Assembly: GCF_037113415.1 (NCBI RefSeq)
Contig: NZ_CP146608.1
Coordinates: 1,260,501 to 1,324,500, forward strand
Direction of reading: 5' to 3'
Source of the DNA: Devosia sp. XK-2
Lineage (GTDB): Bacteria > Pseudomonadota > Alphaproteobacteria > Rhizobiales > Devosiaceae
Length of the DNA: 64,000 bases
Part shown: positions 1 through 64,000 of the stretch, piece after piece
How the letters are laid out: every line of letters starts with the position of its first letter
Position numbering within the stretch: the stretch's first letter is position 1
Program-made: the position numbers and the translations under genes
Notes under the pieces: model-generated
What the model was told of the DNA's origin: nothing
The model's database searches: none
The model's input: the letters and a program-made list of their open reading frames with translations, nothing else

Positions 1-241
1 GGCCTATGAAGTGGCCAGCCGCAATATCACCGTCAATTCCATCGCCCCGGGTTTCATCGCCTCGGCCATGACGGACGAACTCAACGACAAGCAGCGTGAG
101 TCGATCCTGTCCACGGTGCCGGCCGGCCGGCTCGGCACGGCGCAGGAAGTAGCCGGCTGCTGCGTGTTCCTGGCCAGCGAGGCGGCCGCCTATATCACCG
201 GGCACACGCTTAATGTGAACGGCGGCATGGCAATGCTCTGA
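1..241 (+). CDS. fabG: 3-oxoacyl-ACP reductase FabG, C-terminal fragment
   Basis: This is the 3' end of a short-chain dehydrogenase that enters from the left edge in the frame starting at base 2. The visible part contains the NSIAPGFI segment that follows the catalytic Tyr/Lys in FabG-type enzymes, and it ends with the family's usual NGGMAM tail. The Rossmann fold and the catalytic Ser-Tyr-Lys lie outside the window. FabG reduces 3-oxoacyl-ACP with NADPH in the elongation cycle of fatty acid synthesis. Its position directly before acpP and fabF is the standard bacterial fab cluster and supports FabG over a generic SDR. Confidence 0.9.
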   Translation, partial: AYEVASRNITVNSIAPGFIASAMTDELNDKQRESILSTVPAGRLGTAQEVAGCCVFLASEAAAYITGHTLNVNGGMAML

Positions 242-466
242 CACGCATTTCCCGGGCAAAAGCCTTGGAAACCTTGGCGATTGCGGCTGGCTATGGCGGA
301 TAAAACATGATACCTCGCGCCCCGGTCCCTTCTGCCAGTCCGCCTTGCGGGCGCCTGGAAGGCCGCTTACATTGCCCCGGTGCAAACCAATTGGGCGCTT
401 GATGATTTGGCTTTGCGCCAATAAGAAGCGAAACGAAACGTCGATTTCTAAAAAGGGAAGTCAAAT

Positions 467-703
467 ATGAGCGATGTCGCTGATCGGGTCCGCAAGATCG
501 TTGTGGAACACCTCAATGTGGATGCCGAGAAGGTCACCGAAAAGGCCAGCTTCATCGACGATCTGGGTGCTGACTCCCTGGATCAGGTCGAACTGGTGAT
601 GGCATTCGAGGAAGAATTCTCGGTCGAGATTCCTGACGACGCTGCCGAGTCGATCCAGACCTTCGGTGACGCGGTCGCTTTTCTGACCAAGGCCACCAGC
701 TAA
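467..703 (+). CDS. acpP: acyl carrier protein
   Basis: A 78-residue acidic protein with the phosphopantetheine attachment motif GADSLD at residues 34-39, Ser37 being the modified serine. Length and the helix II sequence [16 protein letters not shown] are typical of AcpP. It carries growing acyl chains as thioesters in the cytoplasm. The start is an ATG preceded by a purine-rich AGGGAAG site. The gene lies about 225 bases after fabG and 22 bases before fabF, so it probably has its own promoter in the upstream gap and is co-transcribed with fabF. The AcpS that activates it is encoded at 46495 in this same window. Confidence 0.97.
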
Positions 704-725
704 GCTGGGGACCGGGCCGCTGACC

Positions 726-1994
726 ATGGAATTGCGCCGAGTCGTCGTCACCGGACTGGGTCTTGTCACGCCGCTTGGCTGCGGCGTGGAAGCAACCTGG
801 TCCAATATTCTTGCCGGCAAGAGTGGCGCCAAGCGTATCGACGATTTTGAAATCGACGATATTGCCTGCCAGATCGCCCACCGCATTCCGCTTGGGGACT
901 ATGCCGACGGCAAGTACAACCCCGACGAATGGATGGAGGTCAAGGAACAGCGCAAGGTTGATCCTTTCATCGTCTATGCCATGGCTGCGGCCACTCAGGC
1001 CATCCAGGACGCGGGTGTCGAGCCCAAGACCCAGGAAGAGCAGGAGCGCACCGGCGTTCTGATCGGCTCGGGTATTGGCGGCGTTGGCGGCATCTATGAT
1101 GCGTCCGTGACCCTGCATGAAAAGGGGCCGCGCCGCATCAGCCCCTTCTTCATTCCGGGCCGGCTCATCAACCTGGCCTCCGGCCAGGTCTCGATCCGCT
1201 TTGGTCTCAAGGGTCCGAACCACTCGGTGGTCACAGCCTGTTCGACCGGCGCGCACGCCATTGGCGACGCTGCCCGTCTCATCGCCTTGGGCGATGCCGA
1301 CGTGATGGTGGCCGGTGGCACGGAAAGCTGCGTCAATCGCCTGTCGCTGGCCGGTTTCTCGGCCGCGCGTGCGCTCTCGACCGGCTTTAATGACAATCCC
1401 ACCGCCGCGTCGCGTCCCTATGACAAGGACCGCGATGGCTTCGTCATGGGCGAAGGCGCGGGCATTGTCGTGCTCGAGGATTACGAGCGGGCCAAGGCCC
1501 GTGGCGCCAAGATTTATGGCGAGGTGATCGGCTATGGCCTTTCGGGCGATGCCTATCACATCACTGCGCCTTCGCCCGATGGCGATGGTGGCTTCCGCGC
1601 CATGAGCGCAGCAGTCAAGCGCGCCGGCATTTCACCCGCCGAGATCGACTATATCAACGCCCATGGCACCTCGACGCCGCTTGGTGACGAGATCGAACTG
1701 GGCGCAGTGACCCGCGTGCTGGGTGATGCGGCCAAGGGCGCAGTGATGAGCTCGACCAAGTCGGCCGTTGGCCACCTGCTAGGCGCTGCCGGCTCGGTGG
1801 AGGCGATCTTCTGCCTGCTCGCCATGCGCGACAGCATCGTGCCGCCGACGCTGAACCTGGACAATCCTTCGGTTGAGACCGAGATGAATCTCGTGCCGCA
1901 CAAGGCGCTCAAGAAGAACGTCAATGTGGCGCTGTCCAACAGCTTCGGCTTTGGCGGTACCAATGCCACACTGGTGATGCGCAAGGTCAGCTAA
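726..1994 (+). CDS. fabF: 3-oxoacyl-ACP synthase II (KAS II)
   Basis: A 422-residue beta-ketoacyl-ACP synthase. The condensing-enzyme triad is visible: Cys172 in VVTACSTGAH, His313 in NAHGTSTPLGD, and His350 in KSAVGHLLGAAG. The C-terminal GFGGTNATLV segment is also conserved. It condenses malonyl-ACP with acyl-ACP to lengthen fatty acids. The length matches FabF (about 410-420) rather than FabH. It follows acpP by 22 bases and ends before a strong hairpin, so acpP-fabF looks like one transcription unit. Confidence 0.96.
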   Translation: MELRRVVVTGLGLVTPLGCGVEATWSNILAGKSGAKRIDDFEIDDIACQIAHRIPLGDYADGKYNPDEWMEVKEQRKVDPFIVYAMAAATQAIQDAGVEPKTQEEQERTGVLIGSGIGGVGGIYDASVTLHEKGPRRISPFFIPGRLINLASGQVSIRFGLKGPNHSVVTACSTGAHAIGDAARLIALGDADVMVAGGTESCVNRLSLAGFSAARALSTGFNDNPTAASRPYDKDRDGFVMGEGAGIVVLEDYERAKARGAKIYGEVIGYGLSGDAYHITAPSPDGDGGFRAMSAAVKRAGISPAEIDYINAHGTSTPLGDEIELGAVTRVLGDAAKGAVMSSTKSAVGHLLGAAGSVEAIFCLLAMRDSIVPPTLNLDNPSVETEMNLVPHKALKKNVNVALSNSFGFGGTNATLVMRKVS

Positions 1995-2011
1995 ACTTTT
2001 CCACCAATTGT

Positions 2012-2050
2012 AAGGGGCACATCGCATTCACCTGCGGTGTGCCCCTTGTC
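2012..2050 (+). terminator. hairpin after fabF
   Basis: A 10-bp perfect inverted repeat (AAGGGGCACA at 2012-2021, TGTGCCCCTT at 2038-2047) with a further GC pairing in the loop, followed by GTCTTTG. It begins 18 bases after the fabF stop and fits a Rho-independent terminator, although the T run is short. Confidence 0.7.
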
Positions 2051-2142
2051 TTTGAGCGCGGGCATGCGAACAATGCCGGCGCCCCGCCACAATCTGGCGC
2101 AAAAACAATGACAACCAGGCCGTACAAGGCTGCTATTCGCGA

Positions 2143-3276
2143 GTGACAGGGAAGATGAACGACCGCAGGAACCGGCGCCGCCGCCGCTCGGGCAATGGCA
2201 TGATCGACGTTCTCAACGGTCTGCTGACCCTGCTGGTCATCGGCCTGGTCGTCGTGGGTGGTGGCCTGTTCTTCGTGGCCTCGCAATATTATGGCGATGG
2301 GCCGACGCGCGGGGACCGCGTCTTCCGCGTGGAGTCGGGCAATACGCTCTCGACCACTGCGAACCGGCTTGAGGAGCAGGGTTTCATCACCAATTCGGTG
2401 ATCTTCAGCCAGTTCGGCAGCCGGGTGGAGGAAAGCGCCGTCGTCAAGGCCGGCGATTTCAACATCCCCGCCGGCGCCTCCATGTCCGAAATCCTCAAGG
2501 AACTGACCCAGGGCAATCCACTGCGCTATGCGGTGACCATTCCCGAAGGCTGGACCGTGTGGCAGGCCATTCAGCGCATCAATGCCGATGACAGGCTGAC
2601 CGGCTCGATCGACCAGCTTCCGTCCGAAGGCTCGATCCTGCCCGGCAGCTATGACTACACCCCTGGCGACACCCGCCAATCGGTGCTGGACGACATGCAA
2701 TTGGCCATGACCCAGGCGCTGGCCGAGGTCTGGGAGGGACGGCAGGCCGACCTGCCGCTCGAATCCCCCGCCGAAATGCTGATCCTGGCGTCAATTGTCG
2801 AGAAGGAAACGGGCATCGCCACCGAGCGCCCGCAGATCGCCGCGGTTTTCGTCAATCGCATCCGTGAGGGCATGCGCCTGCAATCGGATCCGACCATCAT
2901 CTATGGCATCACCCTTGGCCAATCGACGCTGGACCGGGGCATTCGCCGCTCGGAAATCGAGGAGAAGACGCCCTATAACACCTATCAGATTGACGGCCTT
3001 CCCCCCACGCCCATTGCCAATCCGGGCATCGAGGCCTTGCGAGCGGTCGCACATCCCGATGGTCACGATTACCTCTATTTCGTCGCCAAGGGCGCCACGC
3101 CGCGCGAGGGTCACGTCTTTGCCGAGACCTATGCCGAACACCAGCAGAATGTGGCGCGCTATCGCGAAATAGCAGCCGAGGCCGCCGCTCAGGCGGAGGC
3201 CGAAGCGGAGGCCGCGCGTCAGGCGCTGGAGGCCGAAGAGGCCGGTGCGGCCACACAAGGCGAAACCGCGCAGTGA
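2143..3276 (+). CDS. mltG: endolytic transglycosylase MltG
   Basis: A 377-residue protein with an arginine-rich cytoplasmic N terminus, one transmembrane helix at about residues 24-46, a LysM-like region, and the YceG/MltG domain. The catalytic glutamate is likely Glu220 in ASIVEKETG, and the conserved YNTYQIDGLPPTPIANPG segment is present. MltG cleaves nascent glycan strands at the inner membrane and is thought to end peptidoglycan polymerisation. Residues after about 345 form an Ala/Glu-rich tail. The GTG at 2143 gives the listed start; ATG at 2155 is a possible alternative. The gene overlaps yicC by 4 bases (GTGA), indicating translational coupling. Confidence 0.93.
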   Translation: MTGKMNDRRNRRRRRSGNGMIDVLNGLLTLLVIGLVVVGGGLFFVASQYYGDGPTRGDRVFRVESGNTLSTTANRLEEQGFITNSVIFSQFGSRVEESAVVKAGDFNIPAGASMSEILKELTQGNPLRYAVTIPEGWTVWQAIQRINADDRLTGSIDQLPSEGSILPGSYDYTPGDTRQSVLDDMQLAMTQALAEVWEGRQADLPLESPAEMLILASIVEKETGIATERPQIAAVFVNRIREGMRLQSDPTIIYGITLGQSTLDRGIRRSEIEEKTPYNTYQIDGLPPTPIANPGIEALRAVAHPDGHDYLYFVAKGATPREGHVFAETYAEHQQNVARYREIAAEAAAQAEAEAEAARQALEAEEAGAATQGETAQ

Positions 3277-4160
3277 GCGCCGCGCTTTCCAGCATGACCG
3301 GCTTTGCCCGCGCCGAGCGGCAAAGTGGCGATATGCAGGTGCAGGTCGAGCTGAAATCGGTCAATAGCCGTGGGCTCGATATAAGGCTGCGCCTGCCGCC
3401 GGGCCTGGATGCGCTCGACGTGCCGCTGCGCCAATTGCTTACCAAGTCGCTCAGCCGCGGGGCCCTGAACCTCGCCGTCGCGGCGGGTGGCGGTGCGGCT
3501 ACCGGTGCCGTGCGCCTCAACCCCGAGGCTTTGGCGGCCGTGCTGGCGGCCATGGAGCAGCTCCGCAAACAGATAACGACCGATCTGCCGCGTCCCGAAG
3601 GCATTCTGGCTCTACCCGGCGTGCTTGAAACCGATGACGGGGCAGAGGGTGTCGACGAGGACCAGCAGGCGGAGCTGGTATTGGATTGCACGCGCGAGGC
3701 CATTGCCCGGCTGCAAGCGGCCCGCCGCCAGGAGGGTGCAGCGATTGCCGCCGTGCTGCTGGCCCAGCTCGACACCATTGCCGATCTGGTGGAGCGGGCC
3801 GAACGCCACCCCGCGCGTGACCGGGCCTATATCGAGGCTCGGCTGCGCGATCAGCTCGCTCTGCTGCGCGACGATACCAGCCTGCCGCCAGAGCGGCTTG
3901 CCCAGGAAGCGCTGCTGCTCGCCACCAAAGCCGACATTCAGGAAGAGCTGGACCGGCTGCGCGCCCATATCGCGGCCGCGCGCAAATTGATCGGGGAGGG
4001 CGGCCCGGTCGGACGTCGACTCGATTTTCTGGCACAGGAATTCAATCGCGAGGCCAATACGCTCTGTTCAAAGGCGAACGCTGTGGCGCTGACGGCCATC
4101 GGCCTTGACCTCAAGGCGGCGATCGATCAACTACGCGAACAGGTTCAAAACCTCGAATAG
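3273..4160 (+). CDS. YicC/YloC family endoribonuclease
   Basis: A 295-residue protein with both family hallmarks: the N-terminal SMTGFARAE and SVNSRGLD segments, and the C-terminal FLAQEFNREANTLCSKAN block. The length matches the family (about 290). YicC proteins of enterobacteria and Bacillus are reported endoribonucleases involved in RNA turnover; the role here is inferred from the family. It starts with GTG inside the mltG stop and is followed 12 bases later by gmk, so mltG-yicC-gmk is probably one operon. The yicC-gmk pairing is common in bacteria. Confidence 0.92.
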   Translation: MSAALSSMTGFARAERQSGDMQVQVELKSVNSRGLDIRLRLPPGLDALDVPLRQLLTKSLSRGALNLAVAAGGGAATGAVRLNPEALAAVLAAMEQLRKQITTDLPRPEGILALPGVLETDDGAEGVDEDQQAELVLDCTREAIARLQAARRQEGAAIAAVLLAQLDTIADLVERAERHPARDRAYIEARLRDQLALLRDDTSLPPERLAQEALLLATKADIQEELDRLRAHIAAARKLIGEGGPVGRRLDFLAQEFNREANTLCSKANAVALTAIGLDLKAAIDQLREQVQNLE

Positions 4161-4172
4161 AGTGGGATCAAA

Positions 4173-4811
4173 ATGGAATTTCAGCGTCGCGGCGTCATGC
4201 TGGTGATCGCCTCCCCATCCGGCGCCGGAAAGTCCTCGATCTCGCGCTCGCTGTTTGGCGCCGATCCCAATATCAGGCTCTCGGTCTCAGTCACCACGCG
4301 CGCCCGCCGCACCGATGAAGTGCATGGCAAGCACTATTACTTCATCGACGTGGCGACCTATCAGAAGATGCAGCGCGACGGCGAACTCCTGGAGAGCGCC
4401 GAAGTGCATGGAAATTACTACGGCACGCCACGCGCCCAGGTGGAAGAACAATTGGCCGCCGGTAACGATATCCTGTTCGATATCGACTATCAGGGCACCC
4501 TGCAGCTCTATGAGCGCGCCCGCGCCGACATGGTGACGGTGTTCATCCTGCCCCCCTCTATCAAGGAATTGCGGGCGCGCCTCGAGCGCCGCGCCCAGGA
4601 CAGTGTCGGCACCATTGAAAAGCGCCTCCGCAATGCCCGCATCGAAATGGATCATTTCAGCGAGTATGACTATGTCATCGTCAATCGCGATCTGGAGGAA
4701 TCGGTCGCCCGCGTCCGCGCCATCCTCGCGGCGGCCCGCCTGAAACGCGAGCGTCAGGTCAATTTATCAAGCTTCGTCAAAGACTTGCAGAGCCAGATCG
4801 ATTCTCTTTGA
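4173..4811 (+). CDS. gmk: guanylate kinase
   Basis: A 212-residue nucleotide kinase. The P-loop SPSGAGKSS lies at residues 14-22, followed by the GMP-binding segments SVTTRARR and FIDVATY and the lid region. It phosphorylates GMP or dGMP with ATP to give GDP or dGDP in the cytoplasm. Length and motifs match bacterial Gmk throughout. It is the last gene of the mltG-yicC-gmk run and converges on rsmA about 40 bases downstream; I see no clear terminator in that gap. Confidence 0.96.
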   Translation: MEFQRRGVMLVIASPSGAGKSSISRSLFGADPNIRLSVSVTTRARRTDEVHGKHYYFIDVATYQKMQRDGELLESAEVHGNYYGTPRAQVEEQLAAGNDILFDIDYQGTLQLYERARADMVTVFILPPSIKELRARLERRAQDSVGTIEKRLRNARIEMDHFSEYDYVIVNRDLEESVARVRAILAAARLKRERQVNLSSFVKDLQSQIDSL

Positions 4812-4853
4812 TAGCCATTTGAATCGGTTTGTGAAGGCTCAGCAGTCGGCAGC

Positions 4854-5696
4854 CTATCGCAGTCCCGGCAGGGCGCGCGCCATGGCGAGGAACGCCTCGA
4901 CGGGAAGAGTTTCGGCGCGTTCGTCGCCCTTGAGGTCGGCTGCTGCCAGCAGCGCCTCGACCGGCACGCCGAGCGATTTCAGCGACTGTCGCACCATCTT
5001 GCGGCGCTGTCCGAAGGCGGCCTTAGTGACCTGCTCGACCAGTTTGACCGGCAAACCCTCTTCCACCGGCTTGGGCACGATATGCACCACCGCCGAAGTG
5101 ACGCTAGGCGGCGGCACGAAGGCCTGTTTCCCGACATTGAAGGCAATGCGCGCATCGGTCCGCCACCCGGCGAGGACGCCAAGGCGGCCGTAATGATTGT
5201 CTCCGGGCCTGGCGACGATGCGCTCGGCCACCTCGCGCTGAAACATCAGCGTCAGGCTTTCGAAAAAGGGTGGCCAAGGCTCCATGGTGAGCCAGCCGGT
5301 GAGCAGCTGGGTGCCTATATTGTAGGGCAGGTTGGCGACGATCCGGGTCGGTCCATCGGCCAATAGGCGATAGTCCATCTCCATGGCGTCGCCGCTGATC
5401 ACGGTGAGGCGGCCGGGATAGGCATCGGAAATCTCGGCCAAGGCGGGCAGGGCGCGGGCATCGCGCTCGATGGCGATGACCTCCCGTGCGCCTTCCGCCA
5501 ACAGAGCCCGCGTGAGCCCACCCGGCCCGGGGCCAACCTCAATGACCCGCACGCCTTCCAGCGACCCGCCAACCCGGGCAATGCGAGCGGTCAGATTGAG
5601 ATCGAGCAGGAAGTTCTGGCCCAGCTCTTTTTTGGCGCGCAGCCCGTGGGCGTTGATGACCTCGCGCAGGGGCGGAAGCTTGTCGATCTGGCTCAT
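4854..5696 (-). CDS. rsmA: 16S rRNA (adenine1518/1519-N6)-dimethyltransferase
   Basis: A 280-residue KsgA/RsmA methyltransferase. The N-terminal [11 protein letters not shown] motif, the SAM-binding [12 protein letters not shown] segment and the catalytic NLPYNIGT motif are all present. It dimethylates two adjacent adenines near the 3' end of 16S rRNA during 30S assembly. The ATG at 5696 is preferred because the family begins shortly before KKELGQNF and because the upstream extension would run through a palindromic repeat. It lies downstream of pdxA, from which a small repeat separates it; surA-pdxA-rsmA is a common order. Confidence 0.95.
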
Positions 5697-5703
5697 GGTC
5701 GGA

Positions 5704-5747
5704 GCGTTTCCAGCAAAAGTGGTAACGGTTTTGCGTTTCGGAAACGC
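5704..5747. repeat. nested palindromic intergenic element
   Basis: Two nested perfect inverted repeats: outer GCGTTTCC (5704-5711) with GGAAACGC (5740-5747), and inner GCAAAA (5713-5718) with TTTTGC (5729-5734). From memory, very similar palindromes are scattered through rhizobial intergenic regions; this is the only copy I noticed here. It sits between pdxA and rsmA, just upstream of the rsmA start. Confidence 0.75.
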
Positions 5748-5774
5748 GACAAAACAGGGCACGGGATCATGTCG

Positions 5775-6806
5775 TCACTTGCTCGAAACGGGACGGAGTG
5801 CTGGGGCCGTCATGGAATGAGCCATGGCAATGGCCGCGGCAAAACTGGAAGGGGACGCCTCGCCGGTTCCGGCAATGTCGAAAGCCGTGCCGTGATCGGG
5901 CGAGGTGCGCACGATAGGCAGGCCGAGCGTGACATTGACCCCCATATCAAACGCTACGGTCTTGATCGGGATCAGGGCCTGATCGTGATACATGGCCAGG
6001 ATCGCATCATAGTGGCGCCAATGCGGTGGATAGAACAATGTGTCGCCGGGCAGGGGGCCTATGGCATCGATCCCCTCGGCCTGTGCATCGGCAATGGCCG
6101 GCCCGATGATCTCAACATCCTCCCGGCCGATGGCGCCGCCTTCCCCTGCATGCGGATTGAGCCCGGCCACGGCGATGCGCGGTGCGGCGATATGGAAGCG
6201 CTGCCGCAGATCATGCGCCATCACGCGCAATGTCTCGAGGATCAGCTTGCGGCTGATCAGCCCCGGCACGTCTTTGATGGGGACATGGATGGTTAGCGGC
6301 ACGGTGCGAAGATCGCCATGGGCCAGCATCATCACCGGCAGCTTGGGCTTGCCGTCAATGGCGCAGAGATCAGCCAGGAATTCGGTATGGCCGGGATGCT
6401 GGAAGCCGGCATGGTAAAGCGTGCCTTTATGGATCGGGGCGGTCACGACCGCGCGGCAATGCCCGGTCAGGGTCGCATGCGTAGCCCGCTCGATCGCCGC
6501 GATCACAACCGGCGCGGCGTGTTCATCGGCAATGCCCGGCAGGTCGGCGACACCCCCCTCGATATGCACCACCGGCAGCGCACGCGGGAAAACGGACGCG
6601 GCGGCATCCACATCCACCGGCTCGATGGCGATATCGATCCCCAGACGCTGCGCCCGGGCCCTGAGAAAGCCCACATGGCCGAACACCACGAAGGCGGGCA
6701 ATTGCCGCTCGTCCCGCCGGGCGTAAAGGCCCAGGATCAGGTCGGGCCCGATCCCGGCTGGCTCACCCATGGTCACGGCCAATGGTGCTGGCATCTTGTC
6801 CCCCAA
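5775..6806 (-). CDS. pdxA: 4-hydroxythreonine-4-phosphate dehydrogenase
   Basis: A 343-residue PdxA. The N-terminal VTMGEPAGIGPDL segment, the TAPIHKGTLYHAGFQHPGHT region with metal-ligand histidines, and the GLNPHAGEGG and MYHDQALIPIK motifs are all conserved. It oxidises 4-phosphohydroxy-L-threonine in the DXP-dependent pyridoxal phosphate pathway. The frame opens with MGDKMPAPLAV; ATG at 6794 (MPAPLAV) is an alternative start. It lies between surA and rsmA on the minus strand in the usual proteobacterial order, the surA gene ending 74 bases upstream. Confidence 0.96.
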   Translation of the reverse strand: MGDKMPAPLAVTMGEPAGIGPDLILGLYARRDERQLPAFVVFGHVGFLRARAQRLGIDIAIEPVDVDAAASVFPRALPVVHIEGGVADLPGIADEHAAPVVIAAIERATHATLTGHCRAVVTAPIHKGTLYHAGFQHPGHTEFLADLCAIDGKPKLPVMMLAHGDLRTVPLTIHVPIKDVPGLISRKLILETLRVMAHDLRQRFHIAAPRIAVAGLNPHAGEGGAIGREDVEIIGPAIADAQAEGIDAIGPLPGDTLFYPPHWRHYDAILAMYHDQALIPIKTVAFDMGVNVTLGLPIVRTSPDHGTAFDIAGTGEASPSSFAAAIAMAHSMTAPALRPVSSK

Positions 6807-6880
6807 AGGCAGAACGGCCGCGTCTTGCGGCCGCTCCTGGCCCTTGACGGGCCGAATGTCTGCGGCGGGCGCCGCCGGCC

Positions 6881-7771
6881 TTACTGGTAGAAAATCTTGG
6901 CCTGGCTGCGCAGGCGCTCAAGATAGGCCTCCGCTTCCTTGGCCATGGCATCGCCACCTGCATCCTCGCGCAGGCCACCCTTGACGAAGGTCAGGTCCTC
7001 GGCCTGCACCTTCTGGCAGATGGCCAGCATGGACAGACCCGCTTCGGTCGCCCTCGGCTTGCTGATGCCGCCGACATTGAGGCCGGCCAGTTCCCTGGCA
7101 ATGGCATCGGGCATCTGGGTGGCGTGCCGGCGGCCGATATCGACCACGGCCACATCCGTATAGGCCAGGGAGAGTTCGACCGCGGAATCACAGCCGGCAA
7201 AGCTCGACCGGTAGCGGTTGGCCTGGCCGGAACGGCCGCCCCCGCCCACAAAGATCACTTCCTTGAGAATGTAGTCGAATTTCTGGAAATCGGCGATCTG
7301 CTGAGCGGCCTGCTGGTCCAGCTCAAGCTCGGAAATCTGCACCTGCGGGCTGACGGCCGTTTCCTTGACTGCATTCCAGGCAATGGCGGCGCGCAACCGG
7401 TCCTGCAAGGTCTGCGAGCTGACACCGCCCTGCTGCAGCATGGCCTGCAGGCGATCGCGGCTGACATTGAGATTGCGGGCGATCTGCAGAAAGGCCTCGT
7501 CGACCTGTGCATTGGACACGCTGATACCCAGCCGTTTGGCTTCCTGGAGCTGGATCGCCTCGGTGATCAACTGCTGCATGGCGCCATTGCGGCCGGTATT
7601 ATTGCCCTCCATGCGGAAGAGCCGCAGCCTTTGGTCGACCTGCACGTCGCTGATCGGTTCACCATTGACGGTCGCCACAGTCGCGGCCCAGGCGGCAGGC
7701 GCCACGCTCATAGTCAGGGCAAGTCCGATGAATATCGCGCTCAAAGCGCGCCGAAATTCAGCAAAGGTCAT
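6881..7771 (-). CDS. surA: SurA-like periplasmic chaperone (peptidylprolyl isomerase family)
   Basis: A 296-residue exported protein. Residues 1-29 form a signal peptide ending in AWA. A SurA N-terminal domain follows (VNGEPISDVQVDQRLRLF, then ITEAIQLQEAKRLGI). The C-terminal half is weakly parvulin-like, so isomerase activity is uncertain. SurA proteins escort outer-membrane proteins, LptD among them, across the periplasm. The gene lies between lptG and pdxA; in related genomes lptD normally occupies the space between lptG and surA, but here only about 100 bases separate them. Confidence 0.82.
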   Translation of the reverse strand: MTFAEFRRALSAIFIGLALTMSVAPAAWAATVATVNGEPISDVQVDQRLRLFRMEGNNTGRNGAMQQLITEAIQLQEAKRLGISVSNAQVDEAFLQIARNLNVSRDRLQAMLQQGGVSSQTLQDRLRAAIAWNAVKETAVSPQVQISELELDQQAAQQIADFQKFDYILKEVIFVGGGGRSGQANRYRSSFAGCDSAVELSLAYTDVAVVDIGRRHATQMPDAIARELAGLNVGGISKPRATEAGLSMLAICQKVQAEDLTFVKGGLREDAGGDAMAKEAEAYLERLRSQAKIFYQ

Positions 7772-7871
7772 GGTCAGGTCCGCTTGTCTTGTGACGCCTT
7801 CAATGGGGCGTCAGAGCCAGTCTTGTCAATTGGGCGATGATTGAGGCCAAAATCGGAACGGCGGGTGCCGC

Positions 7872-8945
7872 TCAAATCCAGCCGTCTTCCTTCCGCAGCA
7901 ACACTGTCACACCGATGACGATGGCGACAAGGGCCGGGCCGATTGCGGCAAAGAACGGGTCCAACACGCCGGTGCTGCCACCCCGATCCGCCATTTCGGT
8001 GATGATGAAAACGATGAAACCCAGCACGATGCCATAGAGCACGGCGGGCCCGAACTGGGTGTTGCGGCTATAGCCGGCGGTAAAGGCAAAACCGATCAGA
8101 AGAGAGCCGGTGAGAACCAGGGGCAGCGCCAGAAGCTTGATCAGCCGCATGGCCGTCGCCGCGCGGATCGATGGGTCGGCCACCCCACGCTGCAATAGCC
8201 GCGCCAGCTCGAAAAAGGTCATGTCCTCGGTCGAGGCCAATTTGAGGCTGATTTCCGCTGCAGTCGAGCGCGTGGGCACCTTCAGGTTGAACATTATGCG
8301 AGCCGGCCCATCGGCCGTGCGCACTTCGGCCTCGGGGAAATTCCAATAGCCCGCATCAAGAATGGCCTCAGGAGCCTCGATGCGCGGCGTTTCGCTCGGG
8401 CCGAGATGGAAGAGGGTCACGTCGACCAATTGCGAGCCGCCCTGCGACATGCCGCGGCCCATGAGCACGTAATGCACACCATCCCCGCTCTGCTCGAGCC
8501 ATATTTCGCCCGGCGGGGTCAATTGCGCCGCCTGGCCCGGCGGGGTGGGCGCCAGCTCCCGATTGATCATGGTACTGGCGGTTTCCGCGCCCAATGCAAT
8601 GACCAGACTGGCCGCGAAGAGGACGATCACCGGCGCGCGCAGCACCCGCCAGATCGAAAGCCCGCTAGCCTTGATCACCGTCAGTTCATGCCTGATCTTG
8701 AGATCGGCCAGGCCCAATATGGTGCCCATAAGCACCGTGACGGGGAGGGTCTTGATCGTCCAGCGCACCGCGCTCATCGCCACCATGACCACGGCCATAT
8801 GCACACCGCGCTGCTCGGCAACATAGTTGAAGCGCCAGGTGTCGAGCGATTCCACCAGCGCGATCAGCCCGTAAAAGATGAATACGGTCGCAGCGATCCG
8901 GCTGGCCAGGCGAGCCAGCACGACCCGGTCGATATGGCTGATCAT
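7872..8945 (-). CDS. lptG: LPS export permease LptG
   Basis: A 357-residue inner-membrane permease of the YjgP/YjgQ family. There are membrane helices near residues 15-35, 60-80 and 95-120, a periplasmic beta-jellyroll middle, and three helices at the C terminus. LptG with LptF and LptB forms the ABC transporter that extracts LPS from the inner membrane. The ATG at 8945 overlaps the lptF stop as ATGA, so the two are translationally coupled. A longer upstream reading would run back into lptF and is not needed. Confidence 0.92.
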   Translation of the reverse strand: MISHIDRVVLARLASRIAATVFIFYGLIALVESLDTWRFNYVAEQRGVHMAVVMVAMSAVRWTIKTLPVTVLMGTILGLADLKIRHELTVIKASGLSIWRVLRAPVIVLFAASLVIALGAETASTMINRELAPTPPGQAAQLTPPGEIWLEQSGDGVHYVLMGRGMSQGGSQLVDVTLFHLGPSETPRIEAPEAILDAGYWNFPEAEVRTADGPARIMFNLKVPTRSTAAEISLKLASTEDMTFFELARLLQRGVADPSIRAATAMRLIKLLALPLVLTGSLLIGFAFTAGYSRNTQFGPAVLYGIVLGFIVFIITEMADRGGSTGVLDPFFAAIGPALVAIVIGVTVLLRKEDGWI

Positions 8946-10009
8946 GGCGTCACCGCCGCAAGGGGACGCCGCGGCCACAAGCGCACGGCGAGGATAGCGG
9001 CGCCGGCAATGATCAGCGCAAAGGCGCCGGTGCCGGTGCCCAGAGGGCTATAGGCGCTGATGCCGCGCTCGCCAAAGGCGACGAGCATGACCAAGGCCTC
9101 CAATGGCAGTCGGAACCGCATGCGATTGCCGCTAGGAAACCCGGCAACCGCAACCACCAGCAGCACCAGGCCCAATACGCGCAGCCCCTCCGCCGACCGG
9201 TCGAGCAGCCGCTTGACAAGTCCCGGCTCCCAGCCCGTATCGAGGGCGCGGGTGATAAGCGCAAAACTGTCGGTTTCGGACAAGACGTCGATCTGTGCCA
9301 CCTGTTGGGCCAGGCTTTCCACGCTGACATCGTAGCGGGAGAAGCGGATTTCCGAATATCGCCCATCGGCCTCTGTATATTGCAGTGCGCCATCGCGCAG
9401 CTCCAGCACATAGTCTTCACCCACGCTGACCACTCGGGCTGAGGCGGCGATATAGGTTCGGCGCGTTTCCGGATCGCGGCGGTCATCGGCGAAGAATTCG
9501 GTGATCACCCCGCCATCGGCACGTCCGCCGATCAGCAGGATGACGCCTGGCGTGACCTGGGTGAAGCGGTTGGGCTTGAGGGTCGAACTGACGAGGTCCG
9601 CGGCGACCTCGGCCGAGAGGCGATTGAGCTGGCGGTTGGCCAGCGGTTCGATCATATGGGCCAGGATCAAGACCATGGCGACGGCGCCCGCGCAGGTGAC
9701 AATGGCGGCGCGCCAGAGCCCGCTTACGCCGCGGCTGGTGTGAATGATGTGCAGTTCATGACTGGTCTGCAGCGCCGTCAACGCCCGGACGACCCCGATG
9801 CCGACGCAGATATAGAAAAAGGACAGGGCCAGCGGCGGCATCGTATAAAGCGCCTGCAGCGCCAATGTGCCGAATCCCTGGCCCTTGACCGAGACGACGT
9901 CGAATGAGCGCAGGCAATTGACCAGCCAGAGCAGGAAGCACACGATCCCGAACAGGATCAGCGCATCGCTCGCGAACAGGCGCGTCAAATAGGAGGTCAA
10001 TCGTCTCAT
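8942..10009 (-). CDS. lptF: LPS export permease LptF
   Basis: A 355-residue partner of LptG with the same architecture: N-terminal helices, a periplasmic domain, and C-terminal helices ending in RLWPRRPL. The ATG at 10009 (MRRLTSYLTRLF) is chosen because family members begin this way; the frame stays open further upstream without similarity. It opens a minus-strand cluster lptF-lptG-surA-pdxA-rsmA and diverges from holC. In many relatives the aminopeptidase pepA lies between lptF and holC; it is absent here. Confidence 0.9.
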   Translation of the reverse strand: MRRLTSYLTRLFASDALILFGIVCFLLWLVNCLRSFDVVSVKGQGFGTLALQALYTMPPLALSFFYICVGIGVVRALTALQTSHELHIIHTSRGVSGLWRAAIVTCAGAVAMVLILAHMIEPLANRQLNRLSAEVAADLVSSTLKPNRFTQVTPGVILLIGGRADGGVITEFFADDRRDPETRRTYIAASARVVSVGEDYVLELRDGALQYTEADGRYSEIRFSRYDVSVESLAQQVAQIDVLSETDSFALITRALDTGWEPGLVKRLLDRSAEGLRVLGLVLLVVAVAGFPSGNRMRFRLPLEALVMLVAFGERGISAYSPLGTGTGAFALIIAGAAILAVRLWPRRPLAAVTP

Positions 10010-10180
10010 GCGGCTAAAAAACGGCGTCCGTCGCTGATTTGCGTGGGATGAATCGCGCTGCACCTTGCGGCACTTCTCAACTTCACACAATCTCCCATCA
10101 CGTCACAGATGCGGTGCAAACATGCCAGAGCGGCGTGCGCTGAACTGGCGCCGCAAACCCGCGGCGGATAAGCTGGAAGC

Positions 10181-10645
10181 ATGGCCGAAGTCCTTTTCTA
10201 TCACCTTGAAGCCCGTCCGCTCGAAGCGGTCATACCCCTGCTGCTCGAAAAAACGCTGGAGCGGGGGTGGCGCGCCGTGGTGGAAGTGGGCTCGCGCGAG
10301 CGTGCCGAGGCGCTCGATGCCCATCTCTGGACCTATCGCGACGACAGTTTCCTGCCCCATGGCCTTGCCGGCGACGATGCCGAGGCGATGCAGCCCATTC
10401 TCATCACCACCGAGGCGGACAATCCCAATGCGGCAGCGGTGCGTTTCTTTGCCGATGGCGCCGTGCCCCAATCGGGGGAGGGCTATGAGCGGCTAGTCTA
10501 TATGTTTTCCGGCCACGATCCCGACGCCGTCCAGACGGCCCGCGACGCCTGGGTGGCCCTGCGCGGCGACAATGACGTGACCTATTGGCAGCAGGAAGCG
10601 AGCGGCCGCTGGGTCAAGAAGGGTCAGGCGACGCAGGCAACATGA
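10181..10645 (+). CDS. holC: DNA polymerase III subunit chi
   Basis: A 154-residue protein of the HolC family (VLFYHLEARPLEAVIPLLLEKTLERG, then LWTYRDDSFLPHG). Chi binds single-stranded DNA-binding protein and helps load the polymerase III clamp loader at replication forks. Length and N terminus are typical of alphaproteobacterial chi. The gene diverges from lptF and its stop overlaps the next gene as ATGA, coupling it to a YitT-type membrane protein. Confidence 0.9.
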   Translation: MAEVLFYHLEARPLEAVIPLLLEKTLERGWRAVVEVGSRERAEALDAHLWTYRDDSFLPHGLAGDDAEAMQPILITTEADNPNAAAVRFFADGAVPQSGEGYERLVYMFSGHDPDAVQTARDAWVALRGDNDVTYWQQEASGRWVKKGQATQAT

Positions 10646-11259
10646 CCCCCGACCTTTCCACGCCCAGCAAGCACAAGCTGCATGAGGATATTTTCGCCAT
10701 GCTTATCGGCACCATGCTGGTGTCGCTGGGCATCGCCTTTTACGCGCAAGTGCAATTGACCACGGGCAGCAGCGCAGGTGTCGCCCTGCTGCTGCAATAT
10801 ATCACCGGCATTCCCTTTGGCTGGCTGTTCTTTGGTATCAACCTGCCATTCTATGCGTTGGCCTGGTTCCGCATGGGGCTGCCTTTTACGCTCAAGACCA
10901 TCGCCAGCGTGGCCATGGTCTCCTATTTCTCCTCGCAGATCCCGGGCTGGATCGGTATCGAGCGCATCGATCCGCTCTTTGCCGCGCTGGTCGGCGGCGG
11001 GTTGATGGGGCTGGGCATCCTGTCGCTGTTCCGGCACAAGGCCAGCGTCGGCGGCATCAATATTCTGGCGCTGTTCCTGCAGGACAATTTCGGCATCCGC
11101 GCCGGCTATTTCCAGCTCGGCGTCGATGCTGTCATCCTAGTCATCGCCTTTTTCGTCCTGCCCTTCGACCGGGTCCTTTATTCGATCCTCGGGGCACTGG
11201 TGCTGAACATGATCATCGCCCTGAATCATCGCCCAGGGCGCTATGTGGGTTTCAGCTAA
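10642..11259 (+). CDS. YitT family membrane protein
   Basis: A 205-residue integral membrane protein with five to six predicted helices, for example near residues 14-38 and 48-70. The GTGSSAG-like motif in the first loop and the RHKASVGGINILALFLQ segment fit the YitT/DUF161 family, whose substrate is unknown; a transport role is often proposed. The ATG at 10642 overlaps the holC stop, so the start is well supported. The link to holC is probably just operon adjacency. Confidence 0.8.
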   Translation: MTPDLSTPSKHKLHEDIFAMLIGTMLVSLGIAFYAQVQLTTGSSAGVALLLQYITGIPFGWLFFGINLPFYALAWFRMGLPFTLKTIASVAMVSYFSSQIPGWIGIERIDPLFAALVGGGLMGLGILSLFRHKASVGGINILALFLQDNFGIRAGYFQLGVDAVILVIAFFVLPFDRVLYSILGALVLNMIIALNHRPGRYVGFS

Positions 11260-11265
11260 AGGCCT

Positions 11266-12090
11266 TTAATTGGCCGTGTCGCCCCAGCCCACGATGTCAT
11301 AGAGATACATGTAGAACATGTGCTCGGCCATTTCGTAGCAATAGATGACTTCGCTGGCGCTGGGATCATAAAAGGCATTGGGCTCGCCGCATTGGGTGGC
11401 CCGGAACGTTACCGGTCCCGGCAGGAGAAAACTGGCCGCTACGGTTTCGGCCGCATATTCCATGATCCGGTAGTCCTTGAGTGCCCGGGCGTAATCCTCA
11501 TAGTCCCCGGCCTCGTCATAGACGACTTCGATGCTGGCGACACTGTCGTCCTCGGTCAAATGCGGATCGAGCAGGGTCATCCACGAGGTGAGGGCCTGCT
11601 CATAGGTATAGCCGCAGGCTTCCTGCTGGTCCGTATCGAGTTCGTAAATATCGGCGGTTTCCCCGAAGGCCTCGGGATCCTTGCCCACCATCATGCAGAC
11701 CATGGCATAGGCCCGCTGAATGTCGAGGCTATGCTCGTCATAATAGGAAAAGTCGTCCACACCCGAGCCGGTGGAATTGACGGCATTGAAATACCAGCCA
11801 TCCGCCGCGTCGATCAGCGCGTCATAGCTGTCATCGCTTTCGTCGAATTCGAGCAGCCAGATCGTCGCCAATGCGTCGACGGCGTCTTCCTCCTTGCCCA
11901 GGACCGGCAGACCCAGTTCACCCACCAGCAGATGGCCGATTTCGTGATACATGGTGAAGGCTGCGTCATGCAGCGCAAACGCCATGGCATCGGCCAGAAC
12001 CTGGTTGTCCTCGTCCTGTGCCTGAGCGCCGATCGCGCCCAAAGTCAGGCAAGTAAAAATCGCGGCCAGAGCCGCTGCACATCTGTTCAT
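11266..12090 (-). CDS. DUF4344 metallopeptidase, copy A
   Basis: A 274-residue secreted protein. The signal peptide at residues 1-24 ends in AQAQ. A zinc-binding HEIGH motif lies in TMYHEIGHLLVGELGLPVLGKEEDA, and a conserved C-terminal CGEPNAFYDPSASEVIYCYE block follows. This layout matches DUF4344, a putative metallopeptidase family of unknown substrate. It is strikingly acidic. The next minus-strand gene upstream (12139-12936) is a paralogue with the same layout, so the pair arose by tandem duplication. The ATG at 12090 is chosen because it opens the signal peptide. Confidence 0.82.
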   Translation of the reverse strand: MNRCAAALAAIFTCLTLGAIGAQAQDEDNQVLADAMAFALHDAAFTMYHEIGHLLVGELGLPVLGKEEDAVDALATIWLLEFDESDDSYDALIDAADGWYFNAVNSTGSGVDDFSYYDEHSLDIQRAYAMVCMMVGKDPEAFGETADIYELDTDQQEACGYTYEQALTSWMTLLDPHLTEDDSVASIEVVYDEAGDYEDYARALKDYRIMEYAAETVAASFLLPGPVTFRATQCGEPNAFYDPSASEVIYCYEMAEHMFYMYLYDIVGWGDTAN

Positions 12091-12138
12091 AAAATGCCCC
12101 CATAGGCAGCGCGCCGCCAATCCCCCGGACGTCCGGCC

Positions 12139-12936
12139 TCAATCGCGACTGCGTTCTGCCCGCTGGTCGAGATGAAGCTGCATGAAATCCTGCATCAACT
12201 CATAGCAGAAGATGATTTCGGTTGTCGCGGGGTCATAGAAGGCATTGGACTCACCGCAGCGCCGGGCCGTGAAACGGACCTGGCCGTCCAGGCGATAGCC
12301 ACGGCGCAATTCCTCGGCGACCTCATCGAATATGCCGCTGCCGCGGAAGGCCCGCTCGGCCAGCCGCAGGCGCGTGCCACCGTCATGATAGGTGACGTTC
12401 ACCCGCGTGCCTGCCTTGCCCTCGACAAGCAGCGCGTCCAGGCTGCGGTTGATCAGTTCATAATCGAACAGGCAGGTGTGCTGGCGCTCGGAAGGGATGT
12501 CGTAGGAATTGGCTATGGTGCGGAAGGCGGTCCGGTCGGCGCCCACCATCAGGCAGATGATCTGCAGGGCGCGATGGCGATCCGGGCTGTAGCCGGAGGC
12601 ATAATCATCGCCATCGAAATAGTCGCCATAGCGCGCGCCGGTCAGCACCCAGCCATCGGCCGCATCTTCCAGCGCCTGATTGGCCTCGGGCGTATTCTTC
12701 TTGAGCAGCACCCAGGTCGCGATATTGTCCGCTGCATCCTCTTCCTTGCCCAATACGGGCAGGGCGAGCTTATCGATCAAGAGGTGCGCGACCTCGTGAT
12801 AGAGGGTGAAAAGGCTGTTATTGACTGCAAAGCGCAGCGTTTCGGCTCGGTCCTGCTTGGAAAGCCCGGAAAGGTCCTGCGCACTGGCCGGCAAAGCCAT
12901 GGCCAGGGCAATGAGCACGACGATAAGACGGAACAT
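12139..12936 (-). CDS. DUF4344 metallopeptidase, copy B
   Basis: A 265-residue paralogue of the gene at 11266-12090. The signal peptide at residues 1-20 ends in ASAQ. The zinc motif is HEVAH in TLYHEVAHLLIDKLALPVLGKEEDA, and the C-terminal CGESNAFYDPATTEIIFCYE block is shared. Copy B is much less acidic than copy A and has an arginine-rich C-terminal half. The two genes are separated by 48 bases in the same direction and are probably co-transcribed, B first. The ATG at 12936 is preferred over a GTG at 12948 because it opens the signal peptide. Confidence 0.82.
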   Translation of the reverse strand: MFRLIVVLIALAMALPASAQDLSGLSKQDRAETLRFAVNNSLFTLYHEVAHLLIDKLALPVLGKEEDAADNIATWVLLKKNTPEANQALEDAADGWVLTGARYGDYFDGDDYASGYSPDRHRALQIICLMVGADRTAFRTIANSYDIPSERQHTCLFDYELINRSLDALLVEGKAGTRVNVTYHDGGTRLRLAERAFRGSGIFDEVAEELRRGYRLDGQVRFTARRCGESNAFYDPATTEIIFCYELMQDFMQLHLDQRAERSRD

Positions 12937-13032
12937 GGCGGACCTCACTCGAGCAATGGGGTAAGTGAAGAGGAGCGCGGCGCTCCCGTCAACGCTTTCA
13001 GTCGCGTTTGGTGAAGCCTGGTAAACGCCCCG

Positions 13033-13455
13033 TCATGCCGTCGGCGGCAACCAGTCGGGCGGCGCCAGTTCAAACCCCTCAAAGCGGAAACCGGGCGCGA
13101 CCGTACAGCTCATCAATGTCCAGTCACCCAGGCTGCGGGCCGATTGCCACGCATGGGCCGGTACAATCCCCTGCGGCCGGTGACCGCTCAGGACATCCGC
13201 GCCCAGCGTGATTGTCGTCATCGCCTCGTGTCCGGCCATGGTCAGTTCCAGCGGGGCGCCAGCATGCCAAAGCCAGGTCTCCACCGCATCGACACGGTGC
13301 CAATGCGAGATTTCGCCAGCCCTGAGCAGGAAATAGATCGCGGTGGAGCGGGCCCGCCCATCCGGTCCCGGTTCGTCTTCAAAAGTCTGGACGTACCACC
13401 CGCCTTCGGGATGGGGTTGCAGGCCCAGCGCGGCGATGATCTCATCGGCTCTCAT
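13033..13455 (-). CDS. cupin domain protein (DUF985)
   Basis: A 140-residue single-domain cupin. The family's opening HPEGGWYVQTF motif, the STAIYFLL strand and the SHWHRVDAVETWLWHAG metal-site region are clear, and a second cupin motif follows (VPAHAWQSA). DUF985 proteins have unknown function. The ATG at 13455 overlaps the stop of the ABC-F gene as ATGA, so this gene is translated as the second cistron of a two-gene operon. The pairing gives no functional clue. Confidence 0.85.
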   Translation of the reverse strand: MRADEIIAALGLQPHPEGGWYVQTFEDEPGPDGRARSTAIYFLLRAGEISHWHRVDAVETWLWHAGAPLELTMAGHEAMTTITLGADVLSGHRPQGIVPAHAWQSARSLGDWTLMSCTVAPGFRFEGFELAPPDWLPPTA

Positions 13456-15326
13456 GCCCGCTCGGCCTCCTCCAGTTTGGCGCTCAATTCCAGCCAGCTT
13501 TCCTCCACCGCTTCAAGGTCGGTGGTGAACCGGGACTTGTCCCGACCCAGCGCGATCAGCCGGTCCGGCGATCCATCGTAAATCTTGGGGTCGGCCAGAT
13601 GGGCATCGACCTTGTCGATTTCGGCCCGCAGCCGCTTCATCTTGGTTTCGGCATCGGCAATCTTCTTCTTGAGCGGGGCCAGCTCGGCGCGACGGGCCGC
13701 GGCCTCCTGCCGCGACTGCTTGCGATCGCCCCCATTGGCATTGCCGCCGCCGGATTTGCCTTCCTTGTTGGCGGTGATGTTGCGCTGGTAGCTGTCGAGA
13801 TCCTCGTCCAGCTCGCGAATAGTGCCATTTTCGGCGATCCAGAGCGTGTCGCAGGTCGCCTCGATCAGGTGCCGGTCGTGCGAAATGATCAGCACTGCCC
13901 CCCGGTAGTCGTTGAGTGCATAGACCAGCGCATCGCGGCTATCGATGTCGAGATGGTTGGTCGGTTCGTCCAGGATCATCATCGACGGCCCCGAAAAGGT
14001 GATGAGCCCCATTAGAAGACGTGCCCGCTCGCCACCGGAAAGGTTCTTGGCCTTAGTGTCCATGCGCGATGTGGTCAGGCCCATCTGGGCCAGGCGGCTC
14101 CGGCGTTTTGCCTCATTGTCGAGCGGCATCAGCTCTGCAACATGTTCCAGCGGGGTCTGCTCGGGCTTGAGCTTGTCCATCTGGTGCTGCGCGAAATGGG
14201 CAATCTCGAGCTTCTTGTTGATCTTGAGCTGGCCGTCCATCACCGGAATATCGCCGGCCAGCAGCTTGGCAAAGGTCGACTTGCCGTTACCGTTCACACC
14301 GATCAGGGCGATGCGAGCATCCGGGTCGATGCGCTGTGTGACATTGCGCAAAATGACCTTGTCGCCATAGCCGGTTGAGACCTTGTCCAGGGTGATCATC
14401 GGGGTGGGCAGGTCCGCCTTGGGCTGCTGGAACTGGAACGGGGCCGCATGCTCGTCAAACATCGCCTCGGGCGGTCGCAGTTTCTCGATCATCTTGACGC
14501 GCGCCTGGGCCTGCTTTGCCTTGGTGGCCTTGGCCTTGAAGCGATCCACGAACTTTTGCAGATGTGCGATCTGCTCCAGCGTCTTTTCACGCTGCTTGTT
14601 GTTGAGCTCCATCTGCATCCGGCGCGTCTCTTCAAACGTGTCGTAATTGCCCTTGTAGTAGGTGAGCTTCCGATGCTCGAGATGCACGATAGAGTTGACC
14701 GCCTTGTTCAAGAGGTCGCGATCGTGGCTGATCAGGAACACGGTATAGGGATAGGTGGCGAGATATTTCTCCAGCCACAGAGTACCTTCGAGATCGAGAT
14801 AGTTGGTCGGCTCGTCGAGCAGCAGCAGGTCGGGCTGAGAAAACAGCACTGCCGCCAGCGCCACGCGCATGCGCCAGCCGCCGGACAGCTCGCGCGTCGG
14901 CGCGTTCTGCCGATCCTGCTCGAAGCCGAGACCCTTGAGGATCGAGGAGGCGCGCGCCTCGGCGGAATGCGCGTCGATATCGGCCAGCCGCATATGGATT
15001 TCGCCGATCCGATGCGGATCGGTCGCCGTTTCGGCTTCCGCAAGCAGGGCCGAACGCTCCTTGTCGGCAGCCAGCACCACCTCGAGCACGGTTTCCTCGC
15101 CCGCCGGCGCCTCCTGCGCCACGGCGCCGATCCGGGCCTTCTTGTTGACCTCGGTGGAGCCGCTATCGGCGCCGATATGGCCCTGGATCAGGTGAAACAG
15201 CGTCGTCTTGCCGGTGCCGTTCTTTCCCACAAAGCCGGCCTTGGCGCCATCGGGCAGCACCAGCGATGCCTCTTCGAAGAGCGGGCGACCCTGAATGCGA
15301 TAGGTGAGATTATTGATGGTCAGCAT
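13452..15326 (-). CDS. ABC-F family ATP-binding protein
   Basis: A 624-residue soluble protein with two ABC ATPase domains and no membrane segment. Walker A motifs are GKNGTGKTT (about residue 36) and GVNGNGKST (about residue 350); signature motifs LSGGWRMR and LSGGERARLL and Walker B LLLDEPTNYLD and MILDEPTNHLD are all present. A charged inter-domain linker and a C-terminal coiled coil complete the ABC-F layout. Members act on ribosomes (energy-dependent translation or ribosome protection); the subgroup here looks like YheS/Uup, not a known resistance factor. ATG at 15326 (MLTINNLTYR) is the expected start. Confidence 0.93.
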   Translation of the reverse strand: MLTINNLTYRIQGRPLFEEASLVLPDGAKAGFVGKNGTGKTTLFHLIQGHIGADSGSTEVNKKARIGAVAQEAPAGEETVLEVVLAADKERSALLAEAETATDPHRIGEIHMRLADIDAHSAEARASSILKGLGFEQDRQNAPTRELSGGWRMRVALAAVLFSQPDLLLLDEPTNYLDLEGTLWLEKYLATYPYTVFLISHDRDLLNKAVNSIVHLEHRKLTYYKGNYDTFEETRRMQMELNNKQREKTLEQIAHLQKFVDRFKAKATKAKQAQARVKMIEKLRPPEAMFDEHAAPFQFQQPKADLPTPMITLDKVSTGYGDKVILRNVTQRIDPDARIALIGVNGNGKSTFAKLLAGDIPVMDGQLKINKKLEIAHFAQHQMDKLKPEQTPLEHVAELMPLDNEAKRRSRLAQMGLTTSRMDTKAKNLSGGERARLLMGLITFSGPSMMILDEPTNHLDIDSRDALVYALNDYRGAVLIISHDRHLIEATCDTLWIAENGTIRELDEDLDSYQRNITANKEGKSGGGNANGGDRKQSRQEAAARRAELAPLKKKIADAETKMKRLRAEIDKVDAHLADPKIYDGSPDRLIALGRDKSRFTTDLEAVEESWLELSAKLEEAERA

Positions 15327-15422
15327 GCCATAATCTCGCCGATCCGATAGGCAGGATCGGCGGTCCATAAAGTCGGTTACAATTCTTGCTGTGCCAATAC
15401 AGCGCCCCTTAGGAGATGTCTA

Positions 15423-15830
15423 ATGCGCAAGACCATGGCTTCTATTCCCCTGGCGTTGACTGCGGCCCTGTGCGGTGGCGCCGCGCTAGCCCAGGAAGTG
15501 GCCAGCTTCACCGAGCTTTACGCCTGTCGGATCGATGCCGAGCGCATCCTGCTCAGGGCGACATTTGACGGTAGCGCCTGCTGGGCCGTCGAGAAGGCCG
15601 GGATGGCCGAGCCGCGTGGCACTATCGTGGCCGTGCACTTTCCCACGACCAGCACCGCCGAAATCTGCACCATGCAGATCGTGCCGGTCACGACGGAGCA
15701 GGTGATCGAAGTCCACGAACCTGTCATCGACCTCGATGTGACGGCTCTTGATCCTGAGAATAATGACGTGGCCCATGGTGTAATCGAGGCGAGCGAAGGG
15801 CAGGGGGACTGCCTTGAGGCAAGGGGCTGA
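15423..15830 (+). CDS. secreted protein of unknown function
   Basis: A 135-residue protein with a signal peptide at residues 1-23 ending in ALAQ. The mature part is about 112 residues, acidic, with four cysteines that could form two disulfides in the periplasm. I do not recognise a family. The start ATG follows an AGGAGATG ribosome site at a good distance. It lies between a divergent ABC-F gene and ndk; a GC-rich hairpin (15834-15850) stands just past its stop. Confidence 0.7.
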
Positions 15831-15833
15831 AAC

Positions 15834-15854
15834 GACGGCAAGTTGCCGTCTTGC
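15834..15854 (+). terminator. short hairpin between the secreted protein gene and ndk
   Basis: GACGGC (15834-15839) pairs with GCCGTC (15845-15850) around a five-base loop, followed by only TT. It may be a weak terminator. Confidence 0.35.
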
Positions 15855-15919
15855 GCCTTACACACTCAGCCGCTAAAAGGCGCCACCTTTCCAAACGCAT
15901 CAAGCAGGAACAAACCGCC

Positions 15920-16342
15920 ATGGCGCTCGAACGCACCTTCTCCATCATCAAGCCCGATGCCGTCCGCCGTAACCTGATCGGCAAGATCGTCGCCAAGTTC
16001 GAAGAGAACGGTCTGCGCCCCATCGCCATGAAGAAGATCCACATGACCCGCGAACAGGCCGAAGGCTTCTACGCGGTCCATAAGGAACGCCCCTTCTTCG
16101 GTGAACTGGTCGAGCAGATGATTGCCTCGCCGGTTGTCGTGCAGGTACTTGAAGGAGAAAACGCGATCCTCAAGAACCGCGAGATCATGGGCGCTACCAA
16201 CCCGGCCAATGCCGATGAAGGCACCATCCGCAAGGAATTTGCTCTCTCGGTTGGCGAAAATTCGGTCCACGGCTCCGACGCTCCCGAGACCGCTGCCCAG
16301 GAAATCAAGTTCTTCTTCTCCGACGACGAGCTCGTTGGCTAA
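15920..16342 (+). CDS. ndk: nucleoside diphosphate kinase
   Basis: A 140-residue Ndk. The N terminus [12 protein letters not shown], the [11 protein letters not shown] segment and the active-site histidine His117 in [10 protein letters not shown] are conserved. The enzyme transfers a phosphate from ATP to other nucleoside diphosphates through phospho-His. ATG at 15920 is used because family members start with MALERT; the frame is open for 23 codons upstream. The next gene starts at the base after its stop. Confidence 0.97.
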
Positions 16343-16549
16343 ATGCCCTACGTCAACGTTCGCATTCTCGACGATGATGTCACCGCCGAGCAAAAGGCTC
16401 AGGTGATCGCCGAGATTACGGATACGATGGTCCGCGTGCTCAACAAGTCACCAGAGACCACTTTCGTCGTTATCGACGAAGTGCCGCTCGAAAACTGGGG
16501 TTTCAAGGGCAAGCCCATCGCCCAGTTGCGCAAGCAGCCCAAGGACTGA
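16343..16549 (+). CDS. tautomerase family protein (4-oxalocrotonate tautomerase-like)
   Basis: A 68-residue protein. Removal of the initiator Met would expose Pro1 (MPYVNVRI), the catalytic base of the tautomerase superfamily, and the segment VVIDEVPLENWGFKGKP matches small 4-OT-like enzymes. The substrate cannot be deduced. The ATG begins directly after the ndk stop, so the two genes form one unit, ended by the strong terminator at 16574. Confidence 0.85.
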   Translation: MPYVNVRILDDDVTAEQKAQVIAEITDTMVRVLNKSPETTFVVIDEVPLENWGFKGKPIAQLRKQPKD

Positions 16550-16573
16550 CGCGACCAGCACCACAAAAATCCA

Positions 16574-16597
16574 GGCCGCCCGCCGGGCGGCCTTTTT
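16574..16597 (+). terminator. Rho-independent terminator of ndk-tautomerase
   Basis: An 8-bp GC stem (GGCCGCCC at 16574-16581, GGGCGGCC at 16585-16592) with a three-base loop, followed by five T. It lies 25 bases after the tautomerase stop. Confidence 0.9.
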
Positions 16598-16716
16598 GCT
16601 TGTTCGTGCTATAAGGCATCGAACACATCCCGGGTCACTCCGCCATTAGGGCGGAACCCCATTGATAGACACCAATAATCGGTCGGAGCATCCCGCAGAG
16701 TCGGGGCACGGCACGC

Positions 16717-18651
16717 ATGGTGATCCGCTCCGAAAGAACTGCATTGTCCCTGCCTGAAACCATCATTGCCCCTATTGCCCGCGCCCTTGAGGCCAAGGGC
16801 TACGACAGCCTCACGCCGGTACAGGCCGCCGTTATCGAGCCGCAGACCGATGGCCGCGACCTGCTGGTTTCCGCCCAGACCGGCTCTGGCAAGACTGTCG
16901 CCTTCGGTATGGCCATAGCCCCGACGCTCCTGGGGGACGATCTCATCCTGCCCGCACCAGGTGCCCCGCTGGCTTTGGTCATCGCCCCCACCCGCGAACT
17001 GGCCATGCAGGTCCGCCGCGAGCTCGACTGGCTCTATGCCGATATGCACGCCCAGACCGCCGCTGGTGTCGGCGGCATGGATCAGCGCACCGAGCGCCGC
17101 GCGCTGGAGCGCGGCGCCCATATCGTCGTGGGCACGCCCGGGCGCCTGCGCGACCACATCACGCGCGGCGCGCTGGATATGTCCGCCCTACGCGCCGTGG
17201 TGCTCGACGAGGCCGACGAAATGCTCGATCTTGGTTTCCGCGAGGATCTTGAGTTCATCCTGGCCGCGGCACCGGAAGATCGCCGCACGCTGCTTTTTTC
17301 AGCGACTGTTCCGCGCCAGATAGCCGACTTGGCCAAGACCTTCCAGAACGATGCGCTGCGCATTACGGCCACCTCCTCGGGAGAGCAGCATGCCGATATC
17401 GACTACAAACTCATGGTTGTCCCCGCCGACCAGCGCGAAAACGCCGTCATCAACACGCTGCTCTGGTATGAAAGCACCAATACCATTGTCTTCGCCTCCA
17501 CCCGCGAGGCAGTGAAGCACCTTTCGGCGCGGCTGCACAATCGCGGCTTCGACGTTGTGACCCTCTCGGGCGAATTGACCCAGTCCGAGCGCACCAATGC
17601 GCTTCAGGCCATGCGCGACGGGCGCGCCCGCATCTGCGTGGCGACAGACGTTGCGGCACGCGGCATCGATCTGCCCAATCTCGATCTCGTCATTCATGCC
17701 GAGCTGCCCATGAATGCCGAGACGCTGCTGCATCGCTCGGGCCGCACCGGCCGCGCCGGGCGCAAGGGCACCTGTGTTGTTATCTCGCCCAGCCATCGGA
17801 AAAGGGTCGCGCTCTCCATCCTGCGGACCGCCAAGATCGAGGCGGAAATGACCGCTCCGCCCAGCGCCGCCGATATCGATGCGCGCTATCAGGACCATAT
17901 TCTGTCAGCTGCCACCCTGACGGTCCCCGCCAATGAGGAAGAGGCGCCGCTGGTCGCTCAGCTTCTCGAGCGCCATAGCGCCGAGGCCATCGCCGCCGCC
18001 TATCTCCGGCTGCAAATGGCCGCCCGGCCGGTGCCTGAGGACGTGGTCGCGGCGGCACCGGATGAGCCGCGCGCGCCGCGCAGCCGCGAGCGCTTTGCCG
18101 GCGGAAGCTGGTTCAAGGTCAATCTGGGCCGCAAGCAGCGGGCCGAACCGCGCTGGCTGCTGCCCATGATCTGCAAGGCGGGCGGTGTCACCAAGGGCGA
18201 TATCGGCTCGATCCGTATTTTCGATACCGAGACGATTTTCGAGGTCGCCGCCGACAAGGTCGACAGCTTCTTGCGCTCTGTGGGCAAGAACGGCACCGGA
18301 GAAAAGGGCGTACATATCGGCGCTGTCGAGGGCCCGAGCGAACGCTCGGAGCGGCCGCAGGGTAAGCGCCGCCCGCCAGGCCCGCCTGAAAAATACGATC
18401 CGATGAAGCCACGCCCCGAAAAGGCGGACCGAAAGGAACGCTATGGCAAGCCGAAGTCCGATGATCTCGAGGCCTTCATGGAGATCCCAAGGCCGCCGCG
18501 CGAACCCAAACCTGCGCGGCCCCCCAAGCCCTTCGCACCCAAGGACAAGGGCAAACCCAAATGGGCCAAGCCCACTGCCGAGGGTGTTGAGCGGCCTGCC
18601 AAAAAGAAGGCCGCAAAGCCCAAGGACCACAAGAAAAAGCGGAGCGAGTGA
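16717..18651 (+). CDS. DEAD-box RNA helicase with DbpA-type RNA-binding domain
   Basis: A 644-residue helicase. In order: Q motif (LTPVQ), AQTGSGKT, PTRELA, GTPGRL, DEAD, SAT, ARGID and HRSGRTGRAGRKG, all within residues 10-370. Residues about 460-525 resemble the DbpA/CsdA RNA-binding domain (SWFKVNLGRK, then GVTKGDIGSIRI). The tail is rich in Lys, Pro and Arg and ends KKKRSE. DbpA-type helicases act in 50S ribosome assembly and CsdA types in cold-stress RNA remodelling; which applies is not clear. No obvious ribosome site precedes the ATG. Confidence 0.93.
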   Translation: MVIRSERTALSLPETIIAPIARALEAKGYDSLTPVQAAVIEPQTDGRDLLVSAQTGSGKTVAFGMAIAPTLLGDDLILPAPGAPLALVIAPTRELAMQVRRELDWLYADMHAQTAAGVGGMDQRTERRALERGAHIVVGTPGRLRDHITRGALDMSALRAVVLDEADEMLDLGFREDLEFILAAAPEDRRTLLFSATVPRQIADLAKTFQNDALRITATSSGEQHADIDYKLMVVPADQRENAVINTLLWYESTNTIVFASTREAVKHLSARLHNRGFDVVTLSGELTQSERTNALQAMRDGRARICVATDVAARGIDLPNLDLVIHAELPMNAETLLHRSGRTGRAGRKGTCVVISPSHRKRVALSILRTAKIEAEMTAPPSAADIDARYQDHILSAATLTVPANEEEAPLVAQLLERHSAEAIAAAYLRLQMAARPVPEDVVAAAPDEPRAPRSRERFAGGSWFKVNLGRKQRAEPRWLLPMICKAGGVTKGDIGSIRIFDTETIFEVAADKVDSFLRSVGKNGTGEKGVHIGAVEGPSERSERPQGKRRPPGPPEKYDPMKPRPEKADRKERYGKPKSDDLEAFMEIPRPPREPKPARPPKPFAPKDKGKPKWAKPTAEGVERPAKKKAAKPKDHKKKRSE

Positions 18652-18657
18652 ACCCGG

Positions 18658-19872
18658 TCAGCCGGTTGCGGCCTGCGGCCGCAGCCGACCCAGCCGCGCA
18701 AGATTGCCAGCGGCCATGACAATTGCTCCCAACACGGACAGACCGGCCGCACAGACCAGCGCGAAGCGGTAATTTCCGCCTGCCGCCAATATGCCGAAGC
18801 CCGCCGCACCCAGAATATTGGCGGCAATGGCGACAATATCCATCAGCGAGGTGGAGAGACCGATCCGCCCCTTAATCGCATCCTGGATATAGGGGATGTT
18901 GACGCTCATCAGCGCGGCCGTTCCCAGCCCGTTGAGCAGCAGCAGCCAGTAAAGCGCCGACATACTGTTGAGGGCGCTGGTGAGGCCGATGAATAGCGCC
19001 ATCACCAGGCCAGCCGCCGCCAATATGGTTTCCTTGCTCAGCTTCGTCGTGAGCCAGGCAAGCAGCAGCATGCAGGGCGCTTCGACCGCGGCGGTGATAC
19101 CGGCATAAAAGCCGACATCGGCGACCGTGCCACCCAGGTCGCTGACAATGAACAGCGAGACGCTCAGGGTCAGCAGCCGCATCGCCCCCACCATCACGAT
19201 GAGGCCCGCCAATCCTGCCAGAATGCCGGGTTGCAGCTCGAAGGCCGAGAGCAGCGAGGCCCCCTTGGCGCGCACCGGCGGTGGCATTTGCACTGCCGCC
19301 CTGGGCTCGACAAGCAGCAAGGCGAAAATGCCGGCCATCGCCGCATAGCTCAGCGAGGACGCCAGATAGACATCGAAAATGCTGTATTCGGCCGCGATCC
19401 AACCGGCCAGGGGCGGTACGACGATCCAGGCCAGCGTGAAGACGGTGCGCAGCGATGTGACCATGAAGTCCACCCTGTCCGGGCGGTGCTTCACATAGTA
19501 CACCCGAACATAGCCAAAGCTCTGCCCATAGCAGGCCCCTGCCAGCGGCATGATCAGACCCATGGCAATGGCAAAGCTTGCCTGCGAGGGGATGAGGTAA
19601 ATCAGGCCATGCGCAAGGATGCCGGCAAGGGCGGTGATTAGCACCAGAATGCGTCGGTCTGGAAGCTTGTCGGAGAGATAGCCCAGGCCCAGCGACACGA
19701 ATGTGCCGCAAATGGCGCCCGTGCTCATCACTGTGGCAAACCAGCCCGGCGACATGCCCAGCGTGTCCACGCCCACCAGCGAGGCATAGGGCATGGTGGC
19801 GGCATAGGTGACCCCTGAAAAGAACATATTAGCGCCCAAAAGGGCCGTCACGGGCAGGCGCATCCGGGTCAT
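18658..19872 (-). CDS. MFS transporter, possibly of the sugar-efflux (SET) type
   Basis: A 404-residue protein with 12 predicted helices and the MFS loop motif LGYLSDKLPDRR after helix 2. The overall pattern, with GYVRVYYVKHRPDR after helix 4, reminds me of sugar-efflux transporters of the SetA/SetB group, but this is a weak call. The gene converges on the helicase gene, 6 bases apart. A palindrome AAAACGTTTT lies 57-66 bases upstream of the start and could be a LacI-family site, which would be consistent with a sugar-related role. Confidence 0.75.
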   Translation of the reverse strand: MTRMRLPVTALLGANMFFSGVTYAATMPYASLVGVDTLGMSPGWFATVMSTGAICGTFVSLGLGYLSDKLPDRRILVLITALAGILAHGLIYLIPSQASFAIAMGLIMPLAGACYGQSFGYVRVYYVKHRPDRVDFMVTSLRTVFTLAWIVVPPLAGWIAAEYSIFDVYLASSLSYAAMAGIFALLLVEPRAAVQMPPPVRAKGASLLSAFELQPGILAGLAGLIVMVGAMRLLTLSVSLFIVSDLGGTVADVGFYAGITAAVEAPCMLLLAWLTTKLSKETILAAAGLVMALFIGLTSALNSMSALYWLLLLNGLGTAALMSVNIPYIQDAIKGRIGLSTSLMDIVAIAANILGAAGFGILAAGGNYRFALVCAAGLSVLGAIVMAAGNLARLGRLRPQAATG

Positions 19873-19928
19873 GTTTGTCCCCCTCCAGGAGGCGGCAGAG
19901 CTAACGCCGCGGTCCCGATCTGTCTAAT

Positions 19929-19938
19929 AAAACGTTTT
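19929..19938. promoter_or_regulatory. possible LacI-type operator
   Basis: AAAACGTTTT is a perfect 10-bp palindrome around the central CG typical of LacI/PurR-family operators. It lies upstream of the MFS gene at 18658-19872. Ten bases is short and no regulator gene is adjacent. Confidence 0.3.
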
Positions 19939-20071
19939 CATAGCGCCTATCACCACGATTGCTCGTTGCCATTGCGTCAGCACTGCTGCTGTGATTGGCC
20001 CCGCCGCAGCGGTAAAATCATGGGTCCGCGCCAGACCGCATGGGCGGCCTGTGCGGCCAGAATGGGAGGCC

Positions 20072-20407
20072 ATGATGACGGCCTATAATATTGTGCGTAT
20101 GCGGGTGAAGCCCGGTTTCGAAGATGCGTTCATTGCCCATCACGATGCCATGCTCAAATCGGCGGGCGATGAATTCAAAGCGGCCGGCATGCACCGGTTC
20201 AGTCTCGTCAAGACCGGCGACCGCGACTATTGCGTGCTCGGCGAGTGGGACGACTTCGACAGTATCGTCAAGGCCAGACCGGCCATGATCCGGTCACTGG
20301 ATGGCCTGCGCGCCATGCTCGAAGACCTGGGCGGCGATCTCGGCGTTACCGATCCTGTGTCCGGAGAAGCCACAGCCGAATATGATGTCCGGACTGTCGT
20401 GCACTAG
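20072..20407 (+). CDS. small dimeric alpha-beta barrel protein (ABM-like)
   Basis: A 111-residue protein with the pattern of antibiotic-biosynthesis-monooxygenase-like domains: a YNIVRMRVKPGFEDAFIAHHDAML first strand and helix, then a GMHRFSLVKTGDRDYCVLGEWDDFDSI segment. Such proteins form ferredoxin-like dimers with varied roles. I do not assign a function. Two adjacent ATGs (20072, 20075) follow a GGGAGG site. The gene converges on a MarR-family gene across a shared terminator. Confidence 0.65.
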   Translation: MMTAYNIVRMRVKPGFEDAFIAHHDAMLKSAGDEFKAAGMHRFSLVKTGDRDYCVLGEWDDFDSIVKARPAMIRSLDGLRAMLEDLGGDLGVTDPVSGEATAEYDVRTVVH

Positions 20408-20440
20408 CTTCGATAAGCCCGGCTGATCGGCAGCCGTGAT

Positions 20441-20471
20441 AAAGAGCACGCGCTGGTCGTGCTCTTTTCTT
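20441..20471. terminator. bidirectional terminator
   Basis: A perfect 10-bp stem AAAGAGCACG (20441-20450) and CGTGCTCTTT (20458-20467) with a 7-base loop, flanked by an A run and followed by TCTTTCT. It serves both the ABM-like gene and the converging marR-type gene. Confidence 0.85.
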
Positions 20472-20472
20472 T

Positions 20473-21081
20473 CTAGCCAGGATTGCCGGGCTTGGTAGCG
20501 TTCTCGATGTTTTGGGCAAGCGCTGCAATCTCTGCGGCGTGCTTTTCGGTCGCCGGGCCGATGCCGTCCATCCAGTTTCCGAAGCGCTTGAGCATGGGCA
20601 CGAAAGCGGCCAGCTCCGCCGCGTTCCATTCGGAGAGAAACTCGCCCATGATCATGAACTTATAGGCCCGCACGGCCTCGACGACGCTCTGACCCAGCAC
20701 AGTCAACTCGATAATGGTCCGCCGGGCATCGGCCTGGCTGACAGCCCGGTGCGCATAGCCCTTCTCGACCAGTTCGCTGACCAGGCGGCTGGCGCGCGAC
20801 GGGTCGATATTGAGCCGTTCCGCCACTGTCGACACCATGACTTCATGGCTTTCGGCACTATCGGGCCCCGGACCCTCGATGACCGCCAGAACGTCATATT
20901 GCGGCAGTTCCAGAGCGATCCCAAGATCAAGCAGCGCCCGGTGCCCGAGTTCGCGCTTCATGGCGCGCCGCCGCCATTTCTGCATCACCCCATCAATATC
21001 CAGCACGGCTTCCGCCGTTGCCGCGTCGATCCCGGCATTGGCCAGCAGGGCACTGATCTCAGCTTTGTTGCTCAAGGGCAT
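20473..21081 (-). CDS. MarR family transcriptional regulator
   Basis: A 202-residue winged-helix regulator. The core TVAERLNIDPSRASRLVSELVEKGYAHRAVSQADARRTIIELT is the MarR recognition helix and wing. N- and C-terminal helices would form the dimer interface. It is divergent from an EmrB-type exporter with an 11-bp perfect inverted repeat in the shared promoter region, so it probably represses that exporter and itself until a ligand binds. The ATG at 21081 (MPLSNKAE) is preferred; an upstream start at 21114 would overlap the operator. Confidence 0.88.
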   Translation of the reverse strand: MPLSNKAEISALLANAGIDAATAEAVLDIDGVMQKWRRRAMKRELGHRALLDLGIALELPQYDVLAVIEGPGPDSAESHEVMVSTVAERLNIDPSRASRLVSELVEKGYAHRAVSQADARRTIIELTVLGQSVVEAVRAYKFMIMGEFLSEWNAAELAAFVPMLKRFGNWMDGIGPATEKHAAEIAALAQNIENATKPGNPG

Positions 21082-21110
21082 GGCAGACACCGTAGTTTTG
21101 CATGCGATCA

Positions 21111-21139
21111 GCAATTACATGCTATTGACATGTAATTGC
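21111..21139. promoter_or_regulatory. MarR operator overlapping exporter promoter
   Basis: A perfect 11-bp inverted repeat, GCAATTACATG (21111-21121) and CATGTAATTGC (21129-21139), with a 7-base spacer. A -35-like TTGACA (21125-21130) lies inside it, followed at 18 bases by a weak -10 candidate ATGTAT. Occupancy would block the exporter promoter. It lies between the divergent MarR and MFS genes, which is the classical arrangement. Confidence 0.8.
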
Positions 21140-21218
21140 TGTGGGCACATGTATGCCGTCAGATATATTTTCGCAAGGCCTGGCGGTTGCACCGGCCGTG
21201 CTCGCAAGGAATGCCCCA

Positions 21219-22796
21219 ATGTCCACCCCCATTCAACCGGCCGCAGAGCCGGACAATCCATCCGTTGCCCTTGTCATCGGCGCGGTCGCCGTCACCCTCC
21301 TATTGGCCTCCCTGGGCCAAACCATTGTCTCGGCGGCCCTGCCGGTCATTGTCGGGCAGCTTGGCGGGCTCGACCATCTCACCTGGGTCGTGATTGCCTA
21401 TCTGCTCAGCTCCACTGTGGTGGCGCCGATCTATGGCAAGCTCGGCGATCTCTATGGCCGCAAGATCGTGCTTCAGGTCGCCATCGTCATTTTCCTTGTA
21501 GGTGCCGTGCTCTCTGCCATGGCCACGAACATGACCTACCTCATCGCCGCGCGCGCCATTCAGGGGCTGGGTGGCGGCGGTCTCATGGTGGTCGCCATGA
21601 CGGTAGTTGCCGATATTATTCCACCGCGCCAGCGGGGCAGGGTGCAGGGCCTGTTCGGCGCTGTCTTTGGCGTGGCGACGGTGGTCGGCCCACTGCTCGG
21701 CGGCTTCATTGTCGAGCACATTTCCTGGCAGTGGATCTTTCTGATCAACCTGCCGCTGGGCCTGCTCGCGCTGGCCGTCATCGCGGTCGCGCTCAAGCCA
21801 CGCGGCATCCGCGTCAAGCACGCCATCGACTATCCAGGCTTCGTGCTGCTTTCCGGCGGCCTTACCGCTTTCGTGCTGGCCACATCGCTGGGCGGCAATA
21901 CTTGGCCATGGCTCTCGCCGCAGATCGCCGGCCTGGTCGTCTTCGCCCTCGCCATGCTCTCGGCCTTTGTCTGGACCGAGGCGCGGGCCGCCGAGCCCGT
22001 GCTGCCGCTGAGCCTTTTCCGCATCAATACCTTTGCCCTGACCAGCGGTATCGGCTTTTTGGTGGGCATGGCCATGTTCGGCTCGATCACCTTCCTGCCC
22101 ATGTATCTGCAATTGGCCAAGGGTGTGTCGCCCATGGATTCGGCATTGCAGCTCGTGCCCATGATGGTGGGCATGATCGGCACGTCGATGCTGTCCGGTT
22201 TCCTGATGACCCGCACGGGTCGCTATAAGCTATTGCCGCAGCTCTCGACCCTGGTCCTGACGGCAGGCTGTCTCTTGCTCGCCACCATGCAGCTCGACAC
22301 CCCAGCCTGGCAGATCGCCATTTATATGTTCCTGGTTGGCGCGGGCATCGGGCCGGTCAACAGCGTCAGCATTACCGCCACGCAAAACGCCGTGCCGCGC
22401 GCGGTGGTCGGGGCGGCCACTGCTGGCAACACACTGTTCCGCCAGATCGGCGGGTCCATTGGCGTTTCCATTTTCGGTGCCATTTTTTCGAGCGGCCTGG
22501 CCGAGCGGTTGAGCGCCGTCATGCCCGAGGGGGCAGGGTCGGCAGGCTTCAGCGCCCAGGCCGTGGCGAGCATGCCCGAACCCTTGCGCAACCAGATGCT
22601 TGAGGCATTTGCCTCCGCGCTTCATCCCGTATTCTTCACTGCCGCCGGTGTGGCCATCCTGGCCTTCTGCCTGACCTTCCTGCTCGAAGAATTGCCCCTG
22701 GCAACCACCCTGCGCAAAGAACCGGAAGCCGAAACCGACGCCGAGAAACAGACCAGCGCCGCATTGGCTGGCGCGCCAGCCAGTGTCCGGGGTTGA
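21219..22796 (+). CDS. EmrB/QacA (DHA2) family multidrug exporter
   Basis: A 525-residue MFS protein with 14 predicted helices. The DHA2 motifs are present: GKLGDLYGRK after helix 2, RAIQGLGGGGLM in helix 4, and GPLLGGFIVEHISWQWIFLINLP around helices 5-6. It should expel hydrophobic drugs by proton antiport at the inner membrane. ATG at 21219 has an AAGGA site 8 bases upstream and leaves room for the operator; a GTG at 21141 would place the start inside the regulatory region. The partner is the divergent MarR gene; no EmrA adaptor is adjacent. Confidence 0.9.
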   Translation: MSTPIQPAAEPDNPSVALVIGAVAVTLLLASLGQTIVSAALPVIVGQLGGLDHLTWVVIAYLLSSTVVAPIYGKLGDLYGRKIVLQVAIVIFLVGAVLSAMATNMTYLIAARAIQGLGGGGLMVVAMTVVADIIPPRQRGRVQGLFGAVFGVATVVGPLLGGFIVEHISWQWIFLINLPLGLLALAVIAVALKPRGIRVKHAIDYPGFVLLSGGLTAFVLATSLGGNTWPWLSPQIAGLVVFALAMLSAFVWTEARAAEPVLPLSLFRINTFALTSGIGFLVGMAMFGSITFLPMYLQLAKGVSPMDSALQLVPMMVGMIGTSMLSGFLMTRTGRYKLLPQLSTLVLTAGCLLLATMQLDTPAWQIAIYMFLVGAGIGPVNSVSITATQNAVPRAVVGAATAGNTLFRQIGGSIGVSIFGAIFSSGLAERLSAVMPEGAGSAGFSAQAVASMPEPLRNQMLEAFASALHPVFFTAAGVAILAFCLTFLLEELPLATTLRKEPEAETDAEKQTSAALAGAPASVRG

Positions 22797-22832
22797 GACA
22801 TTTCTACCACGGTTGTGATCCCACGCATTTTT

Positions 22833-22866
22833 GACCGCTCCGGCGAGTGCCCGGGGCGGTCTTGAT
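22833..22866 (+). terminator. hairpin after the exporter gene
   Basis: GACCGC-CCGG (from 22833) pairs with CCGG-GCGGTC (to 22861) with one mismatch step and a short loop, followed by TTGATT. It begins 37 bases after the exporter stop. The rest of the gap to 23086 shows nothing I can support. Confidence 0.55.
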
Positions 22867-23086
22867 TGGTATCCGGTCTGAAATGCTTGCAGTTCAATGG
22901 CTTAGGGAGATGTCGTGACTCTGGCTGGCAACGACCGGATTCGTTTTTTCAACCCGTTGACTCATCGCGTGAGCCGATTGGGGCCATGCCGCCCCATCTA
23001 TGGCGAAATTGTGAATGGTCAAATCACCGCGTTTGCGTACCTTTTGCTGAGGACAACTGCCGAGTTTGCGTCGCCGGCCCCGCCAT

Positions 23087-23719
23087 ATGGAGACTGAAAG
23101 CGTGCCTTTGCGTTGGCAGGAAGTGGCTTTGCCGCTCATCACGATTACCCTTCTCATCGTCCTTAAGCACATTCCCATGACCGAGCATCTGCCGCTGTCG
23201 CGCACGGCGGGCGTGGTGGCCTTCGGTTACGCAGCCTTTCTGGCATTGCGGCTGCTGCAGCCCGAGGAGGCAATTGTCGTTGAAGGGGGCTGGGCCGAAT
23301 TGCGGCCGTCCATCGTTGAATATTTCGCCTGCTATGGCGCAGCGGCTTTGGCGGCTGTGTTGCTCTTCGCGGTGATCATCATGGGCCACGTGGCCGACAC
23401 CGCCCAATTGATCGCGACTTATCTGGCGGTGATCCTGTTGGCCGGTGGTTCGCTTGGCATAGGCATGGCGGGGCTCTTCACCCAGACGCGCTGGGATCAT
23501 CGTCAAGTCACCCATCGTAGCGCCTTGGGCCGCGTGACCAGGCTGGAATGGGGCGAGGTCCGGGCCGTTCGGCCAAACTGGCGCGGCGTCACCATTACCG
23601 GCTCTTCCGGTCGCATCACCTTTTCGCAGTTCCATGGCGGCGCCGCCCAATTGGCCAAGCACGCCGCCACACGCGCCCGCCGCAATAGCGAAACGGCGAC
23701 GAAGGCCTTCGCTGCCTAG
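23087..23719 (+). CDS. membrane protein of unknown function
   Basis: A 210-residue protein with four predicted helices in its first 135 residues, followed by a soluble part of about 75 residues with a strand-rich segment (LEWGEVRAVRPNWRGVTITGSSGRITFSQF). That tail resembles the PH-like domains that follow helices in some small bacterial membrane proteins, but I cannot name a family. The ATG at 23087 is preferred over a TTG seven codons earlier. It stands alone between the exporter and the molybdoenzyme. Confidence 0.65.
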   Translation: METESVPLRWQEVALPLITITLLIVLKHIPMTEHLPLSRTAGVVAFGYAAFLALRLLQPEEAIVVEGGWAELRPSIVEYFACYGAAALAAVLLFAVIIMGHVADTAQLIATYLAVILLAGGSLGIGMAGLFTQTRWDHRQVTHRSALGRVTRLEWGEVRAVRPNWRGVTITGSSGRITFSQFHGGAAQLAKHAATRARRNSETATKAFAA

Positions 23720-23808
23720 CCTCGCTCAGGCCTTATCACCTGTCCTGATCTCTCCCATCACCACAAAGCGATTGTCGCAGGGCAGGGGTGGGGCGTATCG
23801 TGCCGACC

Positions 23809-25902
23809 ATGAACGCCCCGATTGCCCAGCGCACCATCCGCTCCGTCTGCCCGCACGACTGTCCTTCGGTCTGCGCGCTCGATGTCGATATTCTGGTCGA
23901 CGGCACGGTGGGCCGGGTACGCGGCGCCAAGGACGATCCCTATACGGCCGGCGTGATCTGCGAAAAGGTCGCGCGCTATGCCGAGCGCATCCATCATCCC
24001 GACCGCCTGACTCATCCCATGCGCCGCATTGGCCCGAAGGGGGCAGGGCAGTGGCAACCCATCTCCTGGGACGAGGCGCTGGACGAAATTGCCGCGCGCT
24101 TCCTCGAGATTGAGCAAAGGCATGGCCCTGAGGCAATCTGGCCTTATTTCTATGCCGGCACCATGGGCCATGTGCAACGCGACGGTATTGAGCGGTTGCG
24201 CGCCGTCCGCGGCTATTCGCACCAATATGACACGATCTGCACCGGCCTTGCCTGGCCAGGCTATATCGCTGGCACCGGGCTTCTGGGCGGGGTCAATCCC
24301 GAACAGATGGCCGAAAGCGATTGCGTTGTCATCTGGGGCACCAATGCGGTGCATACCCAGGTCAATGTGATGACCCATGCCATGAAGGCCCGCAAGACGC
24401 GCGGCGCCAAGGTCGTGGTCATCGACATCTATCGCAATGCCACCATGGATCAGGCCGATATGGGCCTGGTCCTGCGCCCCGGCACCGATGGCGCCCTGGC
24501 CGTGGCCACCATGCATGTGCTGCTGCGCGACGGTCTGGCCGACCGGGACTATATAGCCCGGTTCACCGATTTCTCGCCGGAGTTCGAAGCCCACCTCGCC
24601 TCGCGCACGCCGCAATGGGCGGCCGAAATCACCGGCCTGTCTGTAGCGGAAATCGAGGCCTTTGCCCATCTCGTCGGCAAGACGCCCAGAACATTCTTCC
24701 GCCTTGGCTTCGGCTTTTCGCGCCAACGCAATGGCTCGACGGCCATGCATGCGGCCCTTTCCATTCCGGCCATGACCGGTGCCTGGCAGCACCGGGGGGG
24801 CGGCGCCTTCCATTCCAATTCAGGCACCTGGGCACTCGACAAGTCGCGGCTCAAGGGCAGCCATTTGCAAAAGGGCAATCCGCGCCTGCTCGACATGTCC
24901 GAGATCGGTCCCATTCTCACAGGCGACGAAAAGGCCCTGCAGGGCGGCGGGCCAGTGCACGCCATGATCGTCCAGAACACCAATCCCGCCTCTATCGCGC
25001 CCGATCAGAAGCTGGTGCACGAAGGCTTACGGCGCGAGGACTTGTTCCTGGTGGTCCATGAGCAGTTCATGACCGAAACGGCCGAACTGGCCGATATTGT
25101 CCTGCCCGCCACCATGTTTTTAGAACACAACGACTATTACACCCGCGGCGGCCATACCCGGGTGCTCTACGGCCCCGCTGTGGTCGACGCACCGGGCGAG
25201 GCCCGCTCCAATCACGAGGTCATCAACTCCATCGCCCTGCGGCTGGGCAGCGACGATCCGATTTTCCGCACCAGCGCCCGCGATATGGTGGCTGACACCT
25301 TTGCGCGGTCCAACTATCCATCGCTCGAAGAGGTTGAACGAACCGGCTTTGTCGATAGGGAGCGCCCCGACGAGGAAGCGCGTTTCGCCAAGGGCTTTGC
25401 CTGGCCCGACGGCCGTTTCCGCTTCGCGCCGGACTGGCAGGCCGTCTCTGCCGCCAAGGGCTATCGCTGGGTCTGCGACCCGGCCATCATGCCGCGCTTT
25501 GCCGATCATTGGGCCATTACCGAGGCCACCAGTACTGAACACCCGTTCAAGCTGGCCACCAGCCCCGCCCGGGCTTTCCTCAATTCGTCCTTCAACCAGA
25601 CCCCCGGCAGCCTCAAGCGCGAGGGTGAGCCGAGCGTTTTCATCCACCCCGACGATGCTGCCCGGCTAGGCATAGCCGATGGTGCTGCCGTCACGGTGGG
25701 CAATCACCGCGGTTCGGTGCAATTGACCGCGCGCCTGTTCGATGGCTTGCGCACCGGCGTGCTGATCGCGGAGGGCCTGCATCGCAACAAGGCGCATCGG
25801 GGCGAGCAGGGCATCAATATGCTGACCAGCGCTGAGCCGGCTCCGCCCTTTGGCGGCGCGCCGTTCCACGACGCCGCGGTCTGGGTCAGGCCGGCGGACT
25901 AG
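23809..25902 (+). CDS. molybdopterin oxidoreductase (DMSO reductase superfamily)
   Basis: A 697-residue cytoplasmic molybdoenzyme without a Tat signal. An N-terminal 4Fe-4S site is formed by Cys14, Cys18, Cys22 and Cys51. The molybdopterin domain follows, with Cys144 (DTICTGLAWPG) a possible molybdenum ligand, and the C-terminal dinucleotide-binding domain starts near residue 580 (LATSPARAFLNSSF). It resembles formate-dehydrogenase-like proteins, but the substrate and partner are unknown: no electron-transfer subunit, FdhD or cofactor gene is adjacent. ATG at 23809 is preferred; GTG at 23788 would extend it by seven residues. Confidence 0.85.
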   Translation: MNAPIAQRTIRSVCPHDCPSVCALDVDILVDGTVGRVRGAKDDPYTAGVICEKVARYAERIHHPDRLTHPMRRIGPKGAGQWQPISWDEALDEIAARFLEIEQRHGPEAIWPYFYAGTMGHVQRDGIERLRAVRGYSHQYDTICTGLAWPGYIAGTGLLGGVNPEQMAESDCVVIWGTNAVHTQVNVMTHAMKARKTRGAKVVVIDIYRNATMDQADMGLVLRPGTDGALAVATMHVLLRDGLADRDYIARFTDFSPEFEAHLASRTPQWAAEITGLSVAEIEAFAHLVGKTPRTFFRLGFGFSRQRNGSTAMHAALSIPAMTGAWQHRGGGAFHSNSGTWALDKSRLKGSHLQKGNPRLLDMSEIGPILTGDEKALQGGGPVHAMIVQNTNPASIAPDQKLVHEGLRREDLFLVVHEQFMTETAELADIVLPATMFLEHNDYYTRGGHTRVLYGPAVVDAPGEARSNHEVINSIALRLGSDDPIFRTSARDMVADTFARSNYPSLEEVERTGFVDRERPDEEARFAKGFAWPDGRFRFAPDWQAVSAAKGYRWVCDPAIMPRFADHWAITEATSTEHPFKLATSPARAFLNSSFNQTPGSLKREGEPSVFIHPDDAARLGIADGAAVTVGNHRGSVQLTARLFDGLRTGVLIAEGLHRNKAHRGEQGINMLTSAEPAPPFGGAPFHDAAVWVRPAD

Positions 25903-25912
25903 GGGTTACGGG

Positions 25913-26692
25913 TCAGGCCCAATAGGCCGTCCAGAAAAAATAGCCCGTCATCCCAATGCCATAGACAATCACACCCCAGCGGATCCACAGGGTCGGGATG
26001 AATTTGGCCAGCCGCGCCGCCGCATAGCCGCCAATGGTCACGCCCACCAGCGCGATGGAGCCGTGATACCAGTCGATCGTGCCATTGAGCGCGAACCGCG
26101 CCACTGCCACTACCGCCACGATGGACGAAATATAGAGCTTCAGCCCGTTCATGGCGTGGATATCGGTCATGCCAGCCATGGCGAGGAAGGCCAGCAGCAA
26201 AATGCCCAGGCCCGCATTGAAGAACCCGCCATAGACGCAGACGGCGGCCAGCAGGGAGAGGATCAGCACCATGCCGAGCACCCTGAGGCCCCGCCGCTCG
26301 CCGCTGCGGGCGCGCAGTGCCGCATTGATGCGATTGCCGAACACGAATAGCGCCACGGCGAATGCCATCAGCCATGGCACCACCAGCGAAAATTGTTCGT
26401 CCGACACCACCAGCAGCAGTTCTGCCCCGACATAGCCGAACAGCGCCGCGACAATGCCATAGATGACCAGGCGGTCCCGATAACCTGCCACCGAGGACCA
26501 ATAGCCCAGGGCGCCGCTGACATAGCCGGGTAGGGCGGCATAGGTATTGGAGGCATTGGCCAGGACCGGCGGCACACCGGAAAACAGCAGGGCGGGAAAG
26601 ACGATGAACGAGCCGCCGCCGGCAAGCGAATTGAGCGCCCCGCCCACAAGGCCGGCTAAAAATAGCAGCAGCTCGGTCATCATTCCCCCCAT
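25913..26692 (-). CDS. TauE/SafE family sulfite exporter-like permease
   Basis: A 259-residue membrane protein with about eight helices arranged in two similar halves. The family motif GGALNSLAGGGSFIVFPALL near residues 17-36 and the second-half GGFFNAGLGILLLAFL identify TauE/SafE (DUF81). Members are thought to move sulfite, sulfoacetate or other organosulfur anions. The gene converges on the molybdoenzyme gene with only 10 bases between stops. Whether the two are functionally linked is not shown by the sequence. Confidence 0.87.
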   Translation of the reverse strand: MGGMMTELLLFLAGLVGGALNSLAGGGSFIVFPALLFSGVPPVLANASNTYAALPGYVSGALGYWSSVAGYRDRLVIYGIVAALFGYVGAELLLVVSDEQFSLVVPWLMAFAVALFVFGNRINAALRARSGERRGLRVLGMVLILSLLAAVCVYGGFFNAGLGILLLAFLAMAGMTDIHAMNGLKLYISSIVAVVAVARFALNGTIDWYHGSIALVGVTIGGYAAARLAKFIPTLWIRWGVIVYGIGMTGYFFWTAYWA

Positions 26693-26965
26693 CGTGCGTC
26701 CGCCGTTCCTAGCGCCTTGCCGGCCATCCGCCTAACGCAATTGTCTGATCGGCCCATCACCCCTTTTGATCGGTCCCTCTTGACTTCCCGCCAGCCCGAG
26801 CGCATTTACCGCCACGGTTGCTGGCACCAGCCGCCCGCGGATCGGCAGATCCATGGTGAAGCCAGTTTTAGGCAAATGATCCCTTCGGTTGTTTTCTCCC
26901 AAGGCGCATCATGGCAATGCGGGCTCCCATGGACGAGACGCCTCCAATTTGGAGAGACCCGAACC

Positions 26966-27406
26966 ATGTCTTTTTCTCTCGACACCCCCTCCGCCCAGAC
27001 CCTGAAGTCCGAGGCGAAGTCCCTGCGCGAAGAGCGCGCCCGCGCCGGCCGGCCGCTGACCCATGGCGCGGCCCTGGAAGAGGTCGCGCGCGCCCATGGC
27101 TATCGCGATTGGAACACGGCGCGCGCCGCCTTGCCCGACCGGGTCAATGTGCCCTTCCAGGTCGGCATGCGCGTAAAAGGCTTTTATCTCGAGCAGCCCT
27201 TCAAAGGCGTGTTGATCGGGGTGCAGCTTGCCCACAATATGCAGGCTTATACCGTGACCATCCAGTTCGATGAGCCGGTCAATGTCACGCCCGACTTCAT
27301 GTTTGCCGCCTTCCGCCAGCGTGTGGTCTCGACCGTGGATATCCGGGGCATATCGCCGGCCTTGCGCGGCAATGGCCAACCGCAGATGCGGCTGATGAAG
27401 GAATGA
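26966..27406 (+). CDS. glyoxalase-superfamily-like protein of unknown function
   Basis: A 146-residue soluble protein. The N-terminal helix LKSEAKSLREERARAGRPLTHG followed by EEVARAHGYRDWNTARAAL is a motif I know from proteins annotated as glyoxalase superfamily in Hyphomicrobiales. A strand-rich domain follows. The function is unknown. The frame is open 83 codons upstream, but the ATG at 26966 has a GGAGAG site 9 bases before it and begins the recognisable domain. The 270-base gap upstream of it shows no other gene. Confidence 0.65.
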   Translation: MSFSLDTPSAQTLKSEAKSLREERARAGRPLTHGAALEEVARAHGYRDWNTARAALPDRVNVPFQVGMRVKGFYLEQPFKGVLIGVQLAHNMQAYTVTIQFDEPVNVTPDFMFAAFRQRVVSTVDIRGISPALRGNGQPQMRLMKE

Positions 27407-27958
27407 CTATTGCGCCGGGGCGACGGCTTCCACCGCCTCGGCCTGGGCCCGCGCTTCCAGCTCTTCGAGCGGAACGCGCGTCCATTCCTCGCCGCGGCAA
27501 ACCACATTGAACAACACGCAGCCATTGAGCCGCGCCGTGTCCGGGCCGACCATTTCGACGTAGCCCGAATAGCTATTGCCGTCCTCGGGATTGTAGATTT
27601 CCCCATCGTAGAGATAGGGCTCACGGCCTTGCCAAAGGGTCAGGATCTGCAGGCCCAGCATGGGCCGGTCGCGCAGATTGGGGTCCTTGTTGCGATAGTC
27701 GAAGAACTCCGCTGGATCCATGGCGGCAGCCGCTTCCGCCTCTGCCCCGCTCAACATGCCCTCGGGCACGACGATATGCGAGAGATGGCCGCAAAAGCCG
27801 TCCGGACAGGCCGTTATGGTGACCTCCGACTTGAGCGCTGTGCGCCAGACCCCCTCGATCGGCGCCTGCGCCCGGACCGAAACGTTGCCGCCCAGCGCCA
27901 GGGCCATAGCCACCGCCATAAGGGCCAGCCAGCGCCGAAATCCGCTCATGCCAGTCAT
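27407..27958 (-). CDS. secreted DUF2147 family protein
   Basis: A 183-residue protein with a signal peptide ending near residue 31 (VRAQAP). The mature part begins with the family opening PIEGVWRT and contains DGFCGHLSHI and MLGLQILTLWQG, followed by YNPEDGNSYSGYVEM, all marks of DUF2147, a lipocalin-like secreted family of unknown role. The C terminus is Ala/Glu-rich. ATG at 27958 or 27949 opens the signal peptide; the longer upstream frame does not add a domain. The gene is convergent with the glyoxalase-like gene, their stops being adjacent. Confidence 0.82.
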   Translation of the reverse strand: MTGMSGFRRWLALMAVAMALALGGNVSVRAQAPIEGVWRTALKSEVTITACPDGFCGHLSHIVVPEGMLSGAEAEAAAAMDPAEFFDYRNKDPNLRDRPMLGLQILTLWQGREPYLYDGEIYNPEDGNSYSGYVEMVGPDTARLNGCVLFNVVCRGEEWTRVPLEELEARAQAEAVEAVAPAQ

Positions 27959-28166
27959 CCAAACCTGCCTTTGCCCTGAGGCCGCTACGCGGCGCGACTC
28001 GGAGATATCATCGCCTCGCCCGCGATTTAAGCCATGAATGCCCGAGCAAACCAACCAAATTGCGGCGCGCCGCTTGCCCGTCCATCCACAGCCGGCAAGG
28101 CCTTGCCGCCGCCCGGACAAAAACCACTTGCCATCCTACAGTTGGCCCGCTAGACCCGACCGCGCC

Positions 28167-28256
28167 GGAGAGGTGGCCGAGTGGTCGAAGGCACACCCCT
28201 GCTAAGGGTGCAGATGGGCAACTGTCTCGAGGGTTCGAATCCCTTCCTCTCCGCCA
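28167..28256 (+). tRNA. tRNA-Ser (GCU)
   Basis: A 90-base tRNA with a long variable arm, as expected for serine. The acceptor stem GGAGAGG pairs with CCTCTCC (28246-28252), then discriminator G and an encoded CCA (28254-28256). The anticodon stem CACCC/GGGTG encloses loop CTGCTAA with anticodon GCT at 28201-28203, reading AGC and AGU. The T arm has GGTTCGAATCC. Confidence 0.97.
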
Positions 28257-28321
28257 TCTTCTTCCCGACCACTGCTTGGCGTCCTGAAGGACGAGTCGGT
28301 ACAAAGACCGCCCTCACCACA

Positions 28322-28714
28322 TCATGGCTCGGTTCGACCCGGTCCCTCGCGATCCCGGGGATAGGGCATCACACCAGGGAATGGCGGTAGCCAGGCCTCG
28401 CGACGGATCGTCCAGAGCTCGTAGGTCGGACGGAACTGATTGGGGTCATCAAGGGCACCCAGATTGATCTCGATTTCGTCGCCGCTGCGTGAAAAGACCG
28501 AAGAACCGCATCGGGGGCAAAAATGTCGTCCCTCATAGGCATGGCTTTGCCCGGTCACGGACACTGAAGTCTCCGGGTAGATCGCTGAGGCGTGAAAAAG
28601 CGCGCCATGGTGCTTTCGGCAATCGAGGCAATGACATAATCCGACACGATAGGGCTCGCCAATCGCCCGAAATCGCACCTGGCCACAAAGGCATCCTCCG
28701 ACGACATCCGGCAT
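28322..28714 (-). CDS. GFA family protein (glutathione-dependent formaldehyde-activating enzyme-like)
   Basis: A 130-residue zinc protein. Cysteine pairs CLCG (residues 8-11), CHCLDC (27-32) and CPRC (67-70) give the two-zinc GFA/CENP-V fold. The named activity, condensing glutathione with formaldehyde, was found for one member and is not established for most, so the substrate here is open. The gene lies between tRNA-Ser and murQ. The 180-base gap to murQ shows no further gene I can support. Confidence 0.85.
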   Translation of the reverse strand: MPDVVGGCLCGQVRFRAIGEPYRVGLCHCLDCRKHHGALFHASAIYPETSVSVTGQSHAYEGRHFCPRCGSSVFSRSGDEIEINLGALDDPNQFRPTYELWTIRREAWLPPFPGVMPYPRDREGPGRTEP

Positions 28715-28896
28715 GATTCACACCTTCCGATTTCCAGCATCTGGAGCAATCGGTCCTGTCTAGCGCGGTCGGCATCGAACGGCCAGGAGGTAGGATCGTG
28801 CTCCCTTGCCCGTCTTCGGTCGGTCGATGCCATCAGCCCGCTCCCTTGCCGTCTCGCCAAGCGGGCATCGCAAATGCGGCGCCGACGCCGCCGCGA

Positions 28897-29796
28897 TTAC
28901 CGATCTGGCAGCTCGGCAAGGATTGGGCGCAAATGCCCCTCATGTTTCAGCAACAGGCCTTCCGCCTCGGCCAGGCTGGCAATGCCGCGTGCCATGAGGA
29001 TCGCGGGCTTCACCGCACCGGCACTGGCGGTCAGTGCTTGCCGGGCTTTCGCCTCGTCGACGCCGGCCACGGCCGCGACGATGCCGCAGGCGCGGTCGCG
29101 CAGCTTGTCATTATCCGCGATCACATTGACCATGAACCCGTCATGCACATGCCCGAGGCGAACGGCCATCAAGGTGGACAGCATATTGAGGGCAATTTTC
29201 TGCGCCGTGCCGGCGCCCATCCGGGTCGAGCCGGCAATAACTTCTGCGGGGGTGGGCAGGCAGATGGCCACATCCACCATGTCGAATAGCGGCGCGCCGG
29301 CATTATTGGCGATGCCGATCGTATGGGCTCCGGCCTGACGGGCCGCACCGACCGCCGCGAGCGGGTAAGGCGTTTGTCCACTGGCCGTTACCGCAATCAG
29401 GCAATCATTTGCATCCAGCGACAGCGCCTCGACGGCCATTCTTGCCTCGTCCGCATCATCCTCCGGTCCACCACGCATGTCGCGCAAGGCATCCATGCCG
29501 CCCGCCAGCAGCACCACGATACGGTCGCGCGCAATACCATAGGTTCCCGGCAGCTCAAGGGCATCGGCCAGCGCCATCAGGCCCGAACTGCCCGCCGCCG
29601 CGTAAATCAGCCGCCCGCCGCTCCTAAGGGCCCTGGCCATGCGTTCGGCGCCCAGCGCAATCTCGCGCACGGCCGAGGCCGTGCATTGGGCTGCCTCGGC
29701 CTGGCCGGCAGCCAGCAGTATCAAAATCTCGGTGTCGGGCAGCAGATCCAGGCCGAAGGCTTTGGCGTGCCGCGCTTCCGTCTGCCTCTCGGTCAT
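28897..29796 (-). CDS. murQ: N-acetylmuramic acid 6-phosphate etherase
   Basis: A 299-residue SIS-fold enzyme. It opens with the family's RHAKAFGLDLLPDTEILILL, has the sugar-phosphate segment YAAAGSSGLMALADALE, and keeps the acidic GGPEDDADEAR stretch with the catalytic glutamate region, plus TASGQTPY. It splits MurNAc-6-P into GlcNAc-6-P and D-lactate in peptidoglycan recycling. The product is the substrate of NagA encoded at 31832. ATG at 29796 has a GGAG site; the 13 upstream codons lie in the regulatory region. It diverges from a GntR gene, and a tandem-repeat operator lies 21-38 bases upstream. Confidence 0.94.
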   Translation of the reverse strand: MTERQTEARHAKAFGLDLLPDTEILILLAAGQAEAAQCTASAVREIALGAERMARALRSGGRLIYAAAGSSGLMALADALELPGTYGIARDRIVVLLAGGMDALRDMRGGPEDDADEARMAVEALSLDANDCLIAVTASGQTPYPLAAVGAARQAGAHTIGIANNAGAPLFDMVDVAICLPTPAEVIAGSTRMGAGTAQKIALNMLSTLMAVRLGHVHDGFMVNVIADNDKLRDRACGIVAAVAGVDEAKARQALTASAGAVKPAILMARGIASLAEAEGLLLKHEGHLRPILAELPDR

Positions 29797-29816
29797 TCGC
29801 TGCTCCTGCTGGCTAT

Positions 29817-29834
29817 AATGCCAAAAACATACCA
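29817..29834 (-). promoter_or_regulatory. NagQ-like tandem operator of murQ
   Basis: Read on the minus strand: TGGTATG, four bases TTTT, TGGCATT. This matches the layout TGGTATT-N4-TGGTATT of the site on the other side of the divergent region. It lies 21-38 bases upstream of the murQ start, where a repressor would block transcription. Confidence 0.65.
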
Positions 29835-29932
29835 CTTACCGTATCTATGCGTGCAAGGGATAAAGCCATGAGTACAAAAGCGCAATATCCACAGCAACAT
29901 GGACATTTTGTCGCCCGTCCGGCAGATTGGTC

Positions 29933-29960
29933 TTGGTGAATGGTATTTTATTGGTATTAT
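29933..29960 (+). promoter_or_regulatory. promoter and NagQ-like operator of the nag operon
   Basis: A promoter candidate TTGGTG (29933-29938), 16-base spacer, TATTAT (29955-29960). A perfect tandem repeat TGGTATT (29941-29947), TTAT, TGGTATT (29952-29958) covers the spacer and -10. I recall alphaproteobacterial NagQ (GntR) sites being described as such direct repeats, so this is likely an autoregulatory operator. Confidence 0.65.
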
Positions 29961-30024
29961 GAGGTCGGTCGCCCCGGCGGCAACAAGCGCGCCGGTTTCC
30001 CGAACAACCGGCCAAGGAGGTCAA

Positions 30025-30810
30025 TTGACTGAACAGTCCGGCTCATTGTTTGGCGACGGTCCGGTCGTTCTGCCGATTGGTGGCCCGCTCTATCTCCAGC
30101 TCAAGCGCTGGATAGAGGATGCCATAAAGCGCGGGCTGATCAACCCCGGCGATGCGCTGCCATCCGAACGGGACCTGGCGCAACGCGCCGACGTGTCCCG
30201 GGTGACCGTACGCAAGGCCGTGCAGCAGCTCGTGCATGAAGGGGTTCTGGTGCAGCGCCACGGCTCGGGCACTTTCGTCGCGCCCGAAACCCAGCGGGTC
30301 GAACAATCCCTTTCGCAATTGACCTCTTTCACCGAGGATATGGCGCGGCGCGGCATGGCTGTGCGGGCCGAATGGCTGGAGCGGGGCCTTTATGCGCCAT
30401 CGCCGGAAGAGACTATTGTCCTTGGCCTCGGCTCAGGCGAGCGGGTGGCACGCATCTCGCGCCTTCGCCTCACGGGCGATATGCCGCTGGCTATCGAGCG
30501 CGCCAGCCTGTCCATGGCGGTATTGCCCGAGCCCCTGACCATTAGGGATTCGCTTTACAAGCACCTTGAGAAGACCGGCATGCGCCCGGTCCGCGCCATC
30601 CAGCGCATTCGCGCGGCCAATATTTCGGAGGATGATGCTCACCTCCTGCAGGTGCCGGTCGGTTCGGCCGGCCTCAATATTGAGCGCATTTCCTATCTCG
30701 GCACGGGCCGTGTCGTCGAATTCACCCGCTCCATCTATCGGGGCGATACCTATGATTTTGTCGCCGAGCTTCGGCTTGGCGATCCCGGCAATGGAGCAAG
30801 CAGGTCGTGA
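30025..30810 (+). CDS. GntR/HutC family regulator of amino-sugar genes (NagQ-like)
   Basis: A 262-residue regulator with an N-terminal winged helix (PSERDLAQRADVSRVTVRKAVQQLVHEGVLVQRHGSGTF) and a C-terminal UTRA ligand domain. It is the first gene of an operon with nagB-II and nagA and probably senses a GlcNAc-derived phosphate. The start is probably TTG at 30025: AAGGAGG lies at 30014-30020, and the length then fits the family. The ATG at 29959 would fall inside the proposed -10 and operator. The stop overlaps the next start as GTGA. The NagQ name rests on gene context and the operators. Confidence 0.85.
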   Translation: MTEQSGSLFGDGPVVLPIGGPLYLQLKRWIEDAIKRGLINPGDALPSERDLAQRADVSRVTVRKAVQQLVHEGVLVQRHGSGTFVAPETQRVEQSLSQLTSFTEDMARRGMAVRAEWLERGLYAPSPEETIVLGLGSGERVARISRLRLTGDMPLAIERASLSMAVLPEPLTIRDSLYKHLEKTGMRPVRAIQRIRAANISEDDAHLLQVPVGSAGLNIERISYLGTGRVVEFTRSIYRGDTYDFVAELRLGDPGNGASRS

Positions 30811-31835
30811 CCGCCCAGACATATATGCGACAGGAAGTCGATCAGATCCCGCAGGTTGTGGCCGGTTTCCTCGATGCTTCGGCTGCCAGCCTGGACGATG
30901 CCGCTGCAAGACTGCGCGCCACGGACCCCGCGGTGGTGGTCACCGTGGCCCGCGGCTCGTCCGACCACGCCTCTTCCTATCTCAAATATGCCATTGAGCT
31001 GACATTGGGCCTGCCCGTGGCCTCGGTCGGCCCCTCCATCGCCTCGATTTATGGTCGCGACCTGAAGCTGGGCAAGGCCGCCGCCATTGCCATTTCCCAG
31101 TCGGGCAAGAGCCCCGACATTGTTGGCATGGCCCAATCGGCCCGTCGCAGCGGTGCGACCACAATCGCCATCACCAACACGCCTGATTCTCCGCTCGCCG
31201 GCGCCAGCGACGTCACCATTGACCTCCATGCCGGGCTGGAAAAAAGCGTGGCAGCAACCAAAACCTTCGTCGCCTCGGTTGTTGCGGGCCTGGCGCTTCT
31301 GGCGCGCTGGAGCGGCGAGAGCGAACTGCAAAGGGCTGTTGCAGCGCTGCCCGAAAGCCTTGCCGAGGCGGTCAAATGCGACTGGTCGGAGATGATCGGT
31401 GCACTCGATGGCCATTCCGCCCTTTATGTGCTCGGCCGCGGCCCCGGTTTTGCCATCGCCAATGAAGCGGCGCTGAAATTCAAGGAGACCTGCGGTATTC
31501 AGGGCGAATCCTATAGCGCCGCCGAGGTGATGCATGGCCCGGTCTCCATCGTAACGCCGGGCTATCCCGTGCTGGGCCTGGCCGCACGCGACGCCGCCGA
31601 GGCATCCGTCGCCGATATGGCCCATAAGCTGGCGGGGCAGGGGGCGCGCGCCTTTGTGACCAGCGACCGCCCTGGTGCGGCCGCGCGCCTGCCATTCGCG
31701 ACCACCGGCCACCCGATTACCGATCCCCTGGCGTTGATCGTCTCTTTCTATGGCTTTGTCGAAGCGTTGGCCCGTCATCGCGGCCTCAACCCCGACGAGC
31801 CGCCAATGCTGCGTAAGGTTACGGAGACGATATGA
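30807..31835 (+). CDS. SIS-domain glucosamine-6-phosphate deaminase (NagB-II type)
   Basis: A 342-residue protein with two SIS domains, like the isomerase half of GlmS but lacking the glutaminase half. Motifs include ARGSSDHASSYLKY (residue about 48), ISQSGKSPD (about 94) and GRGPGFAIANEAALKFKETC. In this setting, between a NagQ-like regulator and nagA, it most likely converts glucosamine-6-P to fructose-6-P and ammonia, as shown for NagB-II proteins of Shewanella. It starts with GTG overlapping the regulator stop and overlaps nagA by ATGA, so the three genes are tightly coupled. Confidence 0.88.
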   Translation: MTAQTYMRQEVDQIPQVVAGFLDASAASLDDAAARLRATDPAVVVTVARGSSDHASSYLKYAIELTLGLPVASVGPSIASIYGRDLKLGKAAAIAISQSGKSPDIVGMAQSARRSGATTIAITNTPDSPLAGASDVTIDLHAGLEKSVAATKTFVASVVAGLALLARWSGESELQRAVAALPESLAEAVKCDWSEMIGALDGHSALYVLGRGPGFAIANEAALKFKETCGIQGESYSAAEVMHGPVSIVTPGYPVLGLAARDAAEASVADMAHKLAGQGARAFVTSDRPGAAARLPFATTGHPITDPLALIVSFYGFVEALARHRGLNPDEPPMLRKVTETI

Positions 31836-33016
31836 GCGACCTCAAGGCCTTTTGTGGCGCCAGGGTCTTCGACGGCGAGGCCTGGCACGATGGCGCCGCG
31901 CTATTGGTCGAATTCGGCTATGTCACCAGCATTGTGGCCAGCGCCGAAATCCCGGCCCATGCCGAGCGCGTCGAACTTGGCGGCGGCATGCTGGTTCCCG
32001 GCTTCATCGACCTGCAGGTCAATGGCGGCGGGGGCGTGCTCTTCAACAACGCCCCCAATGTCGATGCCATCCGCACGATCTGTGCGGCGCATGCCCAGTT
32101 CGGCACCACGGCCCTGCTGCCCACGCTGATCACTGACACGGCCGAAATCAACGAGAAAGCCATTGCGGCGGGCCTGGCGGCGGAGGCTGAGCGAGTGCCC
32201 GGTTTTATCGGTCTGCATCTGGAAGGGCCGCACCTGGCGCTGGCGCGAAAAGGGACGCACGATCCTGCTCTTATCCGCCCAATGGACGGTACCGACCTTG
32301 ATCGTTTATGCCAGGCCGCCCAAGCCCTGCCGAACCTGCTTTGCACTGTGGCTGCCGAAACCGTGCCGCCCGAGCAGATCGCCCGGCTGGTCTCGGCCGG
32401 CGCCGTGGTCAGCATCGGCCATTCCGATGCCAGCTATGATCAGGCCATGGCCGCCTTCGATGCCGGCGCCAGCATGGCGACGCACCTGTTCAATGCCATG
32501 AGCCAGCTTGGTAATCGCGAGCCCGGCCTGGTCGGCGCGGTGCTCGATCGCCCGGAAGTCCATGCGGGCCTCATCGCCGACGGTATTCACGTCCACGCCG
32601 CCTCCATGGGTGCCGCCCTGCGGGCCAAGCGGGGGCCGGGGCACATTTTCCTCGTGACCGACGCCATGTCTCAGACCGGTACCGATCTAAGGACTATTGA
32701 ACTCAATGGCCGCACCATCACCCGCGCGGGCGGCGCACTGCGGCTCGCCGATGGCACGCTGGCCGGCGCCGATCTCGATATGATCGATGCGGTCAATTAC
32801 ATGATCGACACGATTGGCCTTGAGCCCGACGAAGCCTTCCGCATGGCCTCTCTTTATCCAGCGCGCGCAATTGGCGCCGACGAGCGACTGGGCCATCTGC
32901 GCCCGGCCGCCGAAGCAAGCTTCGTGCACCTCTCGGATGCGCGACAGGTACGCTCGACCTGGATCGCCGGGGAGCAGGTCTGGTGTAGGGAACTAGAACC
33001 AACGTCACGCGCCTAG
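31832..33016 (+). CDS. nagA: N-acetylglucosamine-6-phosphate deacetylase
   Basis: A 394-residue amidohydrolase. The metal-ligand glutamate stands in LHLEGPHL, histidines in SIGHSDASYD and MATHLFNAM, and the catalytic aspartate in FLVTDAMSQTG. It removes acetate from GlcNAc-6-P, producing glucosamine-6-P for the preceding deaminase. With MurQ this completes the route from MurNAc-6-P to fructose-6-P. The start overlaps the nagB-II stop (ATGA). The stop lies in the loop of a hairpin shared with the converging SDR gene. Confidence 0.95.
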   Translation: MSDLKAFCGARVFDGEAWHDGAALLVEFGYVTSIVASAEIPAHAERVELGGGMLVPGFIDLQVNGGGGVLFNNAPNVDAIRTICAAHAQFGTTALLPTLITDTAEINEKAIAAGLAAEAERVPGFIGLHLEGPHLALARKGTHDPALIRPMDGTDLDRLCQAAQALPNLLCTVAAETVPPEQIARLVSAGAVVSIGHSDASYDQAMAAFDAGASMATHLFNAMSQLGNREPGLVGAVLDRPEVHAGLIADGIHVHAASMGAALRAKRGPGHIFLVTDAMSQTGTDLRTIELNGRTITRAGGALRLADGTLAGADLDMIDAVNYMIDTIGLEPDEAFRMASLYPARAIGADERLGHLRPAAEASFVHLSDARQVRSTWIAGEQVWCRELEPTSRA

Positions 33017-33037
33017 GCGCGCGACCGTAGGTTCTAG
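32993..33037. terminator. hairpin spanning two convergent stops
   Basis: Outer arms CTAGAACC (32993-33000) and GGTTCTAG (33030-33037), inner arms CGCGCC (33008-33013) and GGCGCG (33016-33021). It contains the stop codons of both nagA and the facing SDR gene. There is no T run, so it is either a Rho-independent-like bidirectional barrier or an mRNA 3' end stabiliser. Confidence 0.55.
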
Positions 33038-33774
33038 CCCCGCCCGATATAGGGCATGGTCGTCGCCATCACCGTCATGCACTGCACATTCGCCGAGAGC
33101 GGCAGCCCGGCCATATAGCAGACCGCATCCACCACATGGGCCACGTCGAATGTCGGCTCGGGCCGCATCGAGCCATCTGCCTGCAATGATCCGCTACCCA
33201 TATTGCTGGTCATGTCCGTGGCGGCATTGCCGATATCGATCTGGCCGCAGGCGATGTTGAAGGCGCGGCCATCGAGCGAGATGGATTTGGTGAGTCCGGT
33301 GATGGCGTGCTTGCTCGTCGTATAGGACGCGGCCTGCGGTCGCGGCACATGGGCCGAGATGGACCCATTGTTGATAATGCGCCCGCCCTGCGGGGTCTGG
33401 CCCCGCATCATCCGGAATGCCGCCCGCGCCACATAGAAGGCGCCATTGAGATTGGTATCGATCATCTCGCGCCAGGTCTCTATATCGAGATCGCCGAAAT
33501 TGGCGGCAGGTGCGAAACGGCCGGCATTGTTGAACACCAGGTCGATACGGCCCTGATGGTCTGCAATATGGGCAAACATCTCCTCGACCGAGGAGGGATC
33601 GGCCACATCGCAAACATGGCCCGCAAACCCCATCTCGGCAGAAAGCTGGCGTACCAGCGCCTCGCGCCGCCCACAGATAACGACCTGCCAGCCCGCCCGC
33701 ATAAGGCCTTTCGCCACACCCAGCCCGATTCCCGCCGTACCACCAGTCACCAGAGCCACCTTCTTATCCGTCAT
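33034..33774 (-). CDS. short-chain dehydrogenase/reductase
   Basis: A 246-residue SDR. The cofactor motif TGGTAGIG lies at residues 10-17, NNAG at about 86-89, the catalytic Ser in NGSISAHV and Tyr/Lys in SYTTSKH. The middle of the protein (FDYRNK-free, with GQTPQGGRIINNGS) fits the classical family. The substrate cannot be deduced. It is convergent with nagA and not part of its operon. A CtrA-like site lies 118-132 bases upstream of its start, in the gap shared with the divergent porin gene. Confidence 0.88.
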   Translation of the reverse strand: MTDKKVALVTGGTAGIGLGVAKGLMRAGWQVVICGRREALVRQLSAEMGFAGHVCDVADPSSVEEMFAHIADHQGRIDLVFNNAGRFAPAANFGDLDIETWREMIDTNLNGAFYVARAAFRMMRGQTPQGGRIINNGSISAHVPRPQAASYTTSKHAITGLTKSISLDGRAFNIACGQIDIGNAATDMTSNMGSGSLQADGSMRPEPTFDVAHVVDAVCYMAGLPLSANVQCMTVMATTMPYIGRG

Positions 33775-34165
33775 GCCGATCTCCTCGCCCGTTCACACCG
33801 CCGCCACAGATGGGGCGGCGTGCCTCATTTCTCTATCAAAAACCTGGAATAGCCGGCACGGCCGGCCCAAAGCCCCCGAAAGCCTGCATTTTTAACGCAT
33901 TCTTAAGCGCGCTTAACAGTCCGTTTCTGACTGTGTGCTGAATCTGCAACAACTGCTGTGCAACCACATTGTGTCAGCCTCAAAAGCGGCTTGCCGCGAT
34001 TGCGTCAGCTTTTTGCATGCGTAGAGTGAGTTTTGCGAATCCATGCATGGGATCGTTTGTCGGTCGCAACGCGACGGCAACACACAGCACCACGAATTGT
34101 GTGGTCGCGTTTCGACAAACCGCTGGGTAACCGGCACAAGAATGACTGACTTTGGAGGTCAATTA
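33775..34165. other. divergent regulatory gap before the porin
   Basis: A 391-base gap without a gene. It holds a CtrA-like site (33892-33906), a promoter candidate TTGCGT (34000-34005)-16-TAGAGT (34022-34027), and a likely porin 5' untranslated region of about 130 bases with stem-forming repeats (GTCGC/GCGAC at 34063-34075, ACCAC/GTGGT at 34089-34105). The leader ends in a strong GGAGG site at 34154-34158. Confidence 0.5.
33892..33906. promoter_or_regulatory. CtrA-type site TTAA-N7-TTAA
   Basis: Perfect TTAA (33892-33895), seven bases, TTAA (33903-33906), with a third TTAA at 33913-33916. This is the CtrA consensus of alphaproteobacteria and is rare by chance in GC-rich DNA. It lies between the divergent SDR and porin genes. 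Confidence 0.5.
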
Positions 34166-35476
34166 ATGAAACTCAAGAGCCTTATCCTCGGTTCTGTTGC
34201 TGCCGCTGGTCTCTCGACCGCTGGCTTCGCTGCCGATCTGGGTGTTCTCACCTCGCTCGACGTCTGTGACTCGCTCGGCATCTCCGGCCTGACCATCTCG
34301 TCGGCTGACAATTGCCTGCAGATCACTGGCGGCGTGAAGTACGAATTCAACTGGGGCGACTACCGCGGCGCTTATGTCTATGCCGGTATCCTCGGCGGCG
34401 CCAGCAACCGCGACACCATGGACAACGATGGCGTTTCGCCGTCGGAGCTCGATTGGGAATCGCAGATGGAAGCTTGGCTGAAGTTTGTCGGCACTGCTTC
34501 GTCCGACTTCGGTCCGGCCTCGGTGACCCTGAAGCTTAAGGAAATTCAGGAAACCCGCGTCCAGAACGAAACCCTGATGGCAACTGACGATGCCAAGGCC
34601 CTGACCTTCGACGAAGCCTATGTCTCGGTCGGCGACACCACCACTCTGATGGCTGGTAAGAAGGGCTCGATTGCCAACTTTGGCGACGACGAGCCGTTCA
34701 ACTGGCTCGGTCTTGCCGGTTCCGATTGGGCCGACAAGGGCGTGAAGTGGGATATCCTCAACGGCAACCTCGACACCGGTGGTCACGTGATCCAGGTCGT
34801 CTCGGCTGTTGCTGATGGCGTCACCATCAAGGCCGGTCTCGAAAACCTCGACGACACCCTGCCCGCTTGGGCCGGCACCGCCGTCGGTGTTCTCGAATAC
34901 GCTGGTGAAGGCATCACTGCCCACATCACCGGTCTTGCCGGTGGTATCCTCGACGGTAACGTTGAAGCCTGGTCGGTTCATGCTGGCATGACCGGCACCT
35001 TCGATGCCTTCAAGATCCGCGGCGCCTTTGCTGCGCAGACCGTTGGTGCGACCACTGCCTGGCACGCTCTGCTGTCCGGTCAGGGCACCTTCGACATGTT
35101 CACCATCGCTCTGTCGGGTGAAGCTCTGGGTCAGACCGGCCTGAACACCGACTGGGGCTTCGGCGGCTCCATCGGCGCCACCGTGACCGAAGGCGTGTCG
35201 ATCAACCTCGGCGCCAAGTACTTCGACTCGAACAACGCTGGCGGCCGTGACGGCTACCAGGTCGCTGCTCAGCTCGTTGCTGCTGTCTCCGAGTCGATCA
35301 AGCTGACCGGCGAAGTCGGCGTCTATGGTGATATCACCAACTCGACCTCGGACTTCTACGGCGCTGCCGAACTCGCTTGGGCTCCGGGTGGTGGTTTCAC
35401 CTCCTCGATCAAGGGCGAAGCTCACCAGAACGGTGCCTACAAGGTCACCTTCAAGGCTGCCAAGGAATTCAAGTAA
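34166..35476 (+). CDS. major outer-membrane porin (alphaproteobacterial porin family)
   Basis: A 436-residue protein with a signal peptide at residues 1-22 (GFAAD). The mature protein is a run of alternating amphipathic strands ending in a lysine and phenylalanine (TFKAAKEFK), typical of rhizobial porins of the Porin_2/Omp2 group. It would form a trimeric channel for small solutes. The gene has a strong GGAGG site 8 bases before the ATG, a long leader, and a strong terminator, and its codons look highly optimised (CTG, GGC, GAC, AAG), all pointing to high expression. Upstream in-frame starts fall inside the leader and are not used. Confidence 0.88.
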   Translation: MKLKSLILGSVAAAGLSTAGFAADLGVLTSLDVCDSLGISGLTISSADNCLQITGGVKYEFNWGDYRGAYVYAGILGGASNRDTMDNDGVSPSELDWESQMEAWLKFVGTASSDFGPASVTLKLKEIQETRVQNETLMATDDAKALTFDEAYVSVGDTTTLMAGKKGSIANFGDDEPFNWLGLAGSDWADKGVKWDILNGNLDTGGHVIQVVSAVADGVTIKAGLENLDDTLPAWAGTAVGVLEYAGEGITAHITGLAGGILDGNVEAWSVHAGMTGTFDAFKIRGAFAAQTVGATTAWHALLSGQGTFDMFTIALSGEALGQTGLNTDWGFGGSIGATVTEGVSINLGAKYFDSNNAGGRDGYQVAAQLVAAVSESIKLTGEVGVYGDITNSTSDFYGAAELAWAPGGGFTSSIKGEAHQNGAYKVTFKAAKEFK

Positions 35477-35500
35477 TCCTTGGATTACGTCTGAATTCGG

Positions 35501-35532
35501 AAAGGCCCGGCTCTGCCGGGCCTTTCTTTTTT
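35501..35532 (+). terminator. porin terminator
   Basis: AAAGGCCCGG (35501-35510) and CCGGGCCTTT (35516-35525) with a 5-base loop and then CTTTTTT. It begins 25 bases after the porin stop and is the strongest terminator in the window. Confidence 0.95.
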
Positions 35533-35587
35533 GCTTCGAGCCGTGCCGCAGGCAAATTCGCTCCGGTGGCGTTGCGGCGACCCAATT

Positions 35588-35650
35588 CCTCTCCCCCTCG
35601 GGGAGAGGTGGCTCGGCGAAGCCGAGTCGGTGAGGGGGATTCATCCGTGC
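35588..35650. repeat. CTCTCC/GGAGAGG palindromic repeat, copy 1
   Basis: CCTCTCCCC (35588-35596) pairs with GGGGAGAGG (35600-35608); a second hairpin GCTCGGC-gaa-GCCGAG follows, then GTGAGGGGGATTCATCC. The rest resembles copies at 41905 and 46336. I recall elements of this look in many Hyphomicrobiales genomes. Confidence 0.75.
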
Positions 35651-35778
35651 ATCCCGCATCCGAGAGAATGCTATTCGCCAGTCCGCCCCCTTGCCTCGCT
35701 TCGGGCCTCATTTTCTCTTTGTCCCCGCCTGCAAATCATCTAACCTCTTAAAAATTGTGGTTTTCCAATGGATTCGGG

Positions 35779-38655
35779 ATGATCAGGGACCTCCTCAAGT
35801 GGGTGGCGCCGGGTGTTGTGACAGTCTTGGGCGGCACATTTGCAGCCCTGGCACTCACCACGCCGGGCATGGTGGATAGTCTGGCATCCGAGGGCAGGGC
35901 CGCGCTTCACGCCGCAGGGGTCGATTGGGCACATCTGTCCGTTTCCGGCCGTCAGCTTGCCGTGACCGGCACCACATCCTCCGATAGCGAGCGTGATTTC
36001 GTCCTCGCGCGTCTCGCCGCTCTGCCCGGCATAGCCGCGATCGATCAAACTGTAACCATCGCGCCCTTGGCCGCACCATATAGAGTTAATGTGGCGGTTG
36101 AGAATGGACAGGTAAGTCTTTTTGGAAGCGTTCCAAATGAGGAATTGCGGCAGGTCTTGATGGCGGCGCCCGGCTTGGCTGCCGTGGACCTGCAGATACG
36201 GTCCGGCCAGCCCGATGAGGGCCAATGGCGCGAGGGTGTCGAATTCGCCCTGTCTCAAGCCCGTTTCATCGAATCCGGCGTCTTTGAACTGTCCGGACTG
36301 ACGCTCAGTGCTGTCGGCCGCGCCAATTCCGAACGGGCTTTGGGCCATTTGCGCATGGCGCTGGCCACGCTTCCTCCCGCCATCAATAGCGGAGACATTG
36401 ATCTCGCGCCGGTGCGGGTCCAACCCTACACTTGGCGCGCCGAATATGACGGCGAGCGGATTGCCATTTCCGGCTATGTGCCGGAGGAGCGGGTTGTCGA
36501 ACGGCTGCGGCTTGCCGATGTGGCCGGCGTGCCGATTGCCACGGGCGTCTCGCTGGCCTCGGGTGCGCCGGCCGGCTTCGCCGAGCAGGCCAAGCTCTTG
36601 GTTGAGCAATTGGCGCTGCTTGAGCGAGGCGAAGCGAGCATTGTCGATGGCGTGAGCCACATTTCCGGCGTGCCGGCCAGCATCGAAATTGCCCAAGCCG
36701 TGACCGAGGCCCTGTCCGGCCCCAATTCGATTGTCGACCTGCAGCCGCCGCGCATTTCGGATTATTGGGTCAGCATCAATCGCCAGCCGGGCGATGTGCT
36801 GGTCTTTGATGGCTATGTTCCGGACGAGAAGACCCGGGCCGCTTTCGCGCAATTGGATGGCGCCGATGTCTCCTTTCTGAAATTCGGTGCCGGAGCGCCG
36901 GAGCAATATCATCGCGCCGTCGATTTCGGGCTCGAACTGCTCTCCCATTTGTCCGAAGGTCGCTTCGCATTGGCTGGCAATGCCGTGTCCCTGTCCGGCT
37001 TTGCGCAGTCGCCGACCCATTATCGCGCGATCCAGACGCTGCTCAATAGCGGACTGCCGCAGGGATTGGTGCTGGGCGAGCTGGCCTTCCAGGCACCCCC
37101 GGCGGCCAATTATACCTTCACCGCCCAGCGGGACGCCAATGGCGCTATAACGCTTGGCGGCATGCTGCCAGGCCCGGACGTTGAAACGCGATTGCTGGCT
37201 TTGGCCGGCGCATCGGCGCGCTCGAAGGTCAGCTATGCCTCCGGTGCGGCGCCCGATTTTGTCGCTGCCGCGGAGCAGGCATTGCGTTTCCTGCCGTGGC
37301 TGCGTCAGGGCGCGGTGCATTTCGACGGCGCAGGCTGGACGGTTGAAGGCGAGCCGGCATCGGCAATCGATCAGGGCTCGATCGAGGCCGAATTCGCCGT
37401 GCGCGGCCTGGCGCGGTCAGGCTGGACACTGGCTCTGGCGGCATTGCCACCGCAACCCGTCCTTGCCGATCCCTTCACCTGGTCCGCCGAGCGCCTGCCC
37501 GACCGCAGTTTTCTATTCGCCGGCAACGTTCCGGCTGCGTCGCTACAGCACTATTTTAAGGTCCATGTTGGCGCGCGCAGCACCGATACCAGCCAGCTTG
37601 CCCTTGGCGCGCCGGACAATTTCGCGGTTGAAGCGCGCGCCGCTGTCGACGCCTTGTTGATCCTTGAACAGGGCAGGGTGGCCTTCGATGGTCGCCAATG
37701 GACGCTGACCGGAACCGCCGAAACGGCGGAGGCCCGCGATAACAGCCTGGCCATTGCCAGCATATTGGCGCTCGATGACGTCGCCGGCGTGACCGCGCCC
37801 GCCTCGACCGATAGCGAACCCTATACCTGGTCGGCGACCAAGTCGGCTGAGGGAGCTGTCGTGTTCGCCGGGGCGGTGCCTGCCGAATCGCTGCAGCGCT
37901 TTCTTGCCGTGCGCGGCGGCGGCGCGGTGACCGACAATACCCTCATTCGCCCGAACGCGCCCGACACTTTCGCGCAGGATGTCCTGCAGGCGCTCGATGT
38001 CCTGGCCCTGATTTCCGAGGGCGAGGTGACGTTCGACGGGACGTCCTGGATGGCCAGGGGCAGGGGCGTTAATGTTGCCTCGCAGGCTGAGGCCGAGACG
38101 GTCCTCGGCACGGCCCTGCCGCGCTGGTCGCTGGCCTTGTCCTCATCGACGGCATCGGAACAGGTCGCCCCTGAACCAGAGGCGCGACAGGCCGATATGG
38201 CCTTGTCCGGCAGCGAGGCGCCTGCCGAAGAAGCCCAGCCGGCGGACGCATCCCCGGTTTCCGCTGCGTCGAATTCGGGTTTGTGCGAAGCCAGTCTCGC
38301 CGAGCTCTCGGCCCATAATGCCATTCTGTTCCAGTCGGGCGCGGCGATTATCTCGGCCGGCGCCTCCAGCGAGCTCGACGCCTTTGCCGAGGCGCTCGCG
38401 CTTTGCCCAGGTGTGCCGATCAATGTTGAGGGACATACCGATAGCGACGGCGATGACCAGCGCAACCTGGCCCTGTCTGTGGCGCGGGCCGAAGCCGTGG
38501 TCAATGCGCTGATCGAGCGCGGAATCGCCCCGGAACGGCTCTACGCCATTGGTTATGGGGAGACCCGGCCGGTGGCCGATAATGCCACGACCGACGGCAA
38601 GCGGCAGAACCGGCGCATTGTCGTATCGATACGGAATGCACAAGGGGCGGTTTAG
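35779..38655 (+). CDS. OmpA-family protein with six repeated BON-like modules
   Basis: A 958-residue envelope protein. One membrane helix lies at about residues 10-28. Six modules of about 110-120 residues follow, starting near residues 101, 219, 329, 445, 567 and 683; each opens with an aromatic residue and a V/I-rich strand, then G-x-VP/LP, then a GAP or SGAP turn, and closes with a strand like FDGxxWTxxG. A short acidic linker leads to an OmpA-like domain (about 845-958; NVEGHTDSDGD, then GYGETRP). The OmpA domain should bind peptidoglycan. The repeat function is unknown; the strand pattern recalls BON domains. ATG at 35779 is used. Confidence 0.8.
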   Translation: MIRDLLKWVAPGVVTVLGGTFAALALTTPGMVDSLASEGRAALHAAGVDWAHLSVSGRQLAVTGTTSSDSERDFVLARLAALPGIAAIDQTVTIAPLAAPYRVNVAVENGQVSLFGSVPNEELRQVLMAAPGLAAVDLQIRSGQPDEGQWREGVEFALSQARFIESGVFELSGLTLSAVGRANSERALGHLRMALATLPPAINSGDIDLAPVRVQPYTWRAEYDGERIAISGYVPEERVVERLRLADVAGVPIATGVSLASGAPAGFAEQAKLLVEQLALLERGEASIVDGVSHISGVPASIEIAQAVTEALSGPNSIVDLQPPRISDYWVSINRQPGDVLVFDGYVPDEKTRAAFAQLDGADVSFLKFGAGAPEQYHRAVDFGLELLSHLSEGRFALAGNAVSLSGFAQSPTHYRAIQTLLNSGLPQGLVLGELAFQAPPAANYTFTAQRDANGAITLGGMLPGPDVETRLLALAGASARSKVSYASGAAPDFVAAAEQALRFLPWLRQGAVHFDGAGWTVEGEPASAIDQGSIEAEFAVRGLARSGWTLALAALPPQPVLADPFTWSAERLPDRSFLFAGNVPAASLQHYFKVHVGARSTDTSQLALGAPDNFAVEARAAVDALLILEQGRVAFDGRQWTLTGTAETAEARDNSLAIASILALDDVAGVTAPASTDSEPYTWSATKSAEGAVVFAGAVPAESLQRFLAVRGGGAVTDNTLIRPNAPDTFAQDVLQALDVLALISEGEVTFDGTSWMARGRGVNVASQAEAETVLGTALPRWSLALSSSTASEQVAPEPEARQADMALSGSEAPAEEAQPADASPVSAASNSGLCEASLAELSAHNAILFQSGAAIISAGASSELDAFAEALALCPGVPINVEGHTDSDGDDQRNLALSVARAEAVVNALIERGIAPERLYAIGYGETRPVADNATTDGKRQNRRIVVSIRNAQGAV

Positions 38656-38665
38656 GCCGGCAGCC

Positions 38666-38788
38666 ATGACGTCATTTTGGCCGACATTGCTGTTTCTGGT
38701 CAGCTATTACTGGCCCTTCATGGCCGTCGCGGCGACCATCGGGCTGGTCACGGGTTGGCTGAGCCTGAGCAGTGAGGATCGGCAATGA
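38666..38788 (+). CDS. small single-pass membrane protein
   Basis: A 40-residue open frame (MTSFWPTLLFLVSYYWPFM..., ending SSEDRQ) with one or two hydrophobic stretches over residues 3-33. It begins 10 bases after the OmpA-type gene stop and overlaps the next gene as ATGA. The size and the tight packing support a real gene; I do not recognise the family. Confidence 0.6.
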   Translation: MTSFWPTLLFLVSYYWPFMAVAATIGLVTGWLSLSSEDRQ

Positions 38789-39294
38789 TCCCGGTCCAGC
38801 ATGCTATCGAAATCGCGCTTCTGGTCTTGGTGGCCTATCTTGGTGGCTGCATGCTGGGCTATGCCGCCCATGGCGCCGTTCGGCGCTACGCGGCCCGTCC
38901 GCGCCTGGCTATTGTGCCGGCGCCCGCGGCTCCGCAGGCCACGGAAGCGCCACTGCAGCGGCCACCCGCAAATCGATCGGCCGCGCGCCGTTTGGCCAGC
39001 GCCGTCGAGCGAGCACAGGCCGAGCTCACGCCTGCCGCTGCCCCCGCGCAGATTCGCCCGCCCGACCTGCCGGCGCCGCGTCGCGGCCGGGCCGATAATC
39101 TGCGTGCCATCAAAGGGATAGGGCAAAAAACTGAATCGGCGCTGCATGATCTGGGCATCTATCACTATGACCAGATCGCTGCCTGGACGCCGGCCCATAT
39201 CGATTGGCTCGAAGGCCGCATTGCCCTCAAGGGCCGGATTCGGCGAGAGCAATGGGTCGAGCAGGCCGTGCTCCTGGCGACGGCGATAGCCTAA
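38785..39294 (+). CDS. membrane-anchored helix-hairpin-helix protein
   Basis: A 169-residue protein with an N-terminal membrane helix (residues 7-28), a low-complexity Ala/Pro-rich linker (about 40-95), and a C-terminal domain with an HhH motif (NLRAIKGIGQKTESALHDLGI) like those seen in COG3743 and in some NADH dehydrogenase chain E extensions. HhH domains usually contact nucleic acid, but in such membrane-tethered forms the role is unknown. It is the third gene of the operon with the OmpA-type protein and a 40-residue peptide. Confidence 0.75.
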   Translation: MIPVQHAIEIALLVLVAYLGGCMLGYAAHGAVRRYAARPRLAIVPAPAAPQATEAPLQRPPANRSAARRLASAVERAQAELTPAAAPAQIRPPDLPAPRRGRADNLRAIKGIGQKTESALHDLGIYHYDQIAAWTPAHIDWLEGRIALKGRIRREQWVEQAVLLATAIA

Positions 39295-39301
39295 AGCCGG
39301 G

Positions 39302-40252
39302 TCAGGCTGCGTGGCGGCCGACCTGGCCGGTCTCGAAGACGAACGCGGCAACCGCCTCGATTTCGGCCTGCTGGTCGAACAGCGCCGGCGAGCCTTGGCC
39401 CGCTATGGTCAGCGTAGTGGCATCGGGGCGGCGGCGCACCATTTCATCGAAGGTTTCGCGTCGCAATTGGTCGGTCAATTGCGTCCGCAGCAGCATTAGC
39501 GGTGCGCAGCCGAGCGCCTCGTAAAGTGGCCATTGCGCCACCAGAATGTCGTCAAAACTGATATCCTTGATCTGCTCGATCAAGCGTGGATCGAACAGGG
39601 GCCGGGCCCGCCCGCGCTTGTCGAACCAATGGCTATGCAGCGCCAATGCGTCCAGCTCGACATCGGAATGGCCGGGATAGTCGCCACTCATCATGCGCCG
39701 GAACCCATTGGTTACGGTCCTGGCGCCGCGCAGGGCCTCGACATGCGCTAGATTATTGCGCAGCCGCACAATACCGCGCGAATCCGTAACCGGGCCGGAA
39801 TCGAGCAATATCGTGCCGCCCACCACGAGCGGATGGCGCGTCGCCAGCGCCATGATCACCTGTCCGCCATGGCCCTGGCCGAGCAGAATGGCCCGACCAA
39901 TGCCAAGCGCCATAAGAATGTCCGCGACGTCATCCGCATCGGTCAGTGTGCTATAGGGCGATTTGCGCGGACGGTCGTCGGCGCGGCCGCGCCCGGGCAG
40001 GTCGAGCAAAACAAGGGGCCAGTCACCTGAACCAAGCCGTTGAAAATGGGCAGCAAAAGCCGCGAAATCACTCATGTTGCGGTGATAACCGGCCAGGCAG
40101 ACCAGCGGCAGGCGACCTGCCCTGAAGTCCCCGCGCAGATGCACGGCCGCTCGCGTTCGCGCATCGCTGAGGCAAATACGGGTCACCGGCAGCCCGGCAA
40201 AGGCGGGGTGCGCATCCGGGATCGTGCGTTGGCGGCTGAAAAGCGGCGTCAT
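39302..40252 (-). CDS. alpha/beta-hydrolase-fold protein, probably non-catalytic
   Basis: A 316-residue protein with the fold's sequence landmarks: LPLVCLAGYHRN (oxyanion region), LVLLDLPGRGRAD, and a nucleophile elbow. That elbow reads LLGQGHGG, so the place of the nucleophile (normally Ser in G-x-S-x-G) is Gly. The usual C-terminal GH is also replaced (IAGQGSPALF). It therefore lacks both nucleophile and catalytic His, though the Asp region may remain. It may be a pseudoenzyme. It diverges from dapA and converges on the HhH gene. Confidence 0.75.
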   Translation of the reverse strand: MTPLFSRQRTIPDAHPAFAGLPVTRICLSDARTRAAVHLRGDFRAGRLPLVCLAGYHRNMSDFAAFAAHFQRLGSGDWPLVLLDLPGRGRADDRPRKSPYSTLTDADDVADILMALGIGRAILLGQGHGGQVIMALATRHPLVVGGTILLDSGPVTDSRGIVRLRNNLAHVEALRGARTVTNGFRRMMSGDYPGHSDVELDALALHSHWFDKRGRARPLFDPRLIEQIKDISFDDILVAQWPLYEALGCAPLMLLRTQLTDQLRRETFDEMVRRRPDATTLTIAGQGSPALFDQQAEIEAVAAFVFETGQVGRHAA

Positions 40253-40425
40253 CCCCCCATTTACTGGCCTGGGCGGCCATCAAACAAGGCGTTTCACGCG
40301 CCTTGTGGCCAGACGCTGTTGAAAGTATGGTGCGCCGCGCTTGGCGCTCATCGACGCTAGGCCAATGAGCCAACAAAATCTGTGCCGGCGGAAGGCCCGG
40401 CACCCAATTGAGGAATACCGACAAA

Positions 40426-41301
40426 ATGCTGCGAGGTTCGATTACGGCACTCATCACCCCCATGCGCGATGGGGTCGTGGATGAGAAAGCCTTCGCCAGC
40501 TTTGTCGAATGGCAGCTTGCCGAGGGCACGCATGGCCTGGTGCCGGTTGGTACCACGGGCGAAAGCCCCACGGTCAGCCATGAAGAGCACCGCCGCGTCG
40601 TCGAGATCTGCGTCGAGGTGGCCAATGGCCGCGTGCCTGTCGTGGCCGGGGCCGGGTCGAACTCGACCGCAGAGGCGGTGTCGCTCGCCAAGTTCGCAGA
40701 AAAGACTGGCGCGAATGCCGTGCTTTCGGTCGTGCCCTATTACAACAAGCCCAATCAGGAAGGGCTGTTTCAGCACTTCTCCGCGGTCGCCAGCGCCATC
40801 GACATTCCGGTCATTCTCTATTCCGTGCCCGGCCGTACAGTCGTCGATTTGACCGTGGACACCATCGCCCGCCTGCGCGAAGCCCATACCAATATCATTG
40901 GCGTCAAGGATGCGACGGGCAGCATGGAGCGCGCCACCATGCAGCGCATCAAGCTGGGCAAGGAGTTCATCCTGCTCTCGGGCGATGACAGCACGGCGCT
41001 CGGCTTCAATGCCCATGGCGGCCATGGCTGCATTTCGGTGACCTCGAACGTGGCGCCGGGCCTGTGCGCGCAGATGCAGGAGCTTTCCCTCGCCGGCGAT
41101 TTTGCCGGTGCGCGCGAGATCAATGACAAGCTCGCCTTCCTGCATAAGGACCTGTTCATGGAGCCGAATCCGGCCCCGGCGAAATATGTCGCCAACCGGC
41201 TCAATCTCTGTGCCAATGAAATGCGCCTGCCCCTGACCCCCATCAGCAAGCCGACCCAGGACGCCATGGACTTTGCAATGCGTCACGCAGGTCTTATCTA
41301 G
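40426..41301 (+). CDS. dapA: 4-hydroxy-tetrahydrodipicolinate synthase
   Basis: A 291-residue TIM-barrel enzyme. The Schiff-base lysine is Lys161 in IIGVKDATG, the catalytic tyrosine Tyr132 in LYSVPGRT, and the GTTGESPT motif lies near residue 42. It condenses pyruvate with aspartate semialdehyde, the first committed step towards diaminopimelate and lysine, and so supplies peptidoglycan synthesis. ATG at 40426 has a GAGGAA site; an upstream TTG would add six residues. smpB follows after 5 bases, so dapA-smpB are co-transcribed. Confidence 0.96.
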
Positions 41302-41306
41302 GTTCA

Positions 41307-41804
41307 ATGGCAGCCAAGAACGACAAGAGCAAGAATGGATGGATCAGCCACGGACAGGTGGCTGAAAACCGTCGCGCGCGCTTTGATTACGAGATCGGTG
41401 ACACCATCGAGGCCGGCATCGTCCTGACCGGCACCGAGGTCAAGTCGCTGCGCCTGGGCAAGGCGCAGATCGCGGAGTCCTATGCCTCGCCCGAGCGCGG
41501 TGAACTCTGGCTGATCAACGCGCATATCCCCGAATATCTGCAGGCCAATCGCTTCAATCACGAGGAAAAGCGCCCGCGCAAACTCCTCGTCTCCAAAAAG
41601 CAGCTCGCCAAGCTCGACCAGGAAGTGGCCCGCGCTGGCAACACCATCGTGCCGCTCAAGCTCTATTTCAACGATCAGGGCAAGGCCAAGCTGCTGATCG
41701 GCGTCGGCAAGGGCAAGAAGAATTACGACAAGCGCGCCACCAGCCGCGAACGCGACTGGAACCGCGACAAGGCCCGCATCATGAAAGAAGGCGGGCGCGG
41801 TTGA
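41307..41804 (+). CDS. smpB: SsrA-binding protein
   Basis: A 165-residue SmpB with the RNA-binding beta barrel ([12 protein letters not shown], then [19 protein letters not shown]) and a basic C-terminal tail ([14 protein letters not shown]). It delivers tmRNA to stalled ribosomes. The ATG stands 5 bases after the dapA stop. tmRNA itself is not in this window. Confidence 0.97.
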
Positions 41805-41816
41805 CTTCGCCGACGG

Positions 41817-41889
41817 TTCGCGAAGCGAATGCCAGGCTCCAGTGGAGCCGGGCAAGTCAAGAAGGCCACGAGAGCTACGCTCGAATGGC
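41817..41889 (+). repeat. composite hairpin repeat, copy A
   Basis: TTCGC-gaa-GCGAA (41817-41829), then GGCTCC-AGT-GGAGCC (41835-41849), then GCCAC...ATGGC (41865-41889) enclosing the conserved GAGAGCTACGCTCGA. It is 13 bases after the smpB stop. Related copies lie at 43201 and 52950. Confidence 0.75.
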
Positions 41890-41904
41890 GGTCATACCCC
41901 AATG

Positions 41905-41987
41905 CTCTCCCTCCGCTTGAGGGAGAGGATAGCGTCGCTAGGACCGGCAGGTCCGTAGCAGAGCTGGGTGGGGTGGGTTCATCCGGT
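41905..41987. repeat. CTCTCC/GGAGAGG palindromic repeat, copy 2
   Basis: CTCTCCCTC (41905-41913) pairs with GAGGGAGAG (41919-41927); GTGGGTTCATCC follows as in copy 1. It lies between smpB and the converging NYN gene. Confidence 0.65.
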
Positions 41988-42040
41988 TGCCCCATACGCA
42001 GGCCCGAGGACTGAACGGCATTTTTGGCCGGTCCATTGCG

Positions 42041-42592
42041 CTAGGCCTCGACCGGCTTCTGCACCTGCGGCCGTCCGACCGTTTTGGCGAGTTCCGCGAC
42101 ATCCATGAAGAAGTCGGCCTGGCGCCGCAGGTCATCGGAAATCATGGGGGTCTGCGTGGTCAGCGTCGAAACCACCGTCACCCGCTTGCCCTTGCGCTGC
42201 AGCGCCGCCACCAGCGCTGTGAAATCGCCATCGCCGGAAAACAGCACCAGGTGGTCGTAATAAGGGGCCTGCTCGAGCGCATCCACGGTCAGCTCGATAT
42301 CCATATTGCCCTTCACCTTGCGGCGGCCCATGGAGTCGGTGAATTCCTTGGCCGGCTTGGTCACGACCGTATAGCCATTATAGTCGAGCCAGTCGATCAG
42401 CGGCCGGATCGAGGAATACTCCTGATCCTCGACCAATGCCGTGTAGTAATTGGCCCGCAGCAGATAGGCCCTGGCGTTAAATTCGGTCAAAAGTTTGCGA
42501 TAATCGATATCGATGCCGATTGCCTTGGAGGTGGCATAGAGATTGGCGCCGTCGATGAACAGCGCGATTTTCTCGCGGGGATCAATAGCCAT
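42041..42592 (-). CDS. NYN domain protein (LabA/DUF88 family)
   Basis: A 183-residue PIN-like protein. The acidic metal site is spread over IALFIDGANLY (residue about 9), GNMDIELTVDAL and LFSGDGDFTALV, the pattern of the LabA-type NYN family, which is related to ribonucleases. The function is presumably RNA processing or decay, but this is not established for this group. The ATG at 42592 (MAIDPREK) is preferred over one three codons upstream. It is divergent from rpoZ with a 227-base gap. Confidence 0.88.
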   Translation of the reverse strand: MAIDPREKIALFIDGANLYATSKAIGIDIDYRKLLTEFNARAYLLRANYYTALVEDQEYSSIRPLIDWLDYNGYTVVTKPAKEFTDSMGRRKVKGNMDIELTVDALEQAPYYDHLVLFSGDGDFTALVAALQRKGKRVTVVSTLTTQTPMISDDLRRQADFFMDVAELAKTVGRPQVQKPVEA

Positions 42593-42757
42593 GATGAACA
42601 CTCCCTAGGGGCAGGGGACTGCCGCGCTTGCAAAGCCGTCAAAGACGGTCACTTAAATAAATTCCGCCGAGACCTTTAAAATCTTAAGTTCGGTATTCGC
42701 ACATTTGAACGCCTGCGTAAAGCAGCCGCTTTTGGCTCCGGTAGGGCCCATCAAGCC

Positions 42758-42786
42758 TTGTCATGAGCCGCACCATCGTGTATTGC
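42758..42786 (+). promoter_or_regulatory. rpoZ promoter candidate
   Basis: TTGTCA (42758-42763), a 17-base spacer and TATTGC (42781-42786). It would give a leader of about 27 bases to the GTG start at 42820. Confidence 0.4.
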
Positions 42787-42819
42787 GGCCCTTCATTCCC
42801 CCAAAGTGTGGAGACGTCT

Positions 42820-43188
42820 GTGGCACGCGTCACCGTTGAAGACTGCATTGAAAAGGTCGAAAACAGATTCGATCTCGTCCTCATGGCCGCCCATCGCGCG
42901 CGCATGATTTCCTCCGGCGCCCAGATCACGGTTCCGCGCGACAATGACAAGAATCCTGTCGTTGCCCTGCGCGAAATCGGCGACGCCACCATTTCGCCCG
43001 AAGACCTGCACGAGGATCTGATCCATTCGCTGCAGAAATATGTCGAGGTCGACGAGCCCGAAACCAGCGCTGCACCGATGATCGAAAGCGCCGGCGACGA
43101 CGACGCGATCAATTTCGACACCATCAGCGAAGAAGAGCTGCTGCGCGGTATCGAGAGCCTGGCTCCGCCGGAACGCCGCGACGACTAG
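42820..43188 (+). CDS. rpoZ: RNA polymerase omega subunit
   Basis: A 122-residue omega subunit ([30 protein letters not shown]). It stabilises the beta' subunit and in many proteobacteria helps form a ppGpp site. The start is GTG at 42820 because homologues begin MARVTVEDC and GGAG lies 6 bases before it; an ATG at 42763 would overlap the promoter candidate. The C-terminal half is acidic. It precedes rsh, the usual neighbour, with a repeat and a terminator between them. Confidence 0.95.
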
Positions 43189-43200
43189 GCCGCGTCCTGC

Positions 43201-43334
43201 AAATCGCTCCGGCGGAGCGATTTGAGCGGACTAGGCCAAGAGACTTCGAGACGTGCCATGGGCAAAATCGTCCCGGTGGGACGATTTTAGGCGAGAAGGC
43301 CACGAAAGCTAGCTTGAGTGGCAGCTCGAATGGC
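43201..43334 (+). repeat. composite hairpin repeat, copy B (two units)
   Basis: Unit 1: AAATCGCTCC-GGC-GGAGCGATTT (43201-43223). Unit 2: AAAATCGTCCC-GGT-GGGACGATTTT (43264-43288), then AGGCGAGAAG and the conserved GCCAC...GTGGC stem (43299-43322). It starts 13 bases after the rpoZ stop. Confidence 0.8.
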
Positions 43335-43375
43335 ATGCACCGGTCTTGCGGCGTACGTCGATCTCAATATATCAG

Positions 43376-43408
43376 GAGCGTCCGGTATGTGCCGGGCGCT
43401 CTTTTCAT
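43376..43408 (+). terminator. rpoZ terminator
   Basis: GAGCG-T-CCGG (43376-43385) and CCGG-G-CGCTC (43392-43401) with a 6-base loop and then TTTTCATTT. It lies between the repeat and rsh. Confidence 0.85.
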
Positions 43409-43456
43409 TTCTGTCACAGGCGCTAAGCTCGTCAGGGCGAGCGGGCGGCTAATTCC

Positions 43457-45736
43457 ATGATGCGTCAGTACGAGCTTGTCGAGCGGGTTCAGGCTTATAA
43501 CCCGAACGCCGACGAGCAATTGTTGAATAAGGCCTATGTCTACGCCATGCAAAAGCATGGCTCGCAGAAGCGTGCCTCGGGCGACCCCTATTTTAATCAC
43601 CCGCTCGAAGTGGCGGCCATTCTGACAGAATTGAAGCTCGACGATGCCTCGATTGCGGTGGGCCTGCTGCACGACACCATCGAGGATACCGATGCTACCC
43701 GCGCCGAGATCGATCAGATGTTCGGCGGCGAAATCGGCACCATTGTCGACGGCCTGACCAAAATCGAACGGCTCAATCTGGTCAGCCGCGAAGAGGCCCA
43801 GGCCGAAAATCTGCGCAAGCTTCTCCTGGCCATCAGCCAGGATGTGCGTGTGCTGCTGGTCAAGCTGGCCGACCGGCTGCACAATATGCGCACCCTGCAA
43901 TTTATGGCGCCCGATAAGCAAAGGCGCATCGCGCAGGAAACCATGGATATCTATGCCCCGCTGGCCGGACGCATGGGTATGCAGGACATGCGCAACGAGC
44001 TCGAAGATCTCAGCTTCCGCATTCTCCAGCCCGATCACTATTCGGCGATTACGGCACGGCTCGAACAGATGCAGGCCGATAATCGCGAGACCATCGACAC
44101 CATCACTGCCGAATTGACCGAGCGCCTGAGCGAGGCCGGCATTGCCGCCCGCGTCAAGGCACGGGTCAAGTCGCCCTATTCGATCTTCTCCAAGATCGAA
44201 CGCAAATCGATCGCGCTCGAACAGCTTTCCGACATGATCGGCTTCCGGGTCATCGTCGGCTCGACCGAGGAATGCTATCGCACGGTGGGGCTGATCCACA
44301 CGACCTGGAAAGTCGTGCCGGGCCGCTTCAAGGACTATATCTCGGTCCCCAAGCACAACGATTACCAGTCGATCCACACCACCATTGTGGGGCCCAGCCG
44401 GCAGCGCGTCGAACTGCAGATCCGCACCGAGGACATGGACCGGATCGCCGAATTCGGCATCGCCGCGCATGCGCTCTATAAGGATGGTGCCTCGGCCAAT
44501 CTGGGCCGTATCGAAATGGAGTCGCATGCCTATGGTTCGCTGCGGCAAACCATCAGCCATTTGACGTCGGGCATCTCGACCGAAGACTTCCTCGAATATA
44601 CCAAGCTCGAGCTCTTCCAGGACCAGGTTTTCTGCTTCACCCCGCGCGGACGTCTTATCGCCCTGCCGCGTGGCGCAACGCCTATCGATTTCGCTTATGC
44701 GCTGCACACCGATATCGGTGACACCTGCGTTGGCGCCAAGATCAACGGCCTCATCCTGCCGCTTGTTACCCAGCTGCATTCGGGCGACGAGGTGGAAATT
44801 TTGCGCGACCAGAATCACCGCCCGCCCAGCAATTGGATCGGTATCGCGGCCACCGGCAAGGCCCGTGCCGCTATCCGCCGTGCCGTTCGCCAGGCTGCCG
44901 CACAGCGCGCCTATGCTCTGGGCGAGCATGTGCTGAGCATGATGCTCGAACGCGAAGGCGTCATGCTTGATGAGAGCGAGGGCACCGCCTTGGCTGAGGC
45001 GCTCGACCACAGCAACAAGCGTGATCTGCTGGTTGCGGTGGGCGAGGGCAAGGTCGGTTCCGAACCTTTGGCGGCCGCTCTTGCCCAGATCAAGGGCATT
45101 CGCAAGCGCCGCCGCAAGCTGGACCTGCCTGTCGCCGATACGGCCGACGGCTGGTTTGCCCTGCGCGCCACCGACCAGTTCCGCTTCCGCGTGCCCGGTG
45201 GGCAGCGGCCCGGCTCGCGCGCCAAAACGGCGCTGGCGCAGCTCGATTTTCATACGCCGGTGACGATTTCGGGCGAGGGCATCGTTCCGGGCGACCGTCT
45301 GGTCGGCATCCTGGAGCCGGATAGCCCCTTGATGATCTATCCCATTCATTCCGATGCGTTGATCGCCAAGCATGACAGCGATCTGGCCTGGGTCGATGTG
45401 CGCTGGAACCTCAACCGGAACGAGGAAAAACTCTATTCCACCGTCATCTCCATGGAATCGGTCAACAAGCCCGGTTCGCTGGCGCAGATTTCCTCGGCCA
45501 TCGCCGCCTGCGAGGCTAATATCAACAATCTGGTCATGCGGATGATTTCGCCCGACTTTCACCAGATGATCTTTGAAATCGAGGTGCGCGATCTTGCGCA
45601 ACTGACCGATGTTCTGGCAACGCTCAAGCGTAGCCCCGGCCTCAGCGCCGTTCAGCGGGCGGGGCTTCGCGAGGCGGGAATGATTTCCACCCTCGAATGG
45701 GACGGCAATGTGGATAGGAGCCCGCGCGATGGATAA
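43457..45736 (+). CDS. bifunctional (p)ppGpp synthetase/hydrolase (Rsh/SpoT type)
   Basis: A 759-residue Rsh protein. The hydrolase HD domain has YFNHPLEVA and LLHDTIED motifs (residues about 45-80), so hydrolase activity is expected. The synthetase domain follows (residues about 240-350; [25 protein letters not shown]), then TGS ([24 protein letters not shown]), zinc-finger-like and C-terminal ACT domains. It makes and degrades the stringent alarmone. In most alphaproteobacteria one such protein does both. The stop overlaps pyrE by 8 bases, linking stringent control and pyrimidine synthesis. Confidence 0.95.
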
Positions 45737-46319
45737 GGACGAAGTATTGCAGATTTTCCGCGAGTGCGGCGCCATGCTGGAGGGACACTTCATTCTGTCC
45801 TCGGGGTTGCGTTCGCCGGTCTTCCTGCAGAAGGCCAAGGTATTTCAATATGCCAGCCAGACCGAAAAGCTCTGCAAAGCCCTGGCCGACCGCATCCGGG
45901 CCGAAGTGCCGGGCGTCACCAAGGTCGTCTCGCCGGCCATAGGCGGCATCATTCCGGGCTATGAAACGGCGCGCCAGCTCGGGCTTCCCGCCCTTTATAC
46001 CGAGCGCGTCGACGGCCAGTTCGAATTGCGTCGCGGCTTCGAGATTTCGCCTGACGACAAGGTTGTCGTGGTCGAGGATATCGTTTCGACCGGCCTGTCC
46101 ATCCGCGAATGCGTCACCGCGCTGAAAAAGCTCGGCGCCAATGTGGTCGCCGCGGCCTGCCTCATCGATCGCTCCGGCGGGGAAGCGGATGTCGGCGTGC
46201 CGCTGGTCAGCCTCATTCAATACAAGGTACCCGCCTATCCCGCCGATCAGCTCCCGCCGGAACTGGCTGCCATCCCCGCGATCAAGCCGGGCAGTCGCGG
46301 CATTCAGGGCGTGAAATGA
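45729..46319 (+). CDS. pyrE: orotate phosphoribosyltransferase
   Basis: A 196-residue PyrE with the PRPP-binding motif [13 protein letters not shown] (about residues 112-124) and the [15 protein letters not shown] segment. It converts orotate and PRPP to orotidine-5'-phosphate. ATG at 45729 is chosen over an upstream in-frame ATG because it opens the domain; it overlaps the rsh stop. A dense inverted repeat region separates it from acpS. Confidence 0.93.
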
Positions 46320-46335
46320 TAATGGGTCCTACCTT

Positions 46336-46463
46336 CACCTCTCCTCAGAGGGGAGAGGTCGTCGCGCAGCGGCGGGTGAGGGGTTCAGCGTTCCGTGCAG
46401 GCACATACGCCGCCACTACCTCCGAACCCCTCACCCCAACCCTCTCCCCAGAGGGGAGAGGGG
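46336..46463. repeat. CTCTCC/GGAGAGG palindromic repeat, copy 3 (inverted pair)
   Basis: CCTCTCC...GGAGAGG (46338-46358), then GGGTGAGGGGTTC (46374-46386) pairing with GAACCCCTCACCC (46424-46436), then CCCTCTCCCC-AGA-GGGGAGAGGG (46440-46462). It looks like two head-to-head copies and fills most of the pyrE-acpS gap. Confidence 0.8.
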
Positions 46464-46494
46464 GCCGGCTGGTGGCTATGAAAAGGCTAATGGC

Positions 46495-46896
46495 ATGATC
46501 GTTGGCCTGGGCTCTGACCTGATCCAGATCCACCGTGTCGCGCAGACGCTCGAGCGCCATGGCGAGCGGTTCACCAATCGCTGCTTTACCGAGATCGAAC
46601 AGAAAAAGTCCGACCGCCGGGCACAGCGGGCCGCATCCTATGCAAAGCGCTTTGCCGCCAAGGAGGCCTGTTCCAAGGCGCTGGGCACCGGCCTGTCGCG
46701 CGGCGTCTACTGGCGCGACATGGGTGTCGTGAACCTGCCTTCGGGCAAACCCACAATGCGTCTGACCAATGGCGCGGCCAGAGCCTTGGCCCGCCTTGTG
46801 CCCGAGGGACACGAGCCCCATATCCACCTCACCATAACCGACGATGCCGGTCTCGCGCAGGCCTTCGTCATCATTGAAGCCCTGCCGATCCGCTGA
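46495..46896 (+). CDS. acpS: holo-[acyl-carrier-protein] synthase
   Basis: A 133-residue AcpS with the [12 protein letters not shown] opening (Mg-binding Asp) and the [15 protein letters not shown] motif. It transfers the phosphopantetheine arm from CoA to Ser37 of AcpP, encoded at 467. acpS-lepB-rnc-era is a standard proteobacterial block. Confidence 0.95.
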
Positions 46897-46979
46897 TCCC
46901 TCAAAGTGGGACAATCAAGCAAGTTGACCCCGGGCGGCCAAACGCCTAACCCTTCGGCACCGCATTCTCGGGAAAAGCC

Positions 46980-47804
46980 ATGACACAGCCTGCCGACAAA
47001 CCCGCCAAGAAATCCGCCGCCAATGAGTGGATGGAAACCTTCGTGGTCATTGTTGAAGCGCTGTTGATTGCCATCTTCCTGCGCTTTTTCCTCTTCCAGC
47101 CCTTCTCAATTCCCACAGCGTCCATGCAGCAAACGCTGATGATCGGGGACTATTTCGTCGCCAATAAATTCGTCTGGGGCTATGGCAAGCATTCCTTCTC
47201 GCTGGGCCGCTACGGTGATTTTGCCTTGCTTGACTTCGAGCTGCCCATCTCGAACCGCATTTTGGGCCGGGAGCCCAATCGCGGCGATATCGCCGTGTTC
47301 CGGCCGGTGCCGCAGACCTCTGAATATATCAAGCGCGTCGTCGGCCTGCCCGGCGACCGTATCCAGATGAAAGATGGTCGCCTCTACATCAATGACCAGA
47401 TGATAGAGCGCGAGGAAGTCGGCAAGCGCATGGATACCGACAGCAATGGCGATACTCGCGAGGTGACGGTCTATCGCGAGACCTTCCCCGAAGGCACCAC
47501 GCACCTGATCCAGGAGATCGGCGACAATCTCTCGCTCGACAACACGCCCGAATATGTCGTGCCGGCCGGGCACTACTTCATGATGGGCGACAATCGCGAT
47601 CGGTCCGCCGATAGTCGCGTGCTCAGCCAGGTCGGCTATGTCCCGGCTACCAATCTGATTGCCAAGGCCGAGGCGCGCTTCTTCTCGATCAAGGACAATA
47701 TTCCGCCCTGGCAGCTCTGGCAGTGGCCGGCCAATGTCCGCTGGGATCGCATGTTCCGTTCGGTCTATGGCGATACGCCCTATGACACTACGGCCAGCCA
47801 GTGA
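46980..47804 (+). CDS. lepB: signal peptidase I
   Basis: A 274-residue membrane protease with one N-terminal helix (residues 20-40). The catalytic Ser lies in FSIPTASMQQTLMIGDY (Ser48) and the Lys in YIKRVVGLPGD; the GHYFMMGDNRDRSADSR motif follows. It removes signal peptides of exported proteins, such as the many secreted proteins in this window. It overlaps rnc as GTGA, so the two are coupled. Confidence 0.96.
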   Translation: MTQPADKPAKKSAANEWMETFVVIVEALLIAIFLRFFLFQPFSIPTASMQQTLMIGDYFVANKFVWGYGKHSFSLGRYGDFALLDFELPISNRILGREPNRGDIAVFRPVPQTSEYIKRVVGLPGDRIQMKDGRLYINDQMIEREEVGKRMDTDSNGDTREVTVYRETFPEGTTHLIQEIGDNLSLDNTPEYVVPAGHYFMMGDNRDRSADSRVLSQVGYVPATNLIAKAEARFFSIKDNIPPWQLWQWPANVRWDRMFRSVYGDTPYDTTASQ

Positions 47805-48508
47805 GCCGGCGTGACAGGACCCACGAAAAGCTCCAGGTTCGGCTAGGGTATCGCTTTGCCGATCCTGATTTGCTGGATAGGGCGCTGACCCATTCGAGCG
47901 CCATTTCGCCCGGCAAGCGCATCGAAAAGTCTTATCAGCGGCTGGAATTTCTGGGCGACCGCGTGCTCGGTCTTGTCGTTGCCGACATGCTCTATCGCCG
48001 CTTTCCTAAATCCAATGAGGGGGAGCTCAGCCGCTCGCTCAATACCCTGGTGCGCAAGGAAACCTGCGCCGAAATCGCCCGCCAGCTCGATCTGGGCAAG
48101 GAGATTATCCTGGGCGAGAGCGAGGCGCGCTCCGGTGGCGCCGGCAAGGACGCCATTCTTGGCGACATCACCGAAGCCATCATTGGCGCCATCTATCTCG
48201 ATGGCGGGCTCGAACCTGCCCGGGCCTTTGTCGAGCGCCTCTTCGAAGAGTTCCTCGCCGATGGCCAGGCCAATCGCGCCGATGCCAAGACGACGCTGCA
48301 GGAATGGGCCCAGGCCCGCGGGTTGGAGCCGCCCTCCTATGTGCTGGTCGAGCGTACCGGTCCCGACCACGCGCCCGAATTCACCATCGGGGTCGAACTG
48401 GCCGGTTTTGACCGCCTCGAGGCCGTCGGCCCCTCCAAGAAGATTGCCGAGCACCGCGCCGCTGAACTATTTCTGGTCCGCCAGAATGTCTGGAAACACA
48501 AGCAATGA
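47801..48508 (+). CDS. rnc: ribonuclease III
   Basis: A 235-residue RNase III. The signature RLEFLGDRVLGL (residues about 48-59), then NEGELSR and EAIIGAIYLDGG, form the catalytic domain; the C-terminal double-stranded RNA-binding domain ends with KKIAEHRAAELFL. It cleaves double-stranded RNA in rRNA maturation and antisense regulation. Start GTG at 47801 overlaps lepB; the stop overlaps era as ATGA. Confidence 0.96.
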   Translation: MSRRDRTHEKLQVRLGYRFADPDLLDRALTHSSAISPGKRIEKSYQRLEFLGDRVLGLVVADMLYRRFPKSNEGELSRSLNTLVRKETCAEIARQLDLGKEIILGESEARSGGAGKDAILGDITEAIIGAIYLDGGLEPARAFVERLFEEFLADGQANRADAKTTLQEWAQARGLEPPSYVLVERTGPDHAPEFTIGVELAGFDRLEAVGPSKKIAEHRAAELFLVRQNVWKHKQ

Positions 48509-49428
48509 ATACGCCAACCGAACTCGCTGACACCTCCTGCGGCTTCATTGCCCTGGTGGGCGCGCCCAATGCCGGCAAGTCGACCCTGCTCAACTCGCTG
48601 GTCGGCACCAAGGTGTCCATCGTGACCCACAAGGCGCAGACCACCCGCAGCCAGGTGCGCGGCGTGCTGACGCTGGATCAGGCGCAATTGGTTTTCGTCG
48701 ATACCCCCGGCATCTTCGCACCCAAGAAGCGGCTCGAACGCGCCATGGTGGAAAACGCCTGGGGCGGGGCAGGGGACAGCGACATTGTCGCCTTCATCCT
48801 CGACGCCGATCGCGGCGTAACGCCCGAGATTGAAACGCTGCTCGAAGGCCTCGAAAACATCCGTCAGCCCAAGGTGCTGATCCTGAACAAGATCGACACG
48901 GTCAAGCACGAGAGCCTGCTGGCCCTCAGCCAGACGCTCAACGACCGCCTGCGCTTTGAAGCCACCTTCATGCTCTCCGCGCTCAAGGGCCACGGCGTCC
49001 AGGACTTCATCGACTGGTGCATCAAGCACATTCCGCCTGGCCCCTGGCACTTCCCCGAAGACCACCTGACCGATCTCACCATGGCCATAACGGCCGCCGA
49101 GGTGACCCGCGAAAAGCTCTTCCTGCGCGTGCACGACGAAATCCCCTATAATTCCACGGTCGAAACCGAGAGCTTCAAGATTCAGAAGGACGGCTCCTAC
49201 AAGATCGATCAGGTCGTCTATGTCAGCCGCGAGAGTCACAAGAAGATCGTCCTCGGTGCCGGCGGCCAGACCATCAAGGCCATTGGCGCAGAGGCCCGCA
49301 AGGAACTGATGGCCATGTATGAGGTCCCCATCCATTTGTTCCTGTTCGTCAAAGTCCGTGAAAAATGGGCGGAAGACCCCGAACGCTATCGCGAAATGGG
49401 TCTGGAATTTCCGCACGGCAAGGGGTGA
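48505..49428 (+). CDS. era: GTPase Era
   Basis: A 307-residue GTPase. G1 GAPNAGKST, G3 DTPG, G4 NKID and the C-terminal KH domain (VLGAGGQTIKAIGAEARKEL) are present. Era binds the 3' end of 16S rRNA in 30S maturation, functionally adjacent to RsmA. It begins within the rnc stop codon. Confidence 0.97.
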   Translation: MNTPTELADTSCGFIALVGAPNAGKSTLLNSLVGTKVSIVTHKAQTTRSQVRGVLTLDQAQLVFVDTPGIFAPKKRLERAMVENAWGGAGDSDIVAFILDADRGVTPEIETLLEGLENIRQPKVLILNKIDTVKHESLLALSQTLNDRLRFEATFMLSALKGHGVQDFIDWCIKHIPPGPWHFPEDHLTDLTMAITAAEVTREKLFLRVHDEIPYNSTVETESFKIQKDGSYKIDQVVYVSRESHKKIVLGAGGQTIKAIGAEARKELMAMYEVPIHLFLFVKVREKWAEDPERYREMGLEFPHGKG

Positions 49429-49431
49429 CCT

Positions 49432-49815
49432 GTGCCGCGCCGTCTTGAGGCCGTAAAGGTCTGGGCGCGAAACGTGAAGCGCGACGTCCTGGCCATCTGG
49501 CTTGCCGCCCGCGATCCCAGAACGCCATGGGCGGCGCGAGTTCTCGCAATAGGCGTAGCCGCCTACGCCTTGTCGCCTATCGACCTGATCCCCGATTTCA
49601 TACCCGTTCTGGGTTATCTGGATGACCTGCTGATCGTGCCGCTCGGTATCCTGGCCGTCATACGCCTGGTGCCAGCATCGCTGATTGCCGAATTTCGGGC
49701 TGAGGCCGCTGAAATGACGGAAAGGCCAGTCAGCCGCGCTGGGCTCATCGCGATCATCTTTATCTGGCTTGTATTGGCCCTGGTACTCAGCGCATGGCTG
49801 ATGAGGTTCCTCTGA
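49432..49815 (+). CDS. DUF1232 (YkvA family) membrane protein
   Basis: A 127-residue protein with the DUF1232 core (AYALSPIDLIPDFIPVLGYLDDLLIVPLG at residues 44-72) and two to three hydrophobic segments, ending in a transmembrane helix. The function is unknown. The GTG start at 49432 lies 3 bases after era and recO follows one base after its stop, so it is inserted in the otherwise common era-recO operon. Confidence 0.82.
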   Translation: MPRRLEAVKVWARNVKRDVLAIWLAARDPRTPWAARVLAIGVAAYALSPIDLIPDFIPVLGYLDDLLIVPLGILAVIRLVPASLIAEFRAEAAEMTERPVSRAGLIAIIFIWLVLALVLSAWLMRFL

Positions 49816-49816
49816 A

Positions 49817-50521
49817 ATGGAATGGACCGGTGAAGCCCTGCTCATAGGTGTGCGCCGCCACGGCGAGACCAGTGTCATTGCCGAAGCCATGGTCGCCGGC
49901 CGTGGACGCTATTCGGGGCTGATCCGCGGAGGCCGTTCGCCAAAGCTTTCCGCTACCCTCCAGCCCGGCAACACCGTCCAGCTCACCTGGCGCGCGCGGC
50001 TGGAAGACCATCTGGGCACCTTCATCGTCGAGTTGCTGCAGGCCCGCGCTGCCAGCCTTATCGCCGACCGCAAACGTCTCTACCTCTCTCAACTCGTCTG
50101 CGAACATCTCCATCTGCTGCCCGAGCGTGACCCGCATGATCGCCTGCTCGGCATGGCCCTCAGCCTGATCGATCATGATCCGGACGGTGCGGCATTGGCG
50201 CGATTTGAGCTGACCCTGCTCGACGAACTGGGTTTCGGGCTCGATCTCGACACCTGCGCGGCCACCGGCGCCACCGAGGACCTGACCCATGTTTCGCCCA
50301 AATCCGGCCGCGCCGTCTCCCGCGCCGCCGCCGAGCCCTACAAGGACCGGCTCTTGCCGCTCCCCAGCTTTCTGGCAGCGCGCGGCAATGCTTCACCCGA
50401 CGATATCGGCAACGCCTTTCGTCTTACGGGGCACTTTCTGGACCTGCATATCTGGCGGCCACGTCAGCTTGACCCGCCGCCAACGCGCGAAGCGCTTATC
50501 GAGATGCTGACGCGGGTATAG
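49817..50521 (+). CDS. recO: DNA repair protein RecO
   Basis: A 234-residue RecO with the N-terminal OB fold (MEWTGEALLIGVRRHGETSVIAEAM, then GGRSPKLSATLQPGN) and the conserved SRAAAEPYKDRLLPLPSFL stretch. It loads RecA onto SSB-coated DNA with RecR in gap repair. Homologues with this start are common in Hyphomicrobiales. Confidence 0.94.
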   Translation: MEWTGEALLIGVRRHGETSVIAEAMVAGRGRYSGLIRGGRSPKLSATLQPGNTVQLTWRARLEDHLGTFIVELLQARAASLIADRKRLYLSQLVCEHLHLLPERDPHDRLLGMALSLIDHDPDGAALARFELTLLDELGFGLDLDTCAATGATEDLTHVSPKSGRAVSRAAAEPYKDRLLPLPSFLAARGNASPDDIGNAFRLTGHFLDLHIWRPRQLDPPPTREALIEMLTRV

Positions 50522-50628
50522 AGGGGCAAAAACCCAGAAGAGCTGGGCAAAACCGGCCTGCCTTGAGTGCCAAAGTGATCCCGTCGCTATACTCTGCTCC
50601 TGATTCGTTCTCCTGAACTGAGCAAAGC

Positions 50629-52929
50629 ATGTCCGACGCCGATACCCTCCCGCCGCCAGACGATCAACGCATCGTGGATCTCAAGCAGGCGCTTGAAGAA
50701 CGGTACTTGTCCTACGCTCTGTCGACCATCACCCAGCGTGCGCTGCCGGACGCGCGCGATGGCCTGAAACCCGTGCATCGCCGCATTATCCACGCCATGC
50801 GCCTGCTGCGCCTCGATCCCAATCAGGGCTACAAGAAGTCCGCGCGCATCGTCGGCGACGTGATCGGTAAGTTCCACCCCCATGGCGACCAGTCGATTTA
50901 TGACGCGCTGGTTCGCCTGGCGCAGGATTTCGCCCTGCGCTACCCGCTGGTCGATGGCCAGGGCAATTTCGGCAATATCGATGGCGATAGTCCGGCGGCC
51001 ATGCGCTACACCGAAAGCCGCATGACCGATGTGGCCACGCGCCTGCTTGAAGGCATTGCGGAAAATGCCATCGACTTCAAGCCGACCTACGACGGCGAGG
51101 ACGAAGAGCCAGTCGTGCTCCCGTCCAACTTCCCCAACCTGCTCGCCAATGGCTCCACCGGCATTGCCGTGGGCATGGCAACCTCGGTGCCGCCGCACAA
51201 TGTAGTCGAGCTCTGCAATGCCGCGCTCAAGCTGATCTACAATCCGGCCGCCACGACCGAAGACCTGATTCACCCCGACCCGTTCGCGCCGCCGAGCATG
51301 GACGATTTGATCCGTGGCCCCGACTTCCCCACCGGCGGGCAGATGGTCGAAAGCCGCTCGTCCATCGTCCAGTCCTACGAGACCGGTCGCGGCGCCTTTC
51401 GCCATCGCGCCATCTGGGAGAAGGAAGAAAAGGGCAGGGGCGTCTATCAGATTGTCGTCACCCAGATCCCTTATGGCGTGCAGAAATCGCGGCTGGTCGA
51501 AAAGATCGCCGAGCTGCTGTTGGCCAAGAAGCTGCCGCTCTTGAAGGACGTCCGCGACGAGAGCGCCGACGATATCCGTCTTGTGCTCGAACCGCGCGCC
51601 GGCACGGTCGATGCGGTCATCCTCATGGAACAGCTCTTCAAGCTCACCGAGCTCGAAGTGCGGTTCAGCCTTAATCTGAACGTGCTCGACCACGGCACCA
51701 CGCCGCGGGTGATGAGTCTTGCTGACGCATTGCGCGCCTGGCTCGATCACCGCAAGGTCGTCCTGGTGCGCCGCTCCGAGCATCGGCTTGAGCAGATCGC
51801 CAATCGCCTCGAAGTGCTCGAGGGCTATATCATTGCCTATCTCAATCTCGATGAGGTGATCCGCATCATCCGCGAGGAGGACGATGCCAAAGCGAGCCTG
51901 ATCGCGGCCTTCAACCTCACCGATAATCAGGCCGAGGCTATCCTCAATATGCGCCTGCGGTCCTTGCGCAAGCTTGAAGAAATCGAGCTTCGCCAGGAAC
52001 ACAAGAATCTCACAGAGGAAAAGGGCAGGCTCGAAGCGCTCATGGCGTCCGACAAGCGCCAATGGGGCGAAATCGCCAAACAGGTCGAGGCGCTCAAAAA
52101 GGCCTATCCTCTCTTCGATGCCGACGGCACCACCCCGCACGCGCTGGGCGCCCGCCGCACCATTTTCGGCTCGGCTCCCGCCGCTGATGCGGCCGAAATC
52201 TCCGAAGCCATGATCGAGCGTGAACCGATCACGGTCATTCTGTCGGAAAAGGGCTGGATTCGCGCACCCAAGGGCCACAATGCCCCGGCCGACGAGAAAA
52301 GCTTCAAGACCGGTGATCGCCTGAAGCTCGCTTTCAACTGCGAGACAACCGACAAGATCCTGATGCTCACCACTGGCGGCAAGGTCTATACGCTGGGCGC
52401 CGACAAGCTCCCCGGCGGCCGCGGCCAGGGCGAGCCGGTGCGCATCATGGTCGATATCGAAGAGGGCCAGGATATTGTCGATCTCTTCGTTTATTCGCCG
52501 GGCAAGAAGCGTATTGCTGCCTCGTCCGCAGGCTATGGCTTTGTCGTCAATGAGGACGATCTGATCGCCAATACCCGCAAGGGCAAGCAGATCCTCAATG
52601 TGTCCCTGCCGGACGAAGCCCGTCTGATCGTTCCATGTGACGGCGACCGCGTAGCCGTGATCGGCCAGAACCGCAAGCTGCTTGTCTTCCCTTTGAGCCA
52701 GCTCGCCGCCATGGCGCGCGGCAAGGGCGTGCGCCTGCAGCGCTATAAGGATGGCGGCATTTCCGACATCAAGACCTTCTACGCCGCCGATGGCCTGACC
52801 TGGACCGACAGCTCCGGCCGCACCTATTCCAAGCCCACCGAGGAACTGGTCGACTGGCTCGGCGACCGTGCCAGCGCCGGCCGCCAGCCCCCGACCGGCT
52901 TCCCGCGGAACAATAAGTTCAGGGGGTGA
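50629..52929 (+). CDS. parC: DNA topoisomerase IV subunit A
   Basis: A 766-residue ParC. The catalytic tyrosine is Tyr127 ([11 protein letters not shown]), after [20 protein letters not shown]. The coiled-coil and the C-terminal beta-propeller region ([24 protein letters not shown]) are present; the shorter C-terminal domain and gene context favour ParC over GyrA. It decatenates daughter chromosomes. The residue at the quinolone-critical Ser80 position of E. coli ParC is Gln88 here (HGDQSI). Confidence 0.94.
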
Positions 52930-52949
52930 CGAGCGTTTGCCAAAGGCAA

Positions 52950-53074
52950 CCAATCTCTCCAGTGGAGAGATTGGAGCGAGGGACGCCCGGAGAGCTTCGA
53001 GCCGCCCCGTAGGGCAAACCTCTCCGGTGGAGAGGTTTGAGGCGAGAAGGCCATGAGAGCTATGCTCGAATGGC
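52950..53074 (+). repeat. composite hairpin repeat, copy C (two units)
   Basis: Unit 1: CCAATCTCTCC-AGT-GGAGAGATTGG (52950-52974). Unit 2: AAACCTCTCC-GGT-GGAGAGGTTT (53016-53038), then AGGCGAGAAG-like linker and GCCAT...ATGGC (53050-53074). It begins 20 bases after the parC stop. Confidence 0.8.
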
Positions 53075-53195
53075 TGCTCGCAGGGAGGCACGGTGGTAGT
53101 GCTGAATGCTGTCGGTCGATCATGTGGCACCCGTCACCGCGCCTCACGCAACAGGTCATGAAAATTAGCCAACCGATTCTGGAGACACGTGAAAG

Positions 53196-53504
53196 ATGAT
53201 CCGCCACATCGTCCTCCTCCGCTTCCGCCCCGAAATAACCGCCGCTGATAAGGCCTCGATCTACGCCGAACTTGAATCTCTGCGTGAACTCATCCCCGGC
53301 TTTCAGGGCATGAGCTACGGCGCCAATGTCTCGCCGGAGGGGTTGCATCAGGGCTATACCGAGGCTTTCACCATCGACTTTGCTGATGAGGCCGCACGGG
53401 ACGCCTATCTCGATCACCCGGCCCATAAGGCTGCCGGTGGGCGTTTGGTGTCTGCACTTGAGGGTGGGCGCGAAGGCTTGGTTGTGTTCGATATCGCGGT
53501 TTAG
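53196..53504 (+). CDS. Dabb family (stress-responsive A/B barrel) protein
   Basis: A 102-residue protein starting MIRHIVLLRFRPEITAAD, the typical Dabb opening, with a middle PGFQGMSYGANVSPEGLHQGYTEAF and a DHPAHKAAGG segment. It forms a dimeric ferredoxin-like barrel; function unknown. The gap from parC (about 265 bases) holds the repeat above. Confidence 0.85.
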   Translation: MIRHIVLLRFRPEITAADKASIYAELESLRELIPGFQGMSYGANVSPEGLHQGYTEAFTIDFADEAARDAYLDHPAHKAAGGRLVSALEGGREGLVVFDIAV

Positions 53505-53508
53505 CGCG

Positions 53509-54243
53509 CTAGGCTTCGAGCGGGGTCCAACCCAGCGAGCCGCGCTGCACTTCAAGAGGCCGATAATCGCCCTTATAGGCCATTTTCGGCGAATCCTTCA
53601 CCCAGTAGCCCAGATAGACATATTTCAGTTCGGCAGAGCGAACCTGCTCGATATGGTCGAGAATAAGAAAGGTGCCCAGGCTGCGATGGGCCAGGTCCGG
53701 ATCGTAGAAGGAATAGACCATGGAGAGCCCGTCGGGCATCACATCGGTCAGGGCCACGGCGATCAGCGGCTGGTCGGTCAGGTCGCGCAAGCGGTATTCC
53801 ACCAGCACCGACTGCACCGGTGTATCCTCGACCATATATTCATAGTCCTGGTAGCTCATCTGCGTCATGCCGCCACCGGCATGGCGAGCGTCCAGGTAGC
53901 GCTTGAACAATTCATATTGCTCGATGGTTGCGACCGTCGGCTGCACTGAAACGCCGATATCGGCATTAGCCTTGGTGACACGGCGGAAGCGCTTATTGGG
54001 CACAAATTCCTGCGCCACGATCCGCACCGACTGGCACGAATTGCAGCCCTCGCAGGCCGGCCGGTAGATCAGGTTCTGGCTGCGCCGGAACCCGTTATCG
54101 CTCAGCAGATGGTGCAGCATGGCCGCCCGCCGGCCGCTGAGATGGGTGAACAGCTTGCGCTCCATCTTCCCGGGAAGATAGGGGCAGGGCATAGCGGCTG
54201 TCAGAAAGAGCTGGGTTGTTTCCGGCGTCTGGTCGGTCATCAC
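53509..54243 (-). CDS. bpt: aspartate/glutamate leucyltransferase (ATE1/Bpt family)
   Basis: A 244-residue aminoacyl-tRNA-protein transferase. The N-terminal Cys-containing site ACEGCNSCQSVRI and the C-terminal YLGYWVKDSPKMAYKGDYRPLE segment mark the family. The bacterial version attaches Leu to N-terminal Asp/Glu to direct N-degron proteins to ClpS/ClpAP; the arginyl- or leucyl-specificity is inferred. The two adjacent ATGs leave the start uncertain by one residue. Confidence 0.9.
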   Translation of the reverse strand: MMTDQTPETTQLFLTAAMPCPYLPGKMERKLFTHLSGRRAAMLHHLLSDNGFRRSQNLIYRPACEGCNSCQSVRIVAQEFVPNKRFRRVTKANADIGVSVQPTVATIEQYELFKRYLDARHAGGGMTQMSYQDYEYMVEDTPVQSVLVEYRLRDLTDQPLIAVALTDVMPDGLSMVYSFYDPDLAHRSLGTFLILDHIEQVRSAELKYVYLGYWVKDSPKMAYKGDYRPLEVQRGSLGWTPLEA

Positions 54244-54301
54244 AGACCTATCGCTGCATATTGGGAGAGATTAGCAGGAAATCTGCCCCTGCCGCAACGC
54301 C

Positions 54302-54832
54302 TCACTCGCCACCCGAATAGGCGTCCTGTTCGGACATGCGCATGCGCCGCCAATGCCGCATCATGGGCGAGCGGCGTACCATGAGCGTGCCCATGATGAA
54401 ATCATGGATCATCTGCCGGCGCGGGGTGAACAGGGCAAAGAGCAGCGTGACGGGCCAGCAGATCCAGATCGTGATCCAGAATACCAATGCATGCAGGGTC
54501 GCCATCCACCCATCGAGCGGCTGGCCGCGTGTCGGCGTGAGCACGATATCCATCATCTGCATGCCGACAGTGGCACGGCGCGGCGAACCCAGCGTGGCTG
54601 CATAGTAGAGAACGATAGCAGCGGGAACCACGAAGATCAGCGACACCCAGGCCAGCCCAAAGGTGAAAAAGCCCAAAAGCGTTCCGATCAGGCCCAGTGC
54701 CAGCACGATGCAGGACATGATCACCAGATCGACCAGATAGGCCATGACGCGGCGCGTCAGCAGCCCATCGAACAATTCCGGGGCAGTGGCAGGGTCGGGC
54801 AGTTGCGGTCGGGCGGCAAAGTCCTGTGTCAT
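54302..54832 (-). CDS. RDD family membrane protein
   Basis: A 176-residue protein with four predicted helices. The RDD-type N terminus LFDGLLTRRVMAYLVDLVIMS and the motif RRATVGMQMMDIVLTP identify the family. Function unknown. ATG at 54832 (MTQDFAARP) has no strong competitor; the longer upstream frame is unsupported. It is transcribed with bpt only 58 bases downstream of it. Confidence 0.83.
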   Translation of the reverse strand: MTQDFAARPQLPDPATAPELFDGLLTRRVMAYLVDLVIMSCIVLALGLIGTLLGFFTFGLAWVSLIFVVPAAIVLYYAATLGSPRRATVGMQMMDIVLTPTRGQPLDGWMATLHALVFWITIWICWPVTLLFALFTPRRQMIHDFIMGTLMVRRSPMMRHWRRMRMSEQDAYSGGE

Positions 54833-54915
54833 GCAGCACAGATTGTCATGCCGCATGCGCAATGCAAGAGCCTTGGCGCAGAAAGCGCCATGGCCCGATT
54901 GGCGCGGCAACGCCT

Positions 54916-55836
54916 CTAGTCTGGCGTGGACGCGAGCCCGTAAATGTCTTCGATATCGTCCAGCGCCAGATGCGCGGCCATAACGCCGCCGGCGGTCGCC
55001 CAGACTGTGTCGGAAACCCCATGGACATGCCCGGCCTTGGTGACATCCATCGCCTGCCACAGGGGCGAGGCCATCCAGGTCTCGGTTTCTTTCAGCGCCA
55101 GGCCGTCGCCGGTCTCATAGGTGAAATAGAGCAGTCGGTCGCCGTCCAGTTCCGCGATGCGTTCCATGGTGATCTTTTCGGCCAATCCCGGTTTGTCCTG
55201 TGGCGCCGGCCGGCCAAATCCCAGGTCCCGCAGGATCGAGCCGGAAAAACTGTCATTGTTGTAGGCATAGTTCTGTCCCGCGATGAAACGGACCAGGCCG
55301 ACCTTTTCATCCAGTCGGTCGCCAAGCGCGGACTGGATCGCCGTCACCCGCTCCCGGTACTCGGCCAGCACGGCCTGTGCCGCTTCGCTGGTCCCCGCCG
55401 CTTCGGCATAGACAAGGATATTGTCCTTCCATTGTCCCGTGACATTCTCGACGAAGACGGTTGGCGCTATGGCGGAAAGCTGATCGTAGATGGCCTCATG
55501 CCGCTTCTTATTGCCTAGGATCAGGTCCGGGCCCAGCGCCACAATGGCTTCCAGCTCTGGAGCCAACTCCTCCCCCACAACCACCGTGTCTGCCAATGCC
55601 TCGGCAACATGGCCGAACCAGGGATGGGCATTGGCCGACCGCACCGCGCCGACGGGGACGATCCCCATGGCCAGCAGGTCCTCGGTCGCCTCATTGGTCA
55701 GGGCGACGACCCGCACCGGGTGCTCGGAAACGCGCGTAGTGCCCATGATATGGGTCACATCCCGCGCCTCCGCTGCGGGAATGGCAAAGAGCGTAGCGGC
55801 CAGAAGGGCGGCGGCAAATAAATGACGATCAGGCAT
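54916..55836 (-). CDS. iron/siderophore-type ABC substrate-binding protein
   Basis: A 306-residue exported protein with a signal peptide of 24 residues (AEARD). It has the two-lobe helical-backbone layout of FecB/FepB-type binding proteins (VVALTNEATEDLLAMGIVPVGA, then LGPDLILGNKKRH). The ligand is probably a ferric chelate or haem; no permease or ATPase gene is adjacent. A TGA-N9-TCA iron-response box lies 16 bases upstream. Confidence 0.82.
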   Translation of the reverse strand: MPDRHLFAAALLAATLFAIPAAEARDVTHIMGTTRVSEHPVRVVALTNEATEDLLAMGIVPVGAVRSANAHPWFGHVAEALADTVVVGEELAPELEAIVALGPDLILGNKKRHEAIYDQLSAIAPTVFVENVTGQWKDNILVYAEAAGTSEAAQAVLAEYRERVTAIQSALGDRLDEKVGLVRFIAGQNYAYNNDSFSGSILRDLGFGRPAPQDKPGLAEKITMERIAELDGDRLLYFTYETGDGLALKETETWMASPLWQAMDVTKAGHVHGVSDTVWATAGGVMAAHLALDDIEDIYGLASTPD

Positions 55837-55851
55837 GATTATCCATTATGA

Positions 55852-55866
55852 TGACAATTGCAGTCA
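55852..55866. promoter_or_regulatory. RirA-type iron-response box candidate
   Basis: TGA (55852-55854), nine bases, TCA (55864-55866), matching the rhizobial RirA consensus TGA-N9-TCA, 16 bases before the start of the binding-protein gene. The consensus is short, so chance is not negligible. Confidence 0.4.
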
Positions 55867-55980
55867 GCTTTAAATGGAGGGCATCGCGACGGTGAAGTCA
55901 AGCCGCCCGGCGCCATCGGCATAGAATGCGTGACCACACCATGTCATGCCGCTAAACTGTCACCAGCGTAGGGTTTTTCG

Positions 55981-56778
55981 ATGTCGGCAATCACCCAGGG
56001 CATGAACCAACAATATTCCAATAGCACCAGGCTGGCGGCGCGGGCCAAGCTCCATGGATTCGGTCATGCGGAAGTGCCGTGGTTCACCTGGGTTGCCCGG
56101 CATGTCCCCATGCCGGAGCAGGGCGGGTCGGTTCTGGATGTCGGATGCGGGCCTGCCTGGTTCTGGCCCGAGGCCATGCAGGTCCTCCCCGCCGGGATCA
56201 CCTTGACCCTGTTCGACCAGTCCCCCGGCATGGTGCAAGAGGCGATGGAGCGTTGCAGGGGATTGGCATTTGCCGGGCTCGCAGCACAGACCGGCGACGT
56301 TGCCGAACTGCCCTTCGCCGACAATAGCTTCGACGCCGTTATCGCCATGCATATGCTCTACCACGTGGCCGATCAGGAAAAGGCTCTGGCCGAAATCCGT
56401 CGCGTACTCAAACCAGGCGGCACCTTGGTGGTCACCACCAATGGCATAGACAATATGCGCGAGCTCTATGCGCTCACCGCCGTTTTCGGTAGCGCCCCTC
56501 ACGACCCCTCTGCCGACGCCTTTGGGTTGGATCGTGCCCAGCAGCTCATGCGTGCCGCCTTCGGCAATGTGATGCTGGAGGTCCATCCAGCCACCATGCG
56601 GGTCACCGATCCGGAGACTGTCTTTCTCGCCCTGACCACATACCCACCGGGGGATACGGCGCCGCCCGACCAGCAGCAGGCTTTTCGTCAGGCCATTGAG
56701 GATGCCTTTGCGGCCGGTGACGGCGGCATCGATGTCACCAAACAACTCGGCGTCCTGGTCAGTCGGAAAAGTGCCTAG
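55981..56778 (+). CDS. class I SAM-dependent methyltransferase
   Basis: A 265-residue methyltransferase with motif I VLDVGCGPAWFWPE (residues 50-63), motif II DAVIAMHMLYHV and VLKPGGTLVVTTNG. The substrate is unknown. It ends within 4 bases of the converging hemB gene, overlapping it by 4. The start is an ATG; no strong ribosome site is visible. Confidence 0.88.
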   Translation: MSAITQGMNQQYSNSTRLAARAKLHGFGHAEVPWFTWVARHVPMPEQGGSVLDVGCGPAWFWPEAMQVLPAGITLTLFDQSPGMVQEAMERCRGLAFAGLAAQTGDVAELPFADNSFDAVIAMHMLYHVADQEKALAEIRRVLKPGGTLVVTTNGIDNMRELYALTAVFGSAPHDPSADAFGLDRAQQLMRAAFGNVMLEVHPATMRVTDPETVFLALTTYPPGDTAPPDQQQAFRQAIEDAFAAGDGGIDVTKQLGVLVSRKSA

Positions 56779-57788
56779 CCGGCCAGCTTGCGGGCCATCT
56801 CGAGCGCAAAATAGGTCAGCACGCCGTTGGCCCCGGCGCGCTTGAAGGCCCAGAGGCTTTCCAGCACCGCCGCGTCACGGTCGATCGCACCGGCGGCCCC
56901 CGCCATCTCGATCATCGCATATTCGCCACTCACCTGATAGGCATAGATCGGCGCATTGAACGCATCCGCGGCCCGACGCACAATGTCGAGATAGGGCAGG
57001 CCCGGCTTGATCATCACGCTGTCGGCGCCTTCGGCAATGTCCTGCTCGATCTCGCGCAGCGCTTCGTCCGAGTTGGCATAGTCCATCTGATAGGTGCGCT
57101 TGTCACCCTTGAGACGACTGCCCGAACCGACCGCCTCGCGGAAGGGGCCATAAAAGCACGACGCATATTTGGCCGCATAGGACATGATTTGGACGTGCTC
57201 GAACCCTTCGCCATCCAGCGCCGCGCGAATGGCGGCAACGCGCCCGTCCATCATGTCGGAGGGGGCGATGATATCGGCCCCGGCGCGGGCTTGGACCAAG
57301 GCCGAACGCACCATGACGTCAACCGTCTCGTCATTGAGGATTTCGCCATCCCGAACCAGCCCATCCTGGCCATCGCTGGAATATTCGTCCAGCGCGACAT
57401 CGGCAATCAGCCCGATTTCGGGCACCGCCGCCTTGATGGCGCTCAGCGCCCGGCACATCAGATTGTCCGGATTATAGGCTTCGGTCGCGTCTTCGCTGCG
57501 CAGATGGTCCGGCGTATTGGGAAAGATCGCCAGTGCCGGAATGCCCGCATCCCGAGCCGCGCGCGCGGCCTCCACCATCAGATCGACAGAAAGGCGCTCG
57601 ACCCCGGGCATAGTCTTGATCTGCGTTTTCTCGTTCTGCCCCGCGATAACAAAGAGCGGCCAGATCAGATCGCGCGGCAAAAGCTCGGTTTCGCGCACCA
57701 TGGCCCGGCTCCAGCCGGCCCGCCGCGATCGGCGCAGCCGCCGCCCTGCCAGAAAGGACATGTCGTGCCGGGGCCAGGTCTGGGTCAT
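56775..57788 (-). CDS. hemB: delta-aminolevulinic acid dehydratase (porphobilinogen synthase)
   Basis: A 337-residue HemB. The two Schiff-base lysine regions are YAAKYASCFYGPFREA and SVMIKPGLPYLD. The metal region is Asp-based (DVALDEYSSDGQDG) and lacks the Cys triad, suggesting the Mg-type enzyme of rhizobia rather than the zinc type. It condenses two ALA molecules to porphobilinogen for haem and corrinoid synthesis. It overlaps the methyltransferase by 4 bases. Confidence 0.96.
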   Translation of the reverse strand: MTQTWPRHDMSFLAGRRLRRSRRAGWSRAMVRETELLPRDLIWPLFVIAGQNEKTQIKTMPGVERLSVDLMVEAARAARDAGIPALAIFPNTPDHLRSEDATEAYNPDNLMCRALSAIKAAVPEIGLIADVALDEYSSDGQDGLVRDGEILNDETVDVMVRSALVQARAGADIIAPSDMMDGRVAAIRAALDGEGFEHVQIMSYAAKYASCFYGPFREAVGSGSRLKGDKRTYQMDYANSDEALREIEQDIAEGADSVMIKPGLPYLDIVRRAADAFNAPIYAYQVSGEYAMIEMAGAAGAIDRDAAVLESLWAFKRAGANGVLTYFALEMARKLAG

Positions 57789-57881
57789 GAGGATCTCCTT
57801 GTCTCGACCTAGTTATCAGCCGCCACGACGCCGTCCAAGCTGCGGCTTGTCGCAGGGGCCTTGGCGGAGTATCAAACCGGC

Positions 57882-58268
57882 ATGCTGTTCCAGGCCCCAA
57901 ATCTCTCGCTCTATATCCGCATCGTCGCCATTCTGGCACTCATGCTGGGGCTGAGCGATGCCGCGCGCCTGCTCGGCATCAATCTGGGGTCGCAAAGCCC
58001 GATAGCCGTCATGGGCTTTTCGGCTTTCATCTATCTGGCGGTCTTCTGCCTCACCAAGCTGTTTGCCGCGGTGGGCCTTTGGATCAAGGCCAGTTGGGGC
58101 GCGGTCCTGCTGGTCGGCGTCACCTTGCTCGAACTCGGGCTATACCTGACGGGAAGCCCAGACGTCCGCATGGGTATGTTCGGTTTCGTGGTGCGCCTGA
58201 TCCTGCTCGCAGCCATCACCGCCATTTTCGCGCTCAGCCTTCGATTCATCCGCGCCCAGGCGGACTAA
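57882..58268 (+). CDS. small membrane protein, possibly DUF6163
   Basis: A 128-residue protein with four predicted helices. It begins 93 bases after the hemB start, on the opposite strand; a TTG at 57861 is an alternative. I think it belongs to DUF6163, common in Hyphomicrobiales, but have no motif to prove it. It converges on an XRE regulator with a 4-base overlap. Confidence 0.7.
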   Translation: MLFQAPNLSLYIRIVAILALMLGLSDAARLLGINLGSQSPIAVMGFSAFIYLAVFCLTKLFAAVGLWIKASWGAVLLVGVTLLELGLYLTGSPDVRMGMFGFVVRLILLAAITAIFALSLRFIRAQAD

Positions 58269-59035
58269 TCCGGACCGGCAATGGGGTGGAATTGCTCGAT
58301 GGTAATCTCCTCGGCAAGAGCGTCCTGAGGACCGCCAAAGCTGGTGACGGTCGTGAACCACCGCGTCACCATCCTGTCAATTTGGAATTCGAGCGGCAGG
58401 ATGACACCATGTCTGTCGCGCCCGATGGCTGCACCTAACTGCGCCCCGCCCGGCCAGCGCCGCGCCTGAGCCAATGTCCTGGCTGCCGCCGAGTCCGGGC
58501 CGCGCCGCCGGGCGGCATCCTGCAGCCGGTGCAACAGATAAGCCGCGACCTCCTCCCAATTGACAATGGCATCGCGCACCGGCCCAGGCCTGAACACCAG
58601 GTCTACTAGGTTCAGTGAAACCCCGGGCGATGGCCTGCCGCCGATCAGGGCGAAAGCCGCCTCATTGGCGTCGACAATGCCAAAGGCGGCGTCGAGCACC
58701 AGCGCCGGATTGGGCGCATGCGCGGCAATGAGAAGCGCCGCTGCCTGCCGGATTTCGGCCATTTGTGGGCTGAGCCAATCGCTGTCGCTGTACTGGGGCG
58801 CAAATCCCGCTGCCACGAGCAGGCTGTTGCGGTCGCGCAGCGAGAGGTCCAATGCCTCAGCCAGGCGCATGACCATAATGGCGCTGGGTCGGGCCCTCGC
58901 CGCTTCCAAAAAGCTGAGATGACGCGGCGAGACGTCCGCAGCCAGTGCCAGCGCCATCTGGCTCATCCCGCGCCTGTTGCGCCATTCTTTCAGGCTCCTG
59001 TCGAACAATCTGCGCCTCCACGGTCGAGCGGTCAC
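58265..59035 (-). CDS. XRE regulator with MmyB-like ligand domain
   Basis: A 256-residue protein with an N-terminal helix-turn-helix (LKEWRNRRGMSQMALALAADVSPRHLSFLEAARARPS, residues 16-51) and a C-terminal MmyB-type ligand-binding domain (NPALVLDAAFGIVDANEAAFALI). Such regulators often sense small molecules and repress a nearby gene. The divergent gene at 59139 is the likely target. Confidence 0.87.
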   Translation of the reverse strand: MTARPWRRRLFDRSLKEWRNRRGMSQMALALAADVSPRHLSFLEAARARPSAIMVMRLAEALDLSLRDRNSLLVAAGFAPQYSDSDWLSPQMAEIRQAAALLIAAHAPNPALVLDAAFGIVDANEAAFALIGGRPSPGVSLNLVDLVFRPGPVRDAIVNWEEVAAYLLHRLQDAARRRGPDSAAARTLAQARRWPGGAQLGAAIGRDRHGVILPLEFQIDRMVTRWFTTVTSFGGPQDALAEEITIEQFHPIAGPD

Positions 59036-59138
59036 CCTGCCTCATCAGGGGAAGGATTTCCATTACCTGGGAGGGAATTGAGATCATGACCATGGCAGTC
59101 ATGCTGCGCCCATCGCTGCCAAGACCAGGAGATACTCT

Positions 59139-59546
59139 ATGGCTACGCTCGCACACAAACCCTCTCACCTCGATCCGCGATCGATTTACTGGATCGACGC
59201 CTTTGGTTCTTTTGCCTTTGGCCTCGCCCTGATTGTTGCCGCTGGCCCCCTGACGGACCTTGCCGGCTGGACGGTGCCGGCAGCATTCCTTGTCGGCGTG
59301 GGCCTTTTCCTTCTGCCTTGGGCGCTGTTCAATCTCATCATCGCCCGGCAGGTCATTCCCGCCATCGGAATGGTGCGCGTCAATATTGCCGGAGACGCGA
59401 TCTGGGTACTTGCCTCACTGGCGCTTGTCCTGAGCCAGGTCAGCCAATTGACAACCTTGGGTCTGACCCTGTTGGTGGGGCAGGCATTGATGGTCGCCGC
59501 TGTCGGAGTGGTAAAGCTCGTTGGTGCTCGGGCGATAACCAGTTGA
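59139..59546 (+). CDS. membrane protein of unknown function
   Basis: A 135-residue protein with four predicted helices and a short N-terminal cytoplasmic stretch (HKPSHLDPRSIYWIDAF). No family recognised. It diverges from the XRE regulator with a 103-base gap, so it may be regulated by it. A GC-rich hairpin follows its stop. Confidence 0.7.
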   Translation: MATLAHKPSHLDPRSIYWIDAFGSFAFGLALIVAAGPLTDLAGWTVPAAFLVGVGLFLLPWALFNLIIARQVIPAIGMVRVNIAGDAIWVLASLALVLSQVSQLTTLGLTLLVGQALMVAAVGVVKLVGARAITS

Positions 59547-59557
59547 TGCCAGGCTCG

Positions 59558-59580
59558 GGGCGGGCGCTGCCCGCCCTTAA
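59558..59580 (+). terminator. GC hairpin after the membrane protein
   Basis: GGGCGGGC (59558-59565) and GCCCGCCC (59569-59576) with a three-base loop, then TTAA. The T run is poor. Confidence 0.5.
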
Positions 59581-59662
59581 CACTTGAGAATGGTTACAAG
59601 TTTATCACCCGTGGTAAGGCGCCATTAAGCCAAATTCTCATTGCATTCCAGTAAGATAGTTT

Positions 59663-59677
59663 TAAGCGTGTCGCTTA
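59663..59677. promoter_or_regulatory. palindrome upstream of ldtR
   Basis: TAAGCG (59663-59668), TGT, CGCTTA (59672-59677), a perfect 6-bp inverted repeat about 80 bases before the ldtR start. It may be an operator of ldtR or of another regulator. Confidence 0.35.
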
Positions 59678-59755
59678 GGGTGATCTTAGTCGGGTGGCCG
59701 TAGTTTGGCCTCATGAGATGCGAAAAATCGCACGTGATTAGACAGTGAGGCACAA

Positions 59756-60265
59756 ATGGCAATCAAGTCGAACGCGGCCGAGGCGCTTAACCCGGAACGT
59801 AGTGAAGGTCTTAAACCCCTTTACCTGGAAGCCGTCTCCCGCGTGGAGCGTCTCCACCGCCGTCTCCTTGACCTGATCAAGGACGAGTTCGATCGCATGG
59901 GCTGGGACGATATCAATCCGGTTCAGGCGCTTCTCATGTTCAATATCGGCGACGCCGAGCTGACCGCTGGCGAGCTGCGCTCCCGCGGCTACTATCTGGG
60001 CTCCAACGTCTCCTATAATCTCAAGAAGCTGGTCGAGACCGGTTATATCTTCCAGGAGCGCTCGCGCACCGACCGCCGCTCTGTCCGCATCAAGCTGACC
60101 CCCAAGGGCGAGGAAGTGGCCGAGGTGATCGACGAGCTCTATGACCGTCACCTCAAATCCATCGACAAGGTCGGTGGCCTGGGCGATGAGGAATTCGATG
60201 GCCTCAATAAGGCGCTAGCCCGTCTGGAACGCTTCTGGGTCGACCAGATTCTCTATAAGCTCTGA
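59756..60265 (+). CDS. ldtR: MarR family regulator LdtR
   Basis: A 169-residue winged-helix protein. The N-terminal ERLHRRLLDLIKDEFDRMGWDDINPVQALLMFNIGD and the wing QERSRTDRRSVRIKLT match the LdtR group, known from Liberibacter and rhizobia, where LdtR regulates the neighbouring L,D-transpeptidase gene ldtP. Here that gene follows after a terminator and a separate promoter region. The start is an ATG with GTGAGG upstream. Confidence 0.88.
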   Translation: MAIKSNAAEALNPERSEGLKPLYLEAVSRVERLHRRLLDLIKDEFDRMGWDDINPVQALLMFNIGDAELTAGELRSRGYYLGSNVSYNLKKLVETGYIFQERSRTDRRSVRIKLTPKGEEVAEVIDELYDRHLKSIDKVGGLGDEEFDGLNKALARLERFWVDQILYKL

Positions 60266-60342
60266 TCGTACTGTCCTACAGGACAGGCTAAAGGGCGGCA
60301 GCTGGTGGCGTGTGTTGCCTCCATGCCACAACTGCTGAGAAG

Positions 60343-60370
60343 ACGCCGGTCGCAAGGCCGGCGTTTCTTA
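60343..60370 (+). terminator. ldtR terminator
   Basis: ACGCCGG (60343-60349) and CCGGCGT (60358-60364) with an 8-base loop and then TTCTTATTT. It separates ldtR from the ldtP promoter region. Confidence 0.75.
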
Positions 60371-60445
60371 TTTGTGCCGCAAAGCAAAGGCAGCTCGGAT
60401 TACCTGGTTGGAAACCATTTGCTGGCATGGCTATCTTGGTGCGCT

Positions 60446-60477
60446 GGTTCACAAGCCGTTTACACAGATTGTGAACC
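60446..60477. promoter_or_regulatory. candidate LdtR operator upstream of ldtP
   Basis: GGTTCACAA (60446-60454) and TTGTGAACC (60469-60477), a perfect 9-bp inverted repeat with a 14-base spacer, 57-88 bases upstream of the ldtP start. The half-site spacing of 23 bases suits a dimer contacting two turns of DNA. Confidence 0.6.
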
Positions 60478-60533
60478 GCACCGAGGCAGTGCTATCGCCC
60501 ATGCAAATGGCGGGCGAATTCTATGGTGGATGA

Positions 60534-61784
60534 ATGCGGCTGACGCGACGTAACTTTATTCGGTCCATGGCGGTAGCAGGCGCTTCGGCGGCCATGCCTG
60601 CCTGGGCTCAGGACTCTCTGTTCGACATGATGTCGCGTAGCCGCATCATCAGTGAGGCCGACCCCAACAGCAATACGGCCGCTGCCGCAGCCACGATCGC
60701 CACCAATGAGCCGATCCTGTCCTATGACACGCTGCACAATCTGCAATTGGCGATCTCGCAATACGAGCCCTTCGTTGCCGCCGGCGGCTGGGAAGAAGTG
60801 CCGCAACGCGCCTTCAAGCTCAATCTTGGCAAGTCCGATCCGGCCGTTGTCCAGCTCAAACGGCGCCTGATTTCCTCCGGCGATATGCCCTTGGTGGAAT
60901 ATGCCAGCGACATTTTCGACGCCGATACTGACCGCGCCGTGCGCGTCTTCCAGGCCCGCCACGGCCTGATCGTCAATGGCTGGATCGACGAGGCGACCTG
61001 GTATGCGCTCAACGTGCCGGCATCGACCCGTTTGCAGCAGCTCTATCTCAACTATACCCGCGTCCAGAACATGGCGCCCCAATTGACCGACCGCTATGTG
61101 GTGGTGAACATCCCCGCCGCCACCATCGAAGCTGTCGGCGGCGGCATGGTCGAGCAGCGTCACACCGCCGTGGTCGGCCGCGTGGAACGCGCCACGCCGA
61201 TCCTCGCGAGCAAGATTCACCAGGTCAATTTCAATCCCTATTGGCATGTGCCCAAGTCGCTGGTTCGGCAGGACCTCACCAAATACATGCTGGAAGACCC
61301 GCAATACCTGGCCAAGCAGAACATCTTCATCTACGACGGCAGCGGCAACACTATCGATCCGGCGACCATCGACTGGTCCAACATCACCGATGCCCAGGTG
61401 AACTACATGTATCGCCAGGAGCCTGGCGCCGAAAATTCGATGGGCCATTGCAAGATCAATTTCTACAATCCCTTCGATGTCTATCTGCACGACACGCCAT
61501 CCAAGGCATTGTTCGGCGAGAATGCGCGTTTCCACTCTTCCGGTTGCGTGCGTGTCGAAGGCGTCAATCAGCTCGTGGCCTGGCTCTTGCGCGACAATGG
61601 CGACTGGGATCAGACGCGTGTCGACCAGACATTCGCTTCGCTCGAACGCAAGGATGTCAGCCTGAGCACGCAGATGCCGATCCACACCACCTATATTACC
61701 GCCTGGGCCAATCGCCAGGGCACCGTCAGCTTCCGCGACGACGTCTATAATTTCGACGAAGAAGGTAAGGTCAGCTTCAGCTGA
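60534..61784 (+). CDS. ldtP: L,D-transpeptidase (YcbB-like) LdtP
   Basis: A 416-residue periplasmic enzyme. A Tat-type signal is suggested by RRNFIRSMAVAG (residues 5-16). A peptidoglycan-binding domain (residues about 100-160, PAVVQLKRRLISSGDMP) precedes the YkuD catalytic domain with Cys in HSSGCVRVEGV (about residue 343). It forms 3-3 crosslinks or attaches proteins to peptidoglycan. It lies next to ldtR. Confidence 0.93.
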   Translation: MRLTRRNFIRSMAVAGASAAMPAWAQDSLFDMMSRSRIISEADPNSNTAAAAATIATNEPILSYDTLHNLQLAISQYEPFVAAGGWEEVPQRAFKLNLGKSDPAVVQLKRRLISSGDMPLVEYASDIFDADTDRAVRVFQARHGLIVNGWIDEATWYALNVPASTRLQQLYLNYTRVQNMAPQLTDRYVVVNIPAATIEAVGGGMVEQRHTAVVGRVERATPILASKIHQVNFNPYWHVPKSLVRQDLTKYMLEDPQYLAKQNIFIYDGSGNTIDPATIDWSNITDAQVNYMYRQEPGAENSMGHCKINFYNPFDVYLHDTPSKALFGENARFHSSGCVRVEGVNQLVAWLLRDNGDWDQTRVDQTFASLERKDVSLSTQMPIHTTYITAWANRQGTVSFRDDVYNFDEEGKVSFS

Positions 61785-61809
61785 TCGGCTCGGCGAGAAC
61801 GGCGAGAGG

Positions 61810-61846
61810 CGGGCTCCTGCCAGGGTAGGAGCCCGTTTTCATTTTC
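61810..61846 (+). terminator. ldtP terminator
   Basis: CGGGCTCCT (61810-61818) and AGGAGCCCG (61827-61835) with an 8-base loop, then TTTTCATTTT. It lies 25 bases after the ldtP stop. Confidence 0.9.
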
Positions 61847-61882
61847 CTCGGTTGCGCTATATTGTCGGCGGAGGAGCGAGCC

Positions 61883-62095
61883 ATGACCGACCGCGATGTT
61901 CTGTTCGAATTTGTTCAGATGGGACAGCAGATGCGCGTGGCCGCCATTGACGAGGCGACCGGCACCGAAGTCGTTGTTATCACCCCGCTCAATGCCACAA
62001 AGCTGCAAATGCAGCGCGTTGCCATGGCCAAGCTCAAGCGCAAGCTGGAGCAGGGGACGTCTGCCCCTGCGCCGTCGCCCGGCAAATTTGCCTGA
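61883..62095 (+). CDS. small protein of DUF6898 type
   Basis: A 70-residue protein (MTDRDVLFEFVQMGQQMRVAAIDEATGTEV, then NATKLQMQRVAMAKLKRKLEQG) that resembles DUF6898 of Hyphomicrobiales. The function is unknown. The ATG at 61883 follows a GGAGGAG site. It is followed by the ZTP riboswitch region before glyA. Confidence 0.72.
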   Translation: MTDRDVLFEFVQMGQQMRVAAIDEATGTEVVVITPLNATKLQMQRVAMAKLKRKLEQGTSAPAPSPGKFA

Positions 62096-62143
62096 TCGCG
62101 CACATTTCTCTTTCCCTTCATTTGCTGCTGCGGCATAAAAGGG

Positions 62144-62222
62144 CCGTTCGCGCGACTGGCGAGAAGAGATGGGGAACCATCGGGGAACGCGAACCTTTGT
62201 AAGAGCCGCTCGCCTGGGCACC
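62144..62222 (+). ncRNA. ZTP (pfl) riboswitch upstream of glyA
   Basis: Conserved blocks in order: CGTTCGCGCGACTGGCGA (62145-62162), a GATGG/CCATC hairpin (62168-62181), CGGGGAAC (62181-62188) and the distal GCCTGGGCA (62212-62220). Stem P1 pairs GTTCGCG (62146-62152) with CGCGAAC (62188-62194). These are the hallmarks of the ZTP/ZMP-sensing pfl motif. It lies about 136 bases before glyA, whose one-carbon product supports the purine step where ZMP accumulates. No clear terminator follows, so translational control or another mechanism is possible. Confidence 0.87.
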
Positions 62223-62357
62223 CATCTGCAACAAGGGGAGCCCCATGCACTCTTTAAGACACATCACACATGATTGCCGGCCTTGGAATCGCGATTTGCC
62301 CCGTGATAAAGCCCTGTCCACGCCGACCCATTCGACCGTCAACGAGGTAACCGCCCG

Positions 62358-63659
62358 ATGAGCGCCGCCCAATCTTCCTCGATCTTTCCGAAGTTCTTCT
62401 CGAACACCCTGGCCGAGACCGATGCCGAGATCGCCGAAGCCATCGGCCTCGAACTCGGTCGTCAGCAGCACGAGATCGAGCTGATCGCCTCCGAAAACAT
62501 CGTCTCGCGTGCCGTACTCGAGGCGCAGGGCTCGATCATGACCAACAAATATGCGGAAGGATATCCGGGCAAGCGCTATTACGGCGGCTGCCAATATGTC
62601 GATATCGCCGAGAATCTCGCTATCGAACGGGCCAAGCAGCTCTTTGGCGCCAACTTCGCCAATGTGCAGCCCAATTCCGGTTCGCAGATGAACCAGGCGG
62701 TTTTTCTCGCCCTGCTGCAGCCCGGCGATACCTTTATGGGGCTCGACCTGAATTCGGGTGGTCACCTCACCCACGGTTCGCCGGTCAACATGTCGGGCAA
62801 GTGGTTCAATGTGGTCTCCTATGGTGTCCGCCAGGACGATCACCTGCTCGATATGGACGACGTTGAGCGTAAGGCGCATGAACACAAGCCCAAGCTGATC
62901 CTCGCCGGCGGCACCGCCTATTCCCGCATCTGGGACTGGAAGCGCTTCCGCGAGATCGCCGATAGCGTTGGCGCCTATCTCATGGTCGATATGGCCCACA
63001 TTGCCGGGCTGGTTGCCGGCGGCGTGCATCCTTCGCCGGTCCCGCACGCTCATGTCGTTACCACAACGACCCATAAATCCCTGCGCGGTCCCCGCGGCGG
63101 CCTCATTCTCAGCAATGACGAGGACATCGCCAAAAAGGTGAATTCGGCCGTTTTCCCGGGGCTGCAGGGTGGTCCGCTCATGCACGTCATTGCCGCCAAG
63201 GCAGTGGCCCTGAAGGAGGCATTGCAGCCCGAATTCAAGGCTTATGCACGGCAGGTTGTCGACAATGCCCGGGCGCTGGCCGAAACCCTCAAGGCCCAGG
63301 GCCTTGATGTGGTATCCGGTGGCACCGACAACCATTTGATGCTGGTCGACCTGCGGCCCAAAAACGCCACGGGCAAACGCGCCGAGGCGGCTCTGGGTCG
63401 CGCCTATATCACCACCAACAAGAACGGCATTCCCTTCGATCCGGAAAAGCCGTTTGTCACGTCCGGCATTCGTTTGGGCACTCCTGCCGGCACCACGCGT
63501 GGTTTCGGCGTGGCGGAATTCCAGGAGATCGGCGCGCTGATCGTGGAAGTTCTCGATGGGCTGCGGCAGGCCAATGAGGACGATGGCAACGCGGCGGTGG
63601 AAGCCGCTGTGCGCGACAAGGTGAAAGCACTCACCGATCGTTTCCCCATTTACAGCTAA
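62358..63659 (+). CDS. glyA: serine hydroxymethyltransferase
   Basis: A 433-residue PLP enzyme. The N terminus [24 protein letters not shown] and the PLP lysine in [15 protein letters not shown] (about residue 240) are conserved, with the [15 protein letters not shown] segment. It makes glycine and 5,10-methylene-THF from serine. It is preceded by a ZTP riboswitch and followed 21 bases later by nrdR. The ATG follows an AGGTAACC stretch rather than a strong ribosome site, consistent with regulated initiation. Confidence 0.97.
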
Positions 63660-63680
63660 AAGCGAAGGTCAACGTTCACA

Positions 63681-64000
63681 ATGCGCTGCCCCTATTGTGG
63701 CAATGACGATACCCAGGTGAAGGATAGCCGCCCGACCGAGGATTCGGGCGCTATTCGGCGCCGTCGCGTCTGCAACGGCTGTGGCGGTCGCTTCACCACC
63801 TTCGAACGGGTCCAGCTTCGCGATCTCACCGTCGTGAAAAAGACGGGCCGCAAAGTGCCGTTCGACCGCGAAAAGCTCGCCCGCTCGGTCAATACCGCCC
63901 TGCGCAAGCGCTCGGTCGAACCCGAAAAGGTCGAGCGCATGATCTCGGGCATCGTCCGCCAGCTCGAAAGCCTGGGCGATGTTGAGGTCACCTCCGACCA
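63681..64000 (+). CDS. nrdR: transcriptional repressor NrdR, partial
   Basis: The first 106 codons of NrdR, cut by the right edge. The zinc ribbon CPYCGNDD...CNGCGG (residues 3-34) and the start of the ATP-cone domain ([24 protein letters not shown]) are visible. NrdR represses ribonucleotide reductase genes when dATP is bound. The glyA-nrdR order is standard. Confidence 0.95.

Follow-up and report, generated by a model that had tools for sequence, protein, structure and literature searches.

The arfA-like, arfB-like and arfC-like genes

The window (the whole stretch of 64,000 nucleotides of Devosia sp. XK-2 that was analysed) contains three genes on the forward strand. A gap of 10 bases separates the first ORF from the second, and the second overlaps the third by 4 bases (ATGA). 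An earlier note on this DNA had given this spacing, which the ORF coordinates bear out, and had described the products as an OmpA protein with six modules, a membrane protein of 40 aa and an HhH protein anchored by a helix, a layout that is likewise found here. The third gene is named arfC-like according to its position and layout. Features are listed below with their coordinates in the window and their strand.

35499..35527, +: terminator-like hairpin (13 pairs) that lies between the operon and a porin-like gene upstream of it
35779..38655, +: arfA-like gene, whose product of 958 aa runs from a membrane anchor through a partial BON-like unit, six ArfA-type modules and a linker to the OmpA domain
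35806..35862, +: membrane anchor at the N-terminus, residues 10-28 or so (delimited by eye from sequence and hydropathy)
35851..36066, +: partial N-terminal module copy, about residues 25-96 (domain E 8e-5)
36079..36426, +: module 1, residues 101-216
36427..36762, +: module 2, residues 217-328 (part of the modelled pair)
36763..37110, +: module 3, residues 329-444 (part of the modelled pair; weak NF051434 match, 0.019)
37111..37473, +: module 4, residues 445-565
37474..37821, +: module 5, residues 566-681
37822..38166, +: module 6, residues 682-796 (weak NF051434 match, 0.021)
38284..38406, +: C836 codon to C876 codon (the cysteine pair of the family, in the region of the OmpA domain)
38326..38613, +: OmpA domain of the peptidoglycan-binding type, residues 850-945 (Pfam 1.8e-21)
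38666..38788, +: arfB-like gene, 40 aa, one-helix protein
38785..39294, +: arfC-like gene, 169 aa (a single helix, an Ala/Pro arm and an HhH tail with a predicted location in the cytoplasm)
39085..39285, +: HhH tail domain, C-terminal part of the third protein
39302..40252, -: alpha/beta-hydrolase gene, convergent with the operon and often its neighbour in relatives

The 958-aa ORF could alternatively start at the in-frame TTG at 35755. Terminator-like hairpin sites number 2, versus 3.7 expected in shuffles.

The module and the ArfA family

The modules begin at residues 101, 217, 329, 445, 566 and 682 (spacings of 116, 112, 116, 121, 116 and 115). Thirteen of the 15 module pairs outscore all 200 shuffles; the weaker ones are pair 1-2, reached by 1 of 200 shuffles, and pair 1-5, reached by 13 of 200. 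The six modules and the peptidoglycan-binding kind of the OmpA end, both claimed earlier, are upheld. It is plausible that the six-module chain spans much of the periplasm. A full-length AlphaFold2 model made with no alignment (pLDDT 39) was set aside.

The module corresponds to the central domain of mycobacterial ArfA (Rv0899/OmpATb), as found by the profile search and structure prediction that had been proposed as checks. The module profile, compared with the PDB, ranks Rv0899 structures on top (2kgs, 5.4e-12; 2ksm, 5.4e-12; 2l26, 2.6e-11), followed by OsmY (E 0.0079). The model of modules 2-3 has a pLDDT of 96.7; Foldseek retrieves only 2l26 and 2kgs with it at E<=0.001, and its Z-scores against Rv0899 are 10.8, 9.7 and 8.8, the next row being at 4.9. 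Residues 80-202 of ArfA align with one module in the fold comparison, and a module covers a BON pair, as the ArfA central domain does. An hhalign comparison of the six modules with mycobacterial ArfA scores 40.2, versus a maximum of 17.1 in 40 column shuffles.

The NCBIfam model NF051434 (ArfA_OmpATb_N) matches 45 of 54 modules and the whole 958-aa protein at E 2.5e-7; taken singly, four of the six modules of the window have no match to this model at E<=1. The score of the protein is below the equivalog cut-off (31 vs 81 bits). By this score, it is a member of the wider ArfA family and not an ArfA equivalog.

The OmpA-domain cysteine pair (C836 and C876 in the 958-aa protein) is shared with ArfA of the four mycobacterial loci compared. 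It was first scored in 30 proteins and the motif was then widened. A script found it in 41 of the 43 scorable module-bearing proteins (in the other 9 of 50 it was recognised by eye in the same output); its second cysteine occurs in none of 58 other OmpA-motif frames.

The earlier note knew no described system with this composition. The composition is in fact that of arfABC (Rv0899-Rv0901), where a BON/OmpA protein is encoded together with a tiny membrane protein and a one-helix protein whose arm leads to a small C-terminal domain. Gene order and layout are the same in the mycobacterial loci. ArfA also has a membrane anchor, a BON-pair central domain and the cysteine pair, and is encoded first in the operon, but it has one central domain in 326-332 aa, whereas the window protein has six in 958 aa. 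ArfB (Rv0900) is the product of a second gene too, a tiny one-helix protein with a similar helix pattern; it has about 50 aa in two loci (L127, L129), versus 40 aa here. ArfC (Rv0901; NF051433, NF051455) is encoded by a third gene that overlaps the second and has one helix, a low-complexity arm and a small C-terminal domain; the latter is a sunset domain, whereas the third protein of the window carries HhH. NCBIfam names the sunset form of ArfC a variant; the sunset domain may therefore not be required. The four mycobacterial loci differ in spacing: L127 and L129 have gaps of 12 and 11 bases, each followed by an overlap of 4; L128 has a gap of 19 bases and an overlap of 1; for L130, no second-gene ORF of at least 38 aa was listed.

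Small proteins and relatives

Most tiny proteins of relatives follow the pattern M-x-YL-x3-LWP-x4-A-x3-G-x3-GW. Their profile scores 25.7 against ArfB (maximum of 60 shuffles: 21.5). Cross comparisons are nearly as high (tiny proteins with ArfC, 21.6; ArfB with the third protein, 21.2), so that the helix evidence is non-specific and the link to ArfB is weakened. The sequence comparison is thus suggestive of homology of the second gene to arfB. The ArfB model NF051435 matches 5 of 31 tiny proteins, the window copy not being among them; the latter matches none of the family models. Pfam LapA_dom matches more of them than the ArfB model does (14 of 31, best 3.2e-4). The matches to LapA_dom, to mitoregulin (8) and to ATP-synthase j (3) were judged to reflect helix composition, and the same judgement holds for the five ArfB-model matches. 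Pfam matches to NfeD, DUF748, Cdd1 and mitoregulin are under their cut-offs.

As had been described, the third protein has a single helix near its N-terminus, followed by an arm rich in Ala and Pro and, at the C-terminus, by an HhH domain. Its helix scores 12.2 against the N-terminal helix of ArfC (NF051455), a value reached by 4 of 60 shuffles. Lys and Arg are more numerous after the helix than before it in 32 of 34 third proteins and in 27 of the 31 tiny ones; none shows the opposite distribution. The two small proteins are fused in seven relatives, and all seven fusions have three helices, i.e. one extra helix; because of this extra helix, the predicted topology places the HhH tail in the cytoplasm. 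Three fused relatives have no tail.

The ompA end is readable in 27 relatives, of which 26 have the tiny gene and 24 have the gene for the HhH protein (one genome was read on a piece found through the tiny-protein search). These counts, together with the B-C fusions, support that the three genes travel together, the co-occurrence that had been proposed as a check. The number of ArfA domains in relatives ranges from 0 to 9. One genome of the same genus (G154) encodes a one-module protein of 284 aa and neither small gene. Two module-rich genomes (G070, G106) were set aside as a different use: long kinase-like proteins (classed by eye) are followed by a 63-residue membrane protein with another pattern, seen at L113, and no HhH match was found in either genome. 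Two other candidates were set apart from this family: an OmpA protein of 957 aa from the same genome as the window (L107), which has neither modules nor the cysteine pair, and the protein treated in the excerpt of PMC8909678, a paper on Rhizobium that names OmpATb, which is a single-BON protein outside this family.

Proposed function and alternatives

The operon is probably an alphaproteobacterial, long-chain type of ArfABC. Module family and fold, gene order, co-occurrence, fusions and predicted topology were established by computation. ArfA would carry its chain of ArfA central (BON-pair) domains from the inner-membrane anchor through the periplasm, its reach being set by module number, and the OmpA domain of the window copy would presumably bind peptidoglycan. 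ArfB and ArfC, one-helix proteins predicted N-out/C-in, would pack through small-residue faces and assemble with ArfA, probably at its anchor. The flexible Ala/Pro arm of ArfC would hold the HhH domain out into the cytoplasm, where this domain would serve as the adaptor for a lineage-specific partner, and the whole assembly may thus act as a trans-envelope tether from this partner to the wall. That its output resembles the acid/ammonia adaptation of the mycobacterial operon is conceivable by analogy, though doubtful.

It is improbable that the first gene encodes a generic BON/OmpA envelope protein (OsmY/DolP-like, lipid-binding) next to two small genes that have nothing to do with its function. 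The Pfam models BON and BON_like match 16 of 54 modules each, and OsmY, DolP and BonA occur lower in the profile and fold lists; however, Rv0899 ranks above every other listed BON structure, the module covers two BON units like the ArfA central domain, and the co-occurrence counts of the small genes and the B-C fusions also speak against it. An ammonia or ion channel with a pore lined by B and C has an equally low probability. NCBIfam calls ArfA 'channel-forming', and the excerpt of the review PMC3816664 reports, for the mycobacterial gene, that growth in acid is impaired and that it has a role in rapid secretion of ammonia; the same excerpt mentions that later work found no obvious porin activity and a globular alpha/beta structure, and B and C each have a single short helix on which inspection by eye reveals no polar face. 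Improbable, too, is a ring-forming inner-membrane protein like YscD/CdsD/PrgH of type III secretion, with BON-like modules stacked into rings. Weak YscD/SctD model matches, and a heptameric-ring model of OmpATb described as contested in the excerpt of PMC3816664, point towards it. CdsD, PrgH and YscD are found among the lower fold rows, but only at Z 3.3-4.8, and no secretion family recurs among 65 neighbour ORFs of relatives (one FHIPEP, one flagellar hook-length protein). These 65 were scanned out of 126 listed ORFs, selected by length, which included some antisense frames and missed the upstream porin of the window. A wall anchor and 0-9 modules would suit a tether better than a ring.

The HhH tail has a wider distribution. 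The same domain is C-terminal on NuoE of complex I and on RC-LH1 protein-O and is included in NCBIfam models of ribosomal proteins L21 and S2 and of the phasin PhaH, there also behind a low-complexity stretch, but these proteins belong to other complexes. Models of the ribosomal proteins L17, L4, S2 and L20 likewise include the sunset tail of actinobacterial ArfC. ArfC could accordingly be a membrane dock for 'tailed' cytoplasmic machines, like-with-like tail contact tying ribosomes or energy complexes via ArfABC to peptidoglycan. This is unlikely. At the thresholds used, HhH tails occur without ArfA modules in 79 of 199 genomes and the reverse in 3, which rules out a strict dependence of the tails on ArfA; these counts and the tailless fusions disfavour the dock, as does a search of two mycobacterial genomes, in which the one sunset protein besides ArfC is non-ribosomal.

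The operon kind was already known from mycobacteria; six ArfA domains in place of one and an HhH tail replacing the sunset tail are new here. A supposed orphan system becomes a member of the known but poorly understood ArfABC, with non-mycobacterial homologues for study, and both the series of 0-9 modules and the B-C fusions amount to natural experiments, on reach and on assembly. A tail that elsewhere belongs to respiratory and photosynthetic proteins and, according to models, to ribosomal ones would here sit on a wall-linked membrane complex, so that its role becomes testable.

The convergent alpha/beta-hydrolase has the nucleophile elbow GQGHGG, without Ser. It adjoins the operon in 29 of 35 genomes, hand-picked among the matches listed and not a random sample; in one of them (G110), the HhH row taken lies away from the operon.

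Operon layout and kinship with ArfABC

The operon is related to mycobacterial ArfABC (ArfA, Rv0899 or OmpATb; ArfB, Rv0900; ArfC, Rv0901): the first gene is a firm member of the family, the evidence for the second is suggestive, and the third is assigned by position. Because its multi-domain chain and HhH tail set it apart from the mycobacterial operon, it looks like a new variant within the ArfABC kind; literature on alphaproteobacterial arfB/arfC or an HhH-tailed ArfC was absent from the matches listed, in which subscription journals are mostly lacking. The earlier note had described three tightly spaced genes, which ORF reading bears out (10-base gap, then ATGA overlap).

Features of the operon and its surroundings
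34166-35476, +, porin-like gene upstream of the operon (a relative is present in all six same-family loci fetched)
35499-35527, terminator-like hairpin, 13 pairs
35779-38655, +, first gene, 958 aa, with an OmpA domain at residues 850-945
38666-38788, +, second gene (tiny protein, 40 aa), 10 bases after the first
38785-39294, +, third gene (HhH protein, 169 aa), four-base ATGA overlap with the second
39302-40252, -, convergent alpha/beta hydrolase

The six modules also described there hold up in a pairwise shuffle test: they measure 112-121 residues, and 13/15 pairs score above all 200 shuffles (exceptions: pair 1-2, reached by 1/200, and pair 1-5, by 13/200). A profile built from the six detects one more, incomplete copy at the N-terminus. 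Searched against all PDB sequences, a 54-module profile (six modules of the window plus 48 of relatives) strongly matches three entries, all of Rv0899 and all containing the central domain (E 5.4e-12, 5.4e-12 and 2.6e-11); OsmY follows at 0.0079, then three rows at 0.24-0.67. The structural check proposed in the note gave the same fold. An AlphaFold2 model of window modules 2-3 (70-row alignment; pLDDT 96.7), compared by Foldseek with 350,542 chains, reaches E < 0.001 only for the Rv0899 structures 2l26 and 2kgs, the next row being a third, 2ksm (0.0025). A second structural aligner, applied to Foldseek's top chains, gives Z 10.8 (114 residues, 4.5 A), 9.7 (107, 2.6 A) and 8.8 (110, 3.6 A) for these three structures, and drops to 4.9 in the row below. 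One module aligns with ArfA residues 80-202, so the unit present once in ArfA occurs six times in the window protein.

The NCBIfam model ArfA_OmpATb_N matches 45/54 modules at E<=0.01. Taken singly, window modules 3 and 6 match it weakly (0.019 and 0.021) and the other four do not at E<=1; an 830-residue stretch of the protein reaches 2.5e-7 (31 bits; the model's cut-off is 81). Profile-profile comparison of the six modules with four mycobacterial ArfA domains scores 40.2 (maximum of 40 column-shuffled controls, 17.1).

In ArfA of all four mycobacterial loci, one Cys precedes the OmpA domain and another sits in a 'CP' turn ahead of the G-x-(S/A/T)-D motif, a pair presumed to form a disulphide. 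Scripted scoring of the 50 fetched proteins that bear modules, the window's among them, recorded both Cys in 41/43 scorable rows; by eye, both are also present in the other two of these rows and in the seven that the script could not score. The second Cys occurs in 0/58 other OmpA-motif frames of the 76 non-mycobacterial loci; the pair is also found in 4/6 OmpA frames without a detected module. One locus (L104) has another OmpA protein (1420-3222, -) directly ahead of the tiny and HhH genes; it has the Cys pair and a signal-like start, but no module was detected in it.

According to the review PMC3816664, Rv0899 is not a beta-barrel, its ring model is contested, it plays a part in acid adaptation and rapid ammonia secretion, and alone it is not critical for virulence in mice; the same review cites Marassi 2011 for Rv0899-like proteins occurring chiefly in bacteria associated with nitrogen fixation and metabolism. 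The domain layout of Rv0899 is given in PMC6151718, and PMC4885829 enters ArfC with acid tolerance and an unknown function.

The two small proteins and their topology

Mycobacterial locus L127 encodes ArfA, ArfB and ArfC with its C-terminal sunset domain, all above NCBIfam cut-offs. The spacing in L127 and L129 (gaps of 12 and 11 bases, each followed by a four-base overlap) resembles that of the window (10 and four); L128 has a gap of 19 and an overlap of 1, and L130 has no second-gene ORF >=38 aa among the ORFs listed.

Across the 31 aligned tiny proteins the majority consensus is M-x-YL-x3-LWP-x4-A-x3-G-x3-GW, with invariance limited to the start Met and a single Gly. The NCBIfam ArfB model matches 5/31 at E<=0.1 (best 2.8e-4), the window's own not among them, and Pfam LapA_dom matches 14/31 (best 3.2e-4). 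Their alignment scores 25.7 against three mycobacterial ArfB (60 shuffled-helix-column controls: mean 10.4, maximum 21.5). The third-protein helix scores 12.2 against that of ArfC, which is not significant (reached by 4/60 controls). The cross comparisons come close to the tiny-ArfB score (tiny-ArfC 21.6, ArfB-third 21.2), and the tiny and third helices are each other's best match (score 39.4, probability 96.7%). The helices are thus truly similar as a class, and one-to-one descent of B and C is left to gene order and layout.

The third proteins combine a single helix with an Ala/Pro-rich arm (mean 36%) and between one and five HhH domains. Fusion of the tiny protein and the third-protein helix into a single chain is seen in seven relatives belonging to three families (L081, L238; L106, L115, L116; L119, L242). 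In each of the seven, an additional helix lies between the fused parts, making three before the arm; L242 has one further weak helix stretch inside its Ala-rich arm. An odd added helix is what joining two N-out/C-in proteins needs. K/R residues lie after the helix in 34 third proteins (90, against 3 before) and in 31 tiny proteins (46 against 0). The extra helix and this bias indicate that the HhH tail is most likely cytoplasmic. The operon as a whole would best be read as encoding a trans-envelope tether.

Co-occurrence and distribution

Co-occurrence, a check proposed in the note, was assessed in 29 other genomes found via the long protein alone (25 on longer regions around the same gene). 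Among the 27 with a readable OmpA end, the tiny gene, separate or fused, is present in 26 and the HhH gene in 24, so the genes do keep company. Of the three genomes lacking HhH, two are represented by pieces that extend 606 and 660 bases beyond the OmpA end; the third, G154, is of the window's genus, and neither small gene was found at its locus. This reduced locus (L069, 5479-6330) encodes a 284-aa protein (anchor, one module, OmpA) and retains the hydrolase relative.

The wider set (56 OmpA frames in 61 loci) was partly picked via tiny matches and is hence biased. Modules are present in 50 frames: 38 with tiny and HhH genes, 4 with HhH only (two, L081 and L119, being fusions), 2 with tiny only and 6 with neither (three, L106, L115 and L116, being fusions without the tail). 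Modules occur in 111/199 sampled genomes of the order (E<=1e-5) and 42/299 of the phylum (E<=1e-8; 22 in the order, 17 in the rest of the class, 3 outside it). The matches outside Alphaproteobacteria are in G279, G351 and G471 (frames of 279 and 261 aa, 610 and 654 aa). ArfA-type modules in long proteins that by eye look kinase-like (L112, L113; genomes G070, G106) are another use of the module.

Shared tails and the neighbouring hydrolase

NCBIfam models of NuoE, L21, S2 and phasin PhaH include C-terminal extensions that are matched by all 34 third proteins scanned, and 33/34 match a second L21 model as well (E<=0.1); the tail was confirmed in actual proteins for NuoE (window genome and L228), the others being known via models. 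The tail profile has two strong PDB matches, one to a subunit of complex I (1.7e-27) and one to RC-LH1 protein-O (2.1e-26); DNA polymerase IV, RadA and NusA are weaker (0.0027 or worse). Protein-O begins with a membrane part, continues in a long flexible loop and ends in a domain matching the HhH tail; the physiological functions of such domains are termed obscure (PMC12079452). HhH tails occur in 187/199 genomes (E<=1e-8); the two found in the window's genome are on the third protein and NuoE.

The sunset domain of ArfC also occurs in NCBIfam models of mycobacterial ribosomal proteins L17, L4, S2 and L20. Its sole other bearer in two mycobacterial genomes searched is, by eye, a long, apparently secreted protein (L209, L210), which it ends and whose repeats are taken to be LGFP-like. 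The oddest fact is that two unrelated tails, HhH and sunset, are each common to ArfC and ribosomal-protein models. This sharing weakly suggests a docking role, weakly because 79/199 genomes have HhH tails without modules and 3/199 the reverse.

The three genes often have a fourth beside them, the convergent alpha/beta-hydrolase gene: Abhydrolase_1 matches 19/65 neighbouring ORFs scanned (35 upstream, 30 downstream), and a relative of the window's gene is found in at least 25/60 loci, many of which stop too early to tell. The window protein reads GQGHGG in place of the GTSRGG of 18/19 other-family loci (no motif found in L110), so its catalytic Ser seems to be missing; Ser is also absent from 5/6 same-family loci, the exception (L071) reading GQSHGG. 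Four loci of one family (f40: L222, L223, L234, L236), from genomes without a module match, encode one-helix HhH proteins, and in three of them a hydrolase relative lies 121-122 bases from the HhH gene.
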